From Arthrobacter sp. TMP15 (GTDB lineage Bacteria > Actinomycetota > Actinomycetes > Actinomycetales > Micrococcaceae), in assembly GCF_039529835.1 (NCBI RefSeq), contig NZ_CP154262.1:1-64000 (forward strand): a DNA stretch of 64,000 nucleotides, given 5' to 3'. Positions 1 to 64,000 of the stretch are shown piece by piece (position 1 is the stretch's first letter; the number at the start of each line of letters is the position of its first letter). A program made the position numbers and the translations under genes. Below the pieces are notes generated by a model, which worked only from the letters and a program-made list of their open reading frames with translations, did not search any database and was not told where the DNA came from.

Positions 1-3
1 TAT

Positions 4-102
4 CTATCCACAAGCTCTTTCTCTCGCTATCTTCTGAGGTTTTCATACTCTAGGCTTGGCCCTGAACAAGTTATCCACGTATGTGCATAACTCTGTGGAT
101 TA
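4..102. promoter_or_regulatory. DnaA boxes upstream of dnaA
   Basis: Three 9-mers resembling the actinobacterial DnaA box lie upstream of dnaA: CTATCCACA at 4-12, TTATCCACG at 71-79 and, in reverse orientation, TGTGGATTA at 94-102. DnaA is known to bind such sites and repress its own gene, so this is likely the autoregulatory part of the dnaA promoter region. No clear -35/-10 pair was assigned. The window begins inside this spacer, so more boxes may lie further upstream. Confidence 0.7.
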
Positions 103-227
103 CCGCACATCAAGGATTCTCTACACCTCCGAAACACAGTTCAATACGTGTAGTAGAAGTCACGTGCGATGGGCACATAAATACCAACATTCCGGTACAA
201 CGCCCGGAAGTGAGGACGGAACAGTCA

Positions 228-1718
228 ATGAGCACTGAGGACATCAATGACGTTGGAAGTTCCTGGCGGCGAGTCATTAGGATTTTGGAACGCGATGAAA
301 GGGTCTCTCCGCGACAGCGTGGTTTTGTAGTCCTTACACAACCCCAAGGACTGATCGGCAACACTCTTTTGGTGGCTGTACCCAACGAGCTAACTCGCGA
401 AGTGTTGCAGAATCAGCTCAGCACCGCTCTCAACGAGGCCCTTTCACAGGTATTCTCCGAAGACATAAGTTGTGCGTTCAGTGTCAACGCCGACCTGGTT
501 CCGCACGTAAAAGAGGAAGAGCCTGTTGCTTTACCATCTCCGGACCGCAACGATCGCACGGATCGACATGACGTTAAAGAGCGCCATGAGCGCAGTGAGC
601 TCACCTCACATAATCAGCGTTCAGACCGCACAGAACATGTATCCAAGCCTGCACCAACTTTGCCCAGCAATTCGCACGAGTTTGGCCGGCTCAATCCCAA
701 GTATGTTTTCGACTCTTTTGTGATTGGTTCATCCAATCGGTTCGCCCATGCAGCAGCAGTAGCTGTTGCTGAAGCCCCAGCAAAGGCCTACAACCCTTTG
801 TTCATCTACGGAGATTCGGGTCTAGGCAAAACACATCTCCTTCACGCCATCGGACACTACGCCCGGCGGCTATATACGGGGATACGAGTACGCTATGTGA
901 ACTCTGAGGAGTTCACCAATGATTTCATCAACTCCATCCGCGATGACGAAGGGGCAAGCTTCAAGCAGCTCTACCGCAATGTAGACATCCTGCTCATCGA
1001 CGATATTCAGTTCCTGGCAAATAAAGACGCAACCCAAGAAGAGTTCTTCCACACTTTCAATGCTCTTCATAACCACAACAAGCAGGTTGTCATCACTTCG
1101 GATCTGCCACCAAAGCGTCTGCAGGGATTCGAGGAGCGGATGCGTTCTCGCTTCGAGTGGGGTTTGTTGACGGATGTCCAGCCTCCGGAACTTGAAACTA
1201 GGATCGCTATCCTGCGTAAAAAGGCAATCGGTGAGGGTCTCTCTGCACCTGATGACGCGTTGGAATACATTGCTTCTAAAATCTCAACCAATATTCGTGA
1301 GCTGGAAGGCGCACTAATCCGCGTCACGGCGTTTGCCAGCTTGAACCGGCAGCCCGTTGATGTGGGTCTTGCGGAGCTCGTCCTCAAAGATCTCATCACT
1401 GACGATGGTGCCCAGGAAGTCACATCGGCGGCTATTTTGGGTCAAACTGCTGCCTACTTTAACATCTCCTTAGAGGAGCTATGCAGCAAATCCCGCACGC
1501 GTTCCTTAGTGACCGCCCGCCAGATCGCAATGTATCTGTGCCGTGAGCTAACAGACATGTCACTACCCAAAATTGGTCAGGAATTCGGTGGCCGCGACCA
1601 CACGACCGTGATGCACGCTGATCGAAAAATCCGGGAACTAATGGCTGAACGTCGTGCCATCTATAACCAGGTCACAGAGCTCACAAACAAGATCAAACAG
1701 CAGCAACGCGAGGGTTAG
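228..1718 (+). CDS. dnaA: Chromosomal replication initiator DnaA
   Basis: DnaA is the AAA+ initiator that binds oriC, melts the duplex and recruits the helicase. The 496-residue product has an N-terminal domain I, a charged, variable linker rich in Arg, Asp and His (about residues 95-145), an AAA+ core with Walker A GDSGLGKT at 195-202 and Walker B LLIDDIQ, and a C-terminal helix-turn-helix with the family signature GGRDHTTVMHA at 454-464. The ATG at 228 is chosen because the protein then begins MSTEDIN, as expected for the family. A longer open frame from 81 would run through the upstream DnaA boxes. A GTG at 210 is an alternative. It is followed by oriC and dnaN, the usual actinobacterial order. 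Confidence 0.98.
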   Translation: MSTEDINDVGSSWRRVIRILERDERVSPRQRGFVVLTQPQGLIGNTLLVAVPNELTREVLQNQLSTALNEALSQVFSEDISCAFSVNADLVPHVKEEEPVALPSPDRNDRTDRHDVKERHERSELTSHNQRSDRTEHVSKPAPTLPSNSHEFGRLNPKYVFDSFVIGSSNRFAHAAAVAVAEAPAKAYNPLFIYGDSGLGKTHLLHAIGHYARRLYTGIRVRYVNSEEFTNDFINSIRDDEGASFKQLYRNVDILLIDDIQFLANKDATQEEFFHTFNALHNHNKQVVITSDLPPKRLQGFEERMRSRFEWGLLTDVQPPELETRIAILRKKAIGEGLSAPDDALEYIASKISTNIRELEGALIRVTAFASLNRQPVDVGLAELVLKDLITDDGAQEVTSAAILGQTAAYFNISLEELCSKSRTRSLVTARQIAMYLCRELTDMSLPKIGQEFGGRDHTTVMHADRKIRELMAERRAIYNQVTELTNKIKQQQREG

Positions 1719-2175
1719 TTCCCACAACACAAAATAATTTGGCTAATTTTTGGTGTGGATACATCTGGGGATAACTAAGTGCACAAGTTGTTATAGCTGC
1801 GGATAACCTGCAGGCCATCTGTGGATCACCAAAACTGGCAAGAAAGTTTTCCCCGCTTCCCCACAGCGGTAAGCGGGAGCACCTCACAACCTGTACACAG
1901 GCAACTTCGGTATGACGGCGTACTCAGGGCCGGTTATCCACAGTATCCACAGGACTTATTAACACTACTAACTACAAGAATTATTCGTTTCAAACAACAT
2001 TTACCTATGCTCCATCTTTCATCCCTCACGAAGCACAGACCAATGCCCAACTGGGCAGGTCTAGGGGCTAAGCTGATTCCAAGCATGTAATTCTTTCTAT
2101 GGTTATTTGTCCTCACCGGAGAAGTACCCTGATCGCAAATGAAATTTTTCGCACCATGAAAGGCGGCACCCTTCC
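1719..2175. other. oriC: Chromosomal replication origin oriC
   Basis: This gene-free dnaA-dnaN spacer holds many DnaA-box-like 9-mers: TGTGGATAC 1754-1762, TGCGGATAA 1798-1806, TGTGGATCA 1820-1828, a perfect TTATCCACA 1934-1942 and, directly abutting it, GTATCCACA 1943-1951. Right after this pair comes an AT-rich run of trinucleotides (about 1955-1980, CTTATTAACACTACTAAC and onward). Two adjacent boxes, a short GC step and then a trinucleotide tract is the arrangement described for the bacterial basal unwinding system (boxes plus DnaA-trio), so strand opening probably starts there. Placement between dnaA and dnaN agrees with known Micrococcaceae origins. Confidence 0.88.
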
Positions 2176-3300
2176 GTGAAGTTCCGAGTCGAACGGGATG
2201 TTCTGACCGAAGCAGTCAGCTGGGCCGCACGATCCTTGTCACCGCGTCCGCCAGTTCCAGTACTTTCAGGCCTTCTACTTAAAGCTGAAGCTGGCACTTT
2301 GAGCTTGGCAAGTTTTGACTATGAAATCTCAGCCCGGCTGCAAATACCTGCTGACATTTCAGAAGAAGGATCCATCTTGGTTTCAGGGCGCCTGCTAGCT
2401 GATATTTGTCGCAGCCTGCCCGCAGCTCCAGTTGAAGTGGAAACAGATGGCAGCAAAGTCACCCTCACGTGCCGCAGTAGTCGTTTCCATTTAGCCACTA
2501 TGCCGGTCAGCGACTACCCCGAACTTCCGGCACTGCCAGATGTAAGTGGAACTGTTGATGGGGAGGCGTTTTCTCAAGCAGTTGCCCAGGTCATTATTGC
2601 CTCCAGCAAAGATGACACCTTGCCCATTCTCACCGGTGTGAAAATGGAAATTGAAGGTGACCTCATCACTCTGCTGGCTACGGACAGGTACCGCTTAGCA
2701 CTACGTGAAATCCGGTGGAACCCAACTTCTCCAAATATCTCCACAGGTGCTTTGGTCAAGGCTAAAACTCTTAGCGAGGTTGCCAAGACATTGGGTAGTG
2801 CCGGCAATATCAACATTGCTTTGTCGCAGAACAAGGAACTCATCGGCTTTGAAAGTGGTGGACGCCGGACAACCTCGTTACTTGTTGATGGTGATTACCC
2901 AAAAATCCGTTCATTGTTCCCGGACACAACCCCCATTCACGCAATAGTTGAGACACATGCCTTGGCTGAGGCCGTCCGCCGTGTTTCCCTTGTTGCAGAA
3001 CGCAACACTCCTGTCCGTTTGATTTTCACTGATGGGCAACTCACATTGGATGCAGGAACCGGGGAGGATGCCCAGGCTTCGGAAAATCTTGAAGCAACAC
3101 TTGTTGGCGATGAAATTACAGTAGCCTTCAACCCCCACTACCTCAGTGAAGGTCTAAACGCTTTCGACAGCAAGTATGTAAGGTTCTCTTTCACCTCCGC
3201 ACCCAAACCGGCAATGCTCAGCGCTCAAGATGACATTGACGGCGAACGTCGAGATGAATACCGCTACCTTGTGATGCCTGTGAGACTTCCCAACCAGTAG
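2176..3300 (+). CDS. dnaN: DNA polymerase III beta sliding clamp
   Basis: This is the ring-shaped processivity clamp that tethers the replicative polymerase and other clamp-binding proteins to DNA. The 374-residue length and the start MKFRVERDVLTEAVSW are typical of actinobacterial DnaN, and the three tandem clamp folds fit the length. The C-terminus ends in the usual VMPVRL motif that forms part of the hydrophobic peptide-binding pocket. Translation begins at a GTG preceded by GAAAGGCGG. It sits 3' of oriC and is followed by gnd and recF, all on the same strand. Confidence 0.97.
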   Translation: MKFRVERDVLTEAVSWAARSLSPRPPVPVLSGLLLKAEAGTLSLASFDYEISARLQIPADISEEGSILVSGRLLADICRSLPAAPVEVETDGSKVTLTCRSSRFHLATMPVSDYPELPALPDVSGTVDGEAFSQAVAQVIIASSKDDTLPILTGVKMEIEGDLITLLATDRYRLALREIRWNPTSPNISTGALVKAKTLSEVAKTLGSAGNINIALSQNKELIGFESGGRRTTSLLVDGDYPKIRSLFPDTTPIHAIVETHALAEAVRRVSLVAERNTPVRLIFTDGQLTLDAGTGEDAQASENLEATLVGDEITVAFNPHYLSEGLNAFDSKYVRFSFTSAPKPAMLSAQDDIDGERRDEYRYLVMPVRLPNQ

Positions 3301-3376
3301 TTCTTTGCCGGTTCCGGCACATCACCATTTCTTGCTATGCAACCGCAGCACCCACCAATGGAAAAGAGGCACTAAA

Positions 3377-4264
3377 GTGCATATTGGACTCATCGGACTT
3401 GGAAAAATGGGCTTCAACATGAGGGCCCGTCTTCGTGCCGCACAAATAGAGGTGACTGGGTTTGACCAGAACCCCGAACTCACTGATGTGGCTTCGTTGG
3501 CTGATTTGGTGGCTGCTGTTCCCGCTCCACGGTTGATCTGGGTAATGGTTCCTTCAGGTGCTATCACGTCCTCAGTGATTACAGCTTTATCGGAAGTGCT
3601 TGAACCCGGTGATTTGCTTGTAGATGGTGGAAACTCCAGGTTCACCGAAGATCAAAAACACGGTGAGATGCTTGCAGCCAAAGAAATTCACTTCATGGAT
3701 GTTGGAGTGTCTGGTGGAGTATGGGGACTGAAAAACGGGTATGGGCTGATGGCTGGTGGATCGGATGCAGACATTGAGCGGGCCCTGCCAGTTTTGGATG
3801 CTCTTCGCCCTGAAGGTGAACGCGCTGACAGTTTTGTACACGTGGGCGAGGTAGGTGCCGGCCACTACGCAAAAATGGTTCACAATGGTATTGAATATGG
3901 ATTGATGCAGGCCTATGCCGAGGGGTATGAACTACTGGCCAAGAAGGAAATAATCCAGGATCTACCAGGCACTTTTCGTGCATGGCAAAAGGGGACGGTT
4001 GTTCGCTCTTGGCTGCTTGACTTGATGGTCAAGGCATTAGATGAGGACCCCGGTTTGGAGTCCATTGACGATTACGTTGAAGATTCAGGGGAAGGGCGCT
4101 GGACTGTGGAAGAAGCCATTGCCAATGCGGTGCCGGCTCCGGCGATTACAGCAGCCCTCTTTGCCAGGTTCTCCTCCCGCGAAGATAACTCCCCAGCAAT
4201 GAAAATGGTCTCGGCGTTGCGCAACCAATTTGGTGGGCATGCCACAAAACCTGCCGGTTCCTAG
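3377..4264 (+). CDS. gndA: 6-phosphogluconate dehydrogenase, short NAD-type
   Basis: It oxidatively decarboxylates 6-phosphogluconate to ribulose 5-phosphate in the pentose phosphate pathway. The 295-residue protein has a Rossmann loop GLIGLGKMG (4-12), the substrate motif DGGNSRF (83-89) and catalytic Lys166 in HYAKMVHN. An Asp (Asp30 in GFDQN) ends the second strand, which fits NAD rather than NADP preference; that is inference. The length matches the short GndA class (about 300 residues), not the roughly 470-residue Gnd. The GTG at 3377 follows AAGAGG with good spacing, whereas an upstream in-frame ATG at 3305 would add 24 atypical residues. It lies between dnaN and recF, as in many actinobacteria. 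Confidence 0.93.
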   Translation: MHIGLIGLGKMGFNMRARLRAAQIEVTGFDQNPELTDVASLADLVAAVPAPRLIWVMVPSGAITSSVITALSEVLEPGDLLVDGGNSRFTEDQKHGEMLAAKEIHFMDVGVSGGVWGLKNGYGLMAGGSDADIERALPVLDALRPEGERADSFVHVGEVGAGHYAKMVHNGIEYGLMQAYAEGYELLAKKEIIQDLPGTFRAWQKGTVVRSWLLDLMVKALDEDPGLESIDDYVEDSGEGRWTVEEAIANAVPAPAITAALFARFSSREDNSPAMKMVSALRNQFGGHATKPAGS

Positions 4265-4285
4265 CAGTGGATAAAATTCAGCTTC

Positions 4286-5515
4286 ATGTATCTTGAACAC
4301 CTTTCCCTGACAGATTTCCGTAGCTATGCCCAAGTTGACCTGACACTCACCCCGGGTGTCACAGTGCTTGTAGGAGCTAACGGACTGGGTAAAACTAACC
4401 TTGTGGAAGCTATTGGCTATTTGTCGACGCTTTCCTCACATCGGGTGAGTGCGGATGCCCCGCTATTGCGCTTTGGAACAGAACGGGCACTAGTGAGAGC
4501 CCAACTGGTCAGGGGCGAACAAAAGGTCATGGTTGAGGTTGAGATCAATGCTTCCAGAGCTAATCGTGCCCGTATTAATCGTGCTAATCCTGTTCGCTCC
4601 CGGGATATTTTGGGGCTGTGCAGAACGGTTTTGTTTGCTCCTGAAGATTTAGCTTTAGTCAAGGGTGATCCTGGAAATCGTCGTCGGTTTTTAGACGACC
4701 TTTTGGTTGTTTTGTTACCCAAACACGCGGGTACTCGCAGCGATTACGACAGGGTTCTGAAACAGCGCAACGCTCTGCTGAAATCAGCACGAGCCCAGCA
4801 TTTTTCCAGAGCAGGCATCTCGGAAGTTCAATTGTCCACTCTTGATGTTTGGGATGAGCATCTGGCTGTGGCTGCAGCTAGTTTATTGGCAGCAAGACTC
4901 GATTTACTTAATCGTCTGCGCCCCCATATGGCCGAGGCCTACGCACAGCTGACCGACGGAACCAAGCTGCTACGGGCGCTGTATCGTAGTTCTCTGGATG
5001 CGTCAGAGGAGTACGACGGCGCCTCCCCCAACACGTTTGCAGAACCTGGGATTGCTAATAGTCCCGTACAGGTAGAGGCAGCGGACTTCTCGCTGTGCAC
5101 TTTGGATGAGCTTGTACAAAAGTACCGTGAGGAGCTGGTGCGGTCCAGAAGCCGCGAGTTAGAGCGGGGTATGTCTTTGGTTGGTCCCCACCGGGACGAA
5201 CTGGAACTGCTTTTGGGACAGGCACCAGCTCGTGGCTATGCATCGCACGGTGAGTCTTGGTCAATTGCCCTGGCATTGAGGCTTGCCTCATTCCATGTTT
5301 TAGATGAGGACAAACATGTGGCGGGGAACCAACCAATTTTGATCCTTGATGATGTTTTTGCCGAACTGGATTCCCAACGACGTCGGAAATTGGCTTTAAT
5401 GGTGGCCGCGGCTGAGCAAGTACTTGTGACAGCGGCCGTTGGTGGAGACATCCCCGACGAGTTATCGGGTTCAACGATCCAGGTCATCCCCGGCGGCGTT
5501 GCTCCCAATGAGTGA
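4286..5515 (+). CDS. recF: DNA replication and repair protein RecF
   Basis: RecF is an SMC-like ABC ATPase that helps load RecA at single-strand gaps. The 409-residue protein shows Walker A GANGLGKT (30-37), a signature region around LVGPHRDELELLLG and Walker B ILILDDVFAELD near the C-terminus. The N-terminus MYLEHLSLTDFRSY is family-typical. The ribosome-binding site before the ATG is weak, so coupling to the upstream gene is possible. Its stop overlaps the start of the DUF721 gene by 8 nt, which suggests translational coupling. Confidence 0.96.
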   Translation: MYLEHLSLTDFRSYAQVDLTLTPGVTVLVGANGLGKTNLVEAIGYLSTLSSHRVSADAPLLRFGTERALVRAQLVRGEQKVMVEVEINASRANRARINRANPVRSRDILGLCRTVLFAPEDLALVKGDPGNRRRFLDDLLVVLLPKHAGTRSDYDRVLKQRNALLKSARAQHFSRAGISEVQLSTLDVWDEHLAVAAASLLAARLDLLNRLRPHMAEAYAQLTDGTKLLRALYRSSLDASEEYDGASPNTFAEPGIANSPVQVEAADFSLCTLDELVQKYREELVRSRSRELERGMSLVGPHRDELELLLGQAPARGYASHGESWSIALALRLASFHVLDEDKHVAGNQPILILDDVFAELDSQRRRKLALMVAAAEQVLVTAAVGGDIPDELSGSTIQVIPGGVAPNE

Positions 5516-6098
5516 TCAGCCTGTTGGTTCCGCCTCTGTTGATCCAATAGGTCAAAAGCGCAGTGCCCAAGCCGCGGCCAAGGACCATGACACCGAAATT
5601 GATGCGGCTCAGGCTGCGCTGAACCGGATGCGCCGGATTGCCAAGAGCCGGGGGGAGTTGCGAATTCCGCGCAGCAGATTGGGCGAGAAATCTGTTCCAA
5701 GGAGTAAAAAGAAACCATTTCTTGACGTCAAATATGGTGGTGGAAGAGATCCACTGGGATTAGGGAATGTGGTGAGCCGCCTAGTCTCCGACCGCGGGTG
5801 GAGCTCTCCGTTGGCGGTTGGATCAGTTATGGCCCATTGGGATACTTTGGTTGGACCGGAGATCGCAGCCCACTGTCAGCCAGAGAGTTTTGAAACTACA
5901 ACTTTGCATGTCAGATGTGATTCAACCAGTTGGGCAACACAATTGCGATTACTTTCGGCGTCGCTGTTGGCCAAATTTGATACAGATTTGGGGAGGGGGG
6001 TAGTAACAAATATTTTGGTTCTTGGGCCGGCTGCCCCTAGTTGGCGTAAAGGTTTCCGAAACGTCAAAGGCCGTGGACCGCGGGACACGTACGGGTAG
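5508..6098 (+). CDS. dciA: DciA-like protein (DUF721)
   Basis: Proteins of the DUF721/DciA family help load the replicative helicase DnaB in bacteria that lack DnaC/DnaI. The 196-residue product has a basic, Arg/Lys-rich N-terminal half and a C-terminal domain with the family pattern GLGNVVSRLV, a GSVMAHWDTLVGPEIAAHC stretch and an SWATQLRLLSASLLAKF segment. The ATG at 5508 lies inside the end of recF (8-nt overlap). Its position between recF and gyrB is conserved in actinobacteria. The family assignment rests on motif and synteny; the loader role is taken from the family. Confidence 0.88.
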   Translation: MSDQPVGSASVDPIGQKRSAQAAAKDHDTEIDAAQAALNRMRRIAKSRGELRIPRSRLGEKSVPRSKKKPFLDVKYGGGRDPLGLGNVVSRLVSDRGWSSPLAVGSVMAHWDTLVGPEIAAHCQPESFETTTLHVRCDSTSWATQLRLLSASLLAKFDTDLGRGVVTNILVLGPAAPSWRKGFRNVKGRGPRDTYG

Positions 6099-8524
<2,426 letters not shown>

Positions 8525-8593
8525 GTTGGGCCAGCATGAGCCCCTGGTTATAGTGCGAATCGGACATATATTGGGAATGGAATATTAAAGATT

Positions 8594-11257
8594 ATGAGTG
8601 ACGAAACACCGCAGAACCCCGAAGAACCCAGTGCGGATGCCACGGGTGGTGAAATTCTCGAAGGAAACCTAATGCATGACAAAGTTGAGCAGATCGATCT
8701 CCAGGAGGAGATGAAGCGCTCTTATCTGGACTATGCCATGGCCGTTATTGTGGGCCGTGCGCTTCCTGACGTTCGTGATGGTCTCAAACCTGTGCACCGC
8801 CGAGTTCTCTACGCCATGTTTGATGGTGGATACCGACCTGAGCGGTCATTCAACAAATGTGCACGCGTTGTTGGTGAGGTCATGGGCCAGTATCACCCTC
8901 ACGGTGACACAGCCATCTACGATGCCCTGGTACGACTAATCCAAGACTGGACCATGCGTTATCCCTTGGCACTTGGCCAGGGCAACTTTGGTTCCCCCGG
9001 TAACGATGGTGCTGCTGCACCCCGTTATACCGAGACGAAAATGGCACCGCTTGCCATGGAAATGGTCAGGGACATTGACGAAGAAACCGTCGATTTCCAA
9101 GATAACTATGATGGCAAGAACCAAGAACCCACCATTCTTCCCTCCAGGTTCCCCAACCTGTTGGTCAATGGTTCTTCAGGCATTGCTGTGGGTATGGCAA
9201 CAAATATCCCGCCACACAATCTGCGTGAAGTTGCCGAAGGTGTCCAGTGGTACCTGGCCAACCCGGGAGTGGGACGTGAAGAACTTCTTGAAGCTCTTAT
9301 CGAACGCGTCAAGGGACCTGATTTCCCCACTGGGGCACAGATTCTGGGACGCAAGGGTATTGAAGATGCCTACCGCACTGGCCGAGGCTCCATCACGATG
9401 CGTGCTGTGGTCAATGTTGAAGAAATTCAGGGACGCACGTGCTTAGTTGTTACTGAGTTGCCTTACCAAGCGAATCCCGACAACCTTGCCATTAAGATTG
9501 CCGACCTTGTCAAGGACGGCAAAATTGCGGGTATCGCGGACCTTCGTGATGAGACTTCCGGGCGCACAGGCCAGCGTCTCGTTGTTGTACTTAAGCGTGA
9601 TGCAGTTGCCAAGGTTGTCCTAAACAATTTGTACAAACATACGCAGTTGCAGGAGAACTTTAGCGCCAACATGTTGGCAATTGTTGACGGTGTTCCTCGC
9701 ACTCTGCCACTGGATGCCTTCATTCGTCACTGGGTTAACCACCAGATGGATGTGATTGTTCGGCGCACACGGTTCCGGTTACGCAAGGCCGAGGAAGAAG
9801 CACACATACAGCGTGCACTTCTGAAGGCTTTGGAAGCACTCGATGCTGTCATCGCCCTTATCAGGCGCTCAAGTACCACCGAGGAAGCCCGTGACGGCTT
9901 GATCGGGTTGCTAGATATTGATGAAATCCAGGCCAAAGCTATTCTGGATATGCAGTTGCGCCGGTTGGCCGCACTGGAACACCAGAAGATCCAAGATCGT
10001 CATGACGTACTCCAAACCATGATTACCGAGTTCAACCGGATTTTGGCTGACCCAGTGGTGCAACGCGGGATTGTCAGTGATGAATTGACAGACATCACTA
10101 CCCGCTACGGTGATGATCGCAGAACCGAGATCATGATGGGCTACGACCCTAACATGAGCATGGAAGACCTGATCCCCGAAGAAGAAATGGTAGTAACCAT
10201 CACCCGCGGCGGCTACGTCAAGCGTACGCGCAGCGATAATTACCGTACCCAGCATCGTGGGGGTAAGGGTGTCAAGGGTGCACAGTTGCGTGGAGACGAC
10301 GTTGTGGAGCACTTCTTCGTGACAACCACGCATCATTGGCTGTTATTTTTCACAAACCTTGGTCGCGTTTACAGAGCTAAAGCCTACGAGCTTGTTGAAG
10401 CTGGCCGTGATGCCAAGGGTCAGCATGTGGCGAACCTTTTGGCGTTCCAACCGGATGAAAAGATCGCCCAGGTTATGGAGCTCAAGGATTATCAGCAGTC
10501 TCCATACCTAGTTCTTGCAACGAAGAATGGTTTGGTTAAGAAGACCTCGCTAGAGGACTACGACACCAATCGTTCCGCCGGTGTCATTGCCATCAACCTA
10601 CGTGACGGCGATGAACTTGTCTCGGCGCAATTGGTCTCCGATACCGACGACCTCTTGTTGGTATCCCGCAAGGGACAGTCCATCCGTTTTACCGCAACGA
10701 ACGAGGCACTGCGTCCGATGGGGCGCGCAACCTCTGGTGTAACGGGAATGAAGTTCCGTAACTTCGATGAGTTGCTTTCAGCAGCAGTAGTTACGGATGA
10801 ATCTTATGTGTTTATTGTCACGGAGGGCGGATACGCGAAGCGCACGGCCGTTCAGGAATATCGATTGCAGGGCCGCGGCGGTTTAGGAATCAAGGTCGCC
10901 AAGCTGGTTGAAGACCGCGGAGACCTCATTGGGGCTTTGATTGTTCAGGAAGATGATGAGGTTTTGGTGGTAATGAGCGGCGGTAAAGTCGTCCGTTCAG
11001 ACGTGTCCGAGGTTCCGGCCAAGGGACGTGACACCATGGGTGTTATTTTTGCCAAGCCCGACAAGAATGACCGCATTATAGGCATTGCCCGCAATAGCGA
11101 GCGGGGCCTTGTTGAAGAAATTGAAGCTGCTGAAGCAGGGGCTGGCGAGACCATGGCAGCCCCTGCGGTAGCAGTTGATGCCGTGATTGAGGAAACCCCA
11201 CAGATTGATGAAGTACCGTTAAAGCGTAATGACGGAACAACTGGAGGTACCGATTGA
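8594..11257 (+). CDS. gyrA: DNA gyrase subunit A
   Basis: GyrA cleaves and rejoins DNA and wraps it through its C-terminal beta-pinwheel. The 887-residue protein contains the breakage-reunion domain with active-site Tyr145 in [11 protein letters not shown]. The quinolone-determining stretch reads [10 protein letters not shown] (101-110), with Thr106 where E. coli has Ser83. The GyrA-box-like [10 protein letters not shown] lies in the C-terminal domain and the protein ends in a variable acidic tail. The ATG start is preceded by a poor ribosome-binding site. The stop TGA overlaps the TTG start of the DUF3566 gene by 4 nt. Confidence 0.98.
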
Positions 11258-11826
11258 GCACCAATAAACCAATACCGCGGCCTGGTTCCGCGCCAAGGGT
11301 AGGTACTCCGGCCCGCCCAACGCAGCGCCCAAACAGCCCAACAGGGCCAGCCAAGTCAACAGGGGCAGCCAAATCAACAGGAGCATCTGCTGCAAAGCAG
11401 CGTCCTGTAGCCAAACCGCAGACGCCTCCGACATTGGTTAAGCCCGCTCCTAAGGCTAAAGCTCGCCGTGCCCGCCTTCTGGTGAGCAAGGTCGATCCCT
11501 GGTCTGTGTTGAAGATGGCATTTTTGCTCTCTGTTGCATTAGGAATCGTCACAGTTGTGGCTTCCATAGTCTTATGGACAGTCTTAGACACTATTGGTTT
11601 GTTTGACACGGTGAATGCTTTTGTCAACGACATTCAGGGTCAGGAGGGCGGTAGTCCCTTCGATGTCTTGAGTATTGCCTCCCTGGGACAGGTTGCCTCA
11701 TTCTCCACTATTGTCGCCGTCGTGAATGTGGTCTTGCTAACAACACTTTCTGTTCTTTCGGCCTGGTTGTACAACATCTCTGCCACTTTGGTGGGTGGCA
11801 TCGGTGTTACTTTGACCGATGACTAG
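11254..11826 (+). CDS. DUF3566 membrane protein
   Basis: A 190-residue inner-membrane protein of the DUF3566 family, found directly downstream of gyrA in many actinobacteria; its function is not established. The N-terminal about 75 residues are cytoplasmic-looking, Pro/Ala/Lys-rich and low complexity. Two membrane segments follow at about 86-110 and 150-172, separated by a short loop with an amphipathic [12 protein letters not shown] stretch. Start is a TTG at 11254, supported by GGAGG eight bases upstream and a 4-nt TTGA overlap with the gyrA stop, so translation is probably coupled. A strong hairpin terminator follows. Confidence 0.85.
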
Positions 11827-11861
11827 GATTCCAAAGTAGGAAAATTTTCCTAAAACTCCTG

Positions 11862-11900
11862 AATCGGCGGGCCTAAACTGTTTGTAAGCCCGCCGATTTT
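11862..11900 (+). terminator. Terminator after gyrA-DUF3566
   Basis: A perfect 11-bp stem (AATCGGCGGGC, 11862-11872, with its complement at 11888-11898) encloses a 15-nt loop and runs into a short T stretch. It follows the DUF3566 stop by about 35 bp and precedes the tRNA-Ile gene, so it likely ends the gyrB-gyrA-DUF3566 transcript. Confidence 0.85.
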
Positions 11901-11955
11901 GGACTTTGGGAATGTGTGGGGTAAAGTTTTATCTCGGCCCGATGAAGGTCAATGA

Positions 11956-12029
11956 GGGCGTATAGCTCAGGCGGTTAGAGCGCTTCGCTGATAACGAAGA
12001 GGTCCCTGGTTCAAGTCCAGGTACGCCCA
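11956..12029 (+). tRNA. tRNA-Ile (GAT anticodon)
   Basis: The acceptor arms GGGCGTA and TACGCCC pair fully. The D-arm TAGCTCAGGCGGTTAGAGC, anticodon stem CTTCGCTGATAACGAAG with anticodon GAT at 11990-11992, and the T-arm CCTGGTTCAAGTCCAGG are all intact. The discriminator is A12029 and CCA is not encoded. The gene is isolated between the gyrA terminator and a 39-codon ORF, the usual actinobacterial arrangement. Confidence 0.97.
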
Positions 12030-12064
12030 CGGAACCGAAGGTTCTCGTTGAAGGATGGTATGCA

Positions 12065-12184
12065 GTGAAGAAGTTGCTTATATTGGCTACGCTAGGATTC
12101 GCTGCTGTTTTTCTCAACAAGAAGTGGCAGGAATCCAAAGTTGTGAAGACAACATGGAGCAAGGCAACTGATTCGGTAAATTGA
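12065..12184 (+). CDS. DLW-39-type small protein
   Basis: A 39-codon gene beginning GTG and reading MKKLLILATLGFAAVFLNKK at its N-terminus. A basic start, a single hydrophobic segment (about residues 4-17) and a Lys/Trp-containing tail make it a short membrane-anchored peptide. Length and position between tRNA-Ile and tRNA-Ala match the actinobacterial DLW-39 family. The tail here ends ATDSVN instead of carrying an obvious DLW tripeptide, so family membership is inferred mainly from synteny and length. AAGGATGG lies upstream as ribosome-binding site. Function is unknown. Confidence 0.75.
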   Translation: MKKLLILATLGFAAVFLNKKWQESKVVKTTWSKATDSVN

Positions 12185-12224
12185 GTCTTTTAGTTGTGTT
12201 TCATATATACTAGATAGGCCTCAT

Positions 12225-12300
12225 GGGGGCATGGCGCAATTGGTAGCGCACCTGCTTTGCAAGCAGGGGGTTCGGGGTTCGAGTCCCCGTGCCTCCACCA
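12225..12300 (+). tRNA. tRNA-Ala (TGC anticodon)
   Basis: The acceptor GGGGGCA pairs with TGCCTCC (one G-U). The D-arm, the anticodon stem CCTGCTTTGCAAGCAGG with TGC at 12258-12260 and the T-arm GGGGTTCGAGTCCCC are complete, and the 3' CCA is encoded at 12298-12300. A possible promoter is TTGAGT (12181) with TATACT (12206), though the 19-bp spacing is long. A strong terminator follows immediately. Confidence 0.97.
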
Positions 12301-12302
12301 TG

Positions 12303-12344
12303 AAGAACGATCCTGGTCTTAGGACCAGGATCGTTCTTGTTTTT
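12303..12344 (+). terminator. Terminator after tRNA-Ala
   Basis: A perfect 16-bp stem (12303-12318 with 12323-12338) closes a 4-nt loop and is followed by a GTTTTT tract. It lies 2 nt after the CCA end of tRNA-Ala, so it is a strong intrinsic terminator for that transcript. Confidence 0.93.
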
Positions 12345-12448
12345 GCGAAAGTCTCCCAGCCCGAGGGTTAGTGGTTAGGTCGATGGCTGGCAGGTGTACA
12401 GGTAGATTGCTTCCTCAACCATTACCTCGTGTGTCTTACGCTTAGATT

Positions 12449-13333
12449 GTGATCTTTCTACTGGCCGTTGTGGGTATTCTTGGTGTTTCGGCATCCGGAC
12501 CGATTATGGCTGCCACCATGGCCCCAGCCCTGACAATTGCTCTATGGCGCAATGTCCTTGGGGCGGCCGTGCTGGGTTTGCCATCTTTCCTTCGAACTCC
12601 GAGGAAATATCTGACGCTGACGCCTTATGAGCGCAAGTACATAGTCATTGCTGCCTCAGCACTGGCCCTTCACTTCGCCTGCTTTGTAACGTCCGTGAAA
12701 CTGACAACCGTGGCAGCTGCCACTGCCCTCGTATGCCTGCAAGCGGCATGGATCGCGCTGTTCCAGTGGATTAGGGGCTTCAAGCCTCCCACGACCGTGC
12801 TGTTGGGGCTTGCAGCGGCCCTTGCCGGGGTCCTGGTGATTACGGGTTTCGACATGGGTGTTTCAACCGAAGCGCTGCAGGGGGATCTACTGGCAGTGGC
12901 CGGCGGTATTCTTGCAGCTATCTATACTCTTGCAGGCTCAAAAGTACGCAAAAGCCTCTCAACGAGCGTGTACTCAAGTCTCTGCTACAGCCTCTGTTCG
13001 GTCATTCTGTTAGCGATGTGTTTAGTTTTCCGGCAACCGTTGGTGAACATTCCTCCGGAAGCTTGGTGGGGCATCTTGGCCGTGACAATTGCGGCGCAGC
13101 TTTTTGGACACACCATTTTCAACTACCTCCTTGCAACTATTTCGCCGCTGGTGGTGTCCATGATGATCTTGGTTGAAATTCCGGGCGCAGCACTCTTAGC
13201 AGGATTCTTCCTGGGCCAAACTCTTCCGACCGGAACGTATGCGGGCCTGATCCTGATTCTTGTCGGGTTAGCCGTTGTGGTCATCCGCCAAAGCCGTAGC
13301 GGCATCAAGGAATTGCCGCCAGCCACCCTTTAA
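12449..13333 (+). CDS. EamA/DMT-family transporter
   Basis: A 294-residue inner-membrane protein with about ten hydrophobic segments in two homologous halves, the drug/metabolite transporter (EamA) layout. The first half begins at the initiator and contains ALWRNVLGAAVLGLP; the second begins near GDLLAVAGGILAAIYTL and ends with a Lys-poor tail. Members usually export small metabolites or amino acids; the substrate cannot be read from the sequence. The GTG at 12449 is the first possible start because a TAG lies in frame only 6 bp upstream. It stands alone between the tRNA-Ala terminator and a convergent gene. Confidence 0.85.
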   Translation: MIFLLAVVGILGVSASGPIMAATMAPALTIALWRNVLGAAVLGLPSFLRTPRKYLTLTPYERKYIVIAASALALHFACFVTSVKLTTVAAATALVCLQAAWIALFQWIRGFKPPTTVLLGLAAALAGVLVITGFDMGVSTEALQGDLLAVAGGILAAIYTLAGSKVRKSLSTSVYSSLCYSLCSVILLAMCLVFRQPLVNIPPEAWWGILAVTIAAQLFGHTIFNYLLATISPLVVSMMILVEIPGAALLAGFFLGQTLPTGTYAGLILILVGLAVVVIRQSRSGIKELPPATL

Positions 13334-13350
13334 ACCAGTAGCCCTTTAAA

Positions 13351-13395
13351 CCAGTGTGAGGGCCAGGACAAGTTACATCCCGACCCTCACATTGG
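13351..13395. terminator. Inverted repeat between convergent genes
   Basis: A 12-bp inverted repeat (CCAGTGTGAGGG at 13351-13362, CCCTCACATTGG at 13384-13395, one G-T pair) lies between the EamA gene and the convergent 343-codon gene. No T-run follows on either strand, so it is at best a weak or bidirectional terminator. Confidence 0.45.
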
Positions 13396-13476
13396 TACCT
13401 GGCCCCTTATGCGGCAGGGTGGCCAGTAGATCCACAAGATAGGGATTCCACCGGCGTTGCTATCTTGAGCGGTGAA

Positions 13477-14508
13477 CTACTTCTTGGGCTCTGTGGGCTT
13501 GGGTTTGGGCGCTGCATCCTTAACCGTGTGAGCGGCTGCGTCCTTTGCATCCGCTACAGCTTCCTTGGCATCGGTCGCCGCCTCTGAGAGGTCTTCCTTC
13601 ACATCCGAAACGTGTTTGGAAGCGGGCTTGGAAACAGCTTCGGAGACCTTGTCCGAGACAGCCTCAACCGCTTCTTCTGCCTTTCCTTGGATGTCCCTCG
13701 CCTTTTCCTGAACAGCGTCGGCAACCTTCTGCGCAGTCTTCTTCGCGCTGTCGTCCGCAGGCACTGGGGCAGGGACGCTGGATGAGGCATGAGCCGAAGC
13801 TGTGGGGGCAGGGGTCTTCCACGGGTCAGCAACAGGTTTAGACGCCTTCCAGACAGCTACCCCCGCTGCTGTTGCGGCAACGACTATGCCTACAACAATC
13901 CAGCCTTTACCTGACTTGTTGTCCTTCTTGACGGCCTTTTTCATTTCCGCAGCAAATTTTTTGGCTGAGCTCGCCGCAGCCTTCTCAGCCTTGGCCAGGG
14001 CCTTCTTGTTGCCCGTCAGCTTAGCGGCAGCAATTTCAAACTGGTGGGAACCCTTGGATTTCTCCAACGCAACCTCGACGGCGTGCGCGGCGTCCCCGAT
14101 CTTGCCAGAGACACGCGGGATAAAGTCATCGACAACCCTGTCCTTGGCGGAATTGATACCCGAACCAGCCTTACCAAGTGCCTCTTGGATATGAGGCGTT
14201 GCTTCATCAACGGCATCTGAAATTTTTGGTGCCAATTTTTCGAGTCCTTCCTGCAGTTTCGGCGTCACTGCTGCAACGCCGTCGGCTGTGTACTGAGCGG
14301 CTTTGCGAAGACCATCCTGGACACGGGGGGATGCCGTCTCGATGCCCTTTTCAATGCGGGGTACAGCCCACCCGAGGGCTGCTTCCACACGAGGAGCAGT
14401 CCAATCTTTGGCACTTTCCATATGTGGAGTTGCCCATTCTTTGGCGCTGTCAACGCCGGTGTTCAGCGAGTCTTCCAAACCTTGGGTAAAGCGGTCAACC
14501 TTCTTCAC
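13477..14508 (-). CDS. Membrane-anchored 11-residue-repeat protein, unknown function
   Basis: I do not recognise a named family for this 343-residue protein. Its N-terminal region has a Pro every 11 residues (28, 39, 50, 61, 83, 94, 105, with Gln at 72), each inside a unit like TAPRVEAALGW or ASPRVQDGLRK. That gives eight hendecad repeats able to form amphipathic helices. Residues 150-200 are Lys/Ala-rich, a single membrane segment spans about 202-220 (GWIVVGIVVAATAAGVAVW), and the C-terminal 100 residues are an Ala/Lys/Glu/Asp-rich LEA- or YtxH-like helix ending in a KPKP tail. It is divergent from ppiA. A surface-lining or stress role is only a guess. Confidence 0.75.
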   Translation of the reverse strand: MKKVDRFTQGLEDSLNTGVDSAKEWATPHMESAKDWTAPRVEAALGWAVPRIEKGIETASPRVQDGLRKAAQYTADGVAAVTPKLQEGLEKLAPKISDAVDEATPHIQEALGKAGSGINSAKDRVVDDFIPRVSGKIGDAAHAVEVALEKSKGSHQFEIAAAKLTGNKKALAKAEKAAASSAKKFAAEMKKAVKKDNKSGKGWIVVGIVVAATAAGVAVWKASKPVADPWKTPAPTASAHASSSVPAPVPADDSAKKTAQKVADAVQEKARDIQGKAEEAVEAVSDKVSEAVSKPASKHVSDVKEDLSEAATDAKEAVADAKDAAAHTVKDAAPKPKPTEPKK

Positions 14509-14643
14509 GTTTCCTCCAGATGTCAGCAGTTTCGTCTTTAGCCTACGTCCACAACAGCACTCTTGCTATCTTTGACAGTTCGCCGGGCGCGGAATGATCG
14601 GCATTATCAGAATATTCTCACTTTGGCATGGCAGAATATCGCC

Positions 14644-15186
14644 ATGACTGCTATTCCTACCGCAAAAGCAACTATCAGCACCAGCCTTGGCGACATCGTG
14701 GTAAACCTCTTTGGCAACCACGCCCCCAAGACAGTGGCCAACTTTGTTGGCCTGGCGACCGGATCCATTGAATGGACACACCCGGGAACTGGTGAAAAAA
14801 CAAACAAGCCGTTGTACAACGGGACTATTTTCCACCGCATCATCAAAGACTTCATGATTCAAGCTGGCGATCCTTTGGGCCGTGGAGTTGGCGGCCCCGG
14901 TTTCCAGTTCGACGACGAGATCAACCCTGACTTGAATTTCAACGACCCCTACAAATTGGCTATGGCCAACGCCGGTATTCAGGGTGGCCGTGGAACCAAT
15001 GGTTCACAGTTCTTCATCACAACCGTGAACACCAGCTGGCTCCAAGGCAAGCACAGCATCTTTGGTGAAGTCGCTGATGAGGCCTCACGCGCTGTTGTGG
15101 ATGCCATTGAGGGCGTGGCAACTGGCGCAGGCGACAAGCCGCGTGAAGATGTGCTCATTAACTCGGTGAGCGTTGAGCAGCTCTAA
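14644..15186 (+). CDS. ppiA: Cyclophilin-type peptidyl-prolyl isomerase
   Basis: A 180-residue cytoplasmic cyclophilin that catalyses cis-trans isomerisation at prolyl bonds. The active-site block FHRIIKDFMIQAGDP is intact, as are the GTNGSQFFITT strand and the WLQGKHSIFGEV motif with the cyclosporin-binding Trp. No signal peptide is present. The ATG at 14644 begins MTAIPTAKATIST as in relatives; a longer open frame from 14563 adds an unlikely basic extension. It is transcribed toward the rhomboid gene, a common actinobacterial pairing. Confidence 0.95.
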   Translation: MTAIPTAKATISTSLGDIVVNLFGNHAPKTVANFVGLATGSIEWTHPGTGEKTNKPLYNGTIFHRIIKDFMIQAGDPLGRGVGGPGFQFDDEINPDLNFNDPYKLAMANAGIQGGRGTNGSQFFITTVNTSWLQGKHSIFGEVADEASRAVVDAIEGVATGAGDKPREDVLINSVSVEQL

Positions 15187-15284
15187 AAACTGATAGTTAT
15201 GATTTTCATGGCTTTGGCCGCCGGCGTCCGTTGCGATCCGGCGGCTGAAGCCTTCCTTATATTTATCCCGCGAGGATCCTATCC

Positions 15285-16145
15285 ATGAGTTCTGCTTTCC
15301 CGACCCAGGAGTCCTCCACAGGAGCCCCTGTCTGCCCACGTCACACTGACCGTGTCTCCTATGTGAGCTGTCAGCGGTGTGGCCGACCAACGTGCCCGGA
15401 ATGTCAACGGAGCGCGGCCGTGGGAATTCAGTGTGTGGACTGTGTTCGTGAAGCTACTAAGGCCACGCCATCCCGGCGGAGTATTTTTGGCGGGATCGCC
15501 CGGGCGGGAAGACCCGTTGTAACTATCACCATGATGGCGATTTGCGTTGTCGCGTTTGGTTTGGACTGGATCATCCCCAACGGCTTCATCTTTCAGAACT
15601 TTGCCTATGCCCCATTCTTGACGGAAGCAGAGCCGTGGCGCATGCTTTCCTCCGCATTCTTGCATTCCACCAACATTATGCACATAGCTTTCAATATGTA
15701 TGCGCTGTGGATTTTGGGTAATGCTCTGGAACCTGCCTTTGGTCGCGTGCGGTTCATGGCCGTCTATCTTGTCAGCGCTTTCGCCGGCTCAGTGGGCGTT
15801 CTGATGCTCTCTCCCTTGGACACGGTTGTGGTGGGAGCTTCGGGCGCCGTCTTTGGATTGTTCGGCGCACTTTTTGTTGTGCAAAAGAAGCGCGGTGGCG
15901 ACCTGCGCCAAATTCTGGTCCTGTTGCTGATTAATGCTGCCATTGGGTTCGTGATCCCCAATATTGCTTGGCAGGCCCACTTAGGCGGTTTGCTGGCCGG
16001 TGCACTGTGCACTGCAGCGATTGCCTACGCACCAGCTAAGAACCGTAATCTCATCCAGTGGAGCGGTATTGCAGGTGTGGCAGTGCTCTTGGTTGGTTTG
16101 ACCCTTTACAAGGTCTCAACTTTCCCGGTTCTTCCTTTCAGCTAG
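15285..16145 (+). CDS. Rhomboid family intramembrane serine protease
   Basis: This 286-residue protein should cleave transmembrane substrates within the bilayer. A Cys/His-rich N-terminus (CPRHTDRVSYVSCQRCGRP and CPECQ, CVDC; about residues 17-52) looks like a B-box-type zinc finger. Six or so membrane segments follow. The catalytic dyad is visible as Ser186 in GASGAVFG and His232 in AHLGG, and the HIAFNM stretch in an earlier helix holds the oxyanion Asn. It lies about 100 bp downstream of ppiA on the same strand. Confidence 0.93.
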   Translation: MSSAFPTQESSTGAPVCPRHTDRVSYVSCQRCGRPTCPECQRSAAVGIQCVDCVREATKATPSRRSIFGGIARAGRPVVTITMMAICVVAFGLDWIIPNGFIFQNFAYAPFLTEAEPWRMLSSAFLHSTNIMHIAFNMYALWILGNALEPAFGRVRFMAVYLVSAFAGSVGVLMLSPLDTVVVGASGAVFGLFGALFVVQKKRGGDLRQILVLLLINAAIGFVIPNIAWQAHLGGLLAGALCTAAIAYAPAKNRNLIQWSGIAGVAVLLVGLTLYKVSTFPVLPFS

Positions 16146-16229
16146 GTCACCAGCTGACTCATAGGCTGAGAAGCGCAGCTGTACTCGTTGCGTTAAAAGC
16201 AAGGTGTAGTTAGGGTTCTCCAGCAAGTC

Positions 16230-16781
16230 TTAGGGCTTGAGCCGGCGATAGTCGCCACCGTAGTGGATCAGGGGTGAGGCATCCTTACTCCATGGTGCGT
16301 CCTCACCCATAGAAAGCACACTCCCCACCACCAGTAGGTGGGTGGCTGCTGTGTGGATGGTGGTGGTGGCGACCTCAAAAAACGCGAGAGCTCCTGCAAT
16401 AATGGCGTTGCCAGTGACTGGGCCACGCCTAAAACTTATTTGGTTGAGCAGTCCTTCCAACGGTGTGCCAGGGCTGGCGAGCCAATTTGCTTGAGCCTTT
16501 TGCTCAGCCGTCAGAATCGACAGCGCCCACGAACCCGACTCCGCCACAGCTAGTGCGATCCTGGACTCGGCGTAGAGACTTACCAGCAATGTCGGCGGGT
16601 CATAGGACACTGACAGGTAGGCACTGACAGTAGTTGCATAGTCTCGGTCACGGAGCCTAGTGCTAATGATGGCCACTCCGCTGCTTTGCTCAGCACTCAA
16701 CCTGCGGTACTCATCGATCTGCTCCTGGGTTAGTTCCTGTGGGGAAACTCTGGAGATATCAAGTGCATCGGCTAATTCCAT
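16230..16781 (-). CDS. Flavin reductase domain protein
   Basis: A 183-residue protein with the FMN-binding split-barrel of the flavin reductase family. The motif block SGVAIISTRLRDRDYATTVSAY, then DPPTLLVSLYAESR and WALSIL, matches the family's FMN-contacting strands. The C-terminus has the usual THLLVVGSV strand and an HYGGDYRRL end. These enzymes reduce free flavin with NAD(P)H or serve as partners of monooxygenases; no partner gene is adjacent. The ATG at 16781 gives the expected N-terminus (MELADALDIS). The upstream in-frame ATG at 16829 would read through DnaA-box sequences. It converges on the rhomboid gene. Confidence 0.88.
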   Translation of the reverse strand: MELADALDISRVSPQELTQEQIDEYRRLSAEQSSGVAIISTRLRDRDYATTVSAYLSVSYDPPTLLVSLYAESRIALAVAESGSWALSILTAEQKAQANWLASPGTPLEGLLNQISFRRGPVTGNAIIAGALAFFEVATTTIHTAATHLLVVGSVLSMGEDAPWSKDASPLIHYGGDYRRLKP

Positions 16782-16807
16782 GACTTCATCGTCGCATGAA
16801 TCTGCAC

Positions 16808-17138
16808 TTGTCCACAGCACTATCCACATATGGGTATAACTTACAGGCCTGTAGTTCTAGTAGTCGTCAGTTCGTCGTACACTGTCTTTTCCCCAGACTT
16901 ATACACACTGGGCATAAGTTACACACATGTAATTCCACAGCTGTGGATTACTCCATCGCGGCATTTTCAATGGATTATGCGGTAATCGATGTAAAGTTAT
17001 CCACTTCTGTGGATAACTTTGTGAACAACTATGGATAACCACAGTTTCGAAGACGGCCTGTGGACAGTTCGAATAAGTTATCAACGTCGGTGGACAGAGG
17101 TGTGTGTTGTGGGAAAAAGTTATCCACAGTGTGGACAA
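16808..17138. promoter_or_regulatory. Dense ectopic DnaA-box cluster
   Basis: This gene-free region carries about ten DnaA-box-like 9-mers in 330 bp: TTGTCCACA 16808, CTATCCACA 16820, TGTGGATTA 16942, TTATCCACT 16997, perfect TGTGGATAA 17008, TATGGATAA 17030, TGTGGACAG 17059, TTATCAACG 17078, perfect TTATCCACA 17120 and TGTGGACAA 17130. Two are arranged as a perfect inverted repeat with 11-bp arms (16994-17004 and 17009-17019). It lies about 15 kb from oriC and upstream of a LuxR-type gene. No AT-rich trio tract follows any pair, so it looks like a DnaA-titrating or DnaA-regulated element, not a second origin. Confidence 0.7.
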
Positions 17139-17227
17139 GGTGGGGATATTGACAGATATTGCGGATATGTGCAGAGCTTCTTCGCGTACCTGGCCGTTCC
17201 ATCGACACAGCCCTCGCAATATCCATA

Positions 17228-17262
17228 GACTGAGACTGAGACTGAGACTGAACTGGGACTGA
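17228..17262. repeat. GACTGA hexanucleotide repeat
   Basis: Four perfect tandem GACTGA units (17228-17251) are followed by a degenerate ACTGG and one more GACTGA. The tract sits about 105 bp upstream of the LuxR-type gene start, within its probable promoter or leader. Confidence 0.9.
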
Positions 17263-17277
17263 GCTGAGAGCCTTGAA

Positions 17278-17304
17278 GGGCAGGGGGCAGGGGTCAGGGG
17301 CGGG
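17278..17304 (+). other. G-quadruplex-like tract
   Basis: Five runs of three to five G separated by 1-3 nt (GGG-CA-GGGGG-CA-GGGG-TCA-GGGG-C-GGG) lie 62 bp before the LuxR-type gene on its coding strand. The run pattern meets the usual G-quadruplex rule in DNA and in the leader RNA. No function is shown by the sequence. Confidence 0.6.
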
Positions 17305-17366
17305 CCAGCCATGACGCTGAGTCTAATATCGGCGGTTGTAGCCGCAGTTTCAGGAAATGGGGAGGC

Positions 17367-20036
17367 ATGGCTCGGCGCGCAGTTGTTGAGGATATTGTTA
17401 GTCAGCTGACTGACGGCTCCTCAAGAGGAGTACTCATCGTTGGATCTCGTGGTGCCGGAAAAACCTGGATGTTGGGCGAAATTCTCAATGCCCTGGGCCC
17501 GAGAATTGCAAGAATCAGGCTCTCCGCAAGCAAAGCACTAATGACTATTCCTTTCGGAGCTGTCAACGCTCGAGTCGGCGTGAAGCTAGTGCGCAGCGAT
17601 GATTATTACGAGGTACTCAACGCTTTCTTAGAGCAAATCCACGCGGCCTCAACCACGTCCGACTCACTAGTGCTGATCGTGGACAACGCCGAATATCTAG
17701 ATCGGGAAAGTGCTGCCATCATCTTGCAGGTGGTTATGTCTTCTGCGGCCAAATTAATAGTGGTAGATCATCCCGGGGGGCATAAAAATTATTTGCGTGA
17801 GTTATGGCGTGAAGGACATCTGACCCGTTTTGATGTGGCGCCACTGCAGTCTGAAGCAGTCCGAATGCTACTTGAGGGTGTTCTGGGTGGAAAAATTGCA
17901 CGTCCGGCCATTGACTACTTGGCCAGCCGGTCGGCTGGTAATCCTCTGGTGCTGCACGGCTTAGTGGCAGGTGCACGTGAAGAAGGCTCTTTGCACAAGG
18001 TTAACAACGTGTGGATACTTGACCATCCTGAAGATCGTTTAGGTACCGAATCTTGGGAACTTCTGCAGATGGAGCTCACCAAACAATTAGCTGATTCTCG
18101 GGGGATCATCGAAATGCTTGCCTTGGCCGGGCCACTTCCGCTTGAGGTTATTCTTGATTTGACCAGCGTCGAGGCAGTCGATGACATTCAGCAAAGAGAA
18201 CTTGTCGAGGTAGTGCCAGGGGCGGTTCTAACGATGCGGTTGGCGCGTCCGGCCACTGCGACCGCAATTCGTGACATGGTTCCGTTAGGACGCAGCAGGC
18301 GGTTCCTGAGAGAAGTCTCAAAATTTGTGACAATTGACGATCAATCCAACCCTGAAATGATCATTAATTTCACGAGGTGGTCGCTTGATTGCGGACTGCC
18401 GGTTAATGATGAGCGGATCCTTGCAGCCACCGTGTATGCCAACCAGCTGATGCGCCCACTTGAGGCGTTACAGTTCAGCAAGAGTCATGAAGGCACGCCA
18501 CACCAGGCAGCTCTACTGGCCGAGCGCTCGATTGCATATCTAAACCAAAACTGTGCCGTCACTGCGCGGAAACTCTCAATGCACGCTCTTGAAATAGCTC
18601 ATTCACCTGAAGCGGGTGCAAGCGCTCTGCGCGCTGTTCAACTCTCTCATTCATCAGCGATGGACTACGAAGTCTGCTTCGATGAGGCTTACCTCAGCTT
18701 TGTGGGTCGGTTTGGCGATGTGGTCCTCAACGATTTCTCCAGCAGAGCTGACATCGATGTGTTGATAACTTTGGCCATCAAGAACGTCTCCGTTGGCAGG
18801 ATGGAAAATCTCCCTGAAGGCATCCAAGCGCTCTTAGCTCACCCCATGACAGAGAACGTAGCGGACCGGGTCCTGCTGAAATCTCTCTTAGTTGAGGTTC
18901 TTAGCGCTACCGGACAGATGAGCACAGCAGTGGCGATGGCGTTGGATGTTGTTGCTGAACTCGAGAGACCTGAAGGGTTTCCGCGGCCAGATATTGCCAT
19001 TTTGGCTTACACCCGTTCAGTGGCAGCATTCATTTATGACGGTGCATGGGACTATGCCACTGCGGCCCTGGAACCTGCCATCTTCACCAATCCTGATCTC
19101 ATGCTGCATTCAGGCGGATTGCGCGATCTTGCGGCAGCCATGATGCAGGTCCGGCGAGGTTACCTGCAAGAGGCGTTGGCTGGGTCGGAGTCAGCCGTGC
19201 ACACGCTCAAAGACTACGACCCGTGGTCGGTGCTACCCACAGCAATGGGGTTGCAAGCGTACTGCTTGGTGATGCACGGAGACTTACCGGGTTCGCAGGG
19301 CATTTTGTCGCAGCTAGCTTTACTGAATCGACGCAGCGGCAAATTTTATGAGTTGGAAGGTGCTGCTTACGCAGCTGCCGCCCAATTCATGACCGGGCAG
19401 TCGGAACTGGGGTTGGCGCGGTTATGGAGTCTACAGCGGGAGTGCCTGGAGCACGGCTACCTCGGGATTGAGCTAACAGTCCTTTCGCTTCTGGTGCGCG
19501 TGGGTGATGCTGCGGCAATCCTCAGATTGGTCGAAGTTGCGGAACGGCTGGAGTCATCCAGCAAAGAGTTCTTTGTACGCTGGTCAGCCGCAATGCGTTC
19601 CCAAGACGCTGCAAGCCTTGAACAGGCTAGCGCAACTGCCATGCAGTACGGTTTTGAGCTGGTAGCCGTTGAGCTGGCCACACATGCACTTAATAAATTC
19701 AGCGTCGGCGGCAAAATCCACAAAAGCCGCAAAGCAGCCAACAAAGTCGTGGCGATGCGTGAGAACATGCCTGGATTGGTATCTCCTGTTTTTCAGACTA
19801 TTGACCAACCCAAAATGACTCGCCGCGAGCACCAGATCGCTTTACTTGTGGCTCAGGGTGAGTCCAATAGCTCCATTGCTGCCCGACTTAACGTTTCGCT
19901 GCGGACCATTGAGGGGCATCTTTACAGGACTTTCATCAAGCTGGATATTCAATCCAGAGAGCAGTTGACCTCGCTCATGGCTGCTCCCGTTCCTGATAAT
20001 CCAGGGCCTCCGGTAGCCCTGTCCAGACCGGTATAA
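17367..20036 (+). CDS. LuxR-type large ATPase regulator (LAL-like)
   Basis: An 889-residue transcription factor with an N-terminal AAA/NTPase module (Walker A GSRGAGKT at 26-33, Walker B LVLIVDNAEYLD near 101-112). A long helical, TPR-like middle follows, and a C-terminal LuxR helix-turn-helix lies at about 817-870 (MTRREHQIALLVAQGESN, then SLRTIEGHLYRTF). This is the LAL/STAND-regulator plan: a signal drives ATP-dependent activation and DNA binding. The regulon is unknown. The ATG at 17367 follows GGGGAGGC. The region upstream holds DnaA boxes, a hexamer repeat and a G-rich tract, so its control may be unusual. Confidence 0.88.
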   Translation: MARRAVVEDIVSQLTDGSSRGVLIVGSRGAGKTWMLGEILNALGPRIARIRLSASKALMTIPFGAVNARVGVKLVRSDDYYEVLNAFLEQIHAASTTSDSLVLIVDNAEYLDRESAAIILQVVMSSAAKLIVVDHPGGHKNYLRELWREGHLTRFDVAPLQSEAVRMLLEGVLGGKIARPAIDYLASRSAGNPLVLHGLVAGAREEGSLHKVNNVWILDHPEDRLGTESWELLQMELTKQLADSRGIIEMLALAGPLPLEVILDLTSVEAVDDIQQRELVEVVPGAVLTMRLARPATATAIRDMVPLGRSRRFLREVSKFVTIDDQSNPEMIINFTRWSLDCGLPVNDERILAATVYANQLMRPLEALQFSKSHEGTPHQAALLAERSIAYLNQNCAVTARKLSMHALEIAHSPEAGASALRAVQLSHSSAMDYEVCFDEAYLSFVGRFGDVVLNDFSSRADIDVLITLAIKNVSVGRMENLPEGIQALLAHPMTENVADRVLLKSLLVEVLSATGQMSTAVAMALDVVAELERPEGFPRPDIAILAYTRSVAAFIYDGAWDYATAALEPAIFTNPDLMLHSGGLRDLAAAMMQVRRGYLQEALAGSESAVHTLKDYDPWSVLPTAMGLQAYCLVMHGDLPGSQGILSQLALLNRRSGKFYELEGAAYAAAAQFMTGQSELGLARLWSLQRECLEHGYLGIELTVLSLLVRVGDAAAILRLVEVAERLESSSKEFFVRWSAAMRSQDAASLEQASATAMQYGFELVAVELATHALNKFSVGGKIHKSRKAANKVVAMRENMPGLVSPVFQTIDQPKMTRREHQIALLVAQGESNSSIAARLNVSLRTIEGHLYRTFIKLDIQSREQLTSLMAAPVPDNPGPPVALSRPV

Positions 20037-20119
20037 GCACACTAGAATGAGAGTAAGGAAACGCCTCTTGGCCGAAAGGCTGATGGGCCTTGGCTCAAAT
20101 AAGAAAGAAGGTCAGCACC

Positions 20120-20401
20120 ATGTCGGTAGAAGACAACGCTGAGCACGGACGTTATATAGAGGGCCAGTATGGCAAGGCAGGTGCTGAAGAAGGTCACAAG
20201 ACCGGAGAGTCTGATGGCCGCTACGTTGAAGGCGACTACGGTCGAGCGGGCACCGAGGAAGCCCTCGAGGAAGCCGAGACTGGACGGTTCGTTGAAGCAG
20301 ATTACGGCACAGCCGGTGATGTGCCCGGCCATGCCGCGGATAAAGCTACGGGACGCTATGTGCAAAGTGATGCTCGTGAGGAAAAAGAAGCAGGAAACTA
20401 G
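20120..20401 (+). CDS. Small acidic repeat protein, unknown function
   Basis: A 93-residue, very acidic and Gly-rich protein built from about 3.5 copies of a 22-24-residue unit with core GRYVEGDYGRAG: GRYIEGQYGKAG, GRYVEGDYGRAG, GRFVEADYGTAG and a truncated GRYVQSD. There is no signal peptide, membrane segment or Cys. It looks soluble and probably disordered or a short solenoid. The ATG at 20120 follows AGAAAGAAGG. It lies 83 bp after the LuxR-type gene and its TAG overlaps the crgA stop by 2 nt on the opposite strand. I know no family function. Confidence 0.75.
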   Translation: MSVEDNAEHGRYIEGQYGKAGAEEGHKTGESDGRYVEGDYGRAGTEEALEEAETGRFVEADYGTAGDVPGHAADKATGRYVQSDAREEKEAGN

Positions 20402-20652
20402 CTGCGCCAGCGTGTAGTCATCATAAAACCTGCCAGTGCTATGCCGAAGCCGATGCCGATATTCCAGTTGTGAATATTGGGGATCGGGAACTTTCCATCT
20501 GAAATGTAATAAGTGATGATCCAGACCAGGCCCAGTAGCATCAACGTCACCATCAATGGAAGGAACCAAACGGCGTTAGGCTGCTGCGTTTTGCTGGAAG
20601 GCGTTTGGGCCGGGCCCTTGGTGGGACGGCGACGCGGTGTTGATTCAGGCAC
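20398..20652 (-). CDS. crgA: Cell division protein CrgA
   Basis: CrgA is a small actinobacterial divisome membrane protein that interacts with FtsZ, FtsQ and penicillin-binding proteins. The 84-residue product has a basic, Pro/Thr-rich cytoplasmic N-terminus, a first membrane segment at about 28-50 (VWFLPLMVTLMLLGLVWIITYY), a loop with FPIPNIHNWN, and a second segment at about 62-79. Start is a GTG with AAGGAG 5 nt upstream. Location next to a class E sortase, a pabA-like gene and pknAB is the conserved actinobacterial division neighbourhood. Confidence 0.94.
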   Translation of the reverse strand: MPESTPRRRPTKGPAQTPSSKTQQPNAVWFLPLMVTLMLLGLVWIITYYISDGKFPIPNIHNWNIGIGFGIALAGFMMTTRWRS

Positions 20653-20844
20653 AGGAGCTCCTTAACGTTGTGATCGAGTATCCGACCAGCTCGTTGGGTA
20701 GATGGGCGGTTCGTTACCTCTGCTGATGTTCAGCGAATTGTTCCAGGGCTGTGAACTGCCGGTATTGTTGAGGCAATTCTAGCTGTAATTCCTGCAGCCG
20801 CGGATTGCATGACATTGCCGATCAACTTCAGTCAGGAGACACGC

Positions 20845-21693
20845 GTGGTTCAATCGCCAAGCCATGTCGATTCAGCTGCGGTTGATGAAGAACTGCCGGG
20901 GGAAAATGCGTCCGCGCCAACCAAGCGTGGTCGTGCGGCCCGACGTCGTAGTGAACAACGTCCCAAACAAGGTTTTTTCAGGACTTTGGTTCAGATTATT
21001 GGTGAACTGCTCATAACTGGCGGAGTCATCCTTTTATTGTTCGTTGTGTGGGAACTATGGTGGACGAACATCGAGGCGAATGCGGCACAAAGCGCTGCAG
21101 TTTCACAGTTTGCGCAAGAGTTTCAAGGACCAGTTACTCCGCAGAATCCGGCTGGACGTAAGGACTTTGGCCCTCCCGTTGTTATGCCCGTGCCACCGGG
21201 TCCTGGAACCGTGTTTGGTGTTGTTTACGTGCCCCGCTTTGGTGCCAGCTATAGTCGTCCGCTCGTTGAAGGCGTTGCTGGACAACAGTTGGATACTCTG
21301 GGACTTGGCCGGTATGACAGCTCAACGATGCCCGGCGGTGTAGGAAACTTTGCTATTGCCGGGCACAGACAAACTCATGGCGCCGTTCTGGATGCTATTC
21401 ACACTCTGGTGCCTGGGGACAAGATATATGTCCAAACCATAGACGGTTACTACACGTATGTGTTCCGAAACAACCAAATTGTCATGCCCACTCGAGGTGA
21501 CGTTTTATTGCCGGTGCCTACGCAAGAAGGTCTCACTTCCACCGAGAGTTTCTTGACGATGACCAGCTGTAATCCACGGTTTGGTGCTGAAGAACGGATT
21601 ATTGCTTACTCTGTCCTTGTCGCATGGCAGCCGGCCAGTGTGGGCCCGCCAGCAGAAATCGCCAAACAAGTTCAAGTGAACCAGAAAGGCTGA
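20845..21693 (+). CDS. Class E sortase
   Basis: A 282-residue membrane-anchored transpeptidase of the sortase family that should attach or process cell-wall proteins. After a basic N-terminus there is one membrane segment (about 45-65). The extracytoplasmic sortase barrel contains catalytic His174 (IAGHRQTHG), Cys242 (TMTSCNP) and Arg251. The GTG at 20845 is preferred because AGGAG lies 6 nt upstream; an upstream ATG at 20809 adds 12 residues with no ribosome-binding site. Sorting substrates are not visible in the window. The gene is divergent from crgA. Confidence 0.92.
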   Translation: MVQSPSHVDSAAVDEELPGENASAPTKRGRAARRRSEQRPKQGFFRTLVQIIGELLITGGVILLLFVVWELWWTNIEANAAQSAAVSQFAQEFQGPVTPQNPAGRKDFGPPVVMPVPPGPGTVFGVVYVPRFGASYSRPLVEGVAGQQLDTLGLGRYDSSTMPGGVGNFAIAGHRQTHGAVLDAIHTLVPGDKIYVQTIDGYYTYVFRNNQIVMPTRGDVLLPVPTQEGLTSTESFLTMTSCNPRFGAEERIIAYSVLVAWQPASVGPPAEIAKQVQVNQKG

Positions 21694-21701
21694 CGCGCAC
21701 A

Positions 21702-21866
21702 ATGTACGGCTGGATATTTAGGCACCTCCCGGGGCCACTGTGGGTCCGTATTGTCATGACGCTAGTTTTTCTGGTGGTAGCGGTTCTTGTGCTGATGCAG
21801 TTCGTGTTTCCGTGGCTTTCCCAATTCAGTCCCTTGAATGATTCAACAATTGGCGCAGGAGCCTGA
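21702..21866 (+). CDS. Small membrane protein between sortase and pabA-like gene
   Basis: A 54-residue protein starting MYGWIFRHLPGPLWVRI with one membrane segment (about 17-38) and a short hydrophilic tail. It begins 8 bp after the sortase stop and ends 1 bp before the next ATG, so it is clearly part of the operon. Small proteins of this kind occupy the same slot in other Micrococcaceae (recollection, unchecked). Function is unknown; a role with the sortase or division machinery is a guess. Confidence 0.75.
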   Translation: MYGWIFRHLPGPLWVRIVMTLVFLVVAVLVLMQFVFPWLSQFSPLNDSTIGAGA

Positions 21867-21867
21867 G

Positions 21868-22506
21868 ATGACAGTTCGTATTCTTGTTGTAGATAACTAC
21901 GACAGCTTCGTTTACACCTTGGTTGGTTATCTGGAGCAGTTGGGTGCCGAAACAAATGTTGTGCGTAACGACGATGTGAGCCTCGCTGAGGCGGTGGAGT
22001 TGGCATCTGCACGAGATGGCGTTCTCATTTCCCCCGGTCCAGGCACGCCTGCAGAAGCTGGCGTGTGCATAGACCTGATTAAGTGGTGTGGCGAGAATTC
22101 CAAGCCGATGCTTGGCGTATGTCTTGGTCACCAGGCACTGGCTGAAGCTTACGGTGGGGTCGTGACTCATGCCACGGCGCTCATGCACGGTAAAACCAGT
22201 GAAGTGTTGCACGAAGGAAACAGCGTGTTTGCCGGGTTGCCGAGTCCGGTGACGGCAACTCGTTATCATTCATTGGCGGCTGTGCCTGCCAGCATTCCGG
22301 ATGTACTAGAAGTTACTGCCGTTACGGCCGACGGCGTGATCATGGGTTTGGCACATAAGAGTGCACCATTGTGCGGAGTACAGTTCCATCCGGAATCTGT
22401 TCTCACTGAAGGTGGTTACACCATGTTGGGTAACTGGCTTGAGTCCCTTGGATTGGTTGGTGCCAGCGTCCGGGCGGCAGCGTTAAGTCCGCTTATCAAA
22501 GGCTAA
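21868..22506 (+). CDS. pabA: Anthranilate/4-amino-4-deoxychorismate synthase glutaminase subunit
   Basis: A 212-residue class I glutamine amidotransferase that supplies ammonia to chorismate-using synthases (PabA/TrpG type). The oxyanion motif SPGPGTP (55-61), nucleophile Cys85 in GVCLGHQA, and the His174-Pro-Glu176 pair in VQFHPESVLTEGG are all present. Whether the partner is PabB (folate) or TrpE (tryptophan) cannot be decided, as neither is nearby. In actinobacteria this gene next to pknB is usually annotated pabA/trpG. The ATG starts 1 bp after the previous stop. Confidence 0.9.
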   Translation: MTVRILVVDNYDSFVYTLVGYLEQLGAETNVVRNDDVSLAEAVELASARDGVLISPGPGTPAEAGVCIDLIKWCGENSKPMLGVCLGHQALAEAYGGVVTHATALMHGKTSEVLHEGNSVFAGLPSPVTATRYHSLAAVPASIPDVLEVTAVTADGVIMGLAHKSAPLCGVQFHPESVLTEGGYTMLGNWLESLGLVGASVRAAALSPLIKG

Positions 22507-22519
22507 ATAAGAGTAGGAA

Positions 22520-24439
22520 TCACTTCTTTTTCTCTGATCCTGAAGTCGGCTTTTTCGTGGCCACGTCTGTGGGCTTGGCTGTCGGTGTGTTGCTGGGCGT
22601 GGGCTCCGCAGGCTCAGGAGGCGCCTTGGCCAGAGTCACAACAACCGTTGTCCGCTGTTCCACTGCCGTCCCTGGCGAGATAGATTGGTTTGTCACCATG
22701 CCTGGTGGAACAACGGTATTTTCGGCTTCTTCGTACGTCACGTCCAAATACTGTGAAACGCCTTTCAACGCGGCAGCAACCGTTTCTTTAACCGCATCAG
22801 GGTTGTCAGTTAAGTCAAACAAAGATGGCATCAGGACCTGGCCTGTGGAGATCTTCAATGTAACCGTGGTTTGAACCGGGACAGTCTGCCCCGGTGCTGG
22901 GTCGGTTGTGACGACGGAACCGGCGGCGATGGAGCCATCGTTGACCATGACATTTGTTTTAAACTTCAGATTCAATGCGGCGAGATCGAAGCGCACCTCA
23001 GATTCGGTCTTACCCGCCAGATCATCAGGGATCGTGACTTCTGAGGGTCCTTTGGAAACAAAAACTTCGATTCTAGAGCCAGGGTCAACGGACGTTCCCG
23101 CTCGTGGGTCTGTACGGATGACTTCTCCCAAAGCCATAGCGGAAAATTCTTCACTGCTCTGCGGTGACATGTTCAAATCCGTGAGCTGGGCCATGGCATC
23201 CTCCTTGCTCTTTCCGACCAAGGATGGAATGGAGATCTGCGCAACCGCAGCAGGTTTCGCATTGACCATGTTGTAACCAAGCACTGTGCCACCACCGAGA
23301 ATAATGGCCAAAAGAACAAATAAGGTCACCATCCAGGCCCCACGGCGCCGCTTTTGGGCACGCGGCACTGCCGCCGCTTCCTCCACAACGTTCTCATGAG
23401 TGGTGAGGGCTCCCCCAGCAAGGACTTTCGCCATTGCGCGGGTGGAAGGACCGCCGTCGTCCGGGGAAATCTGCGATTGGGTGACTGGGTTGGCAGCGGT
23501 AAGCTCCTGAACCGGCAGAGACTGGGGTGTGGGAACCGGTGTTCGGGAAACACCGGGCCCAGGCGGTGGCATGACCCCGGTGCTCGCTGCCCGAAGCGCA
23601 CGACGAAATGAGGAAGCATCCTGAAAACGGTGAAATCTGTCCTTTTGCAGGGCGCGCATCAACAGTGCATCTAAGGCTGGGGTGAGTTCTGGGTTGTAGG
23701 TGCTGGGTTCAGGTGGCAGCTCGCGGACATGCTGGTAGGCCACAGACACGGGAGAGTCGCCTATGAAGGGTGGACGACCTGCCAGCATTTCGTACAGGAG
23801 ACAAGCTGTCGAGTACAAGTCGCTGCGGGCATCAACACTTTCCCCGCGAGCCTGCTCGGGTGAAAGGTACTGCGCCGTGCCCATGACCGTCTGTGTTTGG
23901 GTCATAGTTGCGGCTGAATCTGAAATGGTCCTGGCAATACCAAAATCCATGACCTTGATTTGACCTAAGATGCCATTTTTATCCTCAGTGACCATGACGT
24001 TGGCGGGTTTGATATCACGATGGATAACTCCGGCACGGTGACTGTAATCCAGTGCCGACAACACGCCCGTAGTGTAATCGATGGCCTGCTCGACGCTGAT
24101 GTCCTTACTGCGGATCAAGTCTCGAAGAGTTTTGCCATGCACATACTCCATGACGATGTAGGGCAAATGCGCACTATCTCGGATTTGATCTTTTGCGACG
24201 TGCTCACCTGTGTCATAGACAGCAACGATCGAAGGGTGGTTTAAACCCGCGACAGCTTGGGCTTCACGACGGAAACGAGCCTGCAGATGTGAATCCTGCG
24301 CCACATCGGCGCGCAGTAGCTTGATGGCAACTGCGCGCCCAAGCCGGATGTCCTGGGCCTTGTACACATCGGCCATACCACCACGACCCAGCAGCTCCCC
24401 GATCTCATACCTGTCGTTAAGGACGCGCGGAACACTCAT
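22520..24439 (-). CDS. pknB: Ser/Thr protein kinase PknB with PASTA domains
   Basis: A 639-residue transmembrane kinase controlling cell-wall growth and division. The cytoplasmic kinase domain has a Gly loop LGRGGMADVY (18-26), catalytic Lys40, HRDIKPANV with Asp142, DFG at 165-167 and a Thr/Ser-rich activation loop (about 171-188). After a juxtamembrane region and one membrane segment (about 368-392) come three PASTA-type repeats that bind peptidoglycan fragments. A low-complexity Pro/Thr/Lys tail ends it. It is the last gene of the minus-strand fhaA-pknB operon and converges on pabA. Confidence 0.96.
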   Translation of the reverse strand: MSVPRVLNDRYEIGELLGRGGMADVYKAQDIRLGRAVAIKLLRADVAQDSHLQARFRREAQAVAGLNHPSIVAVYDTGEHVAKDQIRDSAHLPYIVMEYVHGKTLRDLIRSKDISVEQAIDYTTGVLSALDYSHRAGVIHRDIKPANVMVTEDKNGILGQIKVMDFGIARTISDSAATMTQTQTVMGTAQYLSPEQARGESVDARSDLYSTACLLYEMLAGRPPFIGDSPVSVAYQHVRELPPEPSTYNPELTPALDALLMRALQKDRFHRFQDASSFRRALRAASTGVMPPPGPGVSRTPVPTPQSLPVQELTAANPVTQSQISPDDGGPSTRAMAKVLAGGALTTHENVVEEAAAVPRAQKRRRGAWMVTLFVLLAIILGGGTVLGYNMVNAKPAAVAQISIPSLVGKSKEDAMAQLTDLNMSPQSSEEFSAMALGEVIRTDPRAGTSVDPGSRIEVFVSKGPSEVTIPDDLAGKTESEVRFDLAALNLKFKTNVMVNDGSIAAGSVVTTDPAPGQTVPVQTTVTLKISTGQVLMPSLFDLTDNPDAVKETVAAALKGVSQYLDVTYEEAENTVVPPGMVTNQSISPGTAVEQRTTVVVTLAKAPPEPAEPTPSNTPTAKPTDVATKKPTSGSEKKK

Positions 24440-24509
24440 GGGAACCTGTTTGTCCTTTCAAAAGGTGGGAGGGTTGGGAAGGGAAATACAACTACGATGC
24501 CTTTGATGC

Positions 24510-26321
24510 CTAGGGTGCTTCCGCGGCCGGCGGCGCCGGAGGAGCTGGAACATCGGGTGACTTACTAGGTTTGGAATCTGATTGTGGTCCCGTCGAGACG
24601 TAATAAGTGACAACAGATCCTGGTTCGGCCGGCGTACCAGCGGTCGGATCAGTGCGAATTACCACGCCCTTGGCAACTGTCGAGGAAGGCTCCTCAACCC
24701 GTGCAGGAATGAATCCTGCCGCTACAAGAGCTTGGTCATAGGCGTTGCCTTGCTTGCCCACTGATGAAGGTACGGGTGTCGTTGCCGGAGACTCCTTGCC
24801 TTTGGAGACAGTGACCTGCACTGCGTCGCCAGCGTAAAGACCAGAAATGGGTGAAACATCGATAACTAACCCCTCGGGAACCGAATCGCTGAACTCGTCG
24901 AGACGATCGACTACCAGTCCCTTACCTTCGAGGTCTGCCTGGGCGATCGCAAACGACTTTCCACGAAGGGCATCCCGGTCGATTTTCACCTCAACTGGAG
25001 CTTCGGTAGTGGGCTCGGTTGTTTCTGAGGGTGTGGGCGATTCTGATGCAGTCGTGGGTGGTGGCGTGGGGCTTGCTGACGTATTTGGCGAACTCGACGC
25101 CGTGGAAGACGGTGCGCCACCGAAAATACCTTGACTTTGCAGAATCAAGGCGCCAACAGCAAAGACAAGAAGGATGATCAACCCCACCATGGGCCAGGTC
25201 CACGGACTGCGGCCCTTCTTGGCAGGCTCCTCCGAAACCAGCTCGTCGTCGGACAATAGCGCCTGCTGCTCGCTCTCGGATTGCCAGGCACGCTCTGCTC
25301 CGAGAATCTCCGCGCGGGTTGGTGAGGCACGCGTGGGCTGCACGTCGTCCATGACAGTTGGCAGCGCCGTGGTTGTGGGCTCAGCCGTACTTCCCACAAC
25401 TGATGTCGGGGCGGTTGAATTGATGTCCACAGGTGCAGTGATGGGACCGGTGATTGATTCGAAAAGAAGCATCCCCGGGACAGCGCCATGAGCAGCCTTG
25501 ACATCACCACGCCGGATTGCTTCAGCTGCCTCAGCCAACTTCAACGCATTTGCCGGCCGGTTGGCAGGATCCTTGGCAAGCATGGACATCAACAATGCCC
25601 GAACCGGGGTTGGCAGGGTGTCTGGCAGCGGCGGTGGTGCATCGTTGACCTGAGCCAAAGCAATCGCAATTTGAGATTCGCCGGAGAATGGGCGGTGACC
25701 GGTGATGCACTCGTAACCTATAACGCCAAGAGAATATATATCACTAGAGCCCGTTGCGATCTGACCTGTTGCCTGTTCCGGTGCCAGATACTGGGCTGTA
25801 CCCATGACCTGTCCGGTCTGGGTCAACGGCACCTGGTCCGCAAGGCGGGCAATGCCGAAGTCGGTTATCTTAACCTTTCCTCCAGGCATGATGAGCAGGT
25901 TACCGGGCTTCACGTCTCGGTGGACTAGACCCTGCGCGTGCGCCACAGCCAATGCTCGCGCGGTCTGGGCGATCATTGAGAGCGTCCAATCGGCAGAAAG
26001 TACGTGCTCACGTTCAATCAGGGCTGAAAGTGGTTCGCCAGGAACCAGTTCCATCACCAAGTAGGCAGAGCCGTCCTCCTCGCCGTAGTCAAAGACGTTG
26101 GCAATACTCTCGTGGTTGAGCAAGGCCGTGTGTTTTGCTTCCGCCCGGAACCTGGCCCGAAAGCCGGGATCACCGGTGTATTCGTCTTTGAGAATTTTGA
26201 TGGCAACAATCCGGCCCAGAACCAAGTCCTGTGCCCTCCACACCTCACCCATACCGCCGATGGCAATGCGTGATGTGAGTTGGAACCTGCCGCCTAAGGT
26301 GATACCAGAATTAGGCCTCAC
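24510..26321 (-). CDS. pknA: Ser/Thr protein kinase, PknA-like with PASTA repeats
   Basis: A 603-residue kinase paralogous to its neighbour. Visible are the loop [10 protein letters not shown] (21-30), Lys42, HRDVKPGNL with Asp136, and DFG (154-156). One membrane segment lies near residues 375-395, then an extracytoplasmic Ser/Thr/Pro linker and two PASTA-like repeats (about 450-585), ending in a Pro/Ala-rich tail. Mycobacterial PknA lacks PASTA repeats, so this is the PASTA-bearing version found in some other actinobacteria. The start overlaps the pbpA stop by 4 nt, showing tight coupling. Confidence 0.93.
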
Positions 26322-27772
26322 TTTTTCAACACCGCCTTGAAGAGTTTACTTGCATTGGGACTTGTCAGTTCGGCTCCGGTGGCCACGTCAACATTGGGCA
26401 TAACGATGCTGACCACCACTTCCGGGTCATTCGCCGGCGCGAAGCCGGTAAACCATGAGTTATTCAATCCATCCCCAAGCTCTGAGGTTCCTGTTTTTCC
26501 TGCTACCTGAACACCCGGTACAGCTGCTGCCGACGCGATGCCGTTATCAACCACACTGACCATCCAATCAGTAATTTGAGCTGCTACTTCGGGTGTTGTT
26601 GACTGGCGGAGGACCTCAGGAGTGAGGCTTGATACTGTCTTGAGATCGGGGGTACGGACGGCTTTTACTAGATTTGGTGTCATTTGTTGGCCCTTATTGG
26701 CAATAGCAGCTGTCATCATGGCCACCTGCAACGGTGATGCCAGCACATCAAGCTGGCCGATGGCACTTTGAGCCAGTTGTGCAGGCTCCAATACCCCCTC
26801 CCGGCCGGGGAAGCGGCTGGTGACCACAGAGTCAGGGAACTTCAACGAGTTGTCATTGAAACCGAACTTCGTTGCCTCCGCGGTAATAGCATCCTGACCC
26901 AGATCCAAGGCGATACTGGCGAAGGGGGTATTGCAGGAGTTTTCCAGTGCGAATTTGAACGTTGCTTTATCCTGCGTGTAGCACTGCCCGTTGGCATAAT
27001 TTGGGAGCTCATAGCCAATACCAGGAAAAGCTAGATTGGCAGGGTTGGGCAGAACACTGTCCTTATTGTATTTCCCGGATTCAAGAGCGGCTGCGGTGTC
27101 AATGATCTTAAAAACAGAGCCCGGCGAGTACAGCTGCGTGTAAGCCGATGACCCATTCAGGTGGACACCAGGTGTTTTGACGATCTGCGCCATGGAAGCG
27201 TTGAAAACTGTCTTGTCGTGGGTAGCCAGTAAGTTGGTGTCATAGGAAGGCTTGGCAACCATTGCAATAATGGCACCGGTTTTCGGATTCATCACGACTA
27301 TGGATCCGCCTATATTATCCGGAATCATGTCGTAGGCAAGCTGCTGAATAGTTGAGTCGATGGTGAGTTCCACCGAACGGCCCCGCGGCTGCTCTCCTGT
27401 GAACGCTTGAGAGATGCGATCGAACAGGGCGTCATCCGAGTTCCCGGTGAGCTCCTCGCGAAGAGTTGATTCCAAACCGTATTGTCCACCAAATTTGCTG
27501 AAGAAGCCGGTTAGACCTGAGTAGAGCAGAGGGTCGTTGTACTGACGCTGGAACTTGCAATCAGTGTTGGTGCCAACTGACTCGGCAATGGCCTGCCCAT
27601 CAACCAGTATAGGTCCACGTTCACTGCAGAAGCTCTTCAACAATTGCCGCTTGTTGTTGGGGTTGGCGTTGAGGGAATCAACCGCAAAGAACTGCACGTA
27701 GGAGATGGAACCAAAGAGCAGTGCGAACAAGGCGATCGCCACTATCCAAGAATTACGGATTGCTTGGTTCAC
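26318..27772 (-). CDS. pbpA: Penicillin-binding protein, transpeptidase (PbpA)
   Basis: A 484-residue class B peptidoglycan transpeptidase. One N-terminal membrane anchor (about 8-30) precedes the extracytoplasmic part. The transpeptidase signatures are complete: SVFK with Ser219 and Lys222, SCN at 279-281, and KTG at 426-428. Together with the RodA gene that it overlaps by 4 nt, it should form a SEDS glycosyltransferase/transpeptidase pair for growth or septation. Kinase and phosphatase genes in the same operon suggest regulation by phosphorylation. Confidence 0.95.
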
Positions 27773-29163
27773 AGGGCTGGCACCTCCTTCTGTTCTTTGC
27801 CGATTTGAGGGTTCGGGTCAATTGGGGCAGGTGGCCCGGAGACGTTAAGGGGACGCCGTGCTGCGTCGGAGATCTTTAATATCAAGGCTACGATGATCCA
27901 GTTTGCAAGCAGAGAGGATCCACCTGCAGCTAGGAAAGGTGTTGTCAGCCCCGTCAACGGGATTAGTCGGGTGACTCCGCCAATGATCACGAAACACTGG
28001 AGAGCCACCGCAAACGACAGTCCTACTGCCAGGAGCTTGCCGAAGGCATCCCTAGTCCCCAGTGCTGCGCGGAAACCGCGCGCTATGAAGAGTGCGTAGA
28101 GGCACAGGATTGCGAAGAGGCCCACTAGACCGATCTCTTCTCCAATAACGGCAATAATCATGTCGCTATTGGCTACGGGGAGTTCTTCGGGTGATCCCTG
28201 GCCAAGTCCTGTACCGATGAGACCACCGTTCGCTAGGCCAAAGAGGCCCTCCACAACTTGAAAGCTGCCGAAAGGGGCGCCGATATAGGCGGGATCAAAG
28301 GCATTCACCCACACGTCGATACGCCGGGCAACGTGCGGAAAAATTTGGTAGGCAGCTACTCCACCAACCGCCATTAGCGCCAACCCAATCAGGATCCAGC
28401 TGATTCGGCTGGTGGCAACGTAGATCATGACCATGAACAAACCAAAGAACAAAATGGAGGATCCAAGATCGCGTTGGAACACCAATACTCCAACGCTGGC
28501 TAGCCATGCCACTATCATCGGTGCCAGATCCCTGGCTCGCGGTAGTTGCAGCGGGCCGATCTTTTTTCCTGCAAGTAAGATCAAGTCGCGGTTCGATGAT
28601 AGATACCCTGCAAAGAATATTGCCAGCGTGATCTTTGCTATTTCTCCGGGCTGGAAGGTAAACGGCCCTAGGGAGATCCAAACCGTCGCGCCGTTGATAG
28701 TACCGGCGCCAATAAATGGAAGCAGCGGCAAGATCAGCAAGATAACGGAGACGAGAAGAGAAATATAGGTGTATCGTCGCAAAATGCGGTGATCTCGCAG
28801 GAACCAAATGACGGCGACGGCGGTAATCACAGCAAAGCTGGTCCAGACCCATTGGCGTGGAGCAGCGCTGTCACCGAAGGTTATGTCCAGTCGGTGAATG
28901 ACGGCCAAGCCGATTCCGTTGAGGGCTACCACAACAGGTAATATCACCGGATCGGCATATTTTGCTTTAAGGCGCAGGACTACGTGAAAACCGATGGAGA
29001 GCCCGGCCAAGATGGCCAGCTGCATGTAAAAATCATTGTCAAATGTGCGCCCCAAATTCAGGTTCACCAGAGCGTTTGCCATGGCTGACATGCCAAGGGC
29101 AAGCAGTAGCAGGAGCAGCTCAGTGTTGCGGCGTGGCTTTGCCACGGTTAACAATTGGCTCAT
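27769..29163 (-). CDS. rodA: SEDS peptidoglycan polymerase FtsW/RodA
   Basis: A 464-residue membrane protein of the FtsW/RodA/SpoVE family with about ten membrane segments. It polymerises lipid II into glycan strands with a partner class B PBP. The segments around FQRDLGSSILFFGLF and the C-terminal GGVTRLIPLTGLTTPF(L) are the family's conserved motifs. The ATG at 29163 is preferred because it overlaps the pstP stop by 4 nt (ATGA); an ATG 7 codons upstream lies inside the previous gene. pbpA overlaps its end, so the pair is co-translated. Confidence 0.95.
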   Translation of the reverse strand: MSQLLTVAKPRRNTELLLLLLALGMSAMANALVNLNLGRTFDNDFYMQLAILAGLSIGFHVVLRLKAKYADPVILPVVVALNGIGLAVIHRLDITFGDSAAPRQWVWTSFAVITAVAVIWFLRDHRILRRYTYISLLVSVILLILPLLPFIGAGTINGATVWISLGPFTFQPGEIAKITLAIFFAGYLSSNRDLILLAGKKIGPLQLPRARDLAPMIVAWLASVGVLVFQRDLGSSILFFGLFMVMIYVATSRISWILIGLALMAVGGVAAYQIFPHVARRIDVWVNAFDPAYIGAPFGSFQVVEGLFGLANGGLIGTGLGQGSPEELPVANSDMIIAVIGEEIGLVGLFAILCLYALFIARGFRAALGTRDAFGKLLAVGLSFAVALQCFVIIGGVTRLIPLTGLTTPFLAAGGSSLLANWIIVALILKISDAARRPLNVSGPPAPIDPNPQIGKEQKEVPAL

Positions 29164-30848
29164 TTTTTGCCCCCAGGGATGCACGTAGGCTGTGCGGTGG
29201 GTGTCGCTTTACCGCTAGCGGGGCCTGAGGTTGAACTGCCGGAAGTTGAACTACTAGAAGACGGTGTTGGTATTACTGAAGGGGTTGCCTTCGCCGTGGC
29301 GCTGGAATTTCCTGTGGGCGTGGGGCTGGCGGTGGGTTTGATCACGAGGTCACATGGAGGCAAACTGCTGCCAGTACCCAACTGCAAGTCGCTGATGATC
29401 GCTTCCGCGTCACTGAGCGTGGATGCCGGTAAAGTCTTGGCGACAAGTTGTTGAGAATAGTCAGGCAGAGAACTAACTTCAACGCCAGTTTCTCTGTACA
29501 CATGCGAAAGGGAAATTGGCCCCAAAGATTGAGAGACTCCCTTATAAATCGCCACATTTCCCTGAGAAACCCCGACAAAGAACTGTGTCTGGGTCCAGGT
29601 ATAGGCAGCCCAGGAACCCGCCACGATCACGATAGCTACTAGGGAGCCTACGATGGCCAGTACCCAAGGACGTTGGCGTAGGCGCGGCAAAGATACTTCA
29701 TCGTCTTCTTGAAGACTAGGTTTGGTACTACTTGGTTTGTGGGTTAAAACAGTAGCGGCACGGCGAACCGTAGAGGGTTTGGCCAGCTGGGGAATCTTGC
29801 CTTCGGCATTGGCTGTCAGTGCAGCACCAACAAGTTCATGGGGGCGTGAAGACAGCTCCTGTTGAATCACGGACTCACGAATGTGTGAGTCAAGAGCTTC
29901 GGAGTCGTCTGTAAATTCGTCATCACCGACAGAAGCGCTGTCTTGGTCATCACGATTGGGAGCATCGGCTTCAGCGGCACCTGCAACCGCCTGATCCTCC
30001 CCCGACGGTGAGCCGTTGGCGAGATCTTCGGCAAGTAATGGTGGAAGGTCTGGCTCGTCAGAGACAGGTGGTGTTGCGCTAATAGTGTCAAGGGTGGCAG
30101 TAGCTGTATCATCCGGGACTGCTTCAGTGATGTCGAAAACAACAACCGTGACGTTATCGGGTGAACCTGCGGCTAGCGTTAAATCTACGAGCGTATCTGC
30201 AGCCACAGCGAGGGACTTCGTGTGCCGGATTACCTCTTCGATCATTTCGTGCCGGACGAAGTTCAAGCCGTCAGAGCACAGCAGCCAACGCTCACCAATG
30301 GCGGCATCGAAGTACTTTAAATCTAGCTCCGGCGATGCGTCTACGTCGCCAAGTACACGCATCAGGACGTTTTTGTGGGGGTGAACCTCAGCCTCTGCCT
30401 CGGTCATACGCCCGTCGTCAATCATTCGCTGGACAAATGTGTGGTCCGTGCTCATCTGCTCAAAGACGCCGTCTTTGAGTCGATACGCTCGGGAATCACC
30501 GATATGTGCAAACGCCAAACGCTGGCCGGAGAGCAACAGTGCTGTCACCGTCGTACCCATGCCAGCCAGTTTTGGATTAACGTGCACAAGTTCAGAGAGC
30601 AGCGAATTTGCGCTCTGGATTTCATCCGCGAGGTGGGCACCGGCGTGGTCGTCGTGTTTATTGTGGTCAAGATGGATGAGATCCAGAACAGTTGAGGCGC
30701 TGGCAACGTCCCCCCCAGCATGACCACCCATACCGTCGGCAACAACGGCCAGATACCGCCCGGCGTATGCGGAGTCATCATTTTTGGCTCTCACCATACC
30801 CACATGCGATCTAGCGGCGTAGCTCAGCACTAGAGGTGTATGTGCCAT
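29160..30848 (-). CDS. pstP: PP2C-type Ser/Thr phosphatase (PstP)
   Basis: A 562-residue metal-dependent phosphatase that reverses PknA/PknB phosphorylation. The PP2C core (residues 1-240) shows VADGMGGHAGGDVAS, GDSRAYR, LCSDGL and PDNVTVVV, with the metal-binding Asp residues. A long acidic linker, one membrane segment (about 400-425) and an extracytoplasmic region ending in Ser/Thr/Pro-rich low complexity follow. It sits between fhaB and rodA in the operon. Confidence 0.95.
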   Translation of the reverse strand: MAHTPLVLSYAARSHVGMVRAKNDDSAYAGRYLAVVADGMGGHAGGDVASASTVLDLIHLDHNKHDDHAGAHLADEIQSANSLLSELVHVNPKLAGMGTTVTALLLSGQRLAFAHIGDSRAYRLKDGVFEQMSTDHTFVQRMIDDGRMTEAEAEVHPHKNVLMRVLGDVDASPELDLKYFDAAIGERWLLCSDGLNFVRHEMIEEVIRHTKSLAVAADTLVDLTLAAGSPDNVTVVVFDITEAVPDDTATATLDTISATPPVSDEPDLPPLLAEDLANGSPSGEDQAVAGAAEADAPNRDDQDSASVGDDEFTDDSEALDSHIRESVIQQELSSRPHELVGAALTANAEGKIPQLAKPSTVRRAATVLTHKPSSTKPSLQEDDEVSLPRLRQRPWVLAIVGSLVAIVIVAGSWAAYTWTQTQFFVGVSQGNVAIYKGVSQSLGPISLSHVYRETGVEVSSLPDYSQQLVAKTLPASTLSDAEAIISDLQLGTGSSLPPCDLVIKPTASPTPTGNSSATAKATPSVIPTPSSSSSTSGSSTSGPASGKATPTAQPTCIPGGKK

Positions 30849-30850
30849 GA

Positions 30851-31336
30851 TTACGGCCTCAATTCGATGACCGTTTTGCCGATCCGCACAGGAACCCCAA
30901 GCTCCACAGGGAGGGCCCGCGTCAAAGCAGCATCCCCGAGGAATGTTCCGTTAGTGGAGCCCAAATCTTCAATAAACCAGCGGGTGCCCTGAGGGAATAG
31001 GCGAGCATGACGGCCGGATGCGTAATCGTCCTCAAGGACAAGAGTCGCTTCCTGTGCCCGTCCCAACAAGATGGGGGTACCTGCAAGCTCCAAGGTCGTG
31101 CCCGCCAACGGGCCTTCCGTTACAACGAGTTGACGTGCCTGCACTTTCGCCGGCGGGGTTTCATCAACCAACTCAGGGTGTTTGCGTGCCTGGCGGGCGG
31201 TTGGAGCGCCAACTTTGGCCTTGCGTCCTATGACGAGGTCGCGACGCATGGCCGCGACAACGCTGAAAACCATGATCCACATCAGGACCAGGAAACCGAA
31301 GCGCAAAATCGTAACTACAAGACTGAGATCATTCAT
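30851..31336 (-). CDS. fhaB: FHA-domain protein FhaB/FipA-like
   Basis: A 161-residue membrane-anchored adaptor that reads phosphothreonine on kinase targets. A hydrophobic segment lies at about 7-29, followed by a basic linker and a C-terminal FHA domain (about 85-155) with LLGRAQEATLVL, SGRHARLF and DLGSTNGTFL, which hold the phosphopeptide-contacting Arg, Ser/Arg and Asn. In mycobacteria the equivalent protein links FtsZ and FtsQ and is itself a kinase substrate. Its start overlaps the fhaA stop by 4 nt. Confidence 0.94.
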   Translation of the reverse strand: MNDLSLVVTILRFGFLVLMWIMVFSVVAAMRRDLVIGRKAKVGAPTARQARKHPELVDETPPAKVQARQLVVTEGPLAGTTLELAGTPILLGRAQEATLVLEDDYASGRHARLFPQGTRWFIEDLGSTNGTFLGDAALTRALPVELGVPVRIGKTVIELRP

Positions 31337-32160
31337 CGCCTGCCACCGCCGCGCAAAGGCAAAATGCGGAATGTGATCTGGGTACGACCCATGGTGATGC
31401 TTGATCCGTCGTGCAGCGAAGCGGTGCCATGAACCCGGTGGCCGTCTACGTAGCTGCCGTTCGTTGAACCAAGATCAACTGCTGTGCTGGCACCATTTTC
31501 CGTACGTACTTCTAAGTGCTTGCGTGAGACACCAGTGTCATCGATCAAAATGTCGGCTTCTGAAGAGCGCCCCAAGATAATGGATGGTGCGTTTAAGGAA
31601 TAGCGCTGGCCATCTATGTCCAGCACTGGCTGGCCGGTTCCGGCTGGAGTATTTGCGGCCGACGGCGCGGGCTGGCGTTTGTACACTGGTGAAGGTAAAG
31701 CGGGAGGTGCTTGTGCGTCGGCACTCATAGCTGGACGCCCAGGCGGACGTGATGGGGCCAGCGGCGATGAGGCTTGGCCCGGTGGACCGGCTTCTTTCTC
31801 GGTGGCAGAAAGCACCTCAAACGCGCCAGGACGTAGCTCGTCTTCGTGATTGAAGGCAACCCGCACGGGCCCCTGCAAAACATATCCTTGACTGCGGGAG
31901 TGGTTGATGACTACATCACACAACTCTTCAGCCAAGGTCACACCCCATGAGCGGGCGCGTTCGAAGTCTGCGTCGCCTAATTCAATGTTAAAAACGTTGG
32001 GAGCCAATGTCCGTCCGGCATCCAAGGTCATAGCCTTGTCGTCAAGTTCCCTGCGAAGGGCGTTGGCCATCTCCACAGGTTGTAAGGTTTTTGAGCCGAG
32101 GGAGAATGCGCCGCGAACTGCCTTTTCAATGCCCTTTTCAACGTTGTCAAACAATCCCAT
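31333..32160 (-). CDS. fhaA: FHA-domain protein FhaA (DUF3662)
   Basis: A 275-residue cytoplasmic protein with an N-terminal DUF3662 domain (about 1-125, MGLFDNVEKGIEKAVRGAF), a Pro/Ala-rich linker and a C-terminal FHA domain (about 195-270) carrying ILGRSSEADILI, SRKHLEVR and DLGSTNGSYV. In mycobacteria FhaA binds the phosphorylated pseudokinase MviN and limits peptidoglycan precursor flipping. It is the first gene of the minus-strand operon fhaA-fhaB-pstP-rodA-pbpA-pknA-pknB. Most junctions overlap, so a single promoter upstream of 32160 probably drives all seven. Confidence 0.94.
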   Translation of the reverse strand: MGLFDNVEKGIEKAVRGAFSLGSKTLQPVEMANALRRELDDKAMTLDAGRTLAPNVFNIELGDADFERARSWGVTLAEELCDVVINHSRSQGYVLQGPVRVAFNHEDELRPGAFEVLSATEKEAGPPGQASSPLAPSRPPGRPAMSADAQAPPALPSPVYKRQPAPSAANTPAGTGQPVLDIDGQRYSLNAPSIILGRSSEADILIDDTGVSRKHLEVRTENGASTAVDLGSTNGSYVDGHRVHGTASLHDGSSITMGRTQITFRILPLRGGGRR

Positions 32161-32579
32161 ATGCTCTCCTCTCCTTGAGTTTCACCGCTGCTTGTTGCTT
32201 ATTACTTGTGCAAGTCTGCAACGATAGCGGTTTTGCCCGCCGCCCGTTGGAGGGCGCCGACTGTCAGTTGACCGGGCCTCGGACAACTCTGTTCAAAGAC
32301 GATACTACTGCCGGAGTCCTTGAATATACCTATTAGTTTGCTTGGATGTGGCAAATTTCCTACCCAGGTAGGGGACGGCCCGGAACAATAAGCAGTTGAC
32401 CAGATCCGCAACAAATCACGGCCCTATGGACTAAACCAGTGCTGACGATGGAAGCATATACCGTGTTGAGTGAGCCTCGTTTAGGTAAATCAGCAAAGTG
32501 TCCTATATGCTTGATTTCGCTGTTCCACTGAATGTTGAAGAATATCTTGACAGGAAAGTGAAGCGGCTGATCCAAAAAC
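32161..32579. other. Divergent region fhaA / tRNA-Leu
   Basis: This 419-bp spacer separates the minus-strand fhaA operon from the plus-strand tRNA-Leu gene and should hold both promoters. I see no reading frame with support. A short perfect inverted repeat CCTACC-CA-GGTAGG lies at 32359-32372. A TTGACA at 32547-32552 is too close to the tRNA for a normal promoter spacing. No promoter was assigned with confidence. Confidence 0.4.
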
Positions 32580-32662
32580 GCGCGAGTGGCGGAACGGCAG
32601 ACGCGCTGGCTTCAGGTGCCAGTGTCCGAAAGGGCGTGGGGGTTCAAATCCCCCCTCGCGCA
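32580..32662 (+). tRNA. tRNA-Leu (CAG anticodon)
   Basis: An 83-nt tRNA with a long variable arm, as expected for Leu. The acceptor GCGCGAG pairs with CTCGCGC, the anticodon CAG is at 32613-32615 and the T-arm GGGGTTCAAATCCCC is intact. The discriminator is A and CCA is not encoded. A strong terminator follows 17 nt later. Confidence 0.96.
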
Positions 32663-32678
32663 CGTTTAGTTAGGAAAG

Positions 32679-32727
32679 AGATCCCCGGTAGAACCAATGG
32701 TTCTACCGGGGATCTTTTTGTTTTTTT
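32679..32727 (+). terminator. Terminator after tRNA-Leu
   Basis: A perfect 17-bp stem (32679-32695 with 32699-32715), a 3-nt loop and a long T-rich tail (to about 32727) form a textbook intrinsic terminator just downstream of tRNA-Leu. Confidence 0.95.
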
Positions 32728-32809
32728 GGGACTCACACTACACAGATCTTTTGGACATAGGGGTCATCGAGGCTCTCCTTGCGGTTCAGAGTGGCCGGTG
32801 AATGATGCG

Positions 32810-33304
32810 CTAGTCAACACCAGCAGCCATGTTGCGTAAGAAAGCCTGGGTGTTGGATTGGAGCATGACGATCCGTTCTTGGCGTGCAGCCTGAACATCA
32901 AACCCCACGTACGCCGGTGGCGCTGGCCTTCGTACGTTGGCGGAGCACTCAAATTTGGCGCACATCAGTGTCGCCACGGTGTCGCCATTTCGTCCGGCTA
33001 ACCCTCCCCTCTTGGCGTTAAAGAAGACAACGTCGTTAGGTAGAGTCACGTCCTCGCACCATGCGCACTGAGCACGACTACTGAGCCGGCCTTCAATATG
33101 ACGAAGAATCAGCCCGGTCGGATTCCCATCTACCCAAGCAATTAAGTAGCCGAGCCTGGGGTACTTGCGATCTCGCCAGCCCAAAAAATCGAGGTTCTTC
33201 CAGTCAAGGGAGCTGAAGCTCTCCGGCAGGTTGAGGTTTTTGCGCTCCCTGACGGAGGCGTTTATAAGGGAAGTGCGAATTTGTTCTTCTGTAAAAGGAA
33301 GCAT
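32810..33304 (-). CDS. FBP-domain protein (EF-G binding, FusB-like zinc finger)
   Basis: A 164-residue protein resembling the FBP family (fibronectin-binding-protein-like / FusB C-terminal fold), whose members bind elongation factor G and in staphylococci rescue it from fusidic acid. The N-terminal helical part starts MLPFTEEQIRTSLINASVRE. The C-terminal treble-clef zinc site is C80-AW-C83 and C115-AKFE-C120. The start at 33304 gives the usual family length; an open frame continues 61 codons upstream with no similarity. In actinobacteria these proteins are common and not known to be resistance genes. It is isolated, between tRNA-Leu and the rRNA operons. Confidence 0.8.
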   Translation of the reverse strand: MLPFTEEQIRTSLINASVRERKNLNLPESFSSLDWKNLDFLGWRDRKYPRLGYLIAWVDGNPTGLILRHIEGRLSSRAQCAWCEDVTLPNDVVFFNAKRGGLAGRNGDTVATLMCAKFECSANVRRPAPPAYVGFDVQAARQERIVMLQSNTQAFLRNMAAGVD

Positions 33305-33753
33305 GAAGTTGTTGCCTAATCTGTTCTGCCGGACCATTGAGTCGTGCGGAAAGGGGTCCGAACCCGATGAATGGGTTCCCGGGAAATGGTGCGCTTGCCT
33401 GCACCAGAATGGTGTGGCAGGAGCACTCAATGCGCGGAAGGTCAATCGTTGGTGGAGAACAGGGCTATCTAGTGCCGGCGAAGTCAACGCCGACGACCCC
33501 CAGACACCCGCAGGGCGCAGGAAATTTCATATAAGAGAACACGCTGGAAAGTATACGCCCAGCCTCGACTGGTTCTCCGCTCTTTGGCCTTGCAGTATAT
33601 GAGGGCTATAAAGCCTCCATGTAACTATCTCGGTATCTCCGGTGATCTCGTAGATCTGAACAACCGTAGGGATGCGTTGGGCTGCTGCCATGGCAGCAGC
33701 CTGAGTTCACCCACGCCCCCCTTGGAAAAAGACTGTGGAGGGCAGGCTTCGTG
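33305..33753. other. Spacer with a perfect palindrome before the first rRNA repeat
   Basis: No supported gene is found in these 449 bp. The one clear element is a perfect 22-bp palindrome at 33680-33701 (half-site GGCTGCTGCCA and its complement). It could form a hairpin in RNA or serve as a symmetric protein site. The unique sequence ends at 33753, where the 6.2-kb repeat shared with the second rRNA operon begins. Confidence 0.5.
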
Positions 33754-33891
33754 GATTTGCGTGTGGGTGTTTTTGTGTGTATTGTTTTTCGAGTTGCCCT
33801 GCTTGTTGGGGGAATGGTTTACCTGGGTTTGGGACTGGTTTTGTTGGTTCTTTTCCTGTGTTTTGGTGGTGTGGTCTGCTGGTTGAGGGAT

Positions 33892-33920
33892 TTGCATTGT
33901 TGAGGCTTTATGGGTAAGAT
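33892..33920 (+). promoter_or_regulatory. rRNA operon 1 promoter
   Basis: TTGCAT at 33892-33897 and TAAGAT at 33915-33920 are separated by exactly 17 bp, a good sigma-70-type promoter. It is followed by a leader of about 245 nt containing TTTGAGAACTCAATAGTGTG (about 33997-34016), a conserved actinobacterial rRNA leader motif. AGTGTGCCAA in this motif is complementary to TTGGCACACT downstream of 16S, forming the 16S processing stem. Confidence 0.65.
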
Positions 33921-34170
33921 TGAAAAGTTGCCTCGGCGCTGATCATCGTGAATAAGTTGTTTTGTTTGTGGTGTGTTGGCTGGGTGTGGTTGTTGTTTGA
34001 GAACTCAATAGTGTGCCAAGTTTTATTGATACCAATTTATTTATATTGAATTGGTTATTTGACTGTTTGTTGCCGCCCCTGTGGTGATGAATGGTTGTTT
34101 AGCTGGTTTCGAATTTAGTGCATGCATTCATGACCTTTTTCCGGTGTGTTTGTGTGTGTCTGTTTAGTTA

Positions 34171-39457
<5,287 letters not shown>

Positions 39458-39568
39458 CACACACACTTTATAAAAACAAGTATGCTCGCGTTCACTATGT
39501 GGTTCCCAACCAACAAACCCACCCGTTTGTTCGGACAGGAAACAAAAAAAACATGACACCACCAAAAC

Positions 39569-39596
39569 CTATAAACCCCTCAACCTGGGTTTATAG
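39569..39596 (+). other. Hairpin in 23S-5S spacer, copy 1
   Basis: A perfect 10-bp stem CTATAAACCC / GGGTTTATAG with an 8-nt loop lies in the AT-rich 23S-5S spacer. The equivalent stem in copy 2 (46035-46062) is kept as 9 bp with one G-U pair despite five base changes. It may be an RNase processing site. Confidence 0.6.
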
Positions 39597-39702
39597 AAAT
39601 GGTAATTACATGTATAATAAAATAGAAATAGAAGTTGTTCATCACAAGAACACCCAACAAACCACCCACACCAACACAGTCGTGCTGGCCCGTGGGGAAT
39701 GA

Positions 39703-39822
39703 GTTACGGTGGTCATAGCGTGGGGGAAACGCCCGGTCCCATTCCGAACCCGGAAGCTAAGACCCACAGCGCCGATGGTACTGCATTCGTGAGGATGTGG
39801 GAGAGTAGGACACCGCCGGACA
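39703..39822 (+). rRNA. rrf: 5S ribosomal RNA, copy 1
   Basis: About 120 nt starting GTTACGGTGGTCATAGCG, with the loop motif CCCGGTCCCATTCCGAACCC and the 3' TAGGACACCGCCGGACA typical of actinobacterial 5S. It lies about 245 nt downstream of 23S and just upstream of a GC-rich hairpin terminator. Confidence 0.95.
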
Positions 39823-39837
39823 ACACATAAAAAGGTC

Positions 39838-39867
39838 GAGGCCCCACACCACACGGTGCGGGGCCTC
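39838..39867 (+). terminator. rRNA operon 1 terminator
   Basis: A 13-bp stem with one mismatch (GAGGCCCCACACC / GGTGCGGGGCCTC, 4-nt loop) follows 5S by about 15 nt. The T-run after it is weak (CCCTCAATTT). Confidence 0.8.
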
Positions 39868-39950
39868 CCTCAATTTAACACACGTTTAAAGGCCAGCCCC
39901 ACCCCAACAAAAGACCACCCCAAGGTGCGCACGGCGCAGTCCCACAGGCC

Positions 39951-40219
39951 GGGCACAATAAGCCGGCATCACTTTTGACTAGTGGCCCAGGAGTATCTGA
40001 CGTATTGGCCTTGCGGGGCTCTGGCACGGCTCAGAACCTTGCCTCTAGGGAACGCCAGCGCCCACGAGAGCAGTCTTCTGCGGTTACCCCTCCGCCTGGA
40101 TCCAGTTGTGTTCTCTACGCGCCGCAGAAGGTCCCGAGCTGTCATCGCCCAAGCCGCCGGAATGGCAGATCCGCGGATTGTAGGCATATGCGCACGGGTG
40201 TTCTTGTAGGCCGGGAGCC
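39951..40219. other. Unique segment between the two rRNA repeats
   Basis: This is the only unique sequence between the rRNA copies. On the minus strand (39969-40187) a 72-codon frame has the coding-like stretch RRRLLSWALAFPRGKVLSRA, faintly reminiscent of the C-terminal parts of AbiEi/DUF559-type proteins. It has no recognisable start and abuts the second repeat, so it is at most a gene fragment. The resemblance is from memory and weak. Confidence 0.25.
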
Positions 40220-40357
40220 GATTTGCGTGTGGGTGTTTTTGTGTGTATTGTTTTTCGAGTTGCCCTGCTTGTTGGGGGAATGGTTTGCCTGGGTTTGGGA
40301 CTGGTTTTGTTGGTTCTTTTCCTGTGTTTTGGTGGTGTGGTCTGCTGGTTGAGGGAT

Positions 40358-40386
40358 TTGCATTGTTGAGGCTTTATGGGTAAGGT
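40358..40386 (+). promoter_or_regulatory. rRNA operon 2 promoter (variant -10)
   Basis: The -35 TTGCAT (40358-40363) and the 17-bp spacing match copy 1, but the -10 reads TAAGGT (40381-40386) instead of TAAGAT. A second change lies just downstream (TGGAAAG versus TGAAAAG). The weaker -10 suggests lower or differently timed expression of this copy; that is inference. Confidence 0.6.
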
Positions 40387-40636
40387 TGGAAAGTTGCCTC
40401 GGCGCTGATCATCGTGAATAAGTTGTTTTGTTTGTGGTGTGTTGGCTGGGTGTGGTTGTTGTTTGAGAACTCAATAGTGTGCCAAGTTTTATTGATACCA
40501 ATTTATTTATATTGAATTGGTTATTTGACTGTTTGTTGCCGCCCCTGTGGTGATGAATGGTTGTTTAGCTGGTTTCGAATTTAGTGCATGCATTCATGAC
40601 CTTTTTCCGGTGTGTTTGTGTGTGTCTGTTTAGTTA

Positions 40637-45923
<5,287 letters not shown>

Positions 45924-46168
45924 CACACACACTTTATAAAAACAAGTATGCTCGCGTTCACTATGTGGTTCCCAACCAACAAACCCACCCGTTTGTTCGG
46001 ACAGGAAACAAAAAAAACATGACACCACCAAAACCTATAAATCCCTAAACAAAGGTTTATAGAAATGGTAATTACATGTATAATAAAATAGAAATAGAAG
46101 TTGTTCATCACAAGAACACCCAACAAACCACCCACACCAACACAGTCGTGCTGGCCCGTGGGGAATGA

Positions 46169-46288
46169 GTTACGGTGGTCATAGCGTGGGGGAAACGCCC
46201 GGTCCCATTCCGAACCCGGAAGCTAAGACCCACAGCGCCGATGGTACTGCATTCGTGAGGATGTGGGAGAGTAGGACACCGCCGGACA
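46169..46288 (+). rRNA. rrf: 5S ribosomal RNA, copy 2
   Basis: Same 5S sequence as copy 1, followed by the same hairpin. Confidence 0.95.
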
Positions 46289-46303
46289 ACACATAAAAAG
46301 GTC

Positions 46304-46333
46304 GAGGCCCCACACCACACGGTGCGGGGCCTC
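46304..46333 (+). terminator. rRNA operon 2 terminator
   Basis: Same 13-bp imperfect stem as after the first 5S gene. It lies about 110 bp from the end of the convergent jetC gene and must separate very strong rRNA transcription from that gene. Confidence 0.8.
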
Positions 46334-46440
46334 CCTCAATTTAACACACGTTTAAAGGCCAGCCCCACCCCAAGATGCGCACGGCACAGTCCCACAGGCC
46401 CGGGAAATGAACAGTCCCGGCCCGGATGGGCCCCATGAAT

Positions 46441-49400
46441 CTAGGAAGGTTCTCCTAGGACAATGTCAGTTGCGGTGGCCGGTGACCGACCAGTGTCAAG
46501 GAATCCAGAGACGTTTGCCTGCGGGTGCTTGATGATGTCTGTGATAGAGCCCAGGTGCCTTGACAAGTCGACCTTGTCCTCAGGGGCGGCCAGCAAGAGT
46601 TGGAAACCGAATTCCTGTAGAGCGTTGATGCCTGCGCCGGCGTATTCCGAGTTGGCCTGAATAAATGCTTCATCGATCATGACGGTGCCGTAGGTACTGT
46701 AACCCTGGGTGTCAATACCCAGCTGATAGGCAAGGGCGGCTCCCATAATAAAAGAGGTGAAACGCTGCCCCTCACCGCCTGAAAGTGTGCCGGGCTCCAA
46801 GCCGACTTCCACCTCACCGTTCGGACGGTGTTCGTTGCAGCTGATAGTCACATGCTGGCGTACGTCCAGCACTGTGTCCGCCCAATGAGACATGGTGGGA
46901 TCCTGCAGAGCGTTGACCAGTCGTTCCAATTGCAGATAGCTGGCCGCCATGGTGTCCTCGGTGGCCTTGGTGTAAGCATTCCCCAGGGCTTCTTTGAGTT
47001 CGCCTCTGAAGACTCTGGCCTCATCGGGAATAGTGGTCTTCACTTCGAGGCGCAGCCGGCTGCCTTTCTCAAAAGGTACGTCTGCAAGAATCTGGTTTAG
47101 TGGCAGGATTCGTTCCTCAATGGAACGCCGTTCCTCTTCCAGTAATTGCAGGAGATCTGAGAATCGTTCGTAGGAGCGGTTATTGAAATATTCTCTGAAT
47201 TGTTCCTGTCGCTGCGGTAGCCCTTCGGAAACAATGCGTCTGTACAACTCCTCATAGTGTTGCGCTGCCTCGGCACCAGTTCCATGACTGGAGCTCATGA
47301 GAGGGCCAAACTGGCGGGCAAAGCTCTTGAATATTTCGCTTAATGCTCCCTCGGCGCGGAACTGGCGCTCTTTGATTGTGGTGATGCGCTCACCCAAGTC
47401 CACGGTAGCGTGGCTCAGCAGAAGCTCCAGCTCATCCAAGGAGGTAGGACCGCCGTCGAGCAGATAGGGTGAAAACGCCTCCAGCGCCCAATCAGCCGCC
47501 CGGGCCGGCTGCATATCTCCTGACAAAACAGCACGAACGCTGCTGAGTTCCTTCTCGATCCCGGACAAGTCATGGTGCAGCACAGCCACGTTTCCCACAG
47601 CAGCCTCTAGATCTGTAGTGGCTTCAGCGAGAGAAGCACGCAGTTGGGCTAGCGTGGCACTGCCGGCAATAGTTTGATCCAGGGTGGTTTGTAGCTCTGC
47701 CTGACGAGCCACTAGTACGCCGGAGTCCAGCTGGTCAAAAGTGCGGACGTCTTCGGCAATCCGCTGCATGGCTGCGAGTCTTCTTGTCGATTCTTCCTTG
47801 GCCAGGCTGCTCTGCGTTGCGGCTACCGCTGATTGAGCATGATCGGTAGCAAAGCCTGTTACCTGCTGCTGCAGTTGGGCAATTTTCGCGACGTTGTTGA
47901 AGCCCAAGAGATAGTCGGAGGCGCTGATGGTTCGGGTGTCGCGTTCAAACACGGCGGCGCTGAGCTTGACTGTTCCCGCGCGGGAAATGGCCCTGGCATG
48001 TTGGTGCAGGGCGGCATCATCTGGTACGCAGGTAAAAGCGTAGTCTGCGGTGATCTTCTCGCGAAGCCATGACCCAGGCTCTGAGTCATGGAAGTCTAAT
48101 TTGTTCACCAAATGGTCTTGACCCGGCTGCTCCCTTTTTGCAGGTTGAACTGACATGCCAAGGTTTATCCAACGGAGTTTGCCCAGGCCGTCAAGTCCGT
48201 CGATTGCCGAGGTGACAGCGCCAATATCGCTGCCTCTTACAAGCAGTGTGGTGGCGAGTGAGCGCAGGACCTTTTCTGCAGCAGGGCGCCACACGATGTG
48301 CTCGGTGCCGATGTCCACGAGCTCACCTGCAAAAGGTAGGTCCTCGGGGGCCAAACCAGTAGCAGCGCAGATGGCTCGGCGAGCCGACGCGCTACGCGGA
48401 TCAATATTCGAGCCCCGACGTTGGTAAGAGTCAATTTCGGCCAGCAACGCTCTTTCCTGTGCCTTGAGGTTAACACTCGCCGCCACTGCCTCATACTCGC
48501 GTGTACGAGCGGTTTGTGTTTCTGCCAGCTGATGTTCGACGCCGGCTGCCGCAGCTGTGCGGGCTGCATCCAGTCCCTTTGCACTCCAGAAATACTCGAT
48601 GCGGACACTGTGAAGGTCCGCACGTGCTTCGGATTCAAGACGCTGCCGTTCAAGCAGGTCTCGTTTACCGCTCCGAATGTCCTTTTCCAGGCCTTCTATG
48701 GCCCGGCCGCCATGGTTGGCCTGCTGCTCCGACAGTGAAGCCACACTGGCAGCGAGGGCCTCTTTGGCCGTTGTTGCGGCCTTGATTTGTGTTTCTTTGT
48801 TTGCCCGAGCATCGCTAAGGGTAGACGCTTTTGTGGTGAGAAGTTCGTTTTGGAACTGGTGGCGCAACAGCGGGAGTTGGGTCTTCTGAAGATCAACTGT
48901 GCGGTTGTGCAACTCACTGAGTTCGTGGTGTTTCTGATGAAGTTCGGGCACCGGGGCTAGGGCGTCGCGCTGCTCGCGGGCATCCTCCAGCTGGCGATAG
49001 ATACCGCTGAGGTGGTTGAAGTCCTCAACAGCGGCCGCTGCGGCCGTCAGTGTGGACGGTTTATCCAGCACCTCATAACGGAAGAATCGGTTGACCCCTT
49101 TGTCTAGACCCTTTCCGTTTTGCAGTGTACGCAGCAGACTAAAAGCCTTGTCATTGTCAATACCGAGTTTGCGACGGAAGCGTTCCGCAAAGGTTCTGTG
49201 CACATCGAAAGTCTCCGCTCCCGGCAAGGCGGCATTTAAAGACGACGGCGAGAAGCGACGGCTGCCATGGTTTTCCAAGGCCGCTGTGTCCAACGGTCTG
49301 TCATGGATGACGTAGTGCTTGCCCACCTGGCCTTCGAGCCCGTTGGCGGGAAGGTCAAAAAGCGCAGAGATCGTCACGTGCCTCCCCAGTCCGTCCTCGA

Positions 49401-49752
49401 AAACAAGGGCGGTGGCAGACCAGGTAGAGCTGGGCCGTTGGTACATCACGCCGTTGTCCGTCTTGATCTTACGACCGCGCATGTAACTAAAAGTGGTCCG
49501 ACGATCTTTGCGGTTAGACGCCTCGTGGGCCGATTCATTCAAGCGTGGGGAAGCATAGAAAATATGCTGAATACCGTCGAAGAGTGTCGACTTTCCAACA
49601 CCGGGATGCCCCGTGAGCAATGTGCCGGCCCGGTCAACGTACATACTGTGGCGGCCGTGGAAAGTACCCCAGTTGATGATTTGGATCTGGCTCAGCCGAA
49701 ATTGACCGGGATTGATCTCTTCGCCGATGGGCAGGGTGGTTGCAATACTCAC
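46441..49752 (-). CDS. jetC: Wadjet SMC-like ATPase JetC
   Basis: JetC is the MukB-like SMC motor of the Wadjet plasmid-defence complex, which extrudes DNA loops. The 1103-residue protein has an N-terminal Walker A TGHPGVGKST (47-56), long Glu/Ala/Arg-rich coiled coils on either side of a central hinge-like region, the ABC signature LSGGEGQ starting at 990, and Walker B VMIDEA with Asp1027/Glu1028. The N-terminal QIQIINWGTFHG is family-typical. It overlaps jetB by 4 nt. Normally jetD, the nuclease, follows jetC; here only about 40 bp separate its stop from the second rRNA repeat, so jetD is missing at this locus. Confidence 0.9.
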   Translation of the reverse strand: MSIATTLPIGEEINPGQFRLSQIQIINWGTFHGRHSMYVDRAGTLLTGHPGVGKSTLFDGIQHIFYASPRLNESAHEASNRKDRRTTFSYMRGRKIKTDNGVMYQRPSSTWSATALVFEDGLGRHVTISALFDLPANGLEGQVGKHYVIHDRPLDTAALENHGSRRFSPSSLNAALPGAETFDVHRTFAERFRRKLGIDNDKAFSLLRTLQNGKGLDKGVNRFFRYEVLDKPSTLTAAAAAVEDFNHLSGIYRQLEDAREQRDALAPVPELHQKHHELSELHNRTVDLQKTQLPLLRHQFQNELLTTKASTLSDARANKETQIKAATTAKEALAASVASLSEQQANHGGRAIEGLEKDIRSGKRDLLERQRLESEARADLHSVRIEYFWSAKGLDAARTAAAAGVEHQLAETQTARTREYEAVAASVNLKAQERALLAEIDSYQRRGSNIDPRSASARRAICAATGLAPEDLPFAGELVDIGTEHIVWRPAAEKVLRSLATTLLVRGSDIGAVTSAIDGLDGLGKLRWINLGMSVQPAKREQPGQDHLVNKLDFHDSEPGSWLREKITADYAFTCVPDDAALHQHARAISRAGTVKLSAAVFERDTRTISASDYLLGFNNVAKIAQLQQQVTGFATDHAQSAVAATQSSLAKEESTRRLAAMQRIAEDVRTFDQLDSGVLVARQAELQTTLDQTIAGSATLAQLRASLAEATTDLEAAVGNVAVLHHDLSGIEKELSSVRAVLSGDMQPARAADWALEAFSPYLLDGGPTSLDELELLLSHATVDLGERITTIKERQFRAEGALSEIFKSFARQFGPLMSSSHGTGAEAAQHYEELYRRIVSEGLPQRQEQFREYFNNRSYERFSDLLQLLEEERRSIEERILPLNQILADVPFEKGSRLRLEVKTTIPDEARVFRGELKEALGNAYTKATEDTMAASYLQLERLVNALQDPTMSHWADTVLDVRQHVTISCNEHRPNGEVEVGLEPGTLSGGEGQRFTSFIMGAALAYQLGIDTQGYSTYGTVMIDEAFIQANSEYAGAGINALQEFGFQLLLAAPEDKVDLSRHLGSITDIIKHPQANVSGFLDTGRSPATATDIVLGEPS

Positions 49753-50450
49753 AACAGGCCCTCCTGTGCTGGGCCGTCGCTGGAGTCGGAGTCTAAGGAG
49801 TTGTGAGGCTCGTTCTTGTCCAGGGCGGAGAGATAAGCGGGAATTTGATCGATTGAGTCGAAAGGCAGAGCCAATGCCAGGGCGTTGCTGACTCGGTATT
49901 CGTTGAGCAGTTCGGTGGGCAGAATCAACTTTAGATTAAGAAGGCGAGCTAGTGCTGCGTCCGTTTGTTCATCCAAGCGTTTGTCATCAACTATGCCGGG
50001 CTGGCGGTGTTCGGCAAGTATTTCCCTGGCCCCGGCGCGAGAGATACCCACATCTGTGCCGGAGCCGGCATGGCGGTCCAGCAGTACACGAAGGCGCAAA
50101 GCCAACAGGGTCTCTTCGCGGCGCAACGGTTTGCGGGCAACGATCGGCTGTGTGTGAACGGCCTCAATGTCTGCTGGGGTTAGCAGTGCTATCTTGCGTT
50201 CAGAATCTACGCTCAACAACAAGAAGATCTCGCTGAGATACTGACGCAGAGACACGTCGTGCGTCAGGATTGTTGTCCACAAGGCGGGTTCTGCGCCGCC
50301 GTCAACATACGGTCCACGCAGCAATCGAACCAGCACCTGGCGCAACTCCAGCGGGAAGGAGCCGGTGTCGCCGTCAAACAGGGTTCGCTCGGTGCCCCTA
50401 GAGTTGCTAATTTTTTGCAGCTCCGGCGTTGGGTGTGAAGTGCCGCTCAT
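49749..50450 (-). CDS. jetB: Wadjet kite-like subunit JetB (DUF4194)
   Basis: A 233-residue DUF4194 protein, the MukE-like KITE subunit that bridges JetA and JetC. A winged-helix-type core is suggested by FPLELRQVLVRLLRGPYVDG, a region LRREETLLALRLRVLLDRH and an ARLLNLKLI segment; the C-terminal 35 residues are acidic and disordered-looking. It overlaps jetA upstream and jetC downstream by 4 nt each, so the three proteins are made in coupled fashion, as expected for a complex. Confidence 0.88.
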   Translation of the reverse strand: MSGTSHPTPELQKISNSRGTERTLFDGDTGSFPLELRQVLVRLLRGPYVDGGAEPALWTTILTHDVSLRQYLSEIFLLLSVDSERKIALLTPADIEAVHTQPIVARKPLRREETLLALRLRVLLDRHAGSGTDVGISRAGAREILAEHRQPGIVDDKRLDEQTDAALARLLNLKLILPTELLNEYRVSNALALALPFDSIDQIPAYLSALDKNEPHNSLDSDSSDGPAQEGLL

Positions 50451-51916
50451 GGTGAAGAGTCCTTAACGAACGTGAATAACGGGACGCGAGCTGTGCGCGT
50501 TGTGCCGTCAATTTGGGTGAAAGTCAGTGTTTCGGTGCGATCTGGGTCAATGTCGTTCACGAAAGTGTTTGCTGCCCCCCGGGCAGCAAGAACCAAACCC
50601 CGGATGGAGTTTATGTGCTGCAGATCAGCTGGCAACGAGGCATACACCTCATGCAGAGTGGCGGATCCATGGCGGGTTTCTCTGGTCCGCTCGATAGCGG
50701 CATGCAAGCGTGGCATATCGGGTGCCGCTGTTGCCGGGGTGCGGTGGATATCTGCATCGCTCAACGCCGGGGGAGCGGCAAGCTTAGGTGGTGGGACGTG
50801 GTCTTCGGGATTGAAAATGCCAAGACCCGCGAGAGTTTCAAAGTTCGGTGCGTATAACAGCGGTTCAACCACCCCTGCACGGGAACCAAGCGATGCAGCA
50901 GCCACAGCCTGTTCGGCTAAATGGATGGCCTTGCGCAGCAGTACAGACTCTTTGAACTCGGCGGACTGGACATAGGCGTGCAGACTCTCGGAGAGGCGCC
51001 CATAAATGGCGTGTACCTCAGCAGCTTGACGGCGCATCTCGCGCAGCAAGGAGGCCAGATTTCTCCGCTCTTCCGCGCTGAGCTGACCGGTGAAGTCCCG
51101 CTCAAGCACCTCGTTGATTGATTGCCTGAAACGTCCCTGTTGTACCGGATCGTTGAGGAACTCGGTGAAACCTTGGAACGTCTCTCCTTCTGCCGTGCCG
51201 CGTAGTGCCAAGTCAGCGGCAAGCACCTGACCCACGGCAACACCTTTAGTGACTGAGGAGTCCATGATTTCTTGCCGGATAGAGTGCAGCATGACCTCGA
51301 CGCCGTCGCGCATCCGCTTGAAATCTGCCGGCAGACCAGCCGCAAGATCCAACACACTCCGGGTGGCGGCAACGGCGGAGTCCTCGGATAGTACGGCTGG
51401 ATTGGCGCCATTTCGCAGCGCAGTGATTTCATTTTCACGCTCAGCGATTTCAGCTTCGAGAGTGGCAATACGGGATTTCGGGTCGGGATCGCTTTGGCGT
51501 GAAAGCGCCTCAATACTGTTAAGCAGCGTGCTCAGTCGTGAGCTGTTCAAATTGGTGCGGCTGCCGGTCAGCGTATCCGTAAATGCCAGGACCCGGGCCG
51601 TGGAGGCAGTGGGTTCATAGAAGAACTTTCCGTCAACCATGGGCCGGGAAAGAAACTGGCTTCGCACCCAAGAATCGGCGTAGTTGGAAGCCTGCCAAGC
51701 CTCATTTAGGCTGAGGTTTTCATCGCGCAGTTCCTTCATGAATTCCGCTAAATCGCCGTGAAATTCCTCCAGCGGCATGCGTTGCCTGGTCGCCGTGAAG
51801 ACGGAGCGCAGAAATGCCACCGTCCAAGGGGACCCTTGTAGTAGTTTCCAGGCGGGGCTGGCCCGTAGTTCTTTTTGCGCGTGCCATTGCGCAACGGCAT
51901 TGTCAGTGAAGCGCAT
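50447..51916 (-). CDS. jetA: Wadjet kleisin-like subunit JetA (DUF3375)
   Basis: A 489-residue DUF3375 protein, the MukF-like kleisin that closes the JetC ring. The N-terminus MRFTDNAVAQWHAQKELR and the downstream WTVAFLRSVFTATRQRMPLE are typical. The middle is a long helical, coiled-coil-prone region (about 140-350) and the C-terminal part is a winged-helix-like domain. The ATG at 51916 follows a GAAAGG site; an upstream ATG at 51952 adds 12 unlikely residues. It is the first gene of the jetA-jetB-jetC operon, so the promoter must lie in the decayed region above it. Confidence 0.9.
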   Translation of the reverse strand: MRFTDNAVAQWHAQKELRASPAWKLLQGSPWTVAFLRSVFTATRQRMPLEEFHGDLAEFMKELRDENLSLNEAWQASNYADSWVRSQFLSRPMVDGKFFYEPTASTARVLAFTDTLTGSRTNLNSSRLSTLLNSIEALSRQSDPDPKSRIATLEAEIAERENEITALRNGANPAVLSEDSAVAATRSVLDLAAGLPADFKRMRDGVEVMLHSIRQEIMDSSVTKGVAVGQVLAADLALRGTAEGETFQGFTEFLNDPVQQGRFRQSINEVLERDFTGQLSAEERRNLASLLREMRRQAAEVHAIYGRLSESLHAYVQSAEFKESVLLRKAIHLAEQAVAAASLGSRAGVVEPLLYAPNFETLAGLGIFNPEDHVPPPKLAAPPALSDADIHRTPATAAPDMPRLHAAIERTRETRHGSATLHEVYASLPADLQHINSIRGLVLAARGAANTFVNDIDPDRTETLTFTQIDGTTRTARVPLFTFVKDSSP

Positions 51917-51958
51917 GGCAGGACCTTTCGGCAGGCAAAGAGCGGTGTTCATTCCATT

Positions 51959-52790
51959 TTAAGGCATGCGGCCAGCGTGGAGGGACGCCCCCAGTGGGTC
52001 CGGGGCACTTTGGGGCAACAGGATTTTGCTATTCAGCAGTGAAAGCCGAATGGCGATCTCCGGAGCGTTCTGAGCCACAGACTTTGGCCAGCCGTAGCAA
52101 GGCGGAACAGTCTCATCCAGTTGTTTGTGCAGCTTCTTGAGGTCTGCACAGGCGCCTTCGTCCGTCAGGTTGGACGAGCTCCTTGTAGTCCGCAGTGGTG
52201 GCGGGAAGTAGTACTTATGCGTCCTCCGTAGAAATGATGAACCCCTTGCCACCGGGATCTGTAGTGAGAACTCCGTTGGCAACGACATGGTCCGGCCACG
52301 CTGACCGTGCGCGGTTCTGTGGAACAGAGTTGGGTCCCACTAGCCCGGCTCGCTGGAGAAGGGAGATGTCCACCAATGGCAGGGGATCTTCAGCCCTGCA
52401 TGTTGTAGAGCGGAATGATGAGGATTTCACCAACGGGGACGTGCATGCCCTTGGCTACCGTCACGATCAAGTACTTTGAAGTCGCAGAGTAGTTTGAAGT
52501 CGCAGAGTAGATCGAGCAGCTCCACACCCGGGGTGGGGGATTCGATTGCTTGGATGCGTTCGCGCCACGGGCAGATCATGCTGGGCTCGACTTGCCGCCA
52601 TTCACAAAGTGCCTCCAGGCCAAGTTCCCTACCTGGTTGTGGTTGCCTTCTCCCCAGAACAGCGATTGCATCATCGAGTGCCAGCTTGGCGATGGCGTTT
52701 TCCTAGCTCAACAGGACACCGGAAACATCTTTCATGACCTGCTCGTGCGCGGCATAAAGTAGATCCAAAACATCCGCTGGGAACTATCCA
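51959..52790 (-). pseudogene. Decayed remnants of unidentified genes (one methyltransferase-like)
   Basis: This 0.8-kb stretch upstream of jetA has no intact gene but coding-like blocks in shifting minus-strand frames. The block around 52010-52190 contains LKKLHKQLDETVPPCYGWP, which resembles the C-terminal end of large adenine-specific DNA methyltransferases (type IIG or PglX-like). Further upstream (52440-52780) are blocks such as LGLEALCEWRQVEPSMICPW and a frame-shifted VPVGEILIIPLYNMQG, interrupted by a TAG and a frameshift. An 18-bp tandem duplication lies at 52475-52510. I infer a degraded accessory gene or two; the methyltransferase link is from memory. Confidence 0.45.
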
Positions 52791-52899
52791 CAGCGTGTGG
52801 TGAGAGTTACGCACAGAGGTGAGTGTCCGGCGTCGTACTTACGGTAGGATGGGTGAGTCTGTGCTGGTACCAAGATCACTCACGTAGTGCAATAGGTAC

Positions 52900-52970
52900 C
52901 GGTGCGGCACCGCAAATGAACCTCCTGTTACGGAAATGCCGTAACCGCCTAGACCAAAGGAGGTGGGTTC
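52900..52970 (+). promoter_or_regulatory. rpsF leader that can sequester its ribosome-binding site
   Basis: A 7-bp hairpin GTTACGG/CCGTAAC (52927-52945) is flanked by ACCTCCT (52920-52926) and the Shine-Dalgarno AGGAGGT (52958-52964), which are perfectly complementary. The leader can thus fold so that the rpsF ribosome-binding site is hidden. A CCG triplet follows the hairpin stem. Ribosomal proteins S6:S18 are known to bind a CCG-bearing hairpin in rpsF leaders of many bacteria, so autoregulation is likely here. A second small hairpin CGGTG-CGG-CACCG lies at 52900-52912. Confidence 0.5.
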
Positions 52971-52974
52971 ACAT

Positions 52975-53280
52975 ATGCGTCCTTACGAACTGATGGTAAT
53001 CATCGACCCCGATGTTGATGAGCGTACCGTTGAGCCGTCGCTTCAGAAGTTCCTGAATGTCATTACCACCGATGGTGGAACCATCGAAAAGGTTGACATC
53101 TGGGGCCGTCGTCGCTTGGCTTACGACATCCAGAAGAAGTCTGAAGGTATCTACGCCGTGGTGAACTTCACCGCAGCGCCTGCTACCGCTCAGGAACTTG
53201 ATCGCTTGCTTGGTATCAATGAGACCATCCTGCGCACCAAGATCACACGTCCGGAAGAGCAGAAGGTTGTTGCCGAATAA
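52975..53280 (+). CDS. rpsF: 30S ribosomal protein S6
   Basis: The 101-residue protein begins [18 protein letters not shown] and carries the S6 core ([16 protein letters not shown] and [12 protein letters not shown]). It binds S18 and the 16S central domain in the small subunit. The ATG at 52975 follows AAAGGAGGT with 10-nt spacing; the in-frame GTG at 52963 lies within that site and is not the start. It leads the rpsF-ssb-rpsR-rplI operon. Confidence 0.97.
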
Positions 53281-53342
53281 TTTCGGTAATTTCTTTTTAG
53301 TTTTTTCTTTGTAGGAAAACACCAAGCAGGAAGCAGGAGCAG

Positions 53343-53957
53343 ATGGCAGGCGAAACCACTATTACGGTTGTTGGTAATCTCACCAGTGATCCGGAACTTC
53401 GGTTTACCCCGAGCGGTTCAGCAGTAGCGAACTTCACCATTGCGTCGACTCCGCGAACCTTTGACCGCCAGAGCAATGAATGGAAAGACGGCGAAACGCT
53501 GTTCCTCCGTGCATCGATCTGGCGCGAAGCGGCCGAGAACGTTGCCGAATCCCTCACAAAGGGCATGCGCGTGATTGTTTCCGGTCGGCTGAAGTCGCGG
53601 ACCTACGACACCAAAGAAGGCGAAAAGCGCACCGTCATGGAGCTTGAGGTCGACGAGATCGGCCCCTCGCTGCGCTATGCCAATGCCAAAGTAAACCGTA
53701 CCCAACGCTCCGGCGGTCAGGGTGGCGGAAACTTCGGTGGAGGTAACAGCGGCCAGGGCGGCCAGGGCGGAAACTTCGGCGGCGGAAACGCCGGCGGGGG
53801 ACAAGGCGGCTTTGGCGGCAATTCCGGCGGAGGAAACTTCGGCGGTAATGGCGGCCAGCAGCAGCAATCCGCACCGGCAGCTGACCCCTGGGCAACGCCC
53901 GGTGGTGGCTCCTCCGGTTGGGGCGCCGGCCCGGATAACTCCGAGCCTCCCTTCTAA
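53343..53957 (+). CDS. ssb: Single-stranded DNA-binding protein
   Basis: A 204-residue SSB with an N-terminal OB fold (about 1-110, [20 protein letters not shown] and the [18 protein letters not shown] block), a long Gly/Asn/Gln-rich linker with repeated GGGNFGG units, and the acidic C-terminal tip DNSEPPF that recruits partner proteins. It is the replicative SSB, placed between rpsF and rpsR as in most actinobacteria. Confidence 0.97.
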
Positions 53958-54113
53958 AGCGCAGCGCGTCCCCTTTCGCTTCGGCTTCGCCGCCGCGTTA
54001 GGACTCTGGAGCGCCAAGCTTTTTGTTTTACAAGAAATGTGCGGCATCCGCCGTACGCAAACCATCCCGCGGATTAATATCCACGGGCTCCACGAATACT
54101 AAGGAGCTCCACG

Positions 54114-54353
54114 ATGGCTAAGGCTGAACTCCGTAAGCCCAAACCAAAGTCCAACCCCCTGAAGGCCGCTGACATCACAGTCATCGACTACAAGGACGTA
54201 GCATTGCTGCGCAAGTTTATTTCTGATCGCGGAAAGATCCGTGCGCGCCGCGTCACGGGTGTCACCGTTCAGGAGCAGCGCAAAATCGCACAGGCAATCA
54301 AGAATGCCCGCGAAGTTGCATTGCTGCCCTACTCCGGCGCTGGCCGCGGTTAA
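54114..54353 (+). CDS. rpsR: 30S ribosomal protein S18
   Basis: A 79-residue S18 with the usual [19 protein letters not shown] core and the basic [16 protein letters not shown] segment. It lacks the Cys residues of zinc-binding S18 forms (visible by inspection), so it is the zinc-independent type. AAGGAG lies 7 nt upstream. The 156-bp gap after ssb has no gene. Confidence 0.96.
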
Positions 54354-54368
54354 GGGAGATAGATACAC

Positions 54369-54818
54369 ATGGCAAAGATCATTTTGACCCACGAAGTAAG
54401 CGGCCTCGGTGCCGCTGGTGACATCGTTGAGGTGAAGACCGGTTACGCACGTAACTTTCTTCTGCCCCGCGGCTTCGCACTGACCTGGTCCAAGGGTGGC
54501 GAGAAGCAGGTGGAAGCCATCAAGGCTGCCCGCCTCGCCCACGCGCACGCTTCAACTGAAGCTGCTCAGGAGCAGGCAACCGCTCTGCAGGCACACGCTG
54601 TAGTCCTGAAGGTAAAGGCTGGCGACTCAGGTCGTTTGTTCGGTACCGTCAAGGCTGACGACGTTGCAAAGGCTGTAGCCGCTGCAGGTCTGGGAACTAT
54701 TGACAAGCGCAAGGTTGAACTGCCGGCCCACATCAAGTCGGTTGGCAAGCACACTGCAAATGTTCGTCTTCACGACGATGTTTCAGCTGTTATCACCTTG
54801 AACGTTGTAGCAAGCTAG
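54369..54818 (+). CDS. rplI: 50S ribosomal protein L9
   Basis: A 149-residue L9 with the N-terminal RNA-binding domain ([20 protein letters not shown] and the [13 protein letters not shown] motif), a long connecting helix (about 40-75) and a C-terminal domain. It starts 15 bp after rpsR and is followed by a strong terminator that ends the operon. Confidence 0.97.
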
Positions 54819-54837
54819 TACTCGCTTCATCGTTTAG

Positions 54838-54877
54838 AAAGATCCGGCACCCAGTTATGGTTGCCGGATCTTTTTTG
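54838..54877 (+). terminator. Terminator after rplI
   Basis: A perfect 12-bp stem (54838-54849 with 54862-54873), a 12-nt loop and a run of T mark the end of the rpsF-rplI operon. Confidence 0.93.
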
Positions 54878-54976
54878 TCTAAAATGCCGCCGAACACGGT
54901 GGCTTGTTGGGGTTGTCGGGGGTACATGCGCGGGCATGTATGAAGGTCAGGGCTGCTATTGATGAGAGTTGTCGGG

Positions 54977-55223
54977 ATATCCACAGAGGGACATATATCT
55001 GTGGATATGATCGCGCCTACCCGTGTTTATGCGCACTGTCAAGCGGCTGCGGATGGCTGGTACGGTAGCCCAAAAATGTTTATTTCCACAGGCAGTGGAC
55101 AGTGTTTGTGCAGGTCAGGGCAGTATTGCGCACCATTCTATTAAGTTGTGCACATTATTGTCCCCATGCTGTGCACAAGCTGAGGCACTTAATGCACCGG
55201 TTATCCACAGCATCGGTGGACAA
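54977..55223. promoter_or_regulatory. DnaA-box-like sites upstream of dnaB
   Basis: Within the 565-bp rplI-dnaB spacer are ATATCCACA (54977-54985) and its mirror TGTGGATAT (55000-55008). They form an 11-bp-arm inverted repeat with a 10-bp spacer. ATTTCCACA (55082-55090), a perfect TTATCCACA (55201-55209) and GGTGGACAA (55215-55223) follow. DnaA may therefore regulate the helicase gene directly. No -10/-35 was assigned and no reading frame is supported. Confidence 0.55.
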
Positions 55224-55383
55224 CGGGGTTGGTAGATGCTCTTTCACCGTCTAACGTAGCCATTGAGCTCTCCATAACGACGCCTTTGTCGGTACCAGCT
55301 GGTAAGGAGTAGTAATACCAAAGAACATGCCACCGCAGGGTGCGCAAAGACCCGGCCAGCAGGGCAGAAAGAGAGCATCAGAC

Positions 55384-56763
55384 ATGTCGGCTCCAACCAG
55401 AGAATCAGGAACATCCTCCCGCGAACCTGATTTCGCCAGGACACCGCCTCAGGACCTTGTCGCAGAACAAAGCGTCCTGGGTGGCATGATGCTCTCCAAG
55501 GATGCGATTGCCGATGTGGTGGAGGTTCTGCGTGGCACAGACTTCTACCGCCCCTCCCACGAGAGTATCTATGAGGCCGCGCTGGACCTCTACGGCCGCG
55601 GTGAGCCTGCTGATGCCGTGACGGTGGCAGATGAGCTCACCAAGCGTGGTGAGATCACTAAAATTGGTGGCGCAGCCTACTTGCATCAACTGATCCAATC
55701 AGTTCCCACCGCAGCAAACGCTGGATTTTATGCTGAGATCGTTGCTGAGCGAGCCGTGTTGCGTCGCCTGGTCACTGCCGGCACTAAAATTGTCCAGATG
55801 GGTTATTCCCAAGACGGAGAAGTTGAAGAGGTCGTTAACGCCGCTCAAGCCGAGATTTTTGCCGTAGCTGAACGTCGCACCACAGAGGACTATGTGCTGC
55901 TCAAAGACGTCATGGAAGCCACCGTGGATGAGATTGAGGCGTCCGGACACAAGGGGCAAGGGATGACCGGTGTGCCTACCGGTTTCTATGAATTTGATGA
56001 ACTGACCAATGGCCTGCACCCGGGGCAGATGATAGTGATAGCCGCAAGACCCGCTGTGGGTAAAAGTACTTTCGCGCTTGACTGGGCGCGTTCGGCAGCC
56101 ATTGATCACAACATGGCCACCGTGGTGTTTTCCTTGGAAATGGGTCGTAATGAGATTGCCATGCGTCTGCTGTCGGCGGAAGCAACCATTAGCCTCCAGG
56201 ACCTTCGCAAGGGAACAGTCAAAGATGATCAGTGGTCCAAGATCGCCACAACCATGGGGCGAATGAACGAGGCTCCGCTGTTTATAGATGATTCTCCTAA
56301 TATGTCCCTTATGGAAATTCGTGCCAAGTGCCGCCGCTTGAAACAACAGCACGACCTAAAGCTCGTAGTCCTGGATTACTTGCAGCTCATGTCCTCAGGT
56401 AAACGTGTGGAGTCACGCCAGCAGGAAGTCTCGGAGTTTTCCCGTGCACTGAAGCTGCTGGCCAAGGAACTGCAGGTTCCTGTGGTGGCACTGTCACAGT
56501 TGAACCGTGGTTCTGAGCAACGTACGGACAAGAAGCCAATGATCTCCGATCTACGTGAATCAGGCTCGATTGAGCAGGACGCCGATATGGTGATTCTGCT
56601 GCACCGTGAGGACATCTATGACAAGGAATCAGCCCGTGCCGGTGAAGCGGATGTCATCGTTGCCAAACACCGTAACGGCCCCACGAAAACGATCGTGTTG
56701 GGTTTTCAGGGCCACTATTCACGGTTTGCCAATATGGCTAGCGACAACGGCCAAAGTTACTAA
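55384..56763 (+). CDS. dnaB: Replicative DNA helicase DnaB
   Basis: A 459-residue hexameric helicase that unwinds the fork. The N-terminal primase-interacting domain begins near QDLVAEQSVLGGMMLS. The RecA-like core has Walker A ARPAVGKST (about 220-228, Lys227), the LKLVVLDYLQLM Walker B, and the C-terminal SGSIEQDADMVILLHR motif with the arginine-finger region. No intein interrupts it, although many actinobacterial DnaB proteins carry one. The ATG at 55384 starts MSAPTRESG; an upstream ATG at 55327 is possible. DciA, its probable loader, is encoded near the start of the window. Confidence 0.97.
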   Translation: MSAPTRESGTSSREPDFARTPPQDLVAEQSVLGGMMLSKDAIADVVEVLRGTDFYRPSHESIYEAALDLYGRGEPADAVTVADELTKRGEITKIGGAAYLHQLIQSVPTAANAGFYAEIVAERAVLRRLVTAGTKIVQMGYSQDGEVEEVVNAAQAEIFAVAERRTTEDYVLLKDVMEATVDEIEASGHKGQGMTGVPTGFYEFDELTNGLHPGQMIVIAARPAVGKSTFALDWARSAAIDHNMATVVFSLEMGRNEIAMRLLSAEATISLQDLRKGTVKDDQWSKIATTMGRMNEAPLFIDDSPNMSLMEIRAKCRRLKQQHDLKLVVLDYLQLMSSGKRVESRQQEVSEFSRALKLLAKELQVPVVALSQLNRGSEQRTDKKPMISDLRESGSIEQDADMVILLHREDIYDKESARAGEADVIVAKHRNGPTKTIVLGFQGHYSRFANMASDNGQSY

Positions 56764-56873
56764 CGCCACCGTGGTGAATATGATCAGGGAAGTCTTCAGG
56801 AACCCTGCGGGAGCCTCCGTCAGGCGTGGATAACTGCACGGGCGGGTTCAAAGGTTGCCGATACTGTTGACTC

Positions 56874-58259
56874 ATGCCTAAATCCGTAACGCCCAATGCT
56901 GCCTCTGCACAGACCCGGCGCTCAACATCGAAAGCGATTCGCGGCTTAGCTATCCCCGCCTTTGGCGCGCTCATTGCGGAGCCCCTGTTTTTATTGGCCG
57001 ACTCCGCCATCGTTGGCCATTTGGGCGTCCCCCAATTGGCTGGAGTGGGCCTCGCCGCGACGCTTCTTCAGACGGTTGTTGGACTCATGGTGTTCCTGGC
57101 ATACTCAACGACGCCGGCAGTTGCGCGGTTGCTAGGAGCTGGGAGACGCGCTGAGGCACTGGCAGTGGGCCGGGACGGGCTCTGGCTGGCGGCACTGCTA
57201 GGCATTGTCCTTGCGGTTGTGGGCATGTTTGCCAGTGGTGGCCTGCTGAACGCTATGGGTGCCAGCGGGGAAGTTCTGGGGTACGCAAACGAATACTTCA
57301 GGACCAGCTTGGCAGGGATTCCAGCGATGCTATTGGTCATGGCGGCCATGGGTGTTTTGCGTGGTCTCCAAGACACCAAGACCCCGCTGATCGTCGCTAC
57401 GCTCGGATTCGCCGTCAACATCGTGATGAATTTTGTTTTCGTATATGGTTTCGGAATGTCCGTGGGGGGAGCGGCACTGGGAACAGTGATCGCACAGTGG
57501 GGAATGGCAGCTGTATACCTCGTCATCGTTGTGCGTGCAGCACATCACTATGGTGTGGGGATCCGCCCCGACTGGGTCGGAGTGCGGGCGGTCTCAAGAG
57601 TGGGCAGCTGGCTTATGCTGCGCACCCTGTCTCTGCGAGCCGCCATTTTGGTCACTGTCCTGGTGGTGACGGCCCAAGGTCCCACAAACCTGGCAGCACA
57701 CCAGCTTGCTATGACGCTCTTCAGCTTCCTAGCCTTCGCTCTTGATGCCCTCGCCATCGCGGCCCAGGCGTTGATTGGCAAAGAACTGGGGGCTGACAAT
57801 ATTTCTCAAGTACGTGTTTTGACACGAACAATGACGAGATGGGGACTTGCTTTTGGTGTTCTCACCGGGTTTGGCCTTTGGGCGGTATCCGGCGTCGTTG
57901 GATGGATCTTCACAACAGATACGAACGTTCACGCCGCGCTGACGGCGGCCTTGCTTGTTATGGCGGTTGGGCAACCACTGGCTGGCTACGTTTTTGTGCT
58001 CGACGGCGTTCTCATCGGAGCCGGTGATGCGCGCTACTTGGCCTTGGTTGGCGTGGGCAACCTAGTGATTTACCTGCCGTTACTTTTCTGGGTTTCGCAG
58101 CTGCACTTTGGCGATACAGTCCGTGGAATGTTCTGGGTATGGGCGGCATTTAGTGTGGGCTATATGGGAGCCCGCGGCTTGACGTTGGGACTGCGTGCGC
58201 GCACCGGCCGTTGGATGCAGGTAGGGGCTCCCGCTAGCCGGGCTAGACTTGAGGGGTGA
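56874..58259 (+). CDS. MATE-family efflux transporter (DinF-like)
   Basis: A 461-residue inner-membrane exporter with twelve predicted membrane segments in two halves. The first half has LAIPAFGALIAEPLFLLADSA and GHLGVPQLAGVGLA, and the second starts near ISQVRVLTRTM; these match the DinF branch of the MATE family, which uses Na+ or H+ to expel cationic compounds. Substrate is unknown. Its stop overlaps the following GTG start by 4 nt. Confidence 0.9.
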   Translation: MPKSVTPNAASAQTRRSTSKAIRGLAIPAFGALIAEPLFLLADSAIVGHLGVPQLAGVGLAATLLQTVVGLMVFLAYSTTPAVARLLGAGRRAEALAVGRDGLWLAALLGIVLAVVGMFASGGLLNAMGASGEVLGYANEYFRTSLAGIPAMLLVMAAMGVLRGLQDTKTPLIVATLGFAVNIVMNFVFVYGFGMSVGGAALGTVIAQWGMAAVYLVIVVRAAHHYGVGIRPDWVGVRAVSRVGSWLMLRTLSLRAAILVTVLVVTAQGPTNLAAHQLAMTLFSFLAFALDALAIAAQALIGKELGADNISQVRVLTRTMTRWGLAFGVLTGFGLWAVSGVVGWIFTTDTNVHAALTAALLVMAVGQPLAGYVFVLDGVLIGAGDARYLALVGVGNLVIYLPLLFWVSQLHFGDTVRGMFWVWAAFSVGYMGARGLTLGLRARTGRWMQVGAPASRARLEG

Positions 58260-58864
58260 GTGAAACCGCCCTTCCCCAGTCAATCAACGCCAACACCAAG
58301 ACACGCAGAGCTAGCCCACTGTGGCGCCCCGTACTGCTGCGAGCCGTGGTCACCCTAGTTATTGGTCTCATTACGGTCTTTTGGGAGTCACCTGGAACCC
58401 TTGGCCTTTGCGTAATTTTCGCCATCTACTTTCTTGCGTTGGCAGCAGCTCAGTCCTTGCTTGTGCGCACCCTGGCCCTGCCTCTGCGGGACACAAGGAG
58501 GCTGGTTCTTTTGGGTGCAGCCGGTTTATTGGCGGTTAGTGGCGTGTTGGTGGCGGTTGCCGGCAGCGCAAGCGTTGCTGCCTGGCTCGGTGGCGCAGCG
58601 CTTGCCGTCATGGGTGCGGCCGAGCTCTTTGCGGCTCTGTTCAAGCCTGCGGGGAACACTGAAGCTAAATCCGTGCTTCGAAGTGACTGGATAATCTCCG
58701 GCGTTCTTGGCGTTGGCACTGGTCTGGTGCTGCCATTTTTTGTCGCAACAGGTGAGCATGCGTTGATGGGTGTGGCCGGAGGAGGTGCCCTGATGACAGG
58801 TGCACTGTGGACGTTATCTGCGCTCACACTGCGCCATGATGGCCGGAGGGCAAAAGGCCAGTAA
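58256..58864 (+). CDS. Multi-pass membrane protein (DUF308/HdeD-like)
   Basis: A 202-residue protein with about six hydrophobic segments arranged in three hairpins, e.g. VVTLVIGLITVFW, LVLLGAAGLLAVSGVLVAVA and WIISGVLGVGTGLVLPFF. The repeated short-helix pairs and Gly-rich turns resemble HdeD/DUF308 proteins; this is a fold-level impression. Start is a GTG in a 4-nt GTGA overlap with the MATE gene, so it is probably co-translated with the exporter. Confidence 0.7.
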   Translation: MSETALPQSINANTKTRRASPLWRPVLLRAVVTLVIGLITVFWESPGTLGLCVIFAIYFLALAAAQSLLVRTLALPLRDTRRLVLLGAAGLLAVSGVLVAVAGSASVAAWLGGAALAVMGAAELFAALFKPAGNTEAKSVLRSDWIISGVLGVGTGLVLPFFVATGEHALMGVAGGGALMTGALWTLSALTLRHDGRRAKGQ

Positions 58865-58938
58865 GCTAGATATCGTATGTTCTACTTTGCGTAGAATCGT
58901 GTGGTGCGTGAGACATCAAACAATCTAAAGGACTAATT

Positions 58939-59325
58939 GTGGGCAGTATCGAGCCGCAGAACCCGAACTCGGGTAATTCCATTAAGTTTCCACTCAGCTT
59001 CTCCTTTGCTCTGGGTGGGGTTGCCGGTCTAGTCACCTTGGTAGTTTCCGCGGGTGGGCTTATCCACGGATTGCGCTGGGATTTGGCAGGCATTGCTTTC
59101 GGCATTGCTTTTGTTGCAACCTTACTTATTTCTTCCTTGTTGGTCATGGGACACAAGGAAAATGACCCCCACCTTAGCGAAGGCTCAGGGGTGAACAGGA
59201 AGTCCTCGGACCGCCTGGAGCAGGCAAAAAACAACGCCACAAACCACAACGGGACAGTGGCTGCGCCAGAGCAATCTGCGCCGGAGAAATCTAAAGACAC
59301 TCCTCCTCACAACGATTCCAAGTAG
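58939..59325 (+). CDS. Small two-pass membrane protein, unknown function
   Basis: A 128-residue protein with two membrane segments (about 19-42 and 48-71) and a hydrophilic, charged C-terminal tail of about 55 residues rich in Asn, Lys, Glu and Pro. It starts at a GTG. I do not recognise the family. It lies 74 bp after the DUF308-like gene on the same strand and ends 70 bp before the convergent kinase gene. Confidence 0.65.
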   Translation: MGSIEPQNPNSGNSIKFPLSFSFALGGVAGLVTLVVSAGGLIHGLRWDLAGIAFGIAFVATLLISSLLVMGHKENDPHLSEGSGVNRKSSDRLEQAKNNATNHNGTVAAPEQSAPEKSKDTPPHNDSK

Positions 59326-59395
59326 CGAGTCGCCTACGCGCGAGCACCAGGCGGACGCTCGCGGGGATCGCGCAAGCCCCACGGAGTCATTGCCA

Positions 59396-60484
59396 TCACC
59401 TGAGCGCCGCCAAACTCTCACTGATGCGGGTAAAGAGAGTTTCATCCACCTCAATGCCATTTCGTTTGAGCACCAAAACAGCGGAGCCCACTACGCCGTC
59501 GTGAACCAGCACGGGAGCGAACGCATCCACTCGTGCGGTTAGCCCGATTGACTTATCTTGTGCCGCCCCTCCCGCAGCGGATTCAGCAGCTAGAACGTCA
59601 AGCACGGCAGAAGCCAACGGCTCTGCCCTGGTCAGTACGCTCCCACCAAAAACTAGCGGCTGTGCACCAACGGAAGCCGGTTGGCTGCCCACTGACTGCT
59701 GTGGGCTGGCTTTTCCAGGCCCTTGACCAGCAGCCCCGCTGATCGCCAGCAGTGTGCGGGCCAGGGCTCTCGCTGCGCGCGCAACGATGTCTTGGGCAAC
59801 GGGGTCGTCCGTTACGGCAAATACCATGGGTGCAAAATGTGAAAGTTCAATGGGGCTGCGCTCGTAAACCTTGGAAATTAGCTGCTGCTGAGCGCGGAGC
59901 CGGCCCTGGGTGCGAGCGTCCATGACAAGCGGAATGTTCAGCTCACCCAGGACGAGTGCTGTAAGCGCTGTTGCCGGACCGCGGCCATCAAGAGCCGATG
60001 CGACGGCTTGTGCTACCTCGCGACCAAGCCAGAACCCTGACCCCGAGTCTCCCAGCAGCCAGCCCGTCCCATCTGCCACAGCAGCCAGGCGACTCTCGGC
60101 GATGCGGGCAGCAACAGCGCCGGTGCCTGCTATCAACGCGCACCCATCATCATGAAAAGTTCCGGAGTAAAAAGCAGCCAATAAATCAGATTCGATCATC
60201 ACATTTTTCGTAAGTCCCAGTGTGAGGAACCGGTCCCGGTACAAATCTGTTGGCAGTTCAAGTGATGCACCGGCCATGGCAATAAGCGCATTAGCGAATG
60301 GCTTCGGGGCTCCGCCAAGGGCTTTGATCGCGGCCTCCTCCAGTGCGTCCAAAGCGGGTCTAAATCCCCGCGAAACCGGGTTTCCACCCCCTGCCGTCCC
60401 GTACCCTAGGCAGTGCCCGGAAGAGTTGAGGAATACGGCGCGTGTGGACGTGCCACCAGCGTCAATGGCAAGAAAATTGGGCAT
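59396..60484 (-). CDS. N-acetylglucosamine-type kinase (BadF/BadG/BcrA/BcrD fold)
   Basis: A 362-residue sugar kinase of the ASKHA fold. The N-terminal phosphate motif FLAIDAGGTSTRAVF and the second GCALIAGTGAVAARI and DGTGWLLGDSGSGFWLGRE motifs match the GlcNAc kinase / BadF-type ATPase family, which phosphorylates amino sugars for entry into glycolysis. The ATG at 60484 (MPNFLAIDAGG) is chosen; two ATGs further upstream are possible. It is divergent from the RpiR regulator, and the isomerase and transporter genes follow, so it belongs to the same amino-sugar locus. Confidence 0.87.
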   Translation of the reverse strand: MPNFLAIDAGGTSTRAVFLNSSGHCLGYGTAGGGNPVSRGFRPALDALEEAAIKALGGAPKPFANALIAMAGASLELPTDLYRDRFLTLGLTKNVMIESDLLAAFYSGTFHDDGCALIAGTGAVAARIAESRLAAVADGTGWLLGDSGSGFWLGREVAQAVASALDGRGPATALTALVLGELNIPLVMDARTQGRLRAQQQLISKVYERSPIELSHFAPMVFAVTDDPVAQDIVARAARALARTLLAISGAAGQGPGKASPQQSVGSQPASVGAQPLVFGGSVLTRAEPLASAVLDVLAAESAAGGAAQDKSIGLTARVDAFAPVLVHDGVVGSAVLVLKRNGIEVDETLFTRISESLAALR

Positions 60485-60527
60485 CGTTATCATTCCGTGT
60501 CTAGATGTGACTTGACTTACATGCGGG

Positions 60528-60544
60528 ATGATAATAGTTTTCAT
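60528..60544. promoter_or_regulatory. Putative RpiR operator
   Basis: A 17-bp imperfect palindrome (ATGATAATAGTTTTCAT; 12 of 17 positions symmetric) lies between the divergent kinase and RpiR-type regulator genes. Its position over both promoters suits an RpiR-family operator. The assignment is inference. Confidence 0.45.
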
Positions 60545-60564
60545 TATGTAGCCACCTCGAAGAA

Positions 60565-61548
60565 ATGGATTTTCAAATGTTAACCTTCACGTCCCCACCT
60601 GCAGCAGCAACAGCTGCCGGTGTCGTGAACCGCATTCAGGCAAAGCTACCCGATATGTCCGCTGCCATGGCGAAAATTGGCGCTTTCCTGCTGGAGCGTC
60701 CACAGGCTCCGCTGGAACTTTCGATTATGGAGTTAGCGGAACAGACAAAAACGTCACCGGCCACAGTGACTCGCTTTTGCCGGCTGCTTGGCTATGCCGG
60801 CTATGTACCCTTCCGCGTCAGCATTGCCTCAGAGCTTGGACGAAGCGACGCCAGGGAGTCATGGAAGGCTGACATTGGGCGAGCTTTTGGGCCCGATGAC
60901 TCTCCACGAGACGTGCTTAGTACCCTTGTCAACGCACACACGCGTTCACTGGAGGAGACGGCGGCCGTCATGGACTTGGCGTTGATGATGAAGATTGCTC
61001 GTCGCATCGCCATGAGCTCCCATGTAGATATTTACGGCATTGGCGGCAGTGCTGTCATGGCCAAGGAGCTACAGTCCCGTCTTTACAGAATTGGGATCAA
61101 TGCCCACCATTGGTCGGAAGTTCATGCGGGACTAACAAGTGCGGCCATCCAGGACGCCAATACGGTGGCAATTGGCATTTCCAATACGGGGCGGACCGAA
61201 GAAACTCTGCAAATGTTGCGTGAAGCAGGTGAGGCTGGTGCGCTGACAATTGCGCTGAGCAATAACCCGGGATCCCCTTTGGCTGAGAGTGCCGATGAAT
61301 CCATCATCACCTCAGTTCATGAACAATTCCTCCAGCCGGATGACCTCTCCGCAAAGCACGTGCAATTACTTGTCATCGACTTGCTTTACTTACTCGTAGC
61401 CCAGGTTAATTTTACGCAGACCACATCAAAGCTGGCGGCCTCAGCAATGGCCGTCTCACCGCACCGGCGACCCACCAGGGCTGCGCGTCTGGAAGCTGGC
61501 GCGCGCCGTGGGCAGGGCAAGTTTGGAAGGGGTGAGGATCATTCCTGA
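60565..61548 (+). CDS. RpiR/MurR-family regulator
   Basis: A 327-residue transcription factor with an N-terminal RpiR helix-turn-helix (about 30-100; LSIMELAEQTKTSPATVTRF) and a C-terminal SIS sugar-phosphate-binding domain (about 140-280; VDIYGIGGSAVMAKELQSR and GISNTGRTEETLQ). It should sense a phosphosugar and control this locus. It is divergent from the sugar kinase and overlaps the sugar-isomerase gene downstream. Confidence 0.92.
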   Translation: MDFQMLTFTSPPAAATAAGVVNRIQAKLPDMSAAMAKIGAFLLERPQAPLELSIMELAEQTKTSPATVTRFCRLLGYAGYVPFRVSIASELGRSDARESWKADIGRAFGPDDSPRDVLSTLVNAHTRSLEETAAVMDLALMMKIARRIAMSSHVDIYGIGGSAVMAKELQSRLYRIGINAHHWSEVHAGLTSAAIQDANTVAIGISNTGRTEETLQMLREAGEAGALTIALSNNPGSPLAESADESIITSVHEQFLQPDDLSAKHVQLLVIDLLYLLVAQVNFTQTTSKLAASAMAVSPHRRPTRAARLEAGARRGQGKFGRGEDHS

Positions 61549-62305
61549 CGCACTGGCGGCCTTTAGCCTAGAAGTTTCCAACAGATTAGAGACCATCACT
61601 GCGTGGGCTGCTGCCGGAGGTGCCCGTGAGGCGGGCACTGCTATGGCCGACGCCCTGACCAATGGTGGCGTAATCCAAGCCTTTGGTACCGGTCATTCCG
61701 AGGCGTTTGCCATGGAAATCGCAGGGCGAGCAGGGGGATTGATCCCTACGAGCAAGATTGCTCTGCGCGATTTGGTGCTTCATGGGGTCCGTGACGTTGC
61801 AGAGCTTGACTCACTTGAAGGTTCCACTTTGGAGCGTGATGTTGGAGTTGCTGAGGAGCTCTTCAACCTTTCGCTGATCGATCCGCGCGATATCTTCATT
61901 ATCGCTTCAAACTCCGGTGTGAATGGTTCAATCGTGGGGCTGGCGTTGGCCGCAAAGGAACGTGGGCACAAGGTCATTGCGGTCACGAGTGTTGAGCACA
62001 CTAATGCTGTGGAGACAAAACATCCTTGTGGGCTGCGTCTCAGTGAGATTGCAGATATTGTTATCGATAACAGGGCTCCTTATGGCGATACAACCCTAGA
62101 GATTTCCGGCGGAGGAGGTGTTGGTGCTGTTTCATCGATCACTGCCGCATACATTGCGCAGGTGCTCACGATTGAAACGGCTCAATGCCTGGTCCGTGCG
62201 GGGAAAGAGCCGCCCATCTATATTTCGGCAAATATTCCGGGCGGAGACGAACACAACACCGCACTGGTGGGCCAGTACGTTGGCCGGCTCAGGCGTGAGG
62301 CATGA
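61508..62305 (+). CDS. SIS-domain sugar isomerase (UPF0309-like)
   Basis: About 257-265 residues with a SIS fold: the phosphosugar loop AFGTGHSEAFAMEIAGRAGG and FIIASNSGVNGSIVGLALAAKERGH (Ser/Gly-rich binding loops). It resembles the sugar-isomerase-domain family that sits beside amino-sugar kinases and transporters in actinobacteria, rather than MurQ, whose Glu-Ser motif is absent. The start is unclear: GTG 61508, TTG 61523 and GTG 61532 are all in frame and overlap the regulator gene. Probable role: amino-sugar phosphate handling. Confidence 0.82.
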   Translation: MGRASLEGVRIIPDALAAFSLEVSNRLETITAWAAAGGAREAGTAMADALTNGGVIQAFGTGHSEAFAMEIAGRAGGLIPTSKIALRDLVLHGVRDVAELDSLEGSTLERDVGVAEELFNLSLIDPRDIFIIASNSGVNGSIVGLALAAKERGHKVIAVTSVEHTNAVETKHPCGLRLSEIADIVIDNRAPYGDTTLEISGGGGVGAVSSITAAYIAQVLTIETAQCLVRAGKEPPIYISANIPGGDEHNTALVGQYVGRLRREA

Positions 62306-62444
62306 TTCCAATGCAACGAGGTGGGGAACGCCCGTACCACGTGAGGTCAGCCGCGAGATTGCAGTCAAATGCAATAGCAGCACTAAGAAGTACAAAGCCG
62401 TACAGATTTAGCACACGTACCATCAATGGAAGGCAGTACACAGA

Positions 62445-63863
62445 ATGAATATCCAGAACAAACCGCTGCAGCGTCGTGGATTCCTCCGCGGAGCCCTAGC
62501 CACCGCCGTACTTTTGCCGCTGGGTGGAGCCTTGGCTTCCTGTGCAGGTGGCGGCGATTCCTCGAACGCCTCTGCCGCCCCCGGTGGAGAGGTTGACCCT
62601 GTGAAGAACCCGTTTGGTGTTGCCAGCAGTGGCAAGCTTGACGCAGTCATCTTCAAGGGTGGCTATGGCATCGACTACGTTGAATTCGCTGGCAAGGCCT
62701 TCGCCAAGAACTTCCCCGACGTTGAAGTCAGCATTAACCCCTCAACAGATATTGCTCAGGAACTGCAGCCGCGCTTTGCCGGCGGCACCCCTCCTGACCT
62801 GATTGACAACTCCGGAGCTAAGGCCATCGGTTTCTCCGTCATCCTTGATCAGCTTGAGGACCTGCAATCTGTTATTGATGCCAACAACCTTGAAGGCACC
62901 AAGATCGCTGACACACTCTTCGACGGCGTGCTGGCACCGGGTACCTTCGACGGCAAGCTGGCCGCCATCAACTACGTACTGACGGTTTACGCATGGTGGT
63001 ACTCCGCCAGTTTATTCAAGGAAAACGGTTGGACCGTTCCCACTACCTGGGATGAAGCTTACGAGCTCGGCCTCAAGGCCAAGGAGAAAGATAAGTACCT
63101 GTTTGTTTGGGGCAAGGAAGCTGCCACGTATTACCAGACCATGGCGATCGAATCAGCTATCAAAGAAGGTGGCGATGAAGTTCGTCTCTCCCTGGAAAAC
63201 CTCAAGCCCGACTGCTGGTCACAGCCCGCGGTGCAGAGCGTCTTCGCTGGCATGGAAAAGATTGTTAAGGCCGGTATGTTCAAGCCGGGCGGCTCCGGCA
63301 CGGTCTTCACTGCAGCTCAGGCACAGTGGAGCAACGGCCAGGAAGCACTGCTTTACCCGTCAGGTTCTTGGATTGAGAACGAGATGAAGGACCAGACAAA
63401 GGCCGGCTTCGAAATGACGGGTGCACCCGTTCCGGTTGCATCTGCCAGCCCGAAGATTGCTCATGCCGGCGTCCGCTCAGCAGGCGGCGAGCCTTTCATT
63501 GTTCCCACCAAGGGCGCGAACGTTGCCGCAGGCAAGGAATTGCTGCGCATCATGCTCTCAAAGGATGCGGCAACGAACTTCGCAAAGGAGAAGTTGGCTC
63601 CGACAGTTGTCAAGGGCACCGTCCCGGCCGACGGCTTCGGTTCCACCGCGCTGGTCTCGCAGACCACCATGTTGGAGAAGGCCGGTAAGGACATTTTCAC
63701 CTGGAACTTCGTGGACACTTACGGCATGAACGCCGATCAGCTGGTGCCGTGGAACTCATTCCTTGACGGCAAATTGGATTCTGCGGGTCTGACCAAGGCA
63801 CTGCAGGAGATCACCGATAAGGTGGCCAAGGACGATTCGGTCAAGAAGATTGAAGTGAAGTGA
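62445..63863 (+). CDS. ngcE: Sugar ABC transporter substrate-binding lipoprotein (NgcE-like)
   Basis: A 472-residue extracytoplasmic binding protein for a carbohydrate ABC importer. The signal has a twin-arginine motif RRGFLR (10-15) and a lipobox ending at Cys33 (LASC), so it is probably a Tat-exported lipoprotein. The mature part is a family 1 solute-binding fold with a GGEPFIVPTKG loop. Its pairing with a GlcNAc-type kinase, an RpiR regulator and a SIS isomerase supports N-acetylglucosamine or diacetylchitobiose as substrate (NgcE-like), by context. GGAAGG precedes the ATG. Confidence 0.82.
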   Translation: MNIQNKPLQRRGFLRGALATAVLLPLGGALASCAGGGDSSNASAAPGGEVDPVKNPFGVASSGKLDAVIFKGGYGIDYVEFAGKAFAKNFPDVEVSINPSTDIAQELQPRFAGGTPPDLIDNSGAKAIGFSVILDQLEDLQSVIDANNLEGTKIADTLFDGVLAPGTFDGKLAAINYVLTVYAWWYSASLFKENGWTVPTTWDEAYELGLKAKEKDKYLFVWGKEAATYYQTMAIESAIKEGGDEVRLSLENLKPDCWSQPAVQSVFAGMEKIVKAGMFKPGGSGTVFTAAQAQWSNGQEALLYPSGSWIENEMKDQTKAGFEMTGAPVPVASASPKIAHAGVRSAGGEPFIVPTKGANVAAGKELLRIMLSKDAATNFAKEKLAPTVVKGTVPADGFGSTALVSQTTMLEKAGKDIFTWNFVDTYGMNADQLVPWNSFLDGKLDSAGLTKALQEITDKVAKDDSVKKIEVK

Positions 63864-64000
63864 CACAAGCAACAAAAGAAGTGCGGTCGGGCAGTGGCGT
63901 TGTCGCCACTGCCCGGCGGCGCCGGAAAAAACTGACATTCGATAAGGTCAGCTTCATGGCAGTCTTCTTGGGACTGCCCTTGGTGATCTATCTGGTCTTT
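63860..64000 (+). CDS. ngcF: Sugar ABC transporter permease, 5' end only
   Basis: The frame starting with GTG at 63860 overlaps the binding-protein stop by 4 nt and runs off the window edge after 47 codons. A basic N-terminus (ARRRRKKLTFDKVSF) leads into a membrane segment FMAVFLGLPLVIYLVF. This is the expected start of an MsmF/NgcF-type permease, the next gene in such operons. The gene name rests on context. Confidence 0.7.
   Translation, partial: MTQATKEVRSGSGVVATARRRRKKLTFDKVSFMAVFLGLPLVIYLVF

Follow-up and report, generated by a model that had tools for sequence, protein, structure and literature searches.

A JetABC operon without JetD as a core trait of eleven genera of the Micrococcaceae

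Background

Can a Wadjet-like JetABC complex serve a cell that has no JetD, and how did the operon of Arthrobacter sp. TMP15 come to be without this nuclease? The question is raised by a window of 64,000 nucleotides (the whole stretch analysed; contig NZ_CP154262.1, positions 1 to 64,000), in which jetC ends next to the second copy of an rRNA repeat. A preliminary description of the window offered three explanations, namely loss of jetD in the duplication or insertion of the rRNA block, a nuclease encoded elsewhere, or a three-subunit complex that works without it. Normally, the DNA-looping JetABC acts together with the DNA-cutting JetD in the destruction of plasmids. Wadjet-group complexes without JetD are already recognised, MukBEF and MksBEF being examples, and the lineage described here is a new one of a known kind. 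New are a core, JetD-free clade that spans 11 genera of the Micrococcaceae, and the finding that its state is not due to the rRNA neighbour. Among the titles and abstract openings found in the literature none names this clade, which may well be contained in Data S1 of PMC7617805.

Results

The locus and its flanks consist of the following features.

46441..49752, minus strand: jetC, SMC-like ATPase of 1103 aa, MukB/JetC-like (Pfam, PADLOC, clade profile, motifs)
49749..50450, minus strand: jetB, KITE subunit of 233 aa, DUF4194 (Pfam, PADLOC, AlphaFold model)
50447..51916, minus strand: jetA, kleisin of 489 aa from the conserved ATG, DUF3375 (Pfam, PADLOC, profile)
46374..46440: gap of 67 bp from the end of the rRNA repeat to the jetC stop codon, too short for jetD
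40637..46287, plus strand: second 16S-23S-5S rRNA set, convergent with jetC (Rfam)
51953..52962: interval between jetA and rpsF, about 1 kb, no ORF longer than 110 aa

The three frames are intact, follow the order A-B-C and overlap their neighbours by 4 bp, which, with Pfam and PADLOC matches for all three products, confirms the minus-strand operon. For jetA an alternative in-frame ATG lies at 51952; all 16 aligned orthologues share the ATG at 51916. JetA matches Pfam DUF3375 at 1.9e-93, covering positions 2-474 of 474, JetB matches DUF4194 at 5.9e-25, and JetC matches AAA_29 (4.9e-18) and SbcC_Walker_B (4.5e-16); the PADLOC models JetA1, JetB1 and JetC1 score 732, 264 and 1054 bits, respectively, each over nearly the full length of the protein. 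When profiles of the clade defined below were compared with the solved Wadjet complexes, JetC chains (best 2.7e-79) and JetA chains (best 2e-28) were matched, and at the cut-offs used only Jet chains, and no MukB or MukF chain, were listed. The AlphaFold model of JetB (mean pLDDT 76, pTM 0.48) has JetB 8dk1_E and 8as8_C as its best matches, with MukE next; that of JetA is of low confidence (mean pLDDT 65). I take the JetC motifs GHPGVGKST, LSGGEGQ and VMIDEAF to be Walker A, signature and Walker B; all are invariant among the 16 aligned orthologues, in keeping with the intact ATPase described before. Kleisin, KITE subunit and a JetC with intact ABC motifs, as known from type I Wadjet, are present, and its Toprim nuclease JetD was found neither in the operon nor in the genome.

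The rRNA copies are full 16S-23S-5S sets according to Rfam, and the repeat ends at 46373, which corrects its distance from jetC from about 40 to 67 bp. On the other side, the stretch of about 1 kb that lies 5' of jetA is whole, among the fetched loci, only in the same species. Three of four pieces of this stretch have no match in Pfam, and the fourth gave a match of E = 0.035, below the cut-off of that model, which I take to be due to chance.

No match to a JetD profile built from related loci occurs anywhere in the 64,000 nucleotides, confirming that no jetD-like frame flanks the operon in the window. A jetD elsewhere in the genome, which the preliminary description named as a refutation if co-conserved with jetABC, was not encountered either: the assembly (3.72 Mb, two contigs, 99.98% complete) has 0 matches with JetD_C (PF09983) and 0 with DUF3322 (PF11795), models that both detect JetD in the control Corynebacterium glutamicum and that would miss a very divergent JetD. 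The suspicion that an assembly error hides jetD is not borne out, as relatives on contigs of more than 4 Mb (L047, L048, L049, L051, L053) show the same arrangement, jetC being followed after about 0.1-0.6 kb by 5S rRNA.

Within the genus, an orthologue of JetA is encoded in all 23 genomes (DUF3375, 302-331 bits); 13 of them carry in addition a second, clearly different JetA (425-442 bits). PF09983 detects JetD in 14 of the 23, in G015 only as pieces, and the genomes with an intact JetD are exactly the 13 that bear the second JetA. In the three such regions that were fetched whole (L062-L064), JetD lies directly 3' of the second jetC.

To define the clade across the family, a JetA score of 415 bits or more against the clade profile was required; the next lower match is at 152 bits. 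By this threshold, 115 of 245 sampled Micrococcaceae genomes have a clade JetA. These are 115 of the 117 genomes of 11 genera, with one match each, and none of the 128 genomes of the other 21 genera; the two exceptions are G058, which has no clade match, and G123, which has a fragment of 69 positions. A class-wide sample of 394 genomes contains nothing outside the family above 160 bits with the same profile. Twelve of the 115 JetA rows were flagged for one stop within the match, their open frames still being of about gene length, and in the two that were examined (G008, L059; G031, L120) jetA is open over 488 and about 500 codons. JetD occurs in 61 of the 245 genomes and in 38 of the 117. It is found together with the clade JetA in 37 of 115 genomes; the other 78 have no match to PF09983 at all, which, along with the empty search of the own genome, weighs against the explanation that the nuclease is simply encoded elsewhere. 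Where JetD and the clade jetA share a contig they are at least 267 kb apart, a distance that is based on 12 of the 37 genomes, the two being on different contigs in the remaining 25.

The counts above are those of JetA; for JetB and JetC the check covered fetched loci, and a set of 53, mostly from Arthrobacter and also from Paeniglutamicibacter, Zhihengliuella, Zafaria, Specibacter, Glutamicibacter and others, has all three subunits in every case. At E <= 1e-3, JetD is matched on neither strand in any of the 53, of which 44 extend 1.5 kb or more beyond jetC and nine less. A second set of 38 clade regions, which overlaps the first in genomes, likewise gave no JetD match, 35 of them reaching at least 1.5 kb past jetC and three less. 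On mobile records the clade is rare: among 72,556 plasmid records a clade-like member is present in two, both of them Arthrobacter replicons, of 0.75 and 1.35 Mb, and phages yielded a single partial match with 38% identity over 25% of JetC. ScpA is encoded in the genome separately from jetABC.

As for chromosomal position, distances from dnaA, worked out by hand where both are on one listed contig, are about 60 to 960 kb for the clade, with one case at about 1.2 Mb; about nine JetD loci treated likewise lie within about 0.65 Mb. This distance does not separate the clade from the JetD-bearing loci, and I draw no conclusion from it.

The location of the operon beside rRNA is a trait of the genus and older than the strain. 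An rRNA match is seen 3' of jetC in 13 of the 16 genus regions that were fetched besides the window, and in the remaining three (L059, L060, L061) the sequence stops no more than about 1.5 kb past jetC. The jetD that might have been preserved between jetC and the rRNA operon in close relatives is present in none of these 13. Outside the genus, 20 regions from ten other genera have no rRNA match beside the locus. JetD loss by rRNA duplication or insertion is consequently rejected, given that JetD was found alongside this JetABC in none of 11 genera and that the fetched regions of ten of them have no adjoining rRNA.

The upstream side is more variable. The gene rpsF lies 5' of jetA in the window and in nine of the 16 genus regions, six others have a gene for a RecB-family nuclease-helicase there (at 50-150 bp in four and within 2.2 kb in two), and L058 has neither; in the other genera a RecB-helicase gene is located 1.5-4.2 kb 5' of jetA in five of 20 regions. 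Clustering of neighbouring genes across genera revealed no neighbour common to all; the operon is thus retained as a unit amid changing surroundings.

Among the 67 rows of a JetC tree, the clade contributes 27, all without JetD, which form one fully supported group. Elsewhere in the tree, JetD-less and JetD-bearing rows are interspersed, and 7 changes of the label are required. When JetA was analysed with a mixture model (40 rows), the clade (12 rows) again formed one group, with 6 label changes; a single JetD-less clade is rejected with p-AU 7e-5, a value that is optimistic since the tested group was chosen after the JetC tree and the 40 rows were hand-picked. The trees are quick ones with SH-aLRT support only, and being unrooted they give no direction of change; in the JetC tree a long-branch join of the clade with its neighbour clade was flagged, and the sisterhood is therefore not used. 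For the class sample, only JetA matches of near-full length were kept, 17 weaker JetA rows being set aside together with 14 JetD rows that were weaker or represented a second piece. Of the 66 JetA matches that remained, 39 lack any JetD match up to 12 kb away, without correction for contig ends; the clade of the window accounts for three of them (G000, G031, G060). JetABC without JetD is common in the Actinomycetes, and it seems to have arisen there more than once.

The operon is under purifying selection and belongs to a stable lineage. Between the window and six congeners, dN/dS (Nei-Gojobori) is 0.06-0.14 for jetA, 0.06-0.19 for jetB and 0.05-0.11 for jetC, values that are rough as dS is near saturation throughout; they leave out jetC versus L048, for which dS exceeds saturation, and the pair with L046, nearly identical and of the same species, in which very few changes give 0.17 for jetC and 0.35 for jetB and leave jetA undefined. 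For comparison, JetD-bearing loci show 0.06-0.18 and dnaB 0.016-0.018. The ATPase motifs are kept in all 53 loci, Walker A as GHPGVGKS (33), GDSGVGKS (16) or a close form (4), the signature as LSGGEGQ (36) or MSGGEGQ (17), and Walker B as DE[AC]F.

An N-terminal GDTG segment of JetB, LFxGDTG in most cases, is kept in 51 of the 53 loci. The accessible text of PMC10586767 describes an N-terminal IFDR motif of JetB that contacts JetD, and if the GDTG segment is the equivalent site, the clade may have retained the contact. The motif was also considered as a mark of lost JetD binding and was abandoned as not discriminating: segments of this kind, with L followed by F or W and by a GDTG-like stretch, occur in JetD-less and in several JetD-bearing loci alike, in a comparison that consisted of one scan with no JetB found in 18 loci.

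Discussion

Among the explanations offered initially, the evidence favours a three-subunit complex that would work without its nuclease, perhaps like MukBEF. The reading to which I lean, with moderate confidence, is that jetABC is a JetABC derived from Wadjet type I without JetD, inherited vertically in 11 genera, and most likely a non-cutting accessory condensin beside SMC-ScpAB. As the ATPase motifs are intact and motor, kleisin and KITE are kept across 11 genera, ATP-driven DNA binding and loop extrusion by the JetC motor with JetA as kleisin and JetB as KITE would be expected. Without JetD the complex would not cut DNA, and it would serve the cell's own DNA beside SMC-ScpAB, as MukBEF and the MksBEF of Pseudomonas aeruginosa do. 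Such a housekeeping role is the likeliest one because the clade is nearly universal in its genera, is seldom found on mobile records and resides together with JetD in 37 of 115 genomes, a co-residence which argues against the same job for both systems. An observation that points away from a condensin is that the clade is by sequence closest to the JetA and JetC of Wadjet.

The clade shares homologous JetA, JetB and JetC in the same A-B-C order with type I Wadjet (JetABCD; Escherichia coli GF4-3, P. aeruginosa PA14), from which it differs by the missing JetD and by its core-like distribution within its genera. Its kleisin-KITE-SMC operon without MksG/JetD is of the MukBEF/MksBEF kind. The MksBEF of P. 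aeruginosa is likewise a three-subunit, MukBEF-like complex in addition to SMC-ScpAB, a likeness of subunit make-up, with a chromosome role that is experimental there and predicted here; according to the part of PMC10586767 at hand, it likely arose through loss of JetD. E. coli MukBEF is also a Wadjet-group SMC complex without JetD, as far as the available text of PMC7617805 goes, and the JetB model of the clade matches MukE as well. In contrast, MukB and MukF chains are not listed by the clade profiles at the cut-offs used, and whereas MukBEF replaces Smc-ScpAB (stated in the same available part of PMC10586767), ScpA is present alongside the JetABC of the clade. The MksBEFG of C. glutamicum has the actinobacterial kleisin-KITE-SMC core in common with the clade; it contains MksG/JetD and acts on plasmids, and the accessible portion of PMC7083940 reports no effect of MksB on chromosome architecture, so that a chromosomal function cannot be assumed for every actinobacterial JetABC core.

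That the complex is still a plasmid defence, which in the manner of Smc5/6 would trap, compact or silence circular DNA rather than cut it, is in my estimation unlikely but the most serious alternative. It would agree with the Wadjet-I-like sequence of the clade and with the part of JetABC as the sensor of circular DNA in Wadjet (PMC10586767, in the text available). However, a presence in 115 of 117 genomes is core-like, in contrast to JetD, which is patchy (38 of these 117), and the JetD that accompanies the clade in about a third of its genomes speaks against this role as well. Still less probable is that JetABC borrows another nuclease, be it a JetD encoded elsewhere or a host enzyme such as the RecB-family nuclease-helicase. 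The RecB-helicase genes near jetA in 6/16 genus and 5/20 other-genus regions, the presence of such a gene elsewhere in the genome of the window and the kept GDTG segment of JetB would fit; but neither Pfam model finds JetD in the own genome and PF09983 finds none in 78 of 115 clade genomes, the RecB-helicase is missing (E <= 1e-50) in six of 30 selected JetABC-bearing genomes, and no neighbour is common to all genera. A Wadjet relic in decay that lost jetD in a local duplication of the rRNA operon, as the 67 bp between jetC and the repeat might suggest, is very improbable with three intact frames, dN/dS well below 1, no JetD found with the clade in 11 genera and rRNA after jetC in closed relatives too.

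More tentatively than for the accessory condensin itself, I propose that plasmid-cutting Wadjets of the Actinomycetes have shed JetD several times, and that one JetABC became fixed in the Micrococcaceae as a housekeeping condensin beside SMC-ScpAB and, in roughly one genome in three, beside a JetD-bearing Wadjet, repeating the path proposed for MukBEF and MksBEF.

Automatic defence annotation can call loci without the effector 'Wadjet', as in a published table: in Paenarthrobacter lasiusi S21, Table 6 of PMC11719660, taken from the available part of that paper, gives a JetABC-only Wadjet and a complete type I Wadjet in one genome, the former being likened here to the clade by its table entry; the available text does not comment on the lack of JetD. 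In strains where the JetD-free JetABC coexists with a JetD-bearing Wadjet, the two states are open to comparison within a single bacterium, which bears on how condensins such as MukBEF could derive from defence systems. The distribution of the clade suggests that in these soil bacteria a defence machine may have turned to housekeeping.

Surroundings of jetABC

In 6 of the 16 jetABC regions fetched from the genus besides the window (L048, L050, L052, L054, L056 and L060), a fusion of a RecB-family nuclease and a DEAD-box helicase, about 1206 amino acids long, is located close upstream of jetA. In five sampled genomes that have rpsF upstream of jetA, as in the window, and in which both genes are on one contig (G001, G003, G007, G011 and G021), the distance between the fusion and jetA is approximately 110-133 kb, a pattern that resembles the result of a segment inversion or relocation. 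The intervals flanking jetABC in the window, and the fusion in the same genome, are:

33.8-39.9 kb of the window, first 16S-23S-5S set
40.2-46.37 kb of the window, second 16S-23S-5S set, in tandem
51953-52962 of the window, jetA-rpsF interval, about 1 kb
3562783-3566451 of G000:C1 (the window's genome), RecB-family nuclease/DEAD-box helicase fusion

The jetA-rpsF interval contains no open reading frame longer than 110 amino acids and no Pfam family above its cut-off, and among the fetched loci a whole copy is observed in the same species only. The two rRNA sets are nearly letter-identical, with a spacing of 6466 bp; in L054, rRNA matches are found less than 3 kb downstream of jetC.

JetABC in other genomes

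Arthrobacter sp. ERGS1:01 carries the jetABC of the Micrococcaceae clade on a 754-kb replicon labelled plasmid (NZ_CP012477.1, L180). A record titled Sporosarcina beigongshangi REN13 (L132), probably mislabelled, encodes a JetA 83% identical to that of the window. In genus g32, the complete jetA is accompanied, at a distance of a few kb, by short additional pieces of a JetA-like gene:

13492-13794 of region L078
260542-260745 of G174:C1
251064-251450 of G147:C1

JetABC without JetD is likewise frequent in other actinomycete families, as observed in the class sample of 394 genomes. The neighbours of these loci, judged by eye and unscanned, vary from locus to locus, and some resemble dnaK or leuS.
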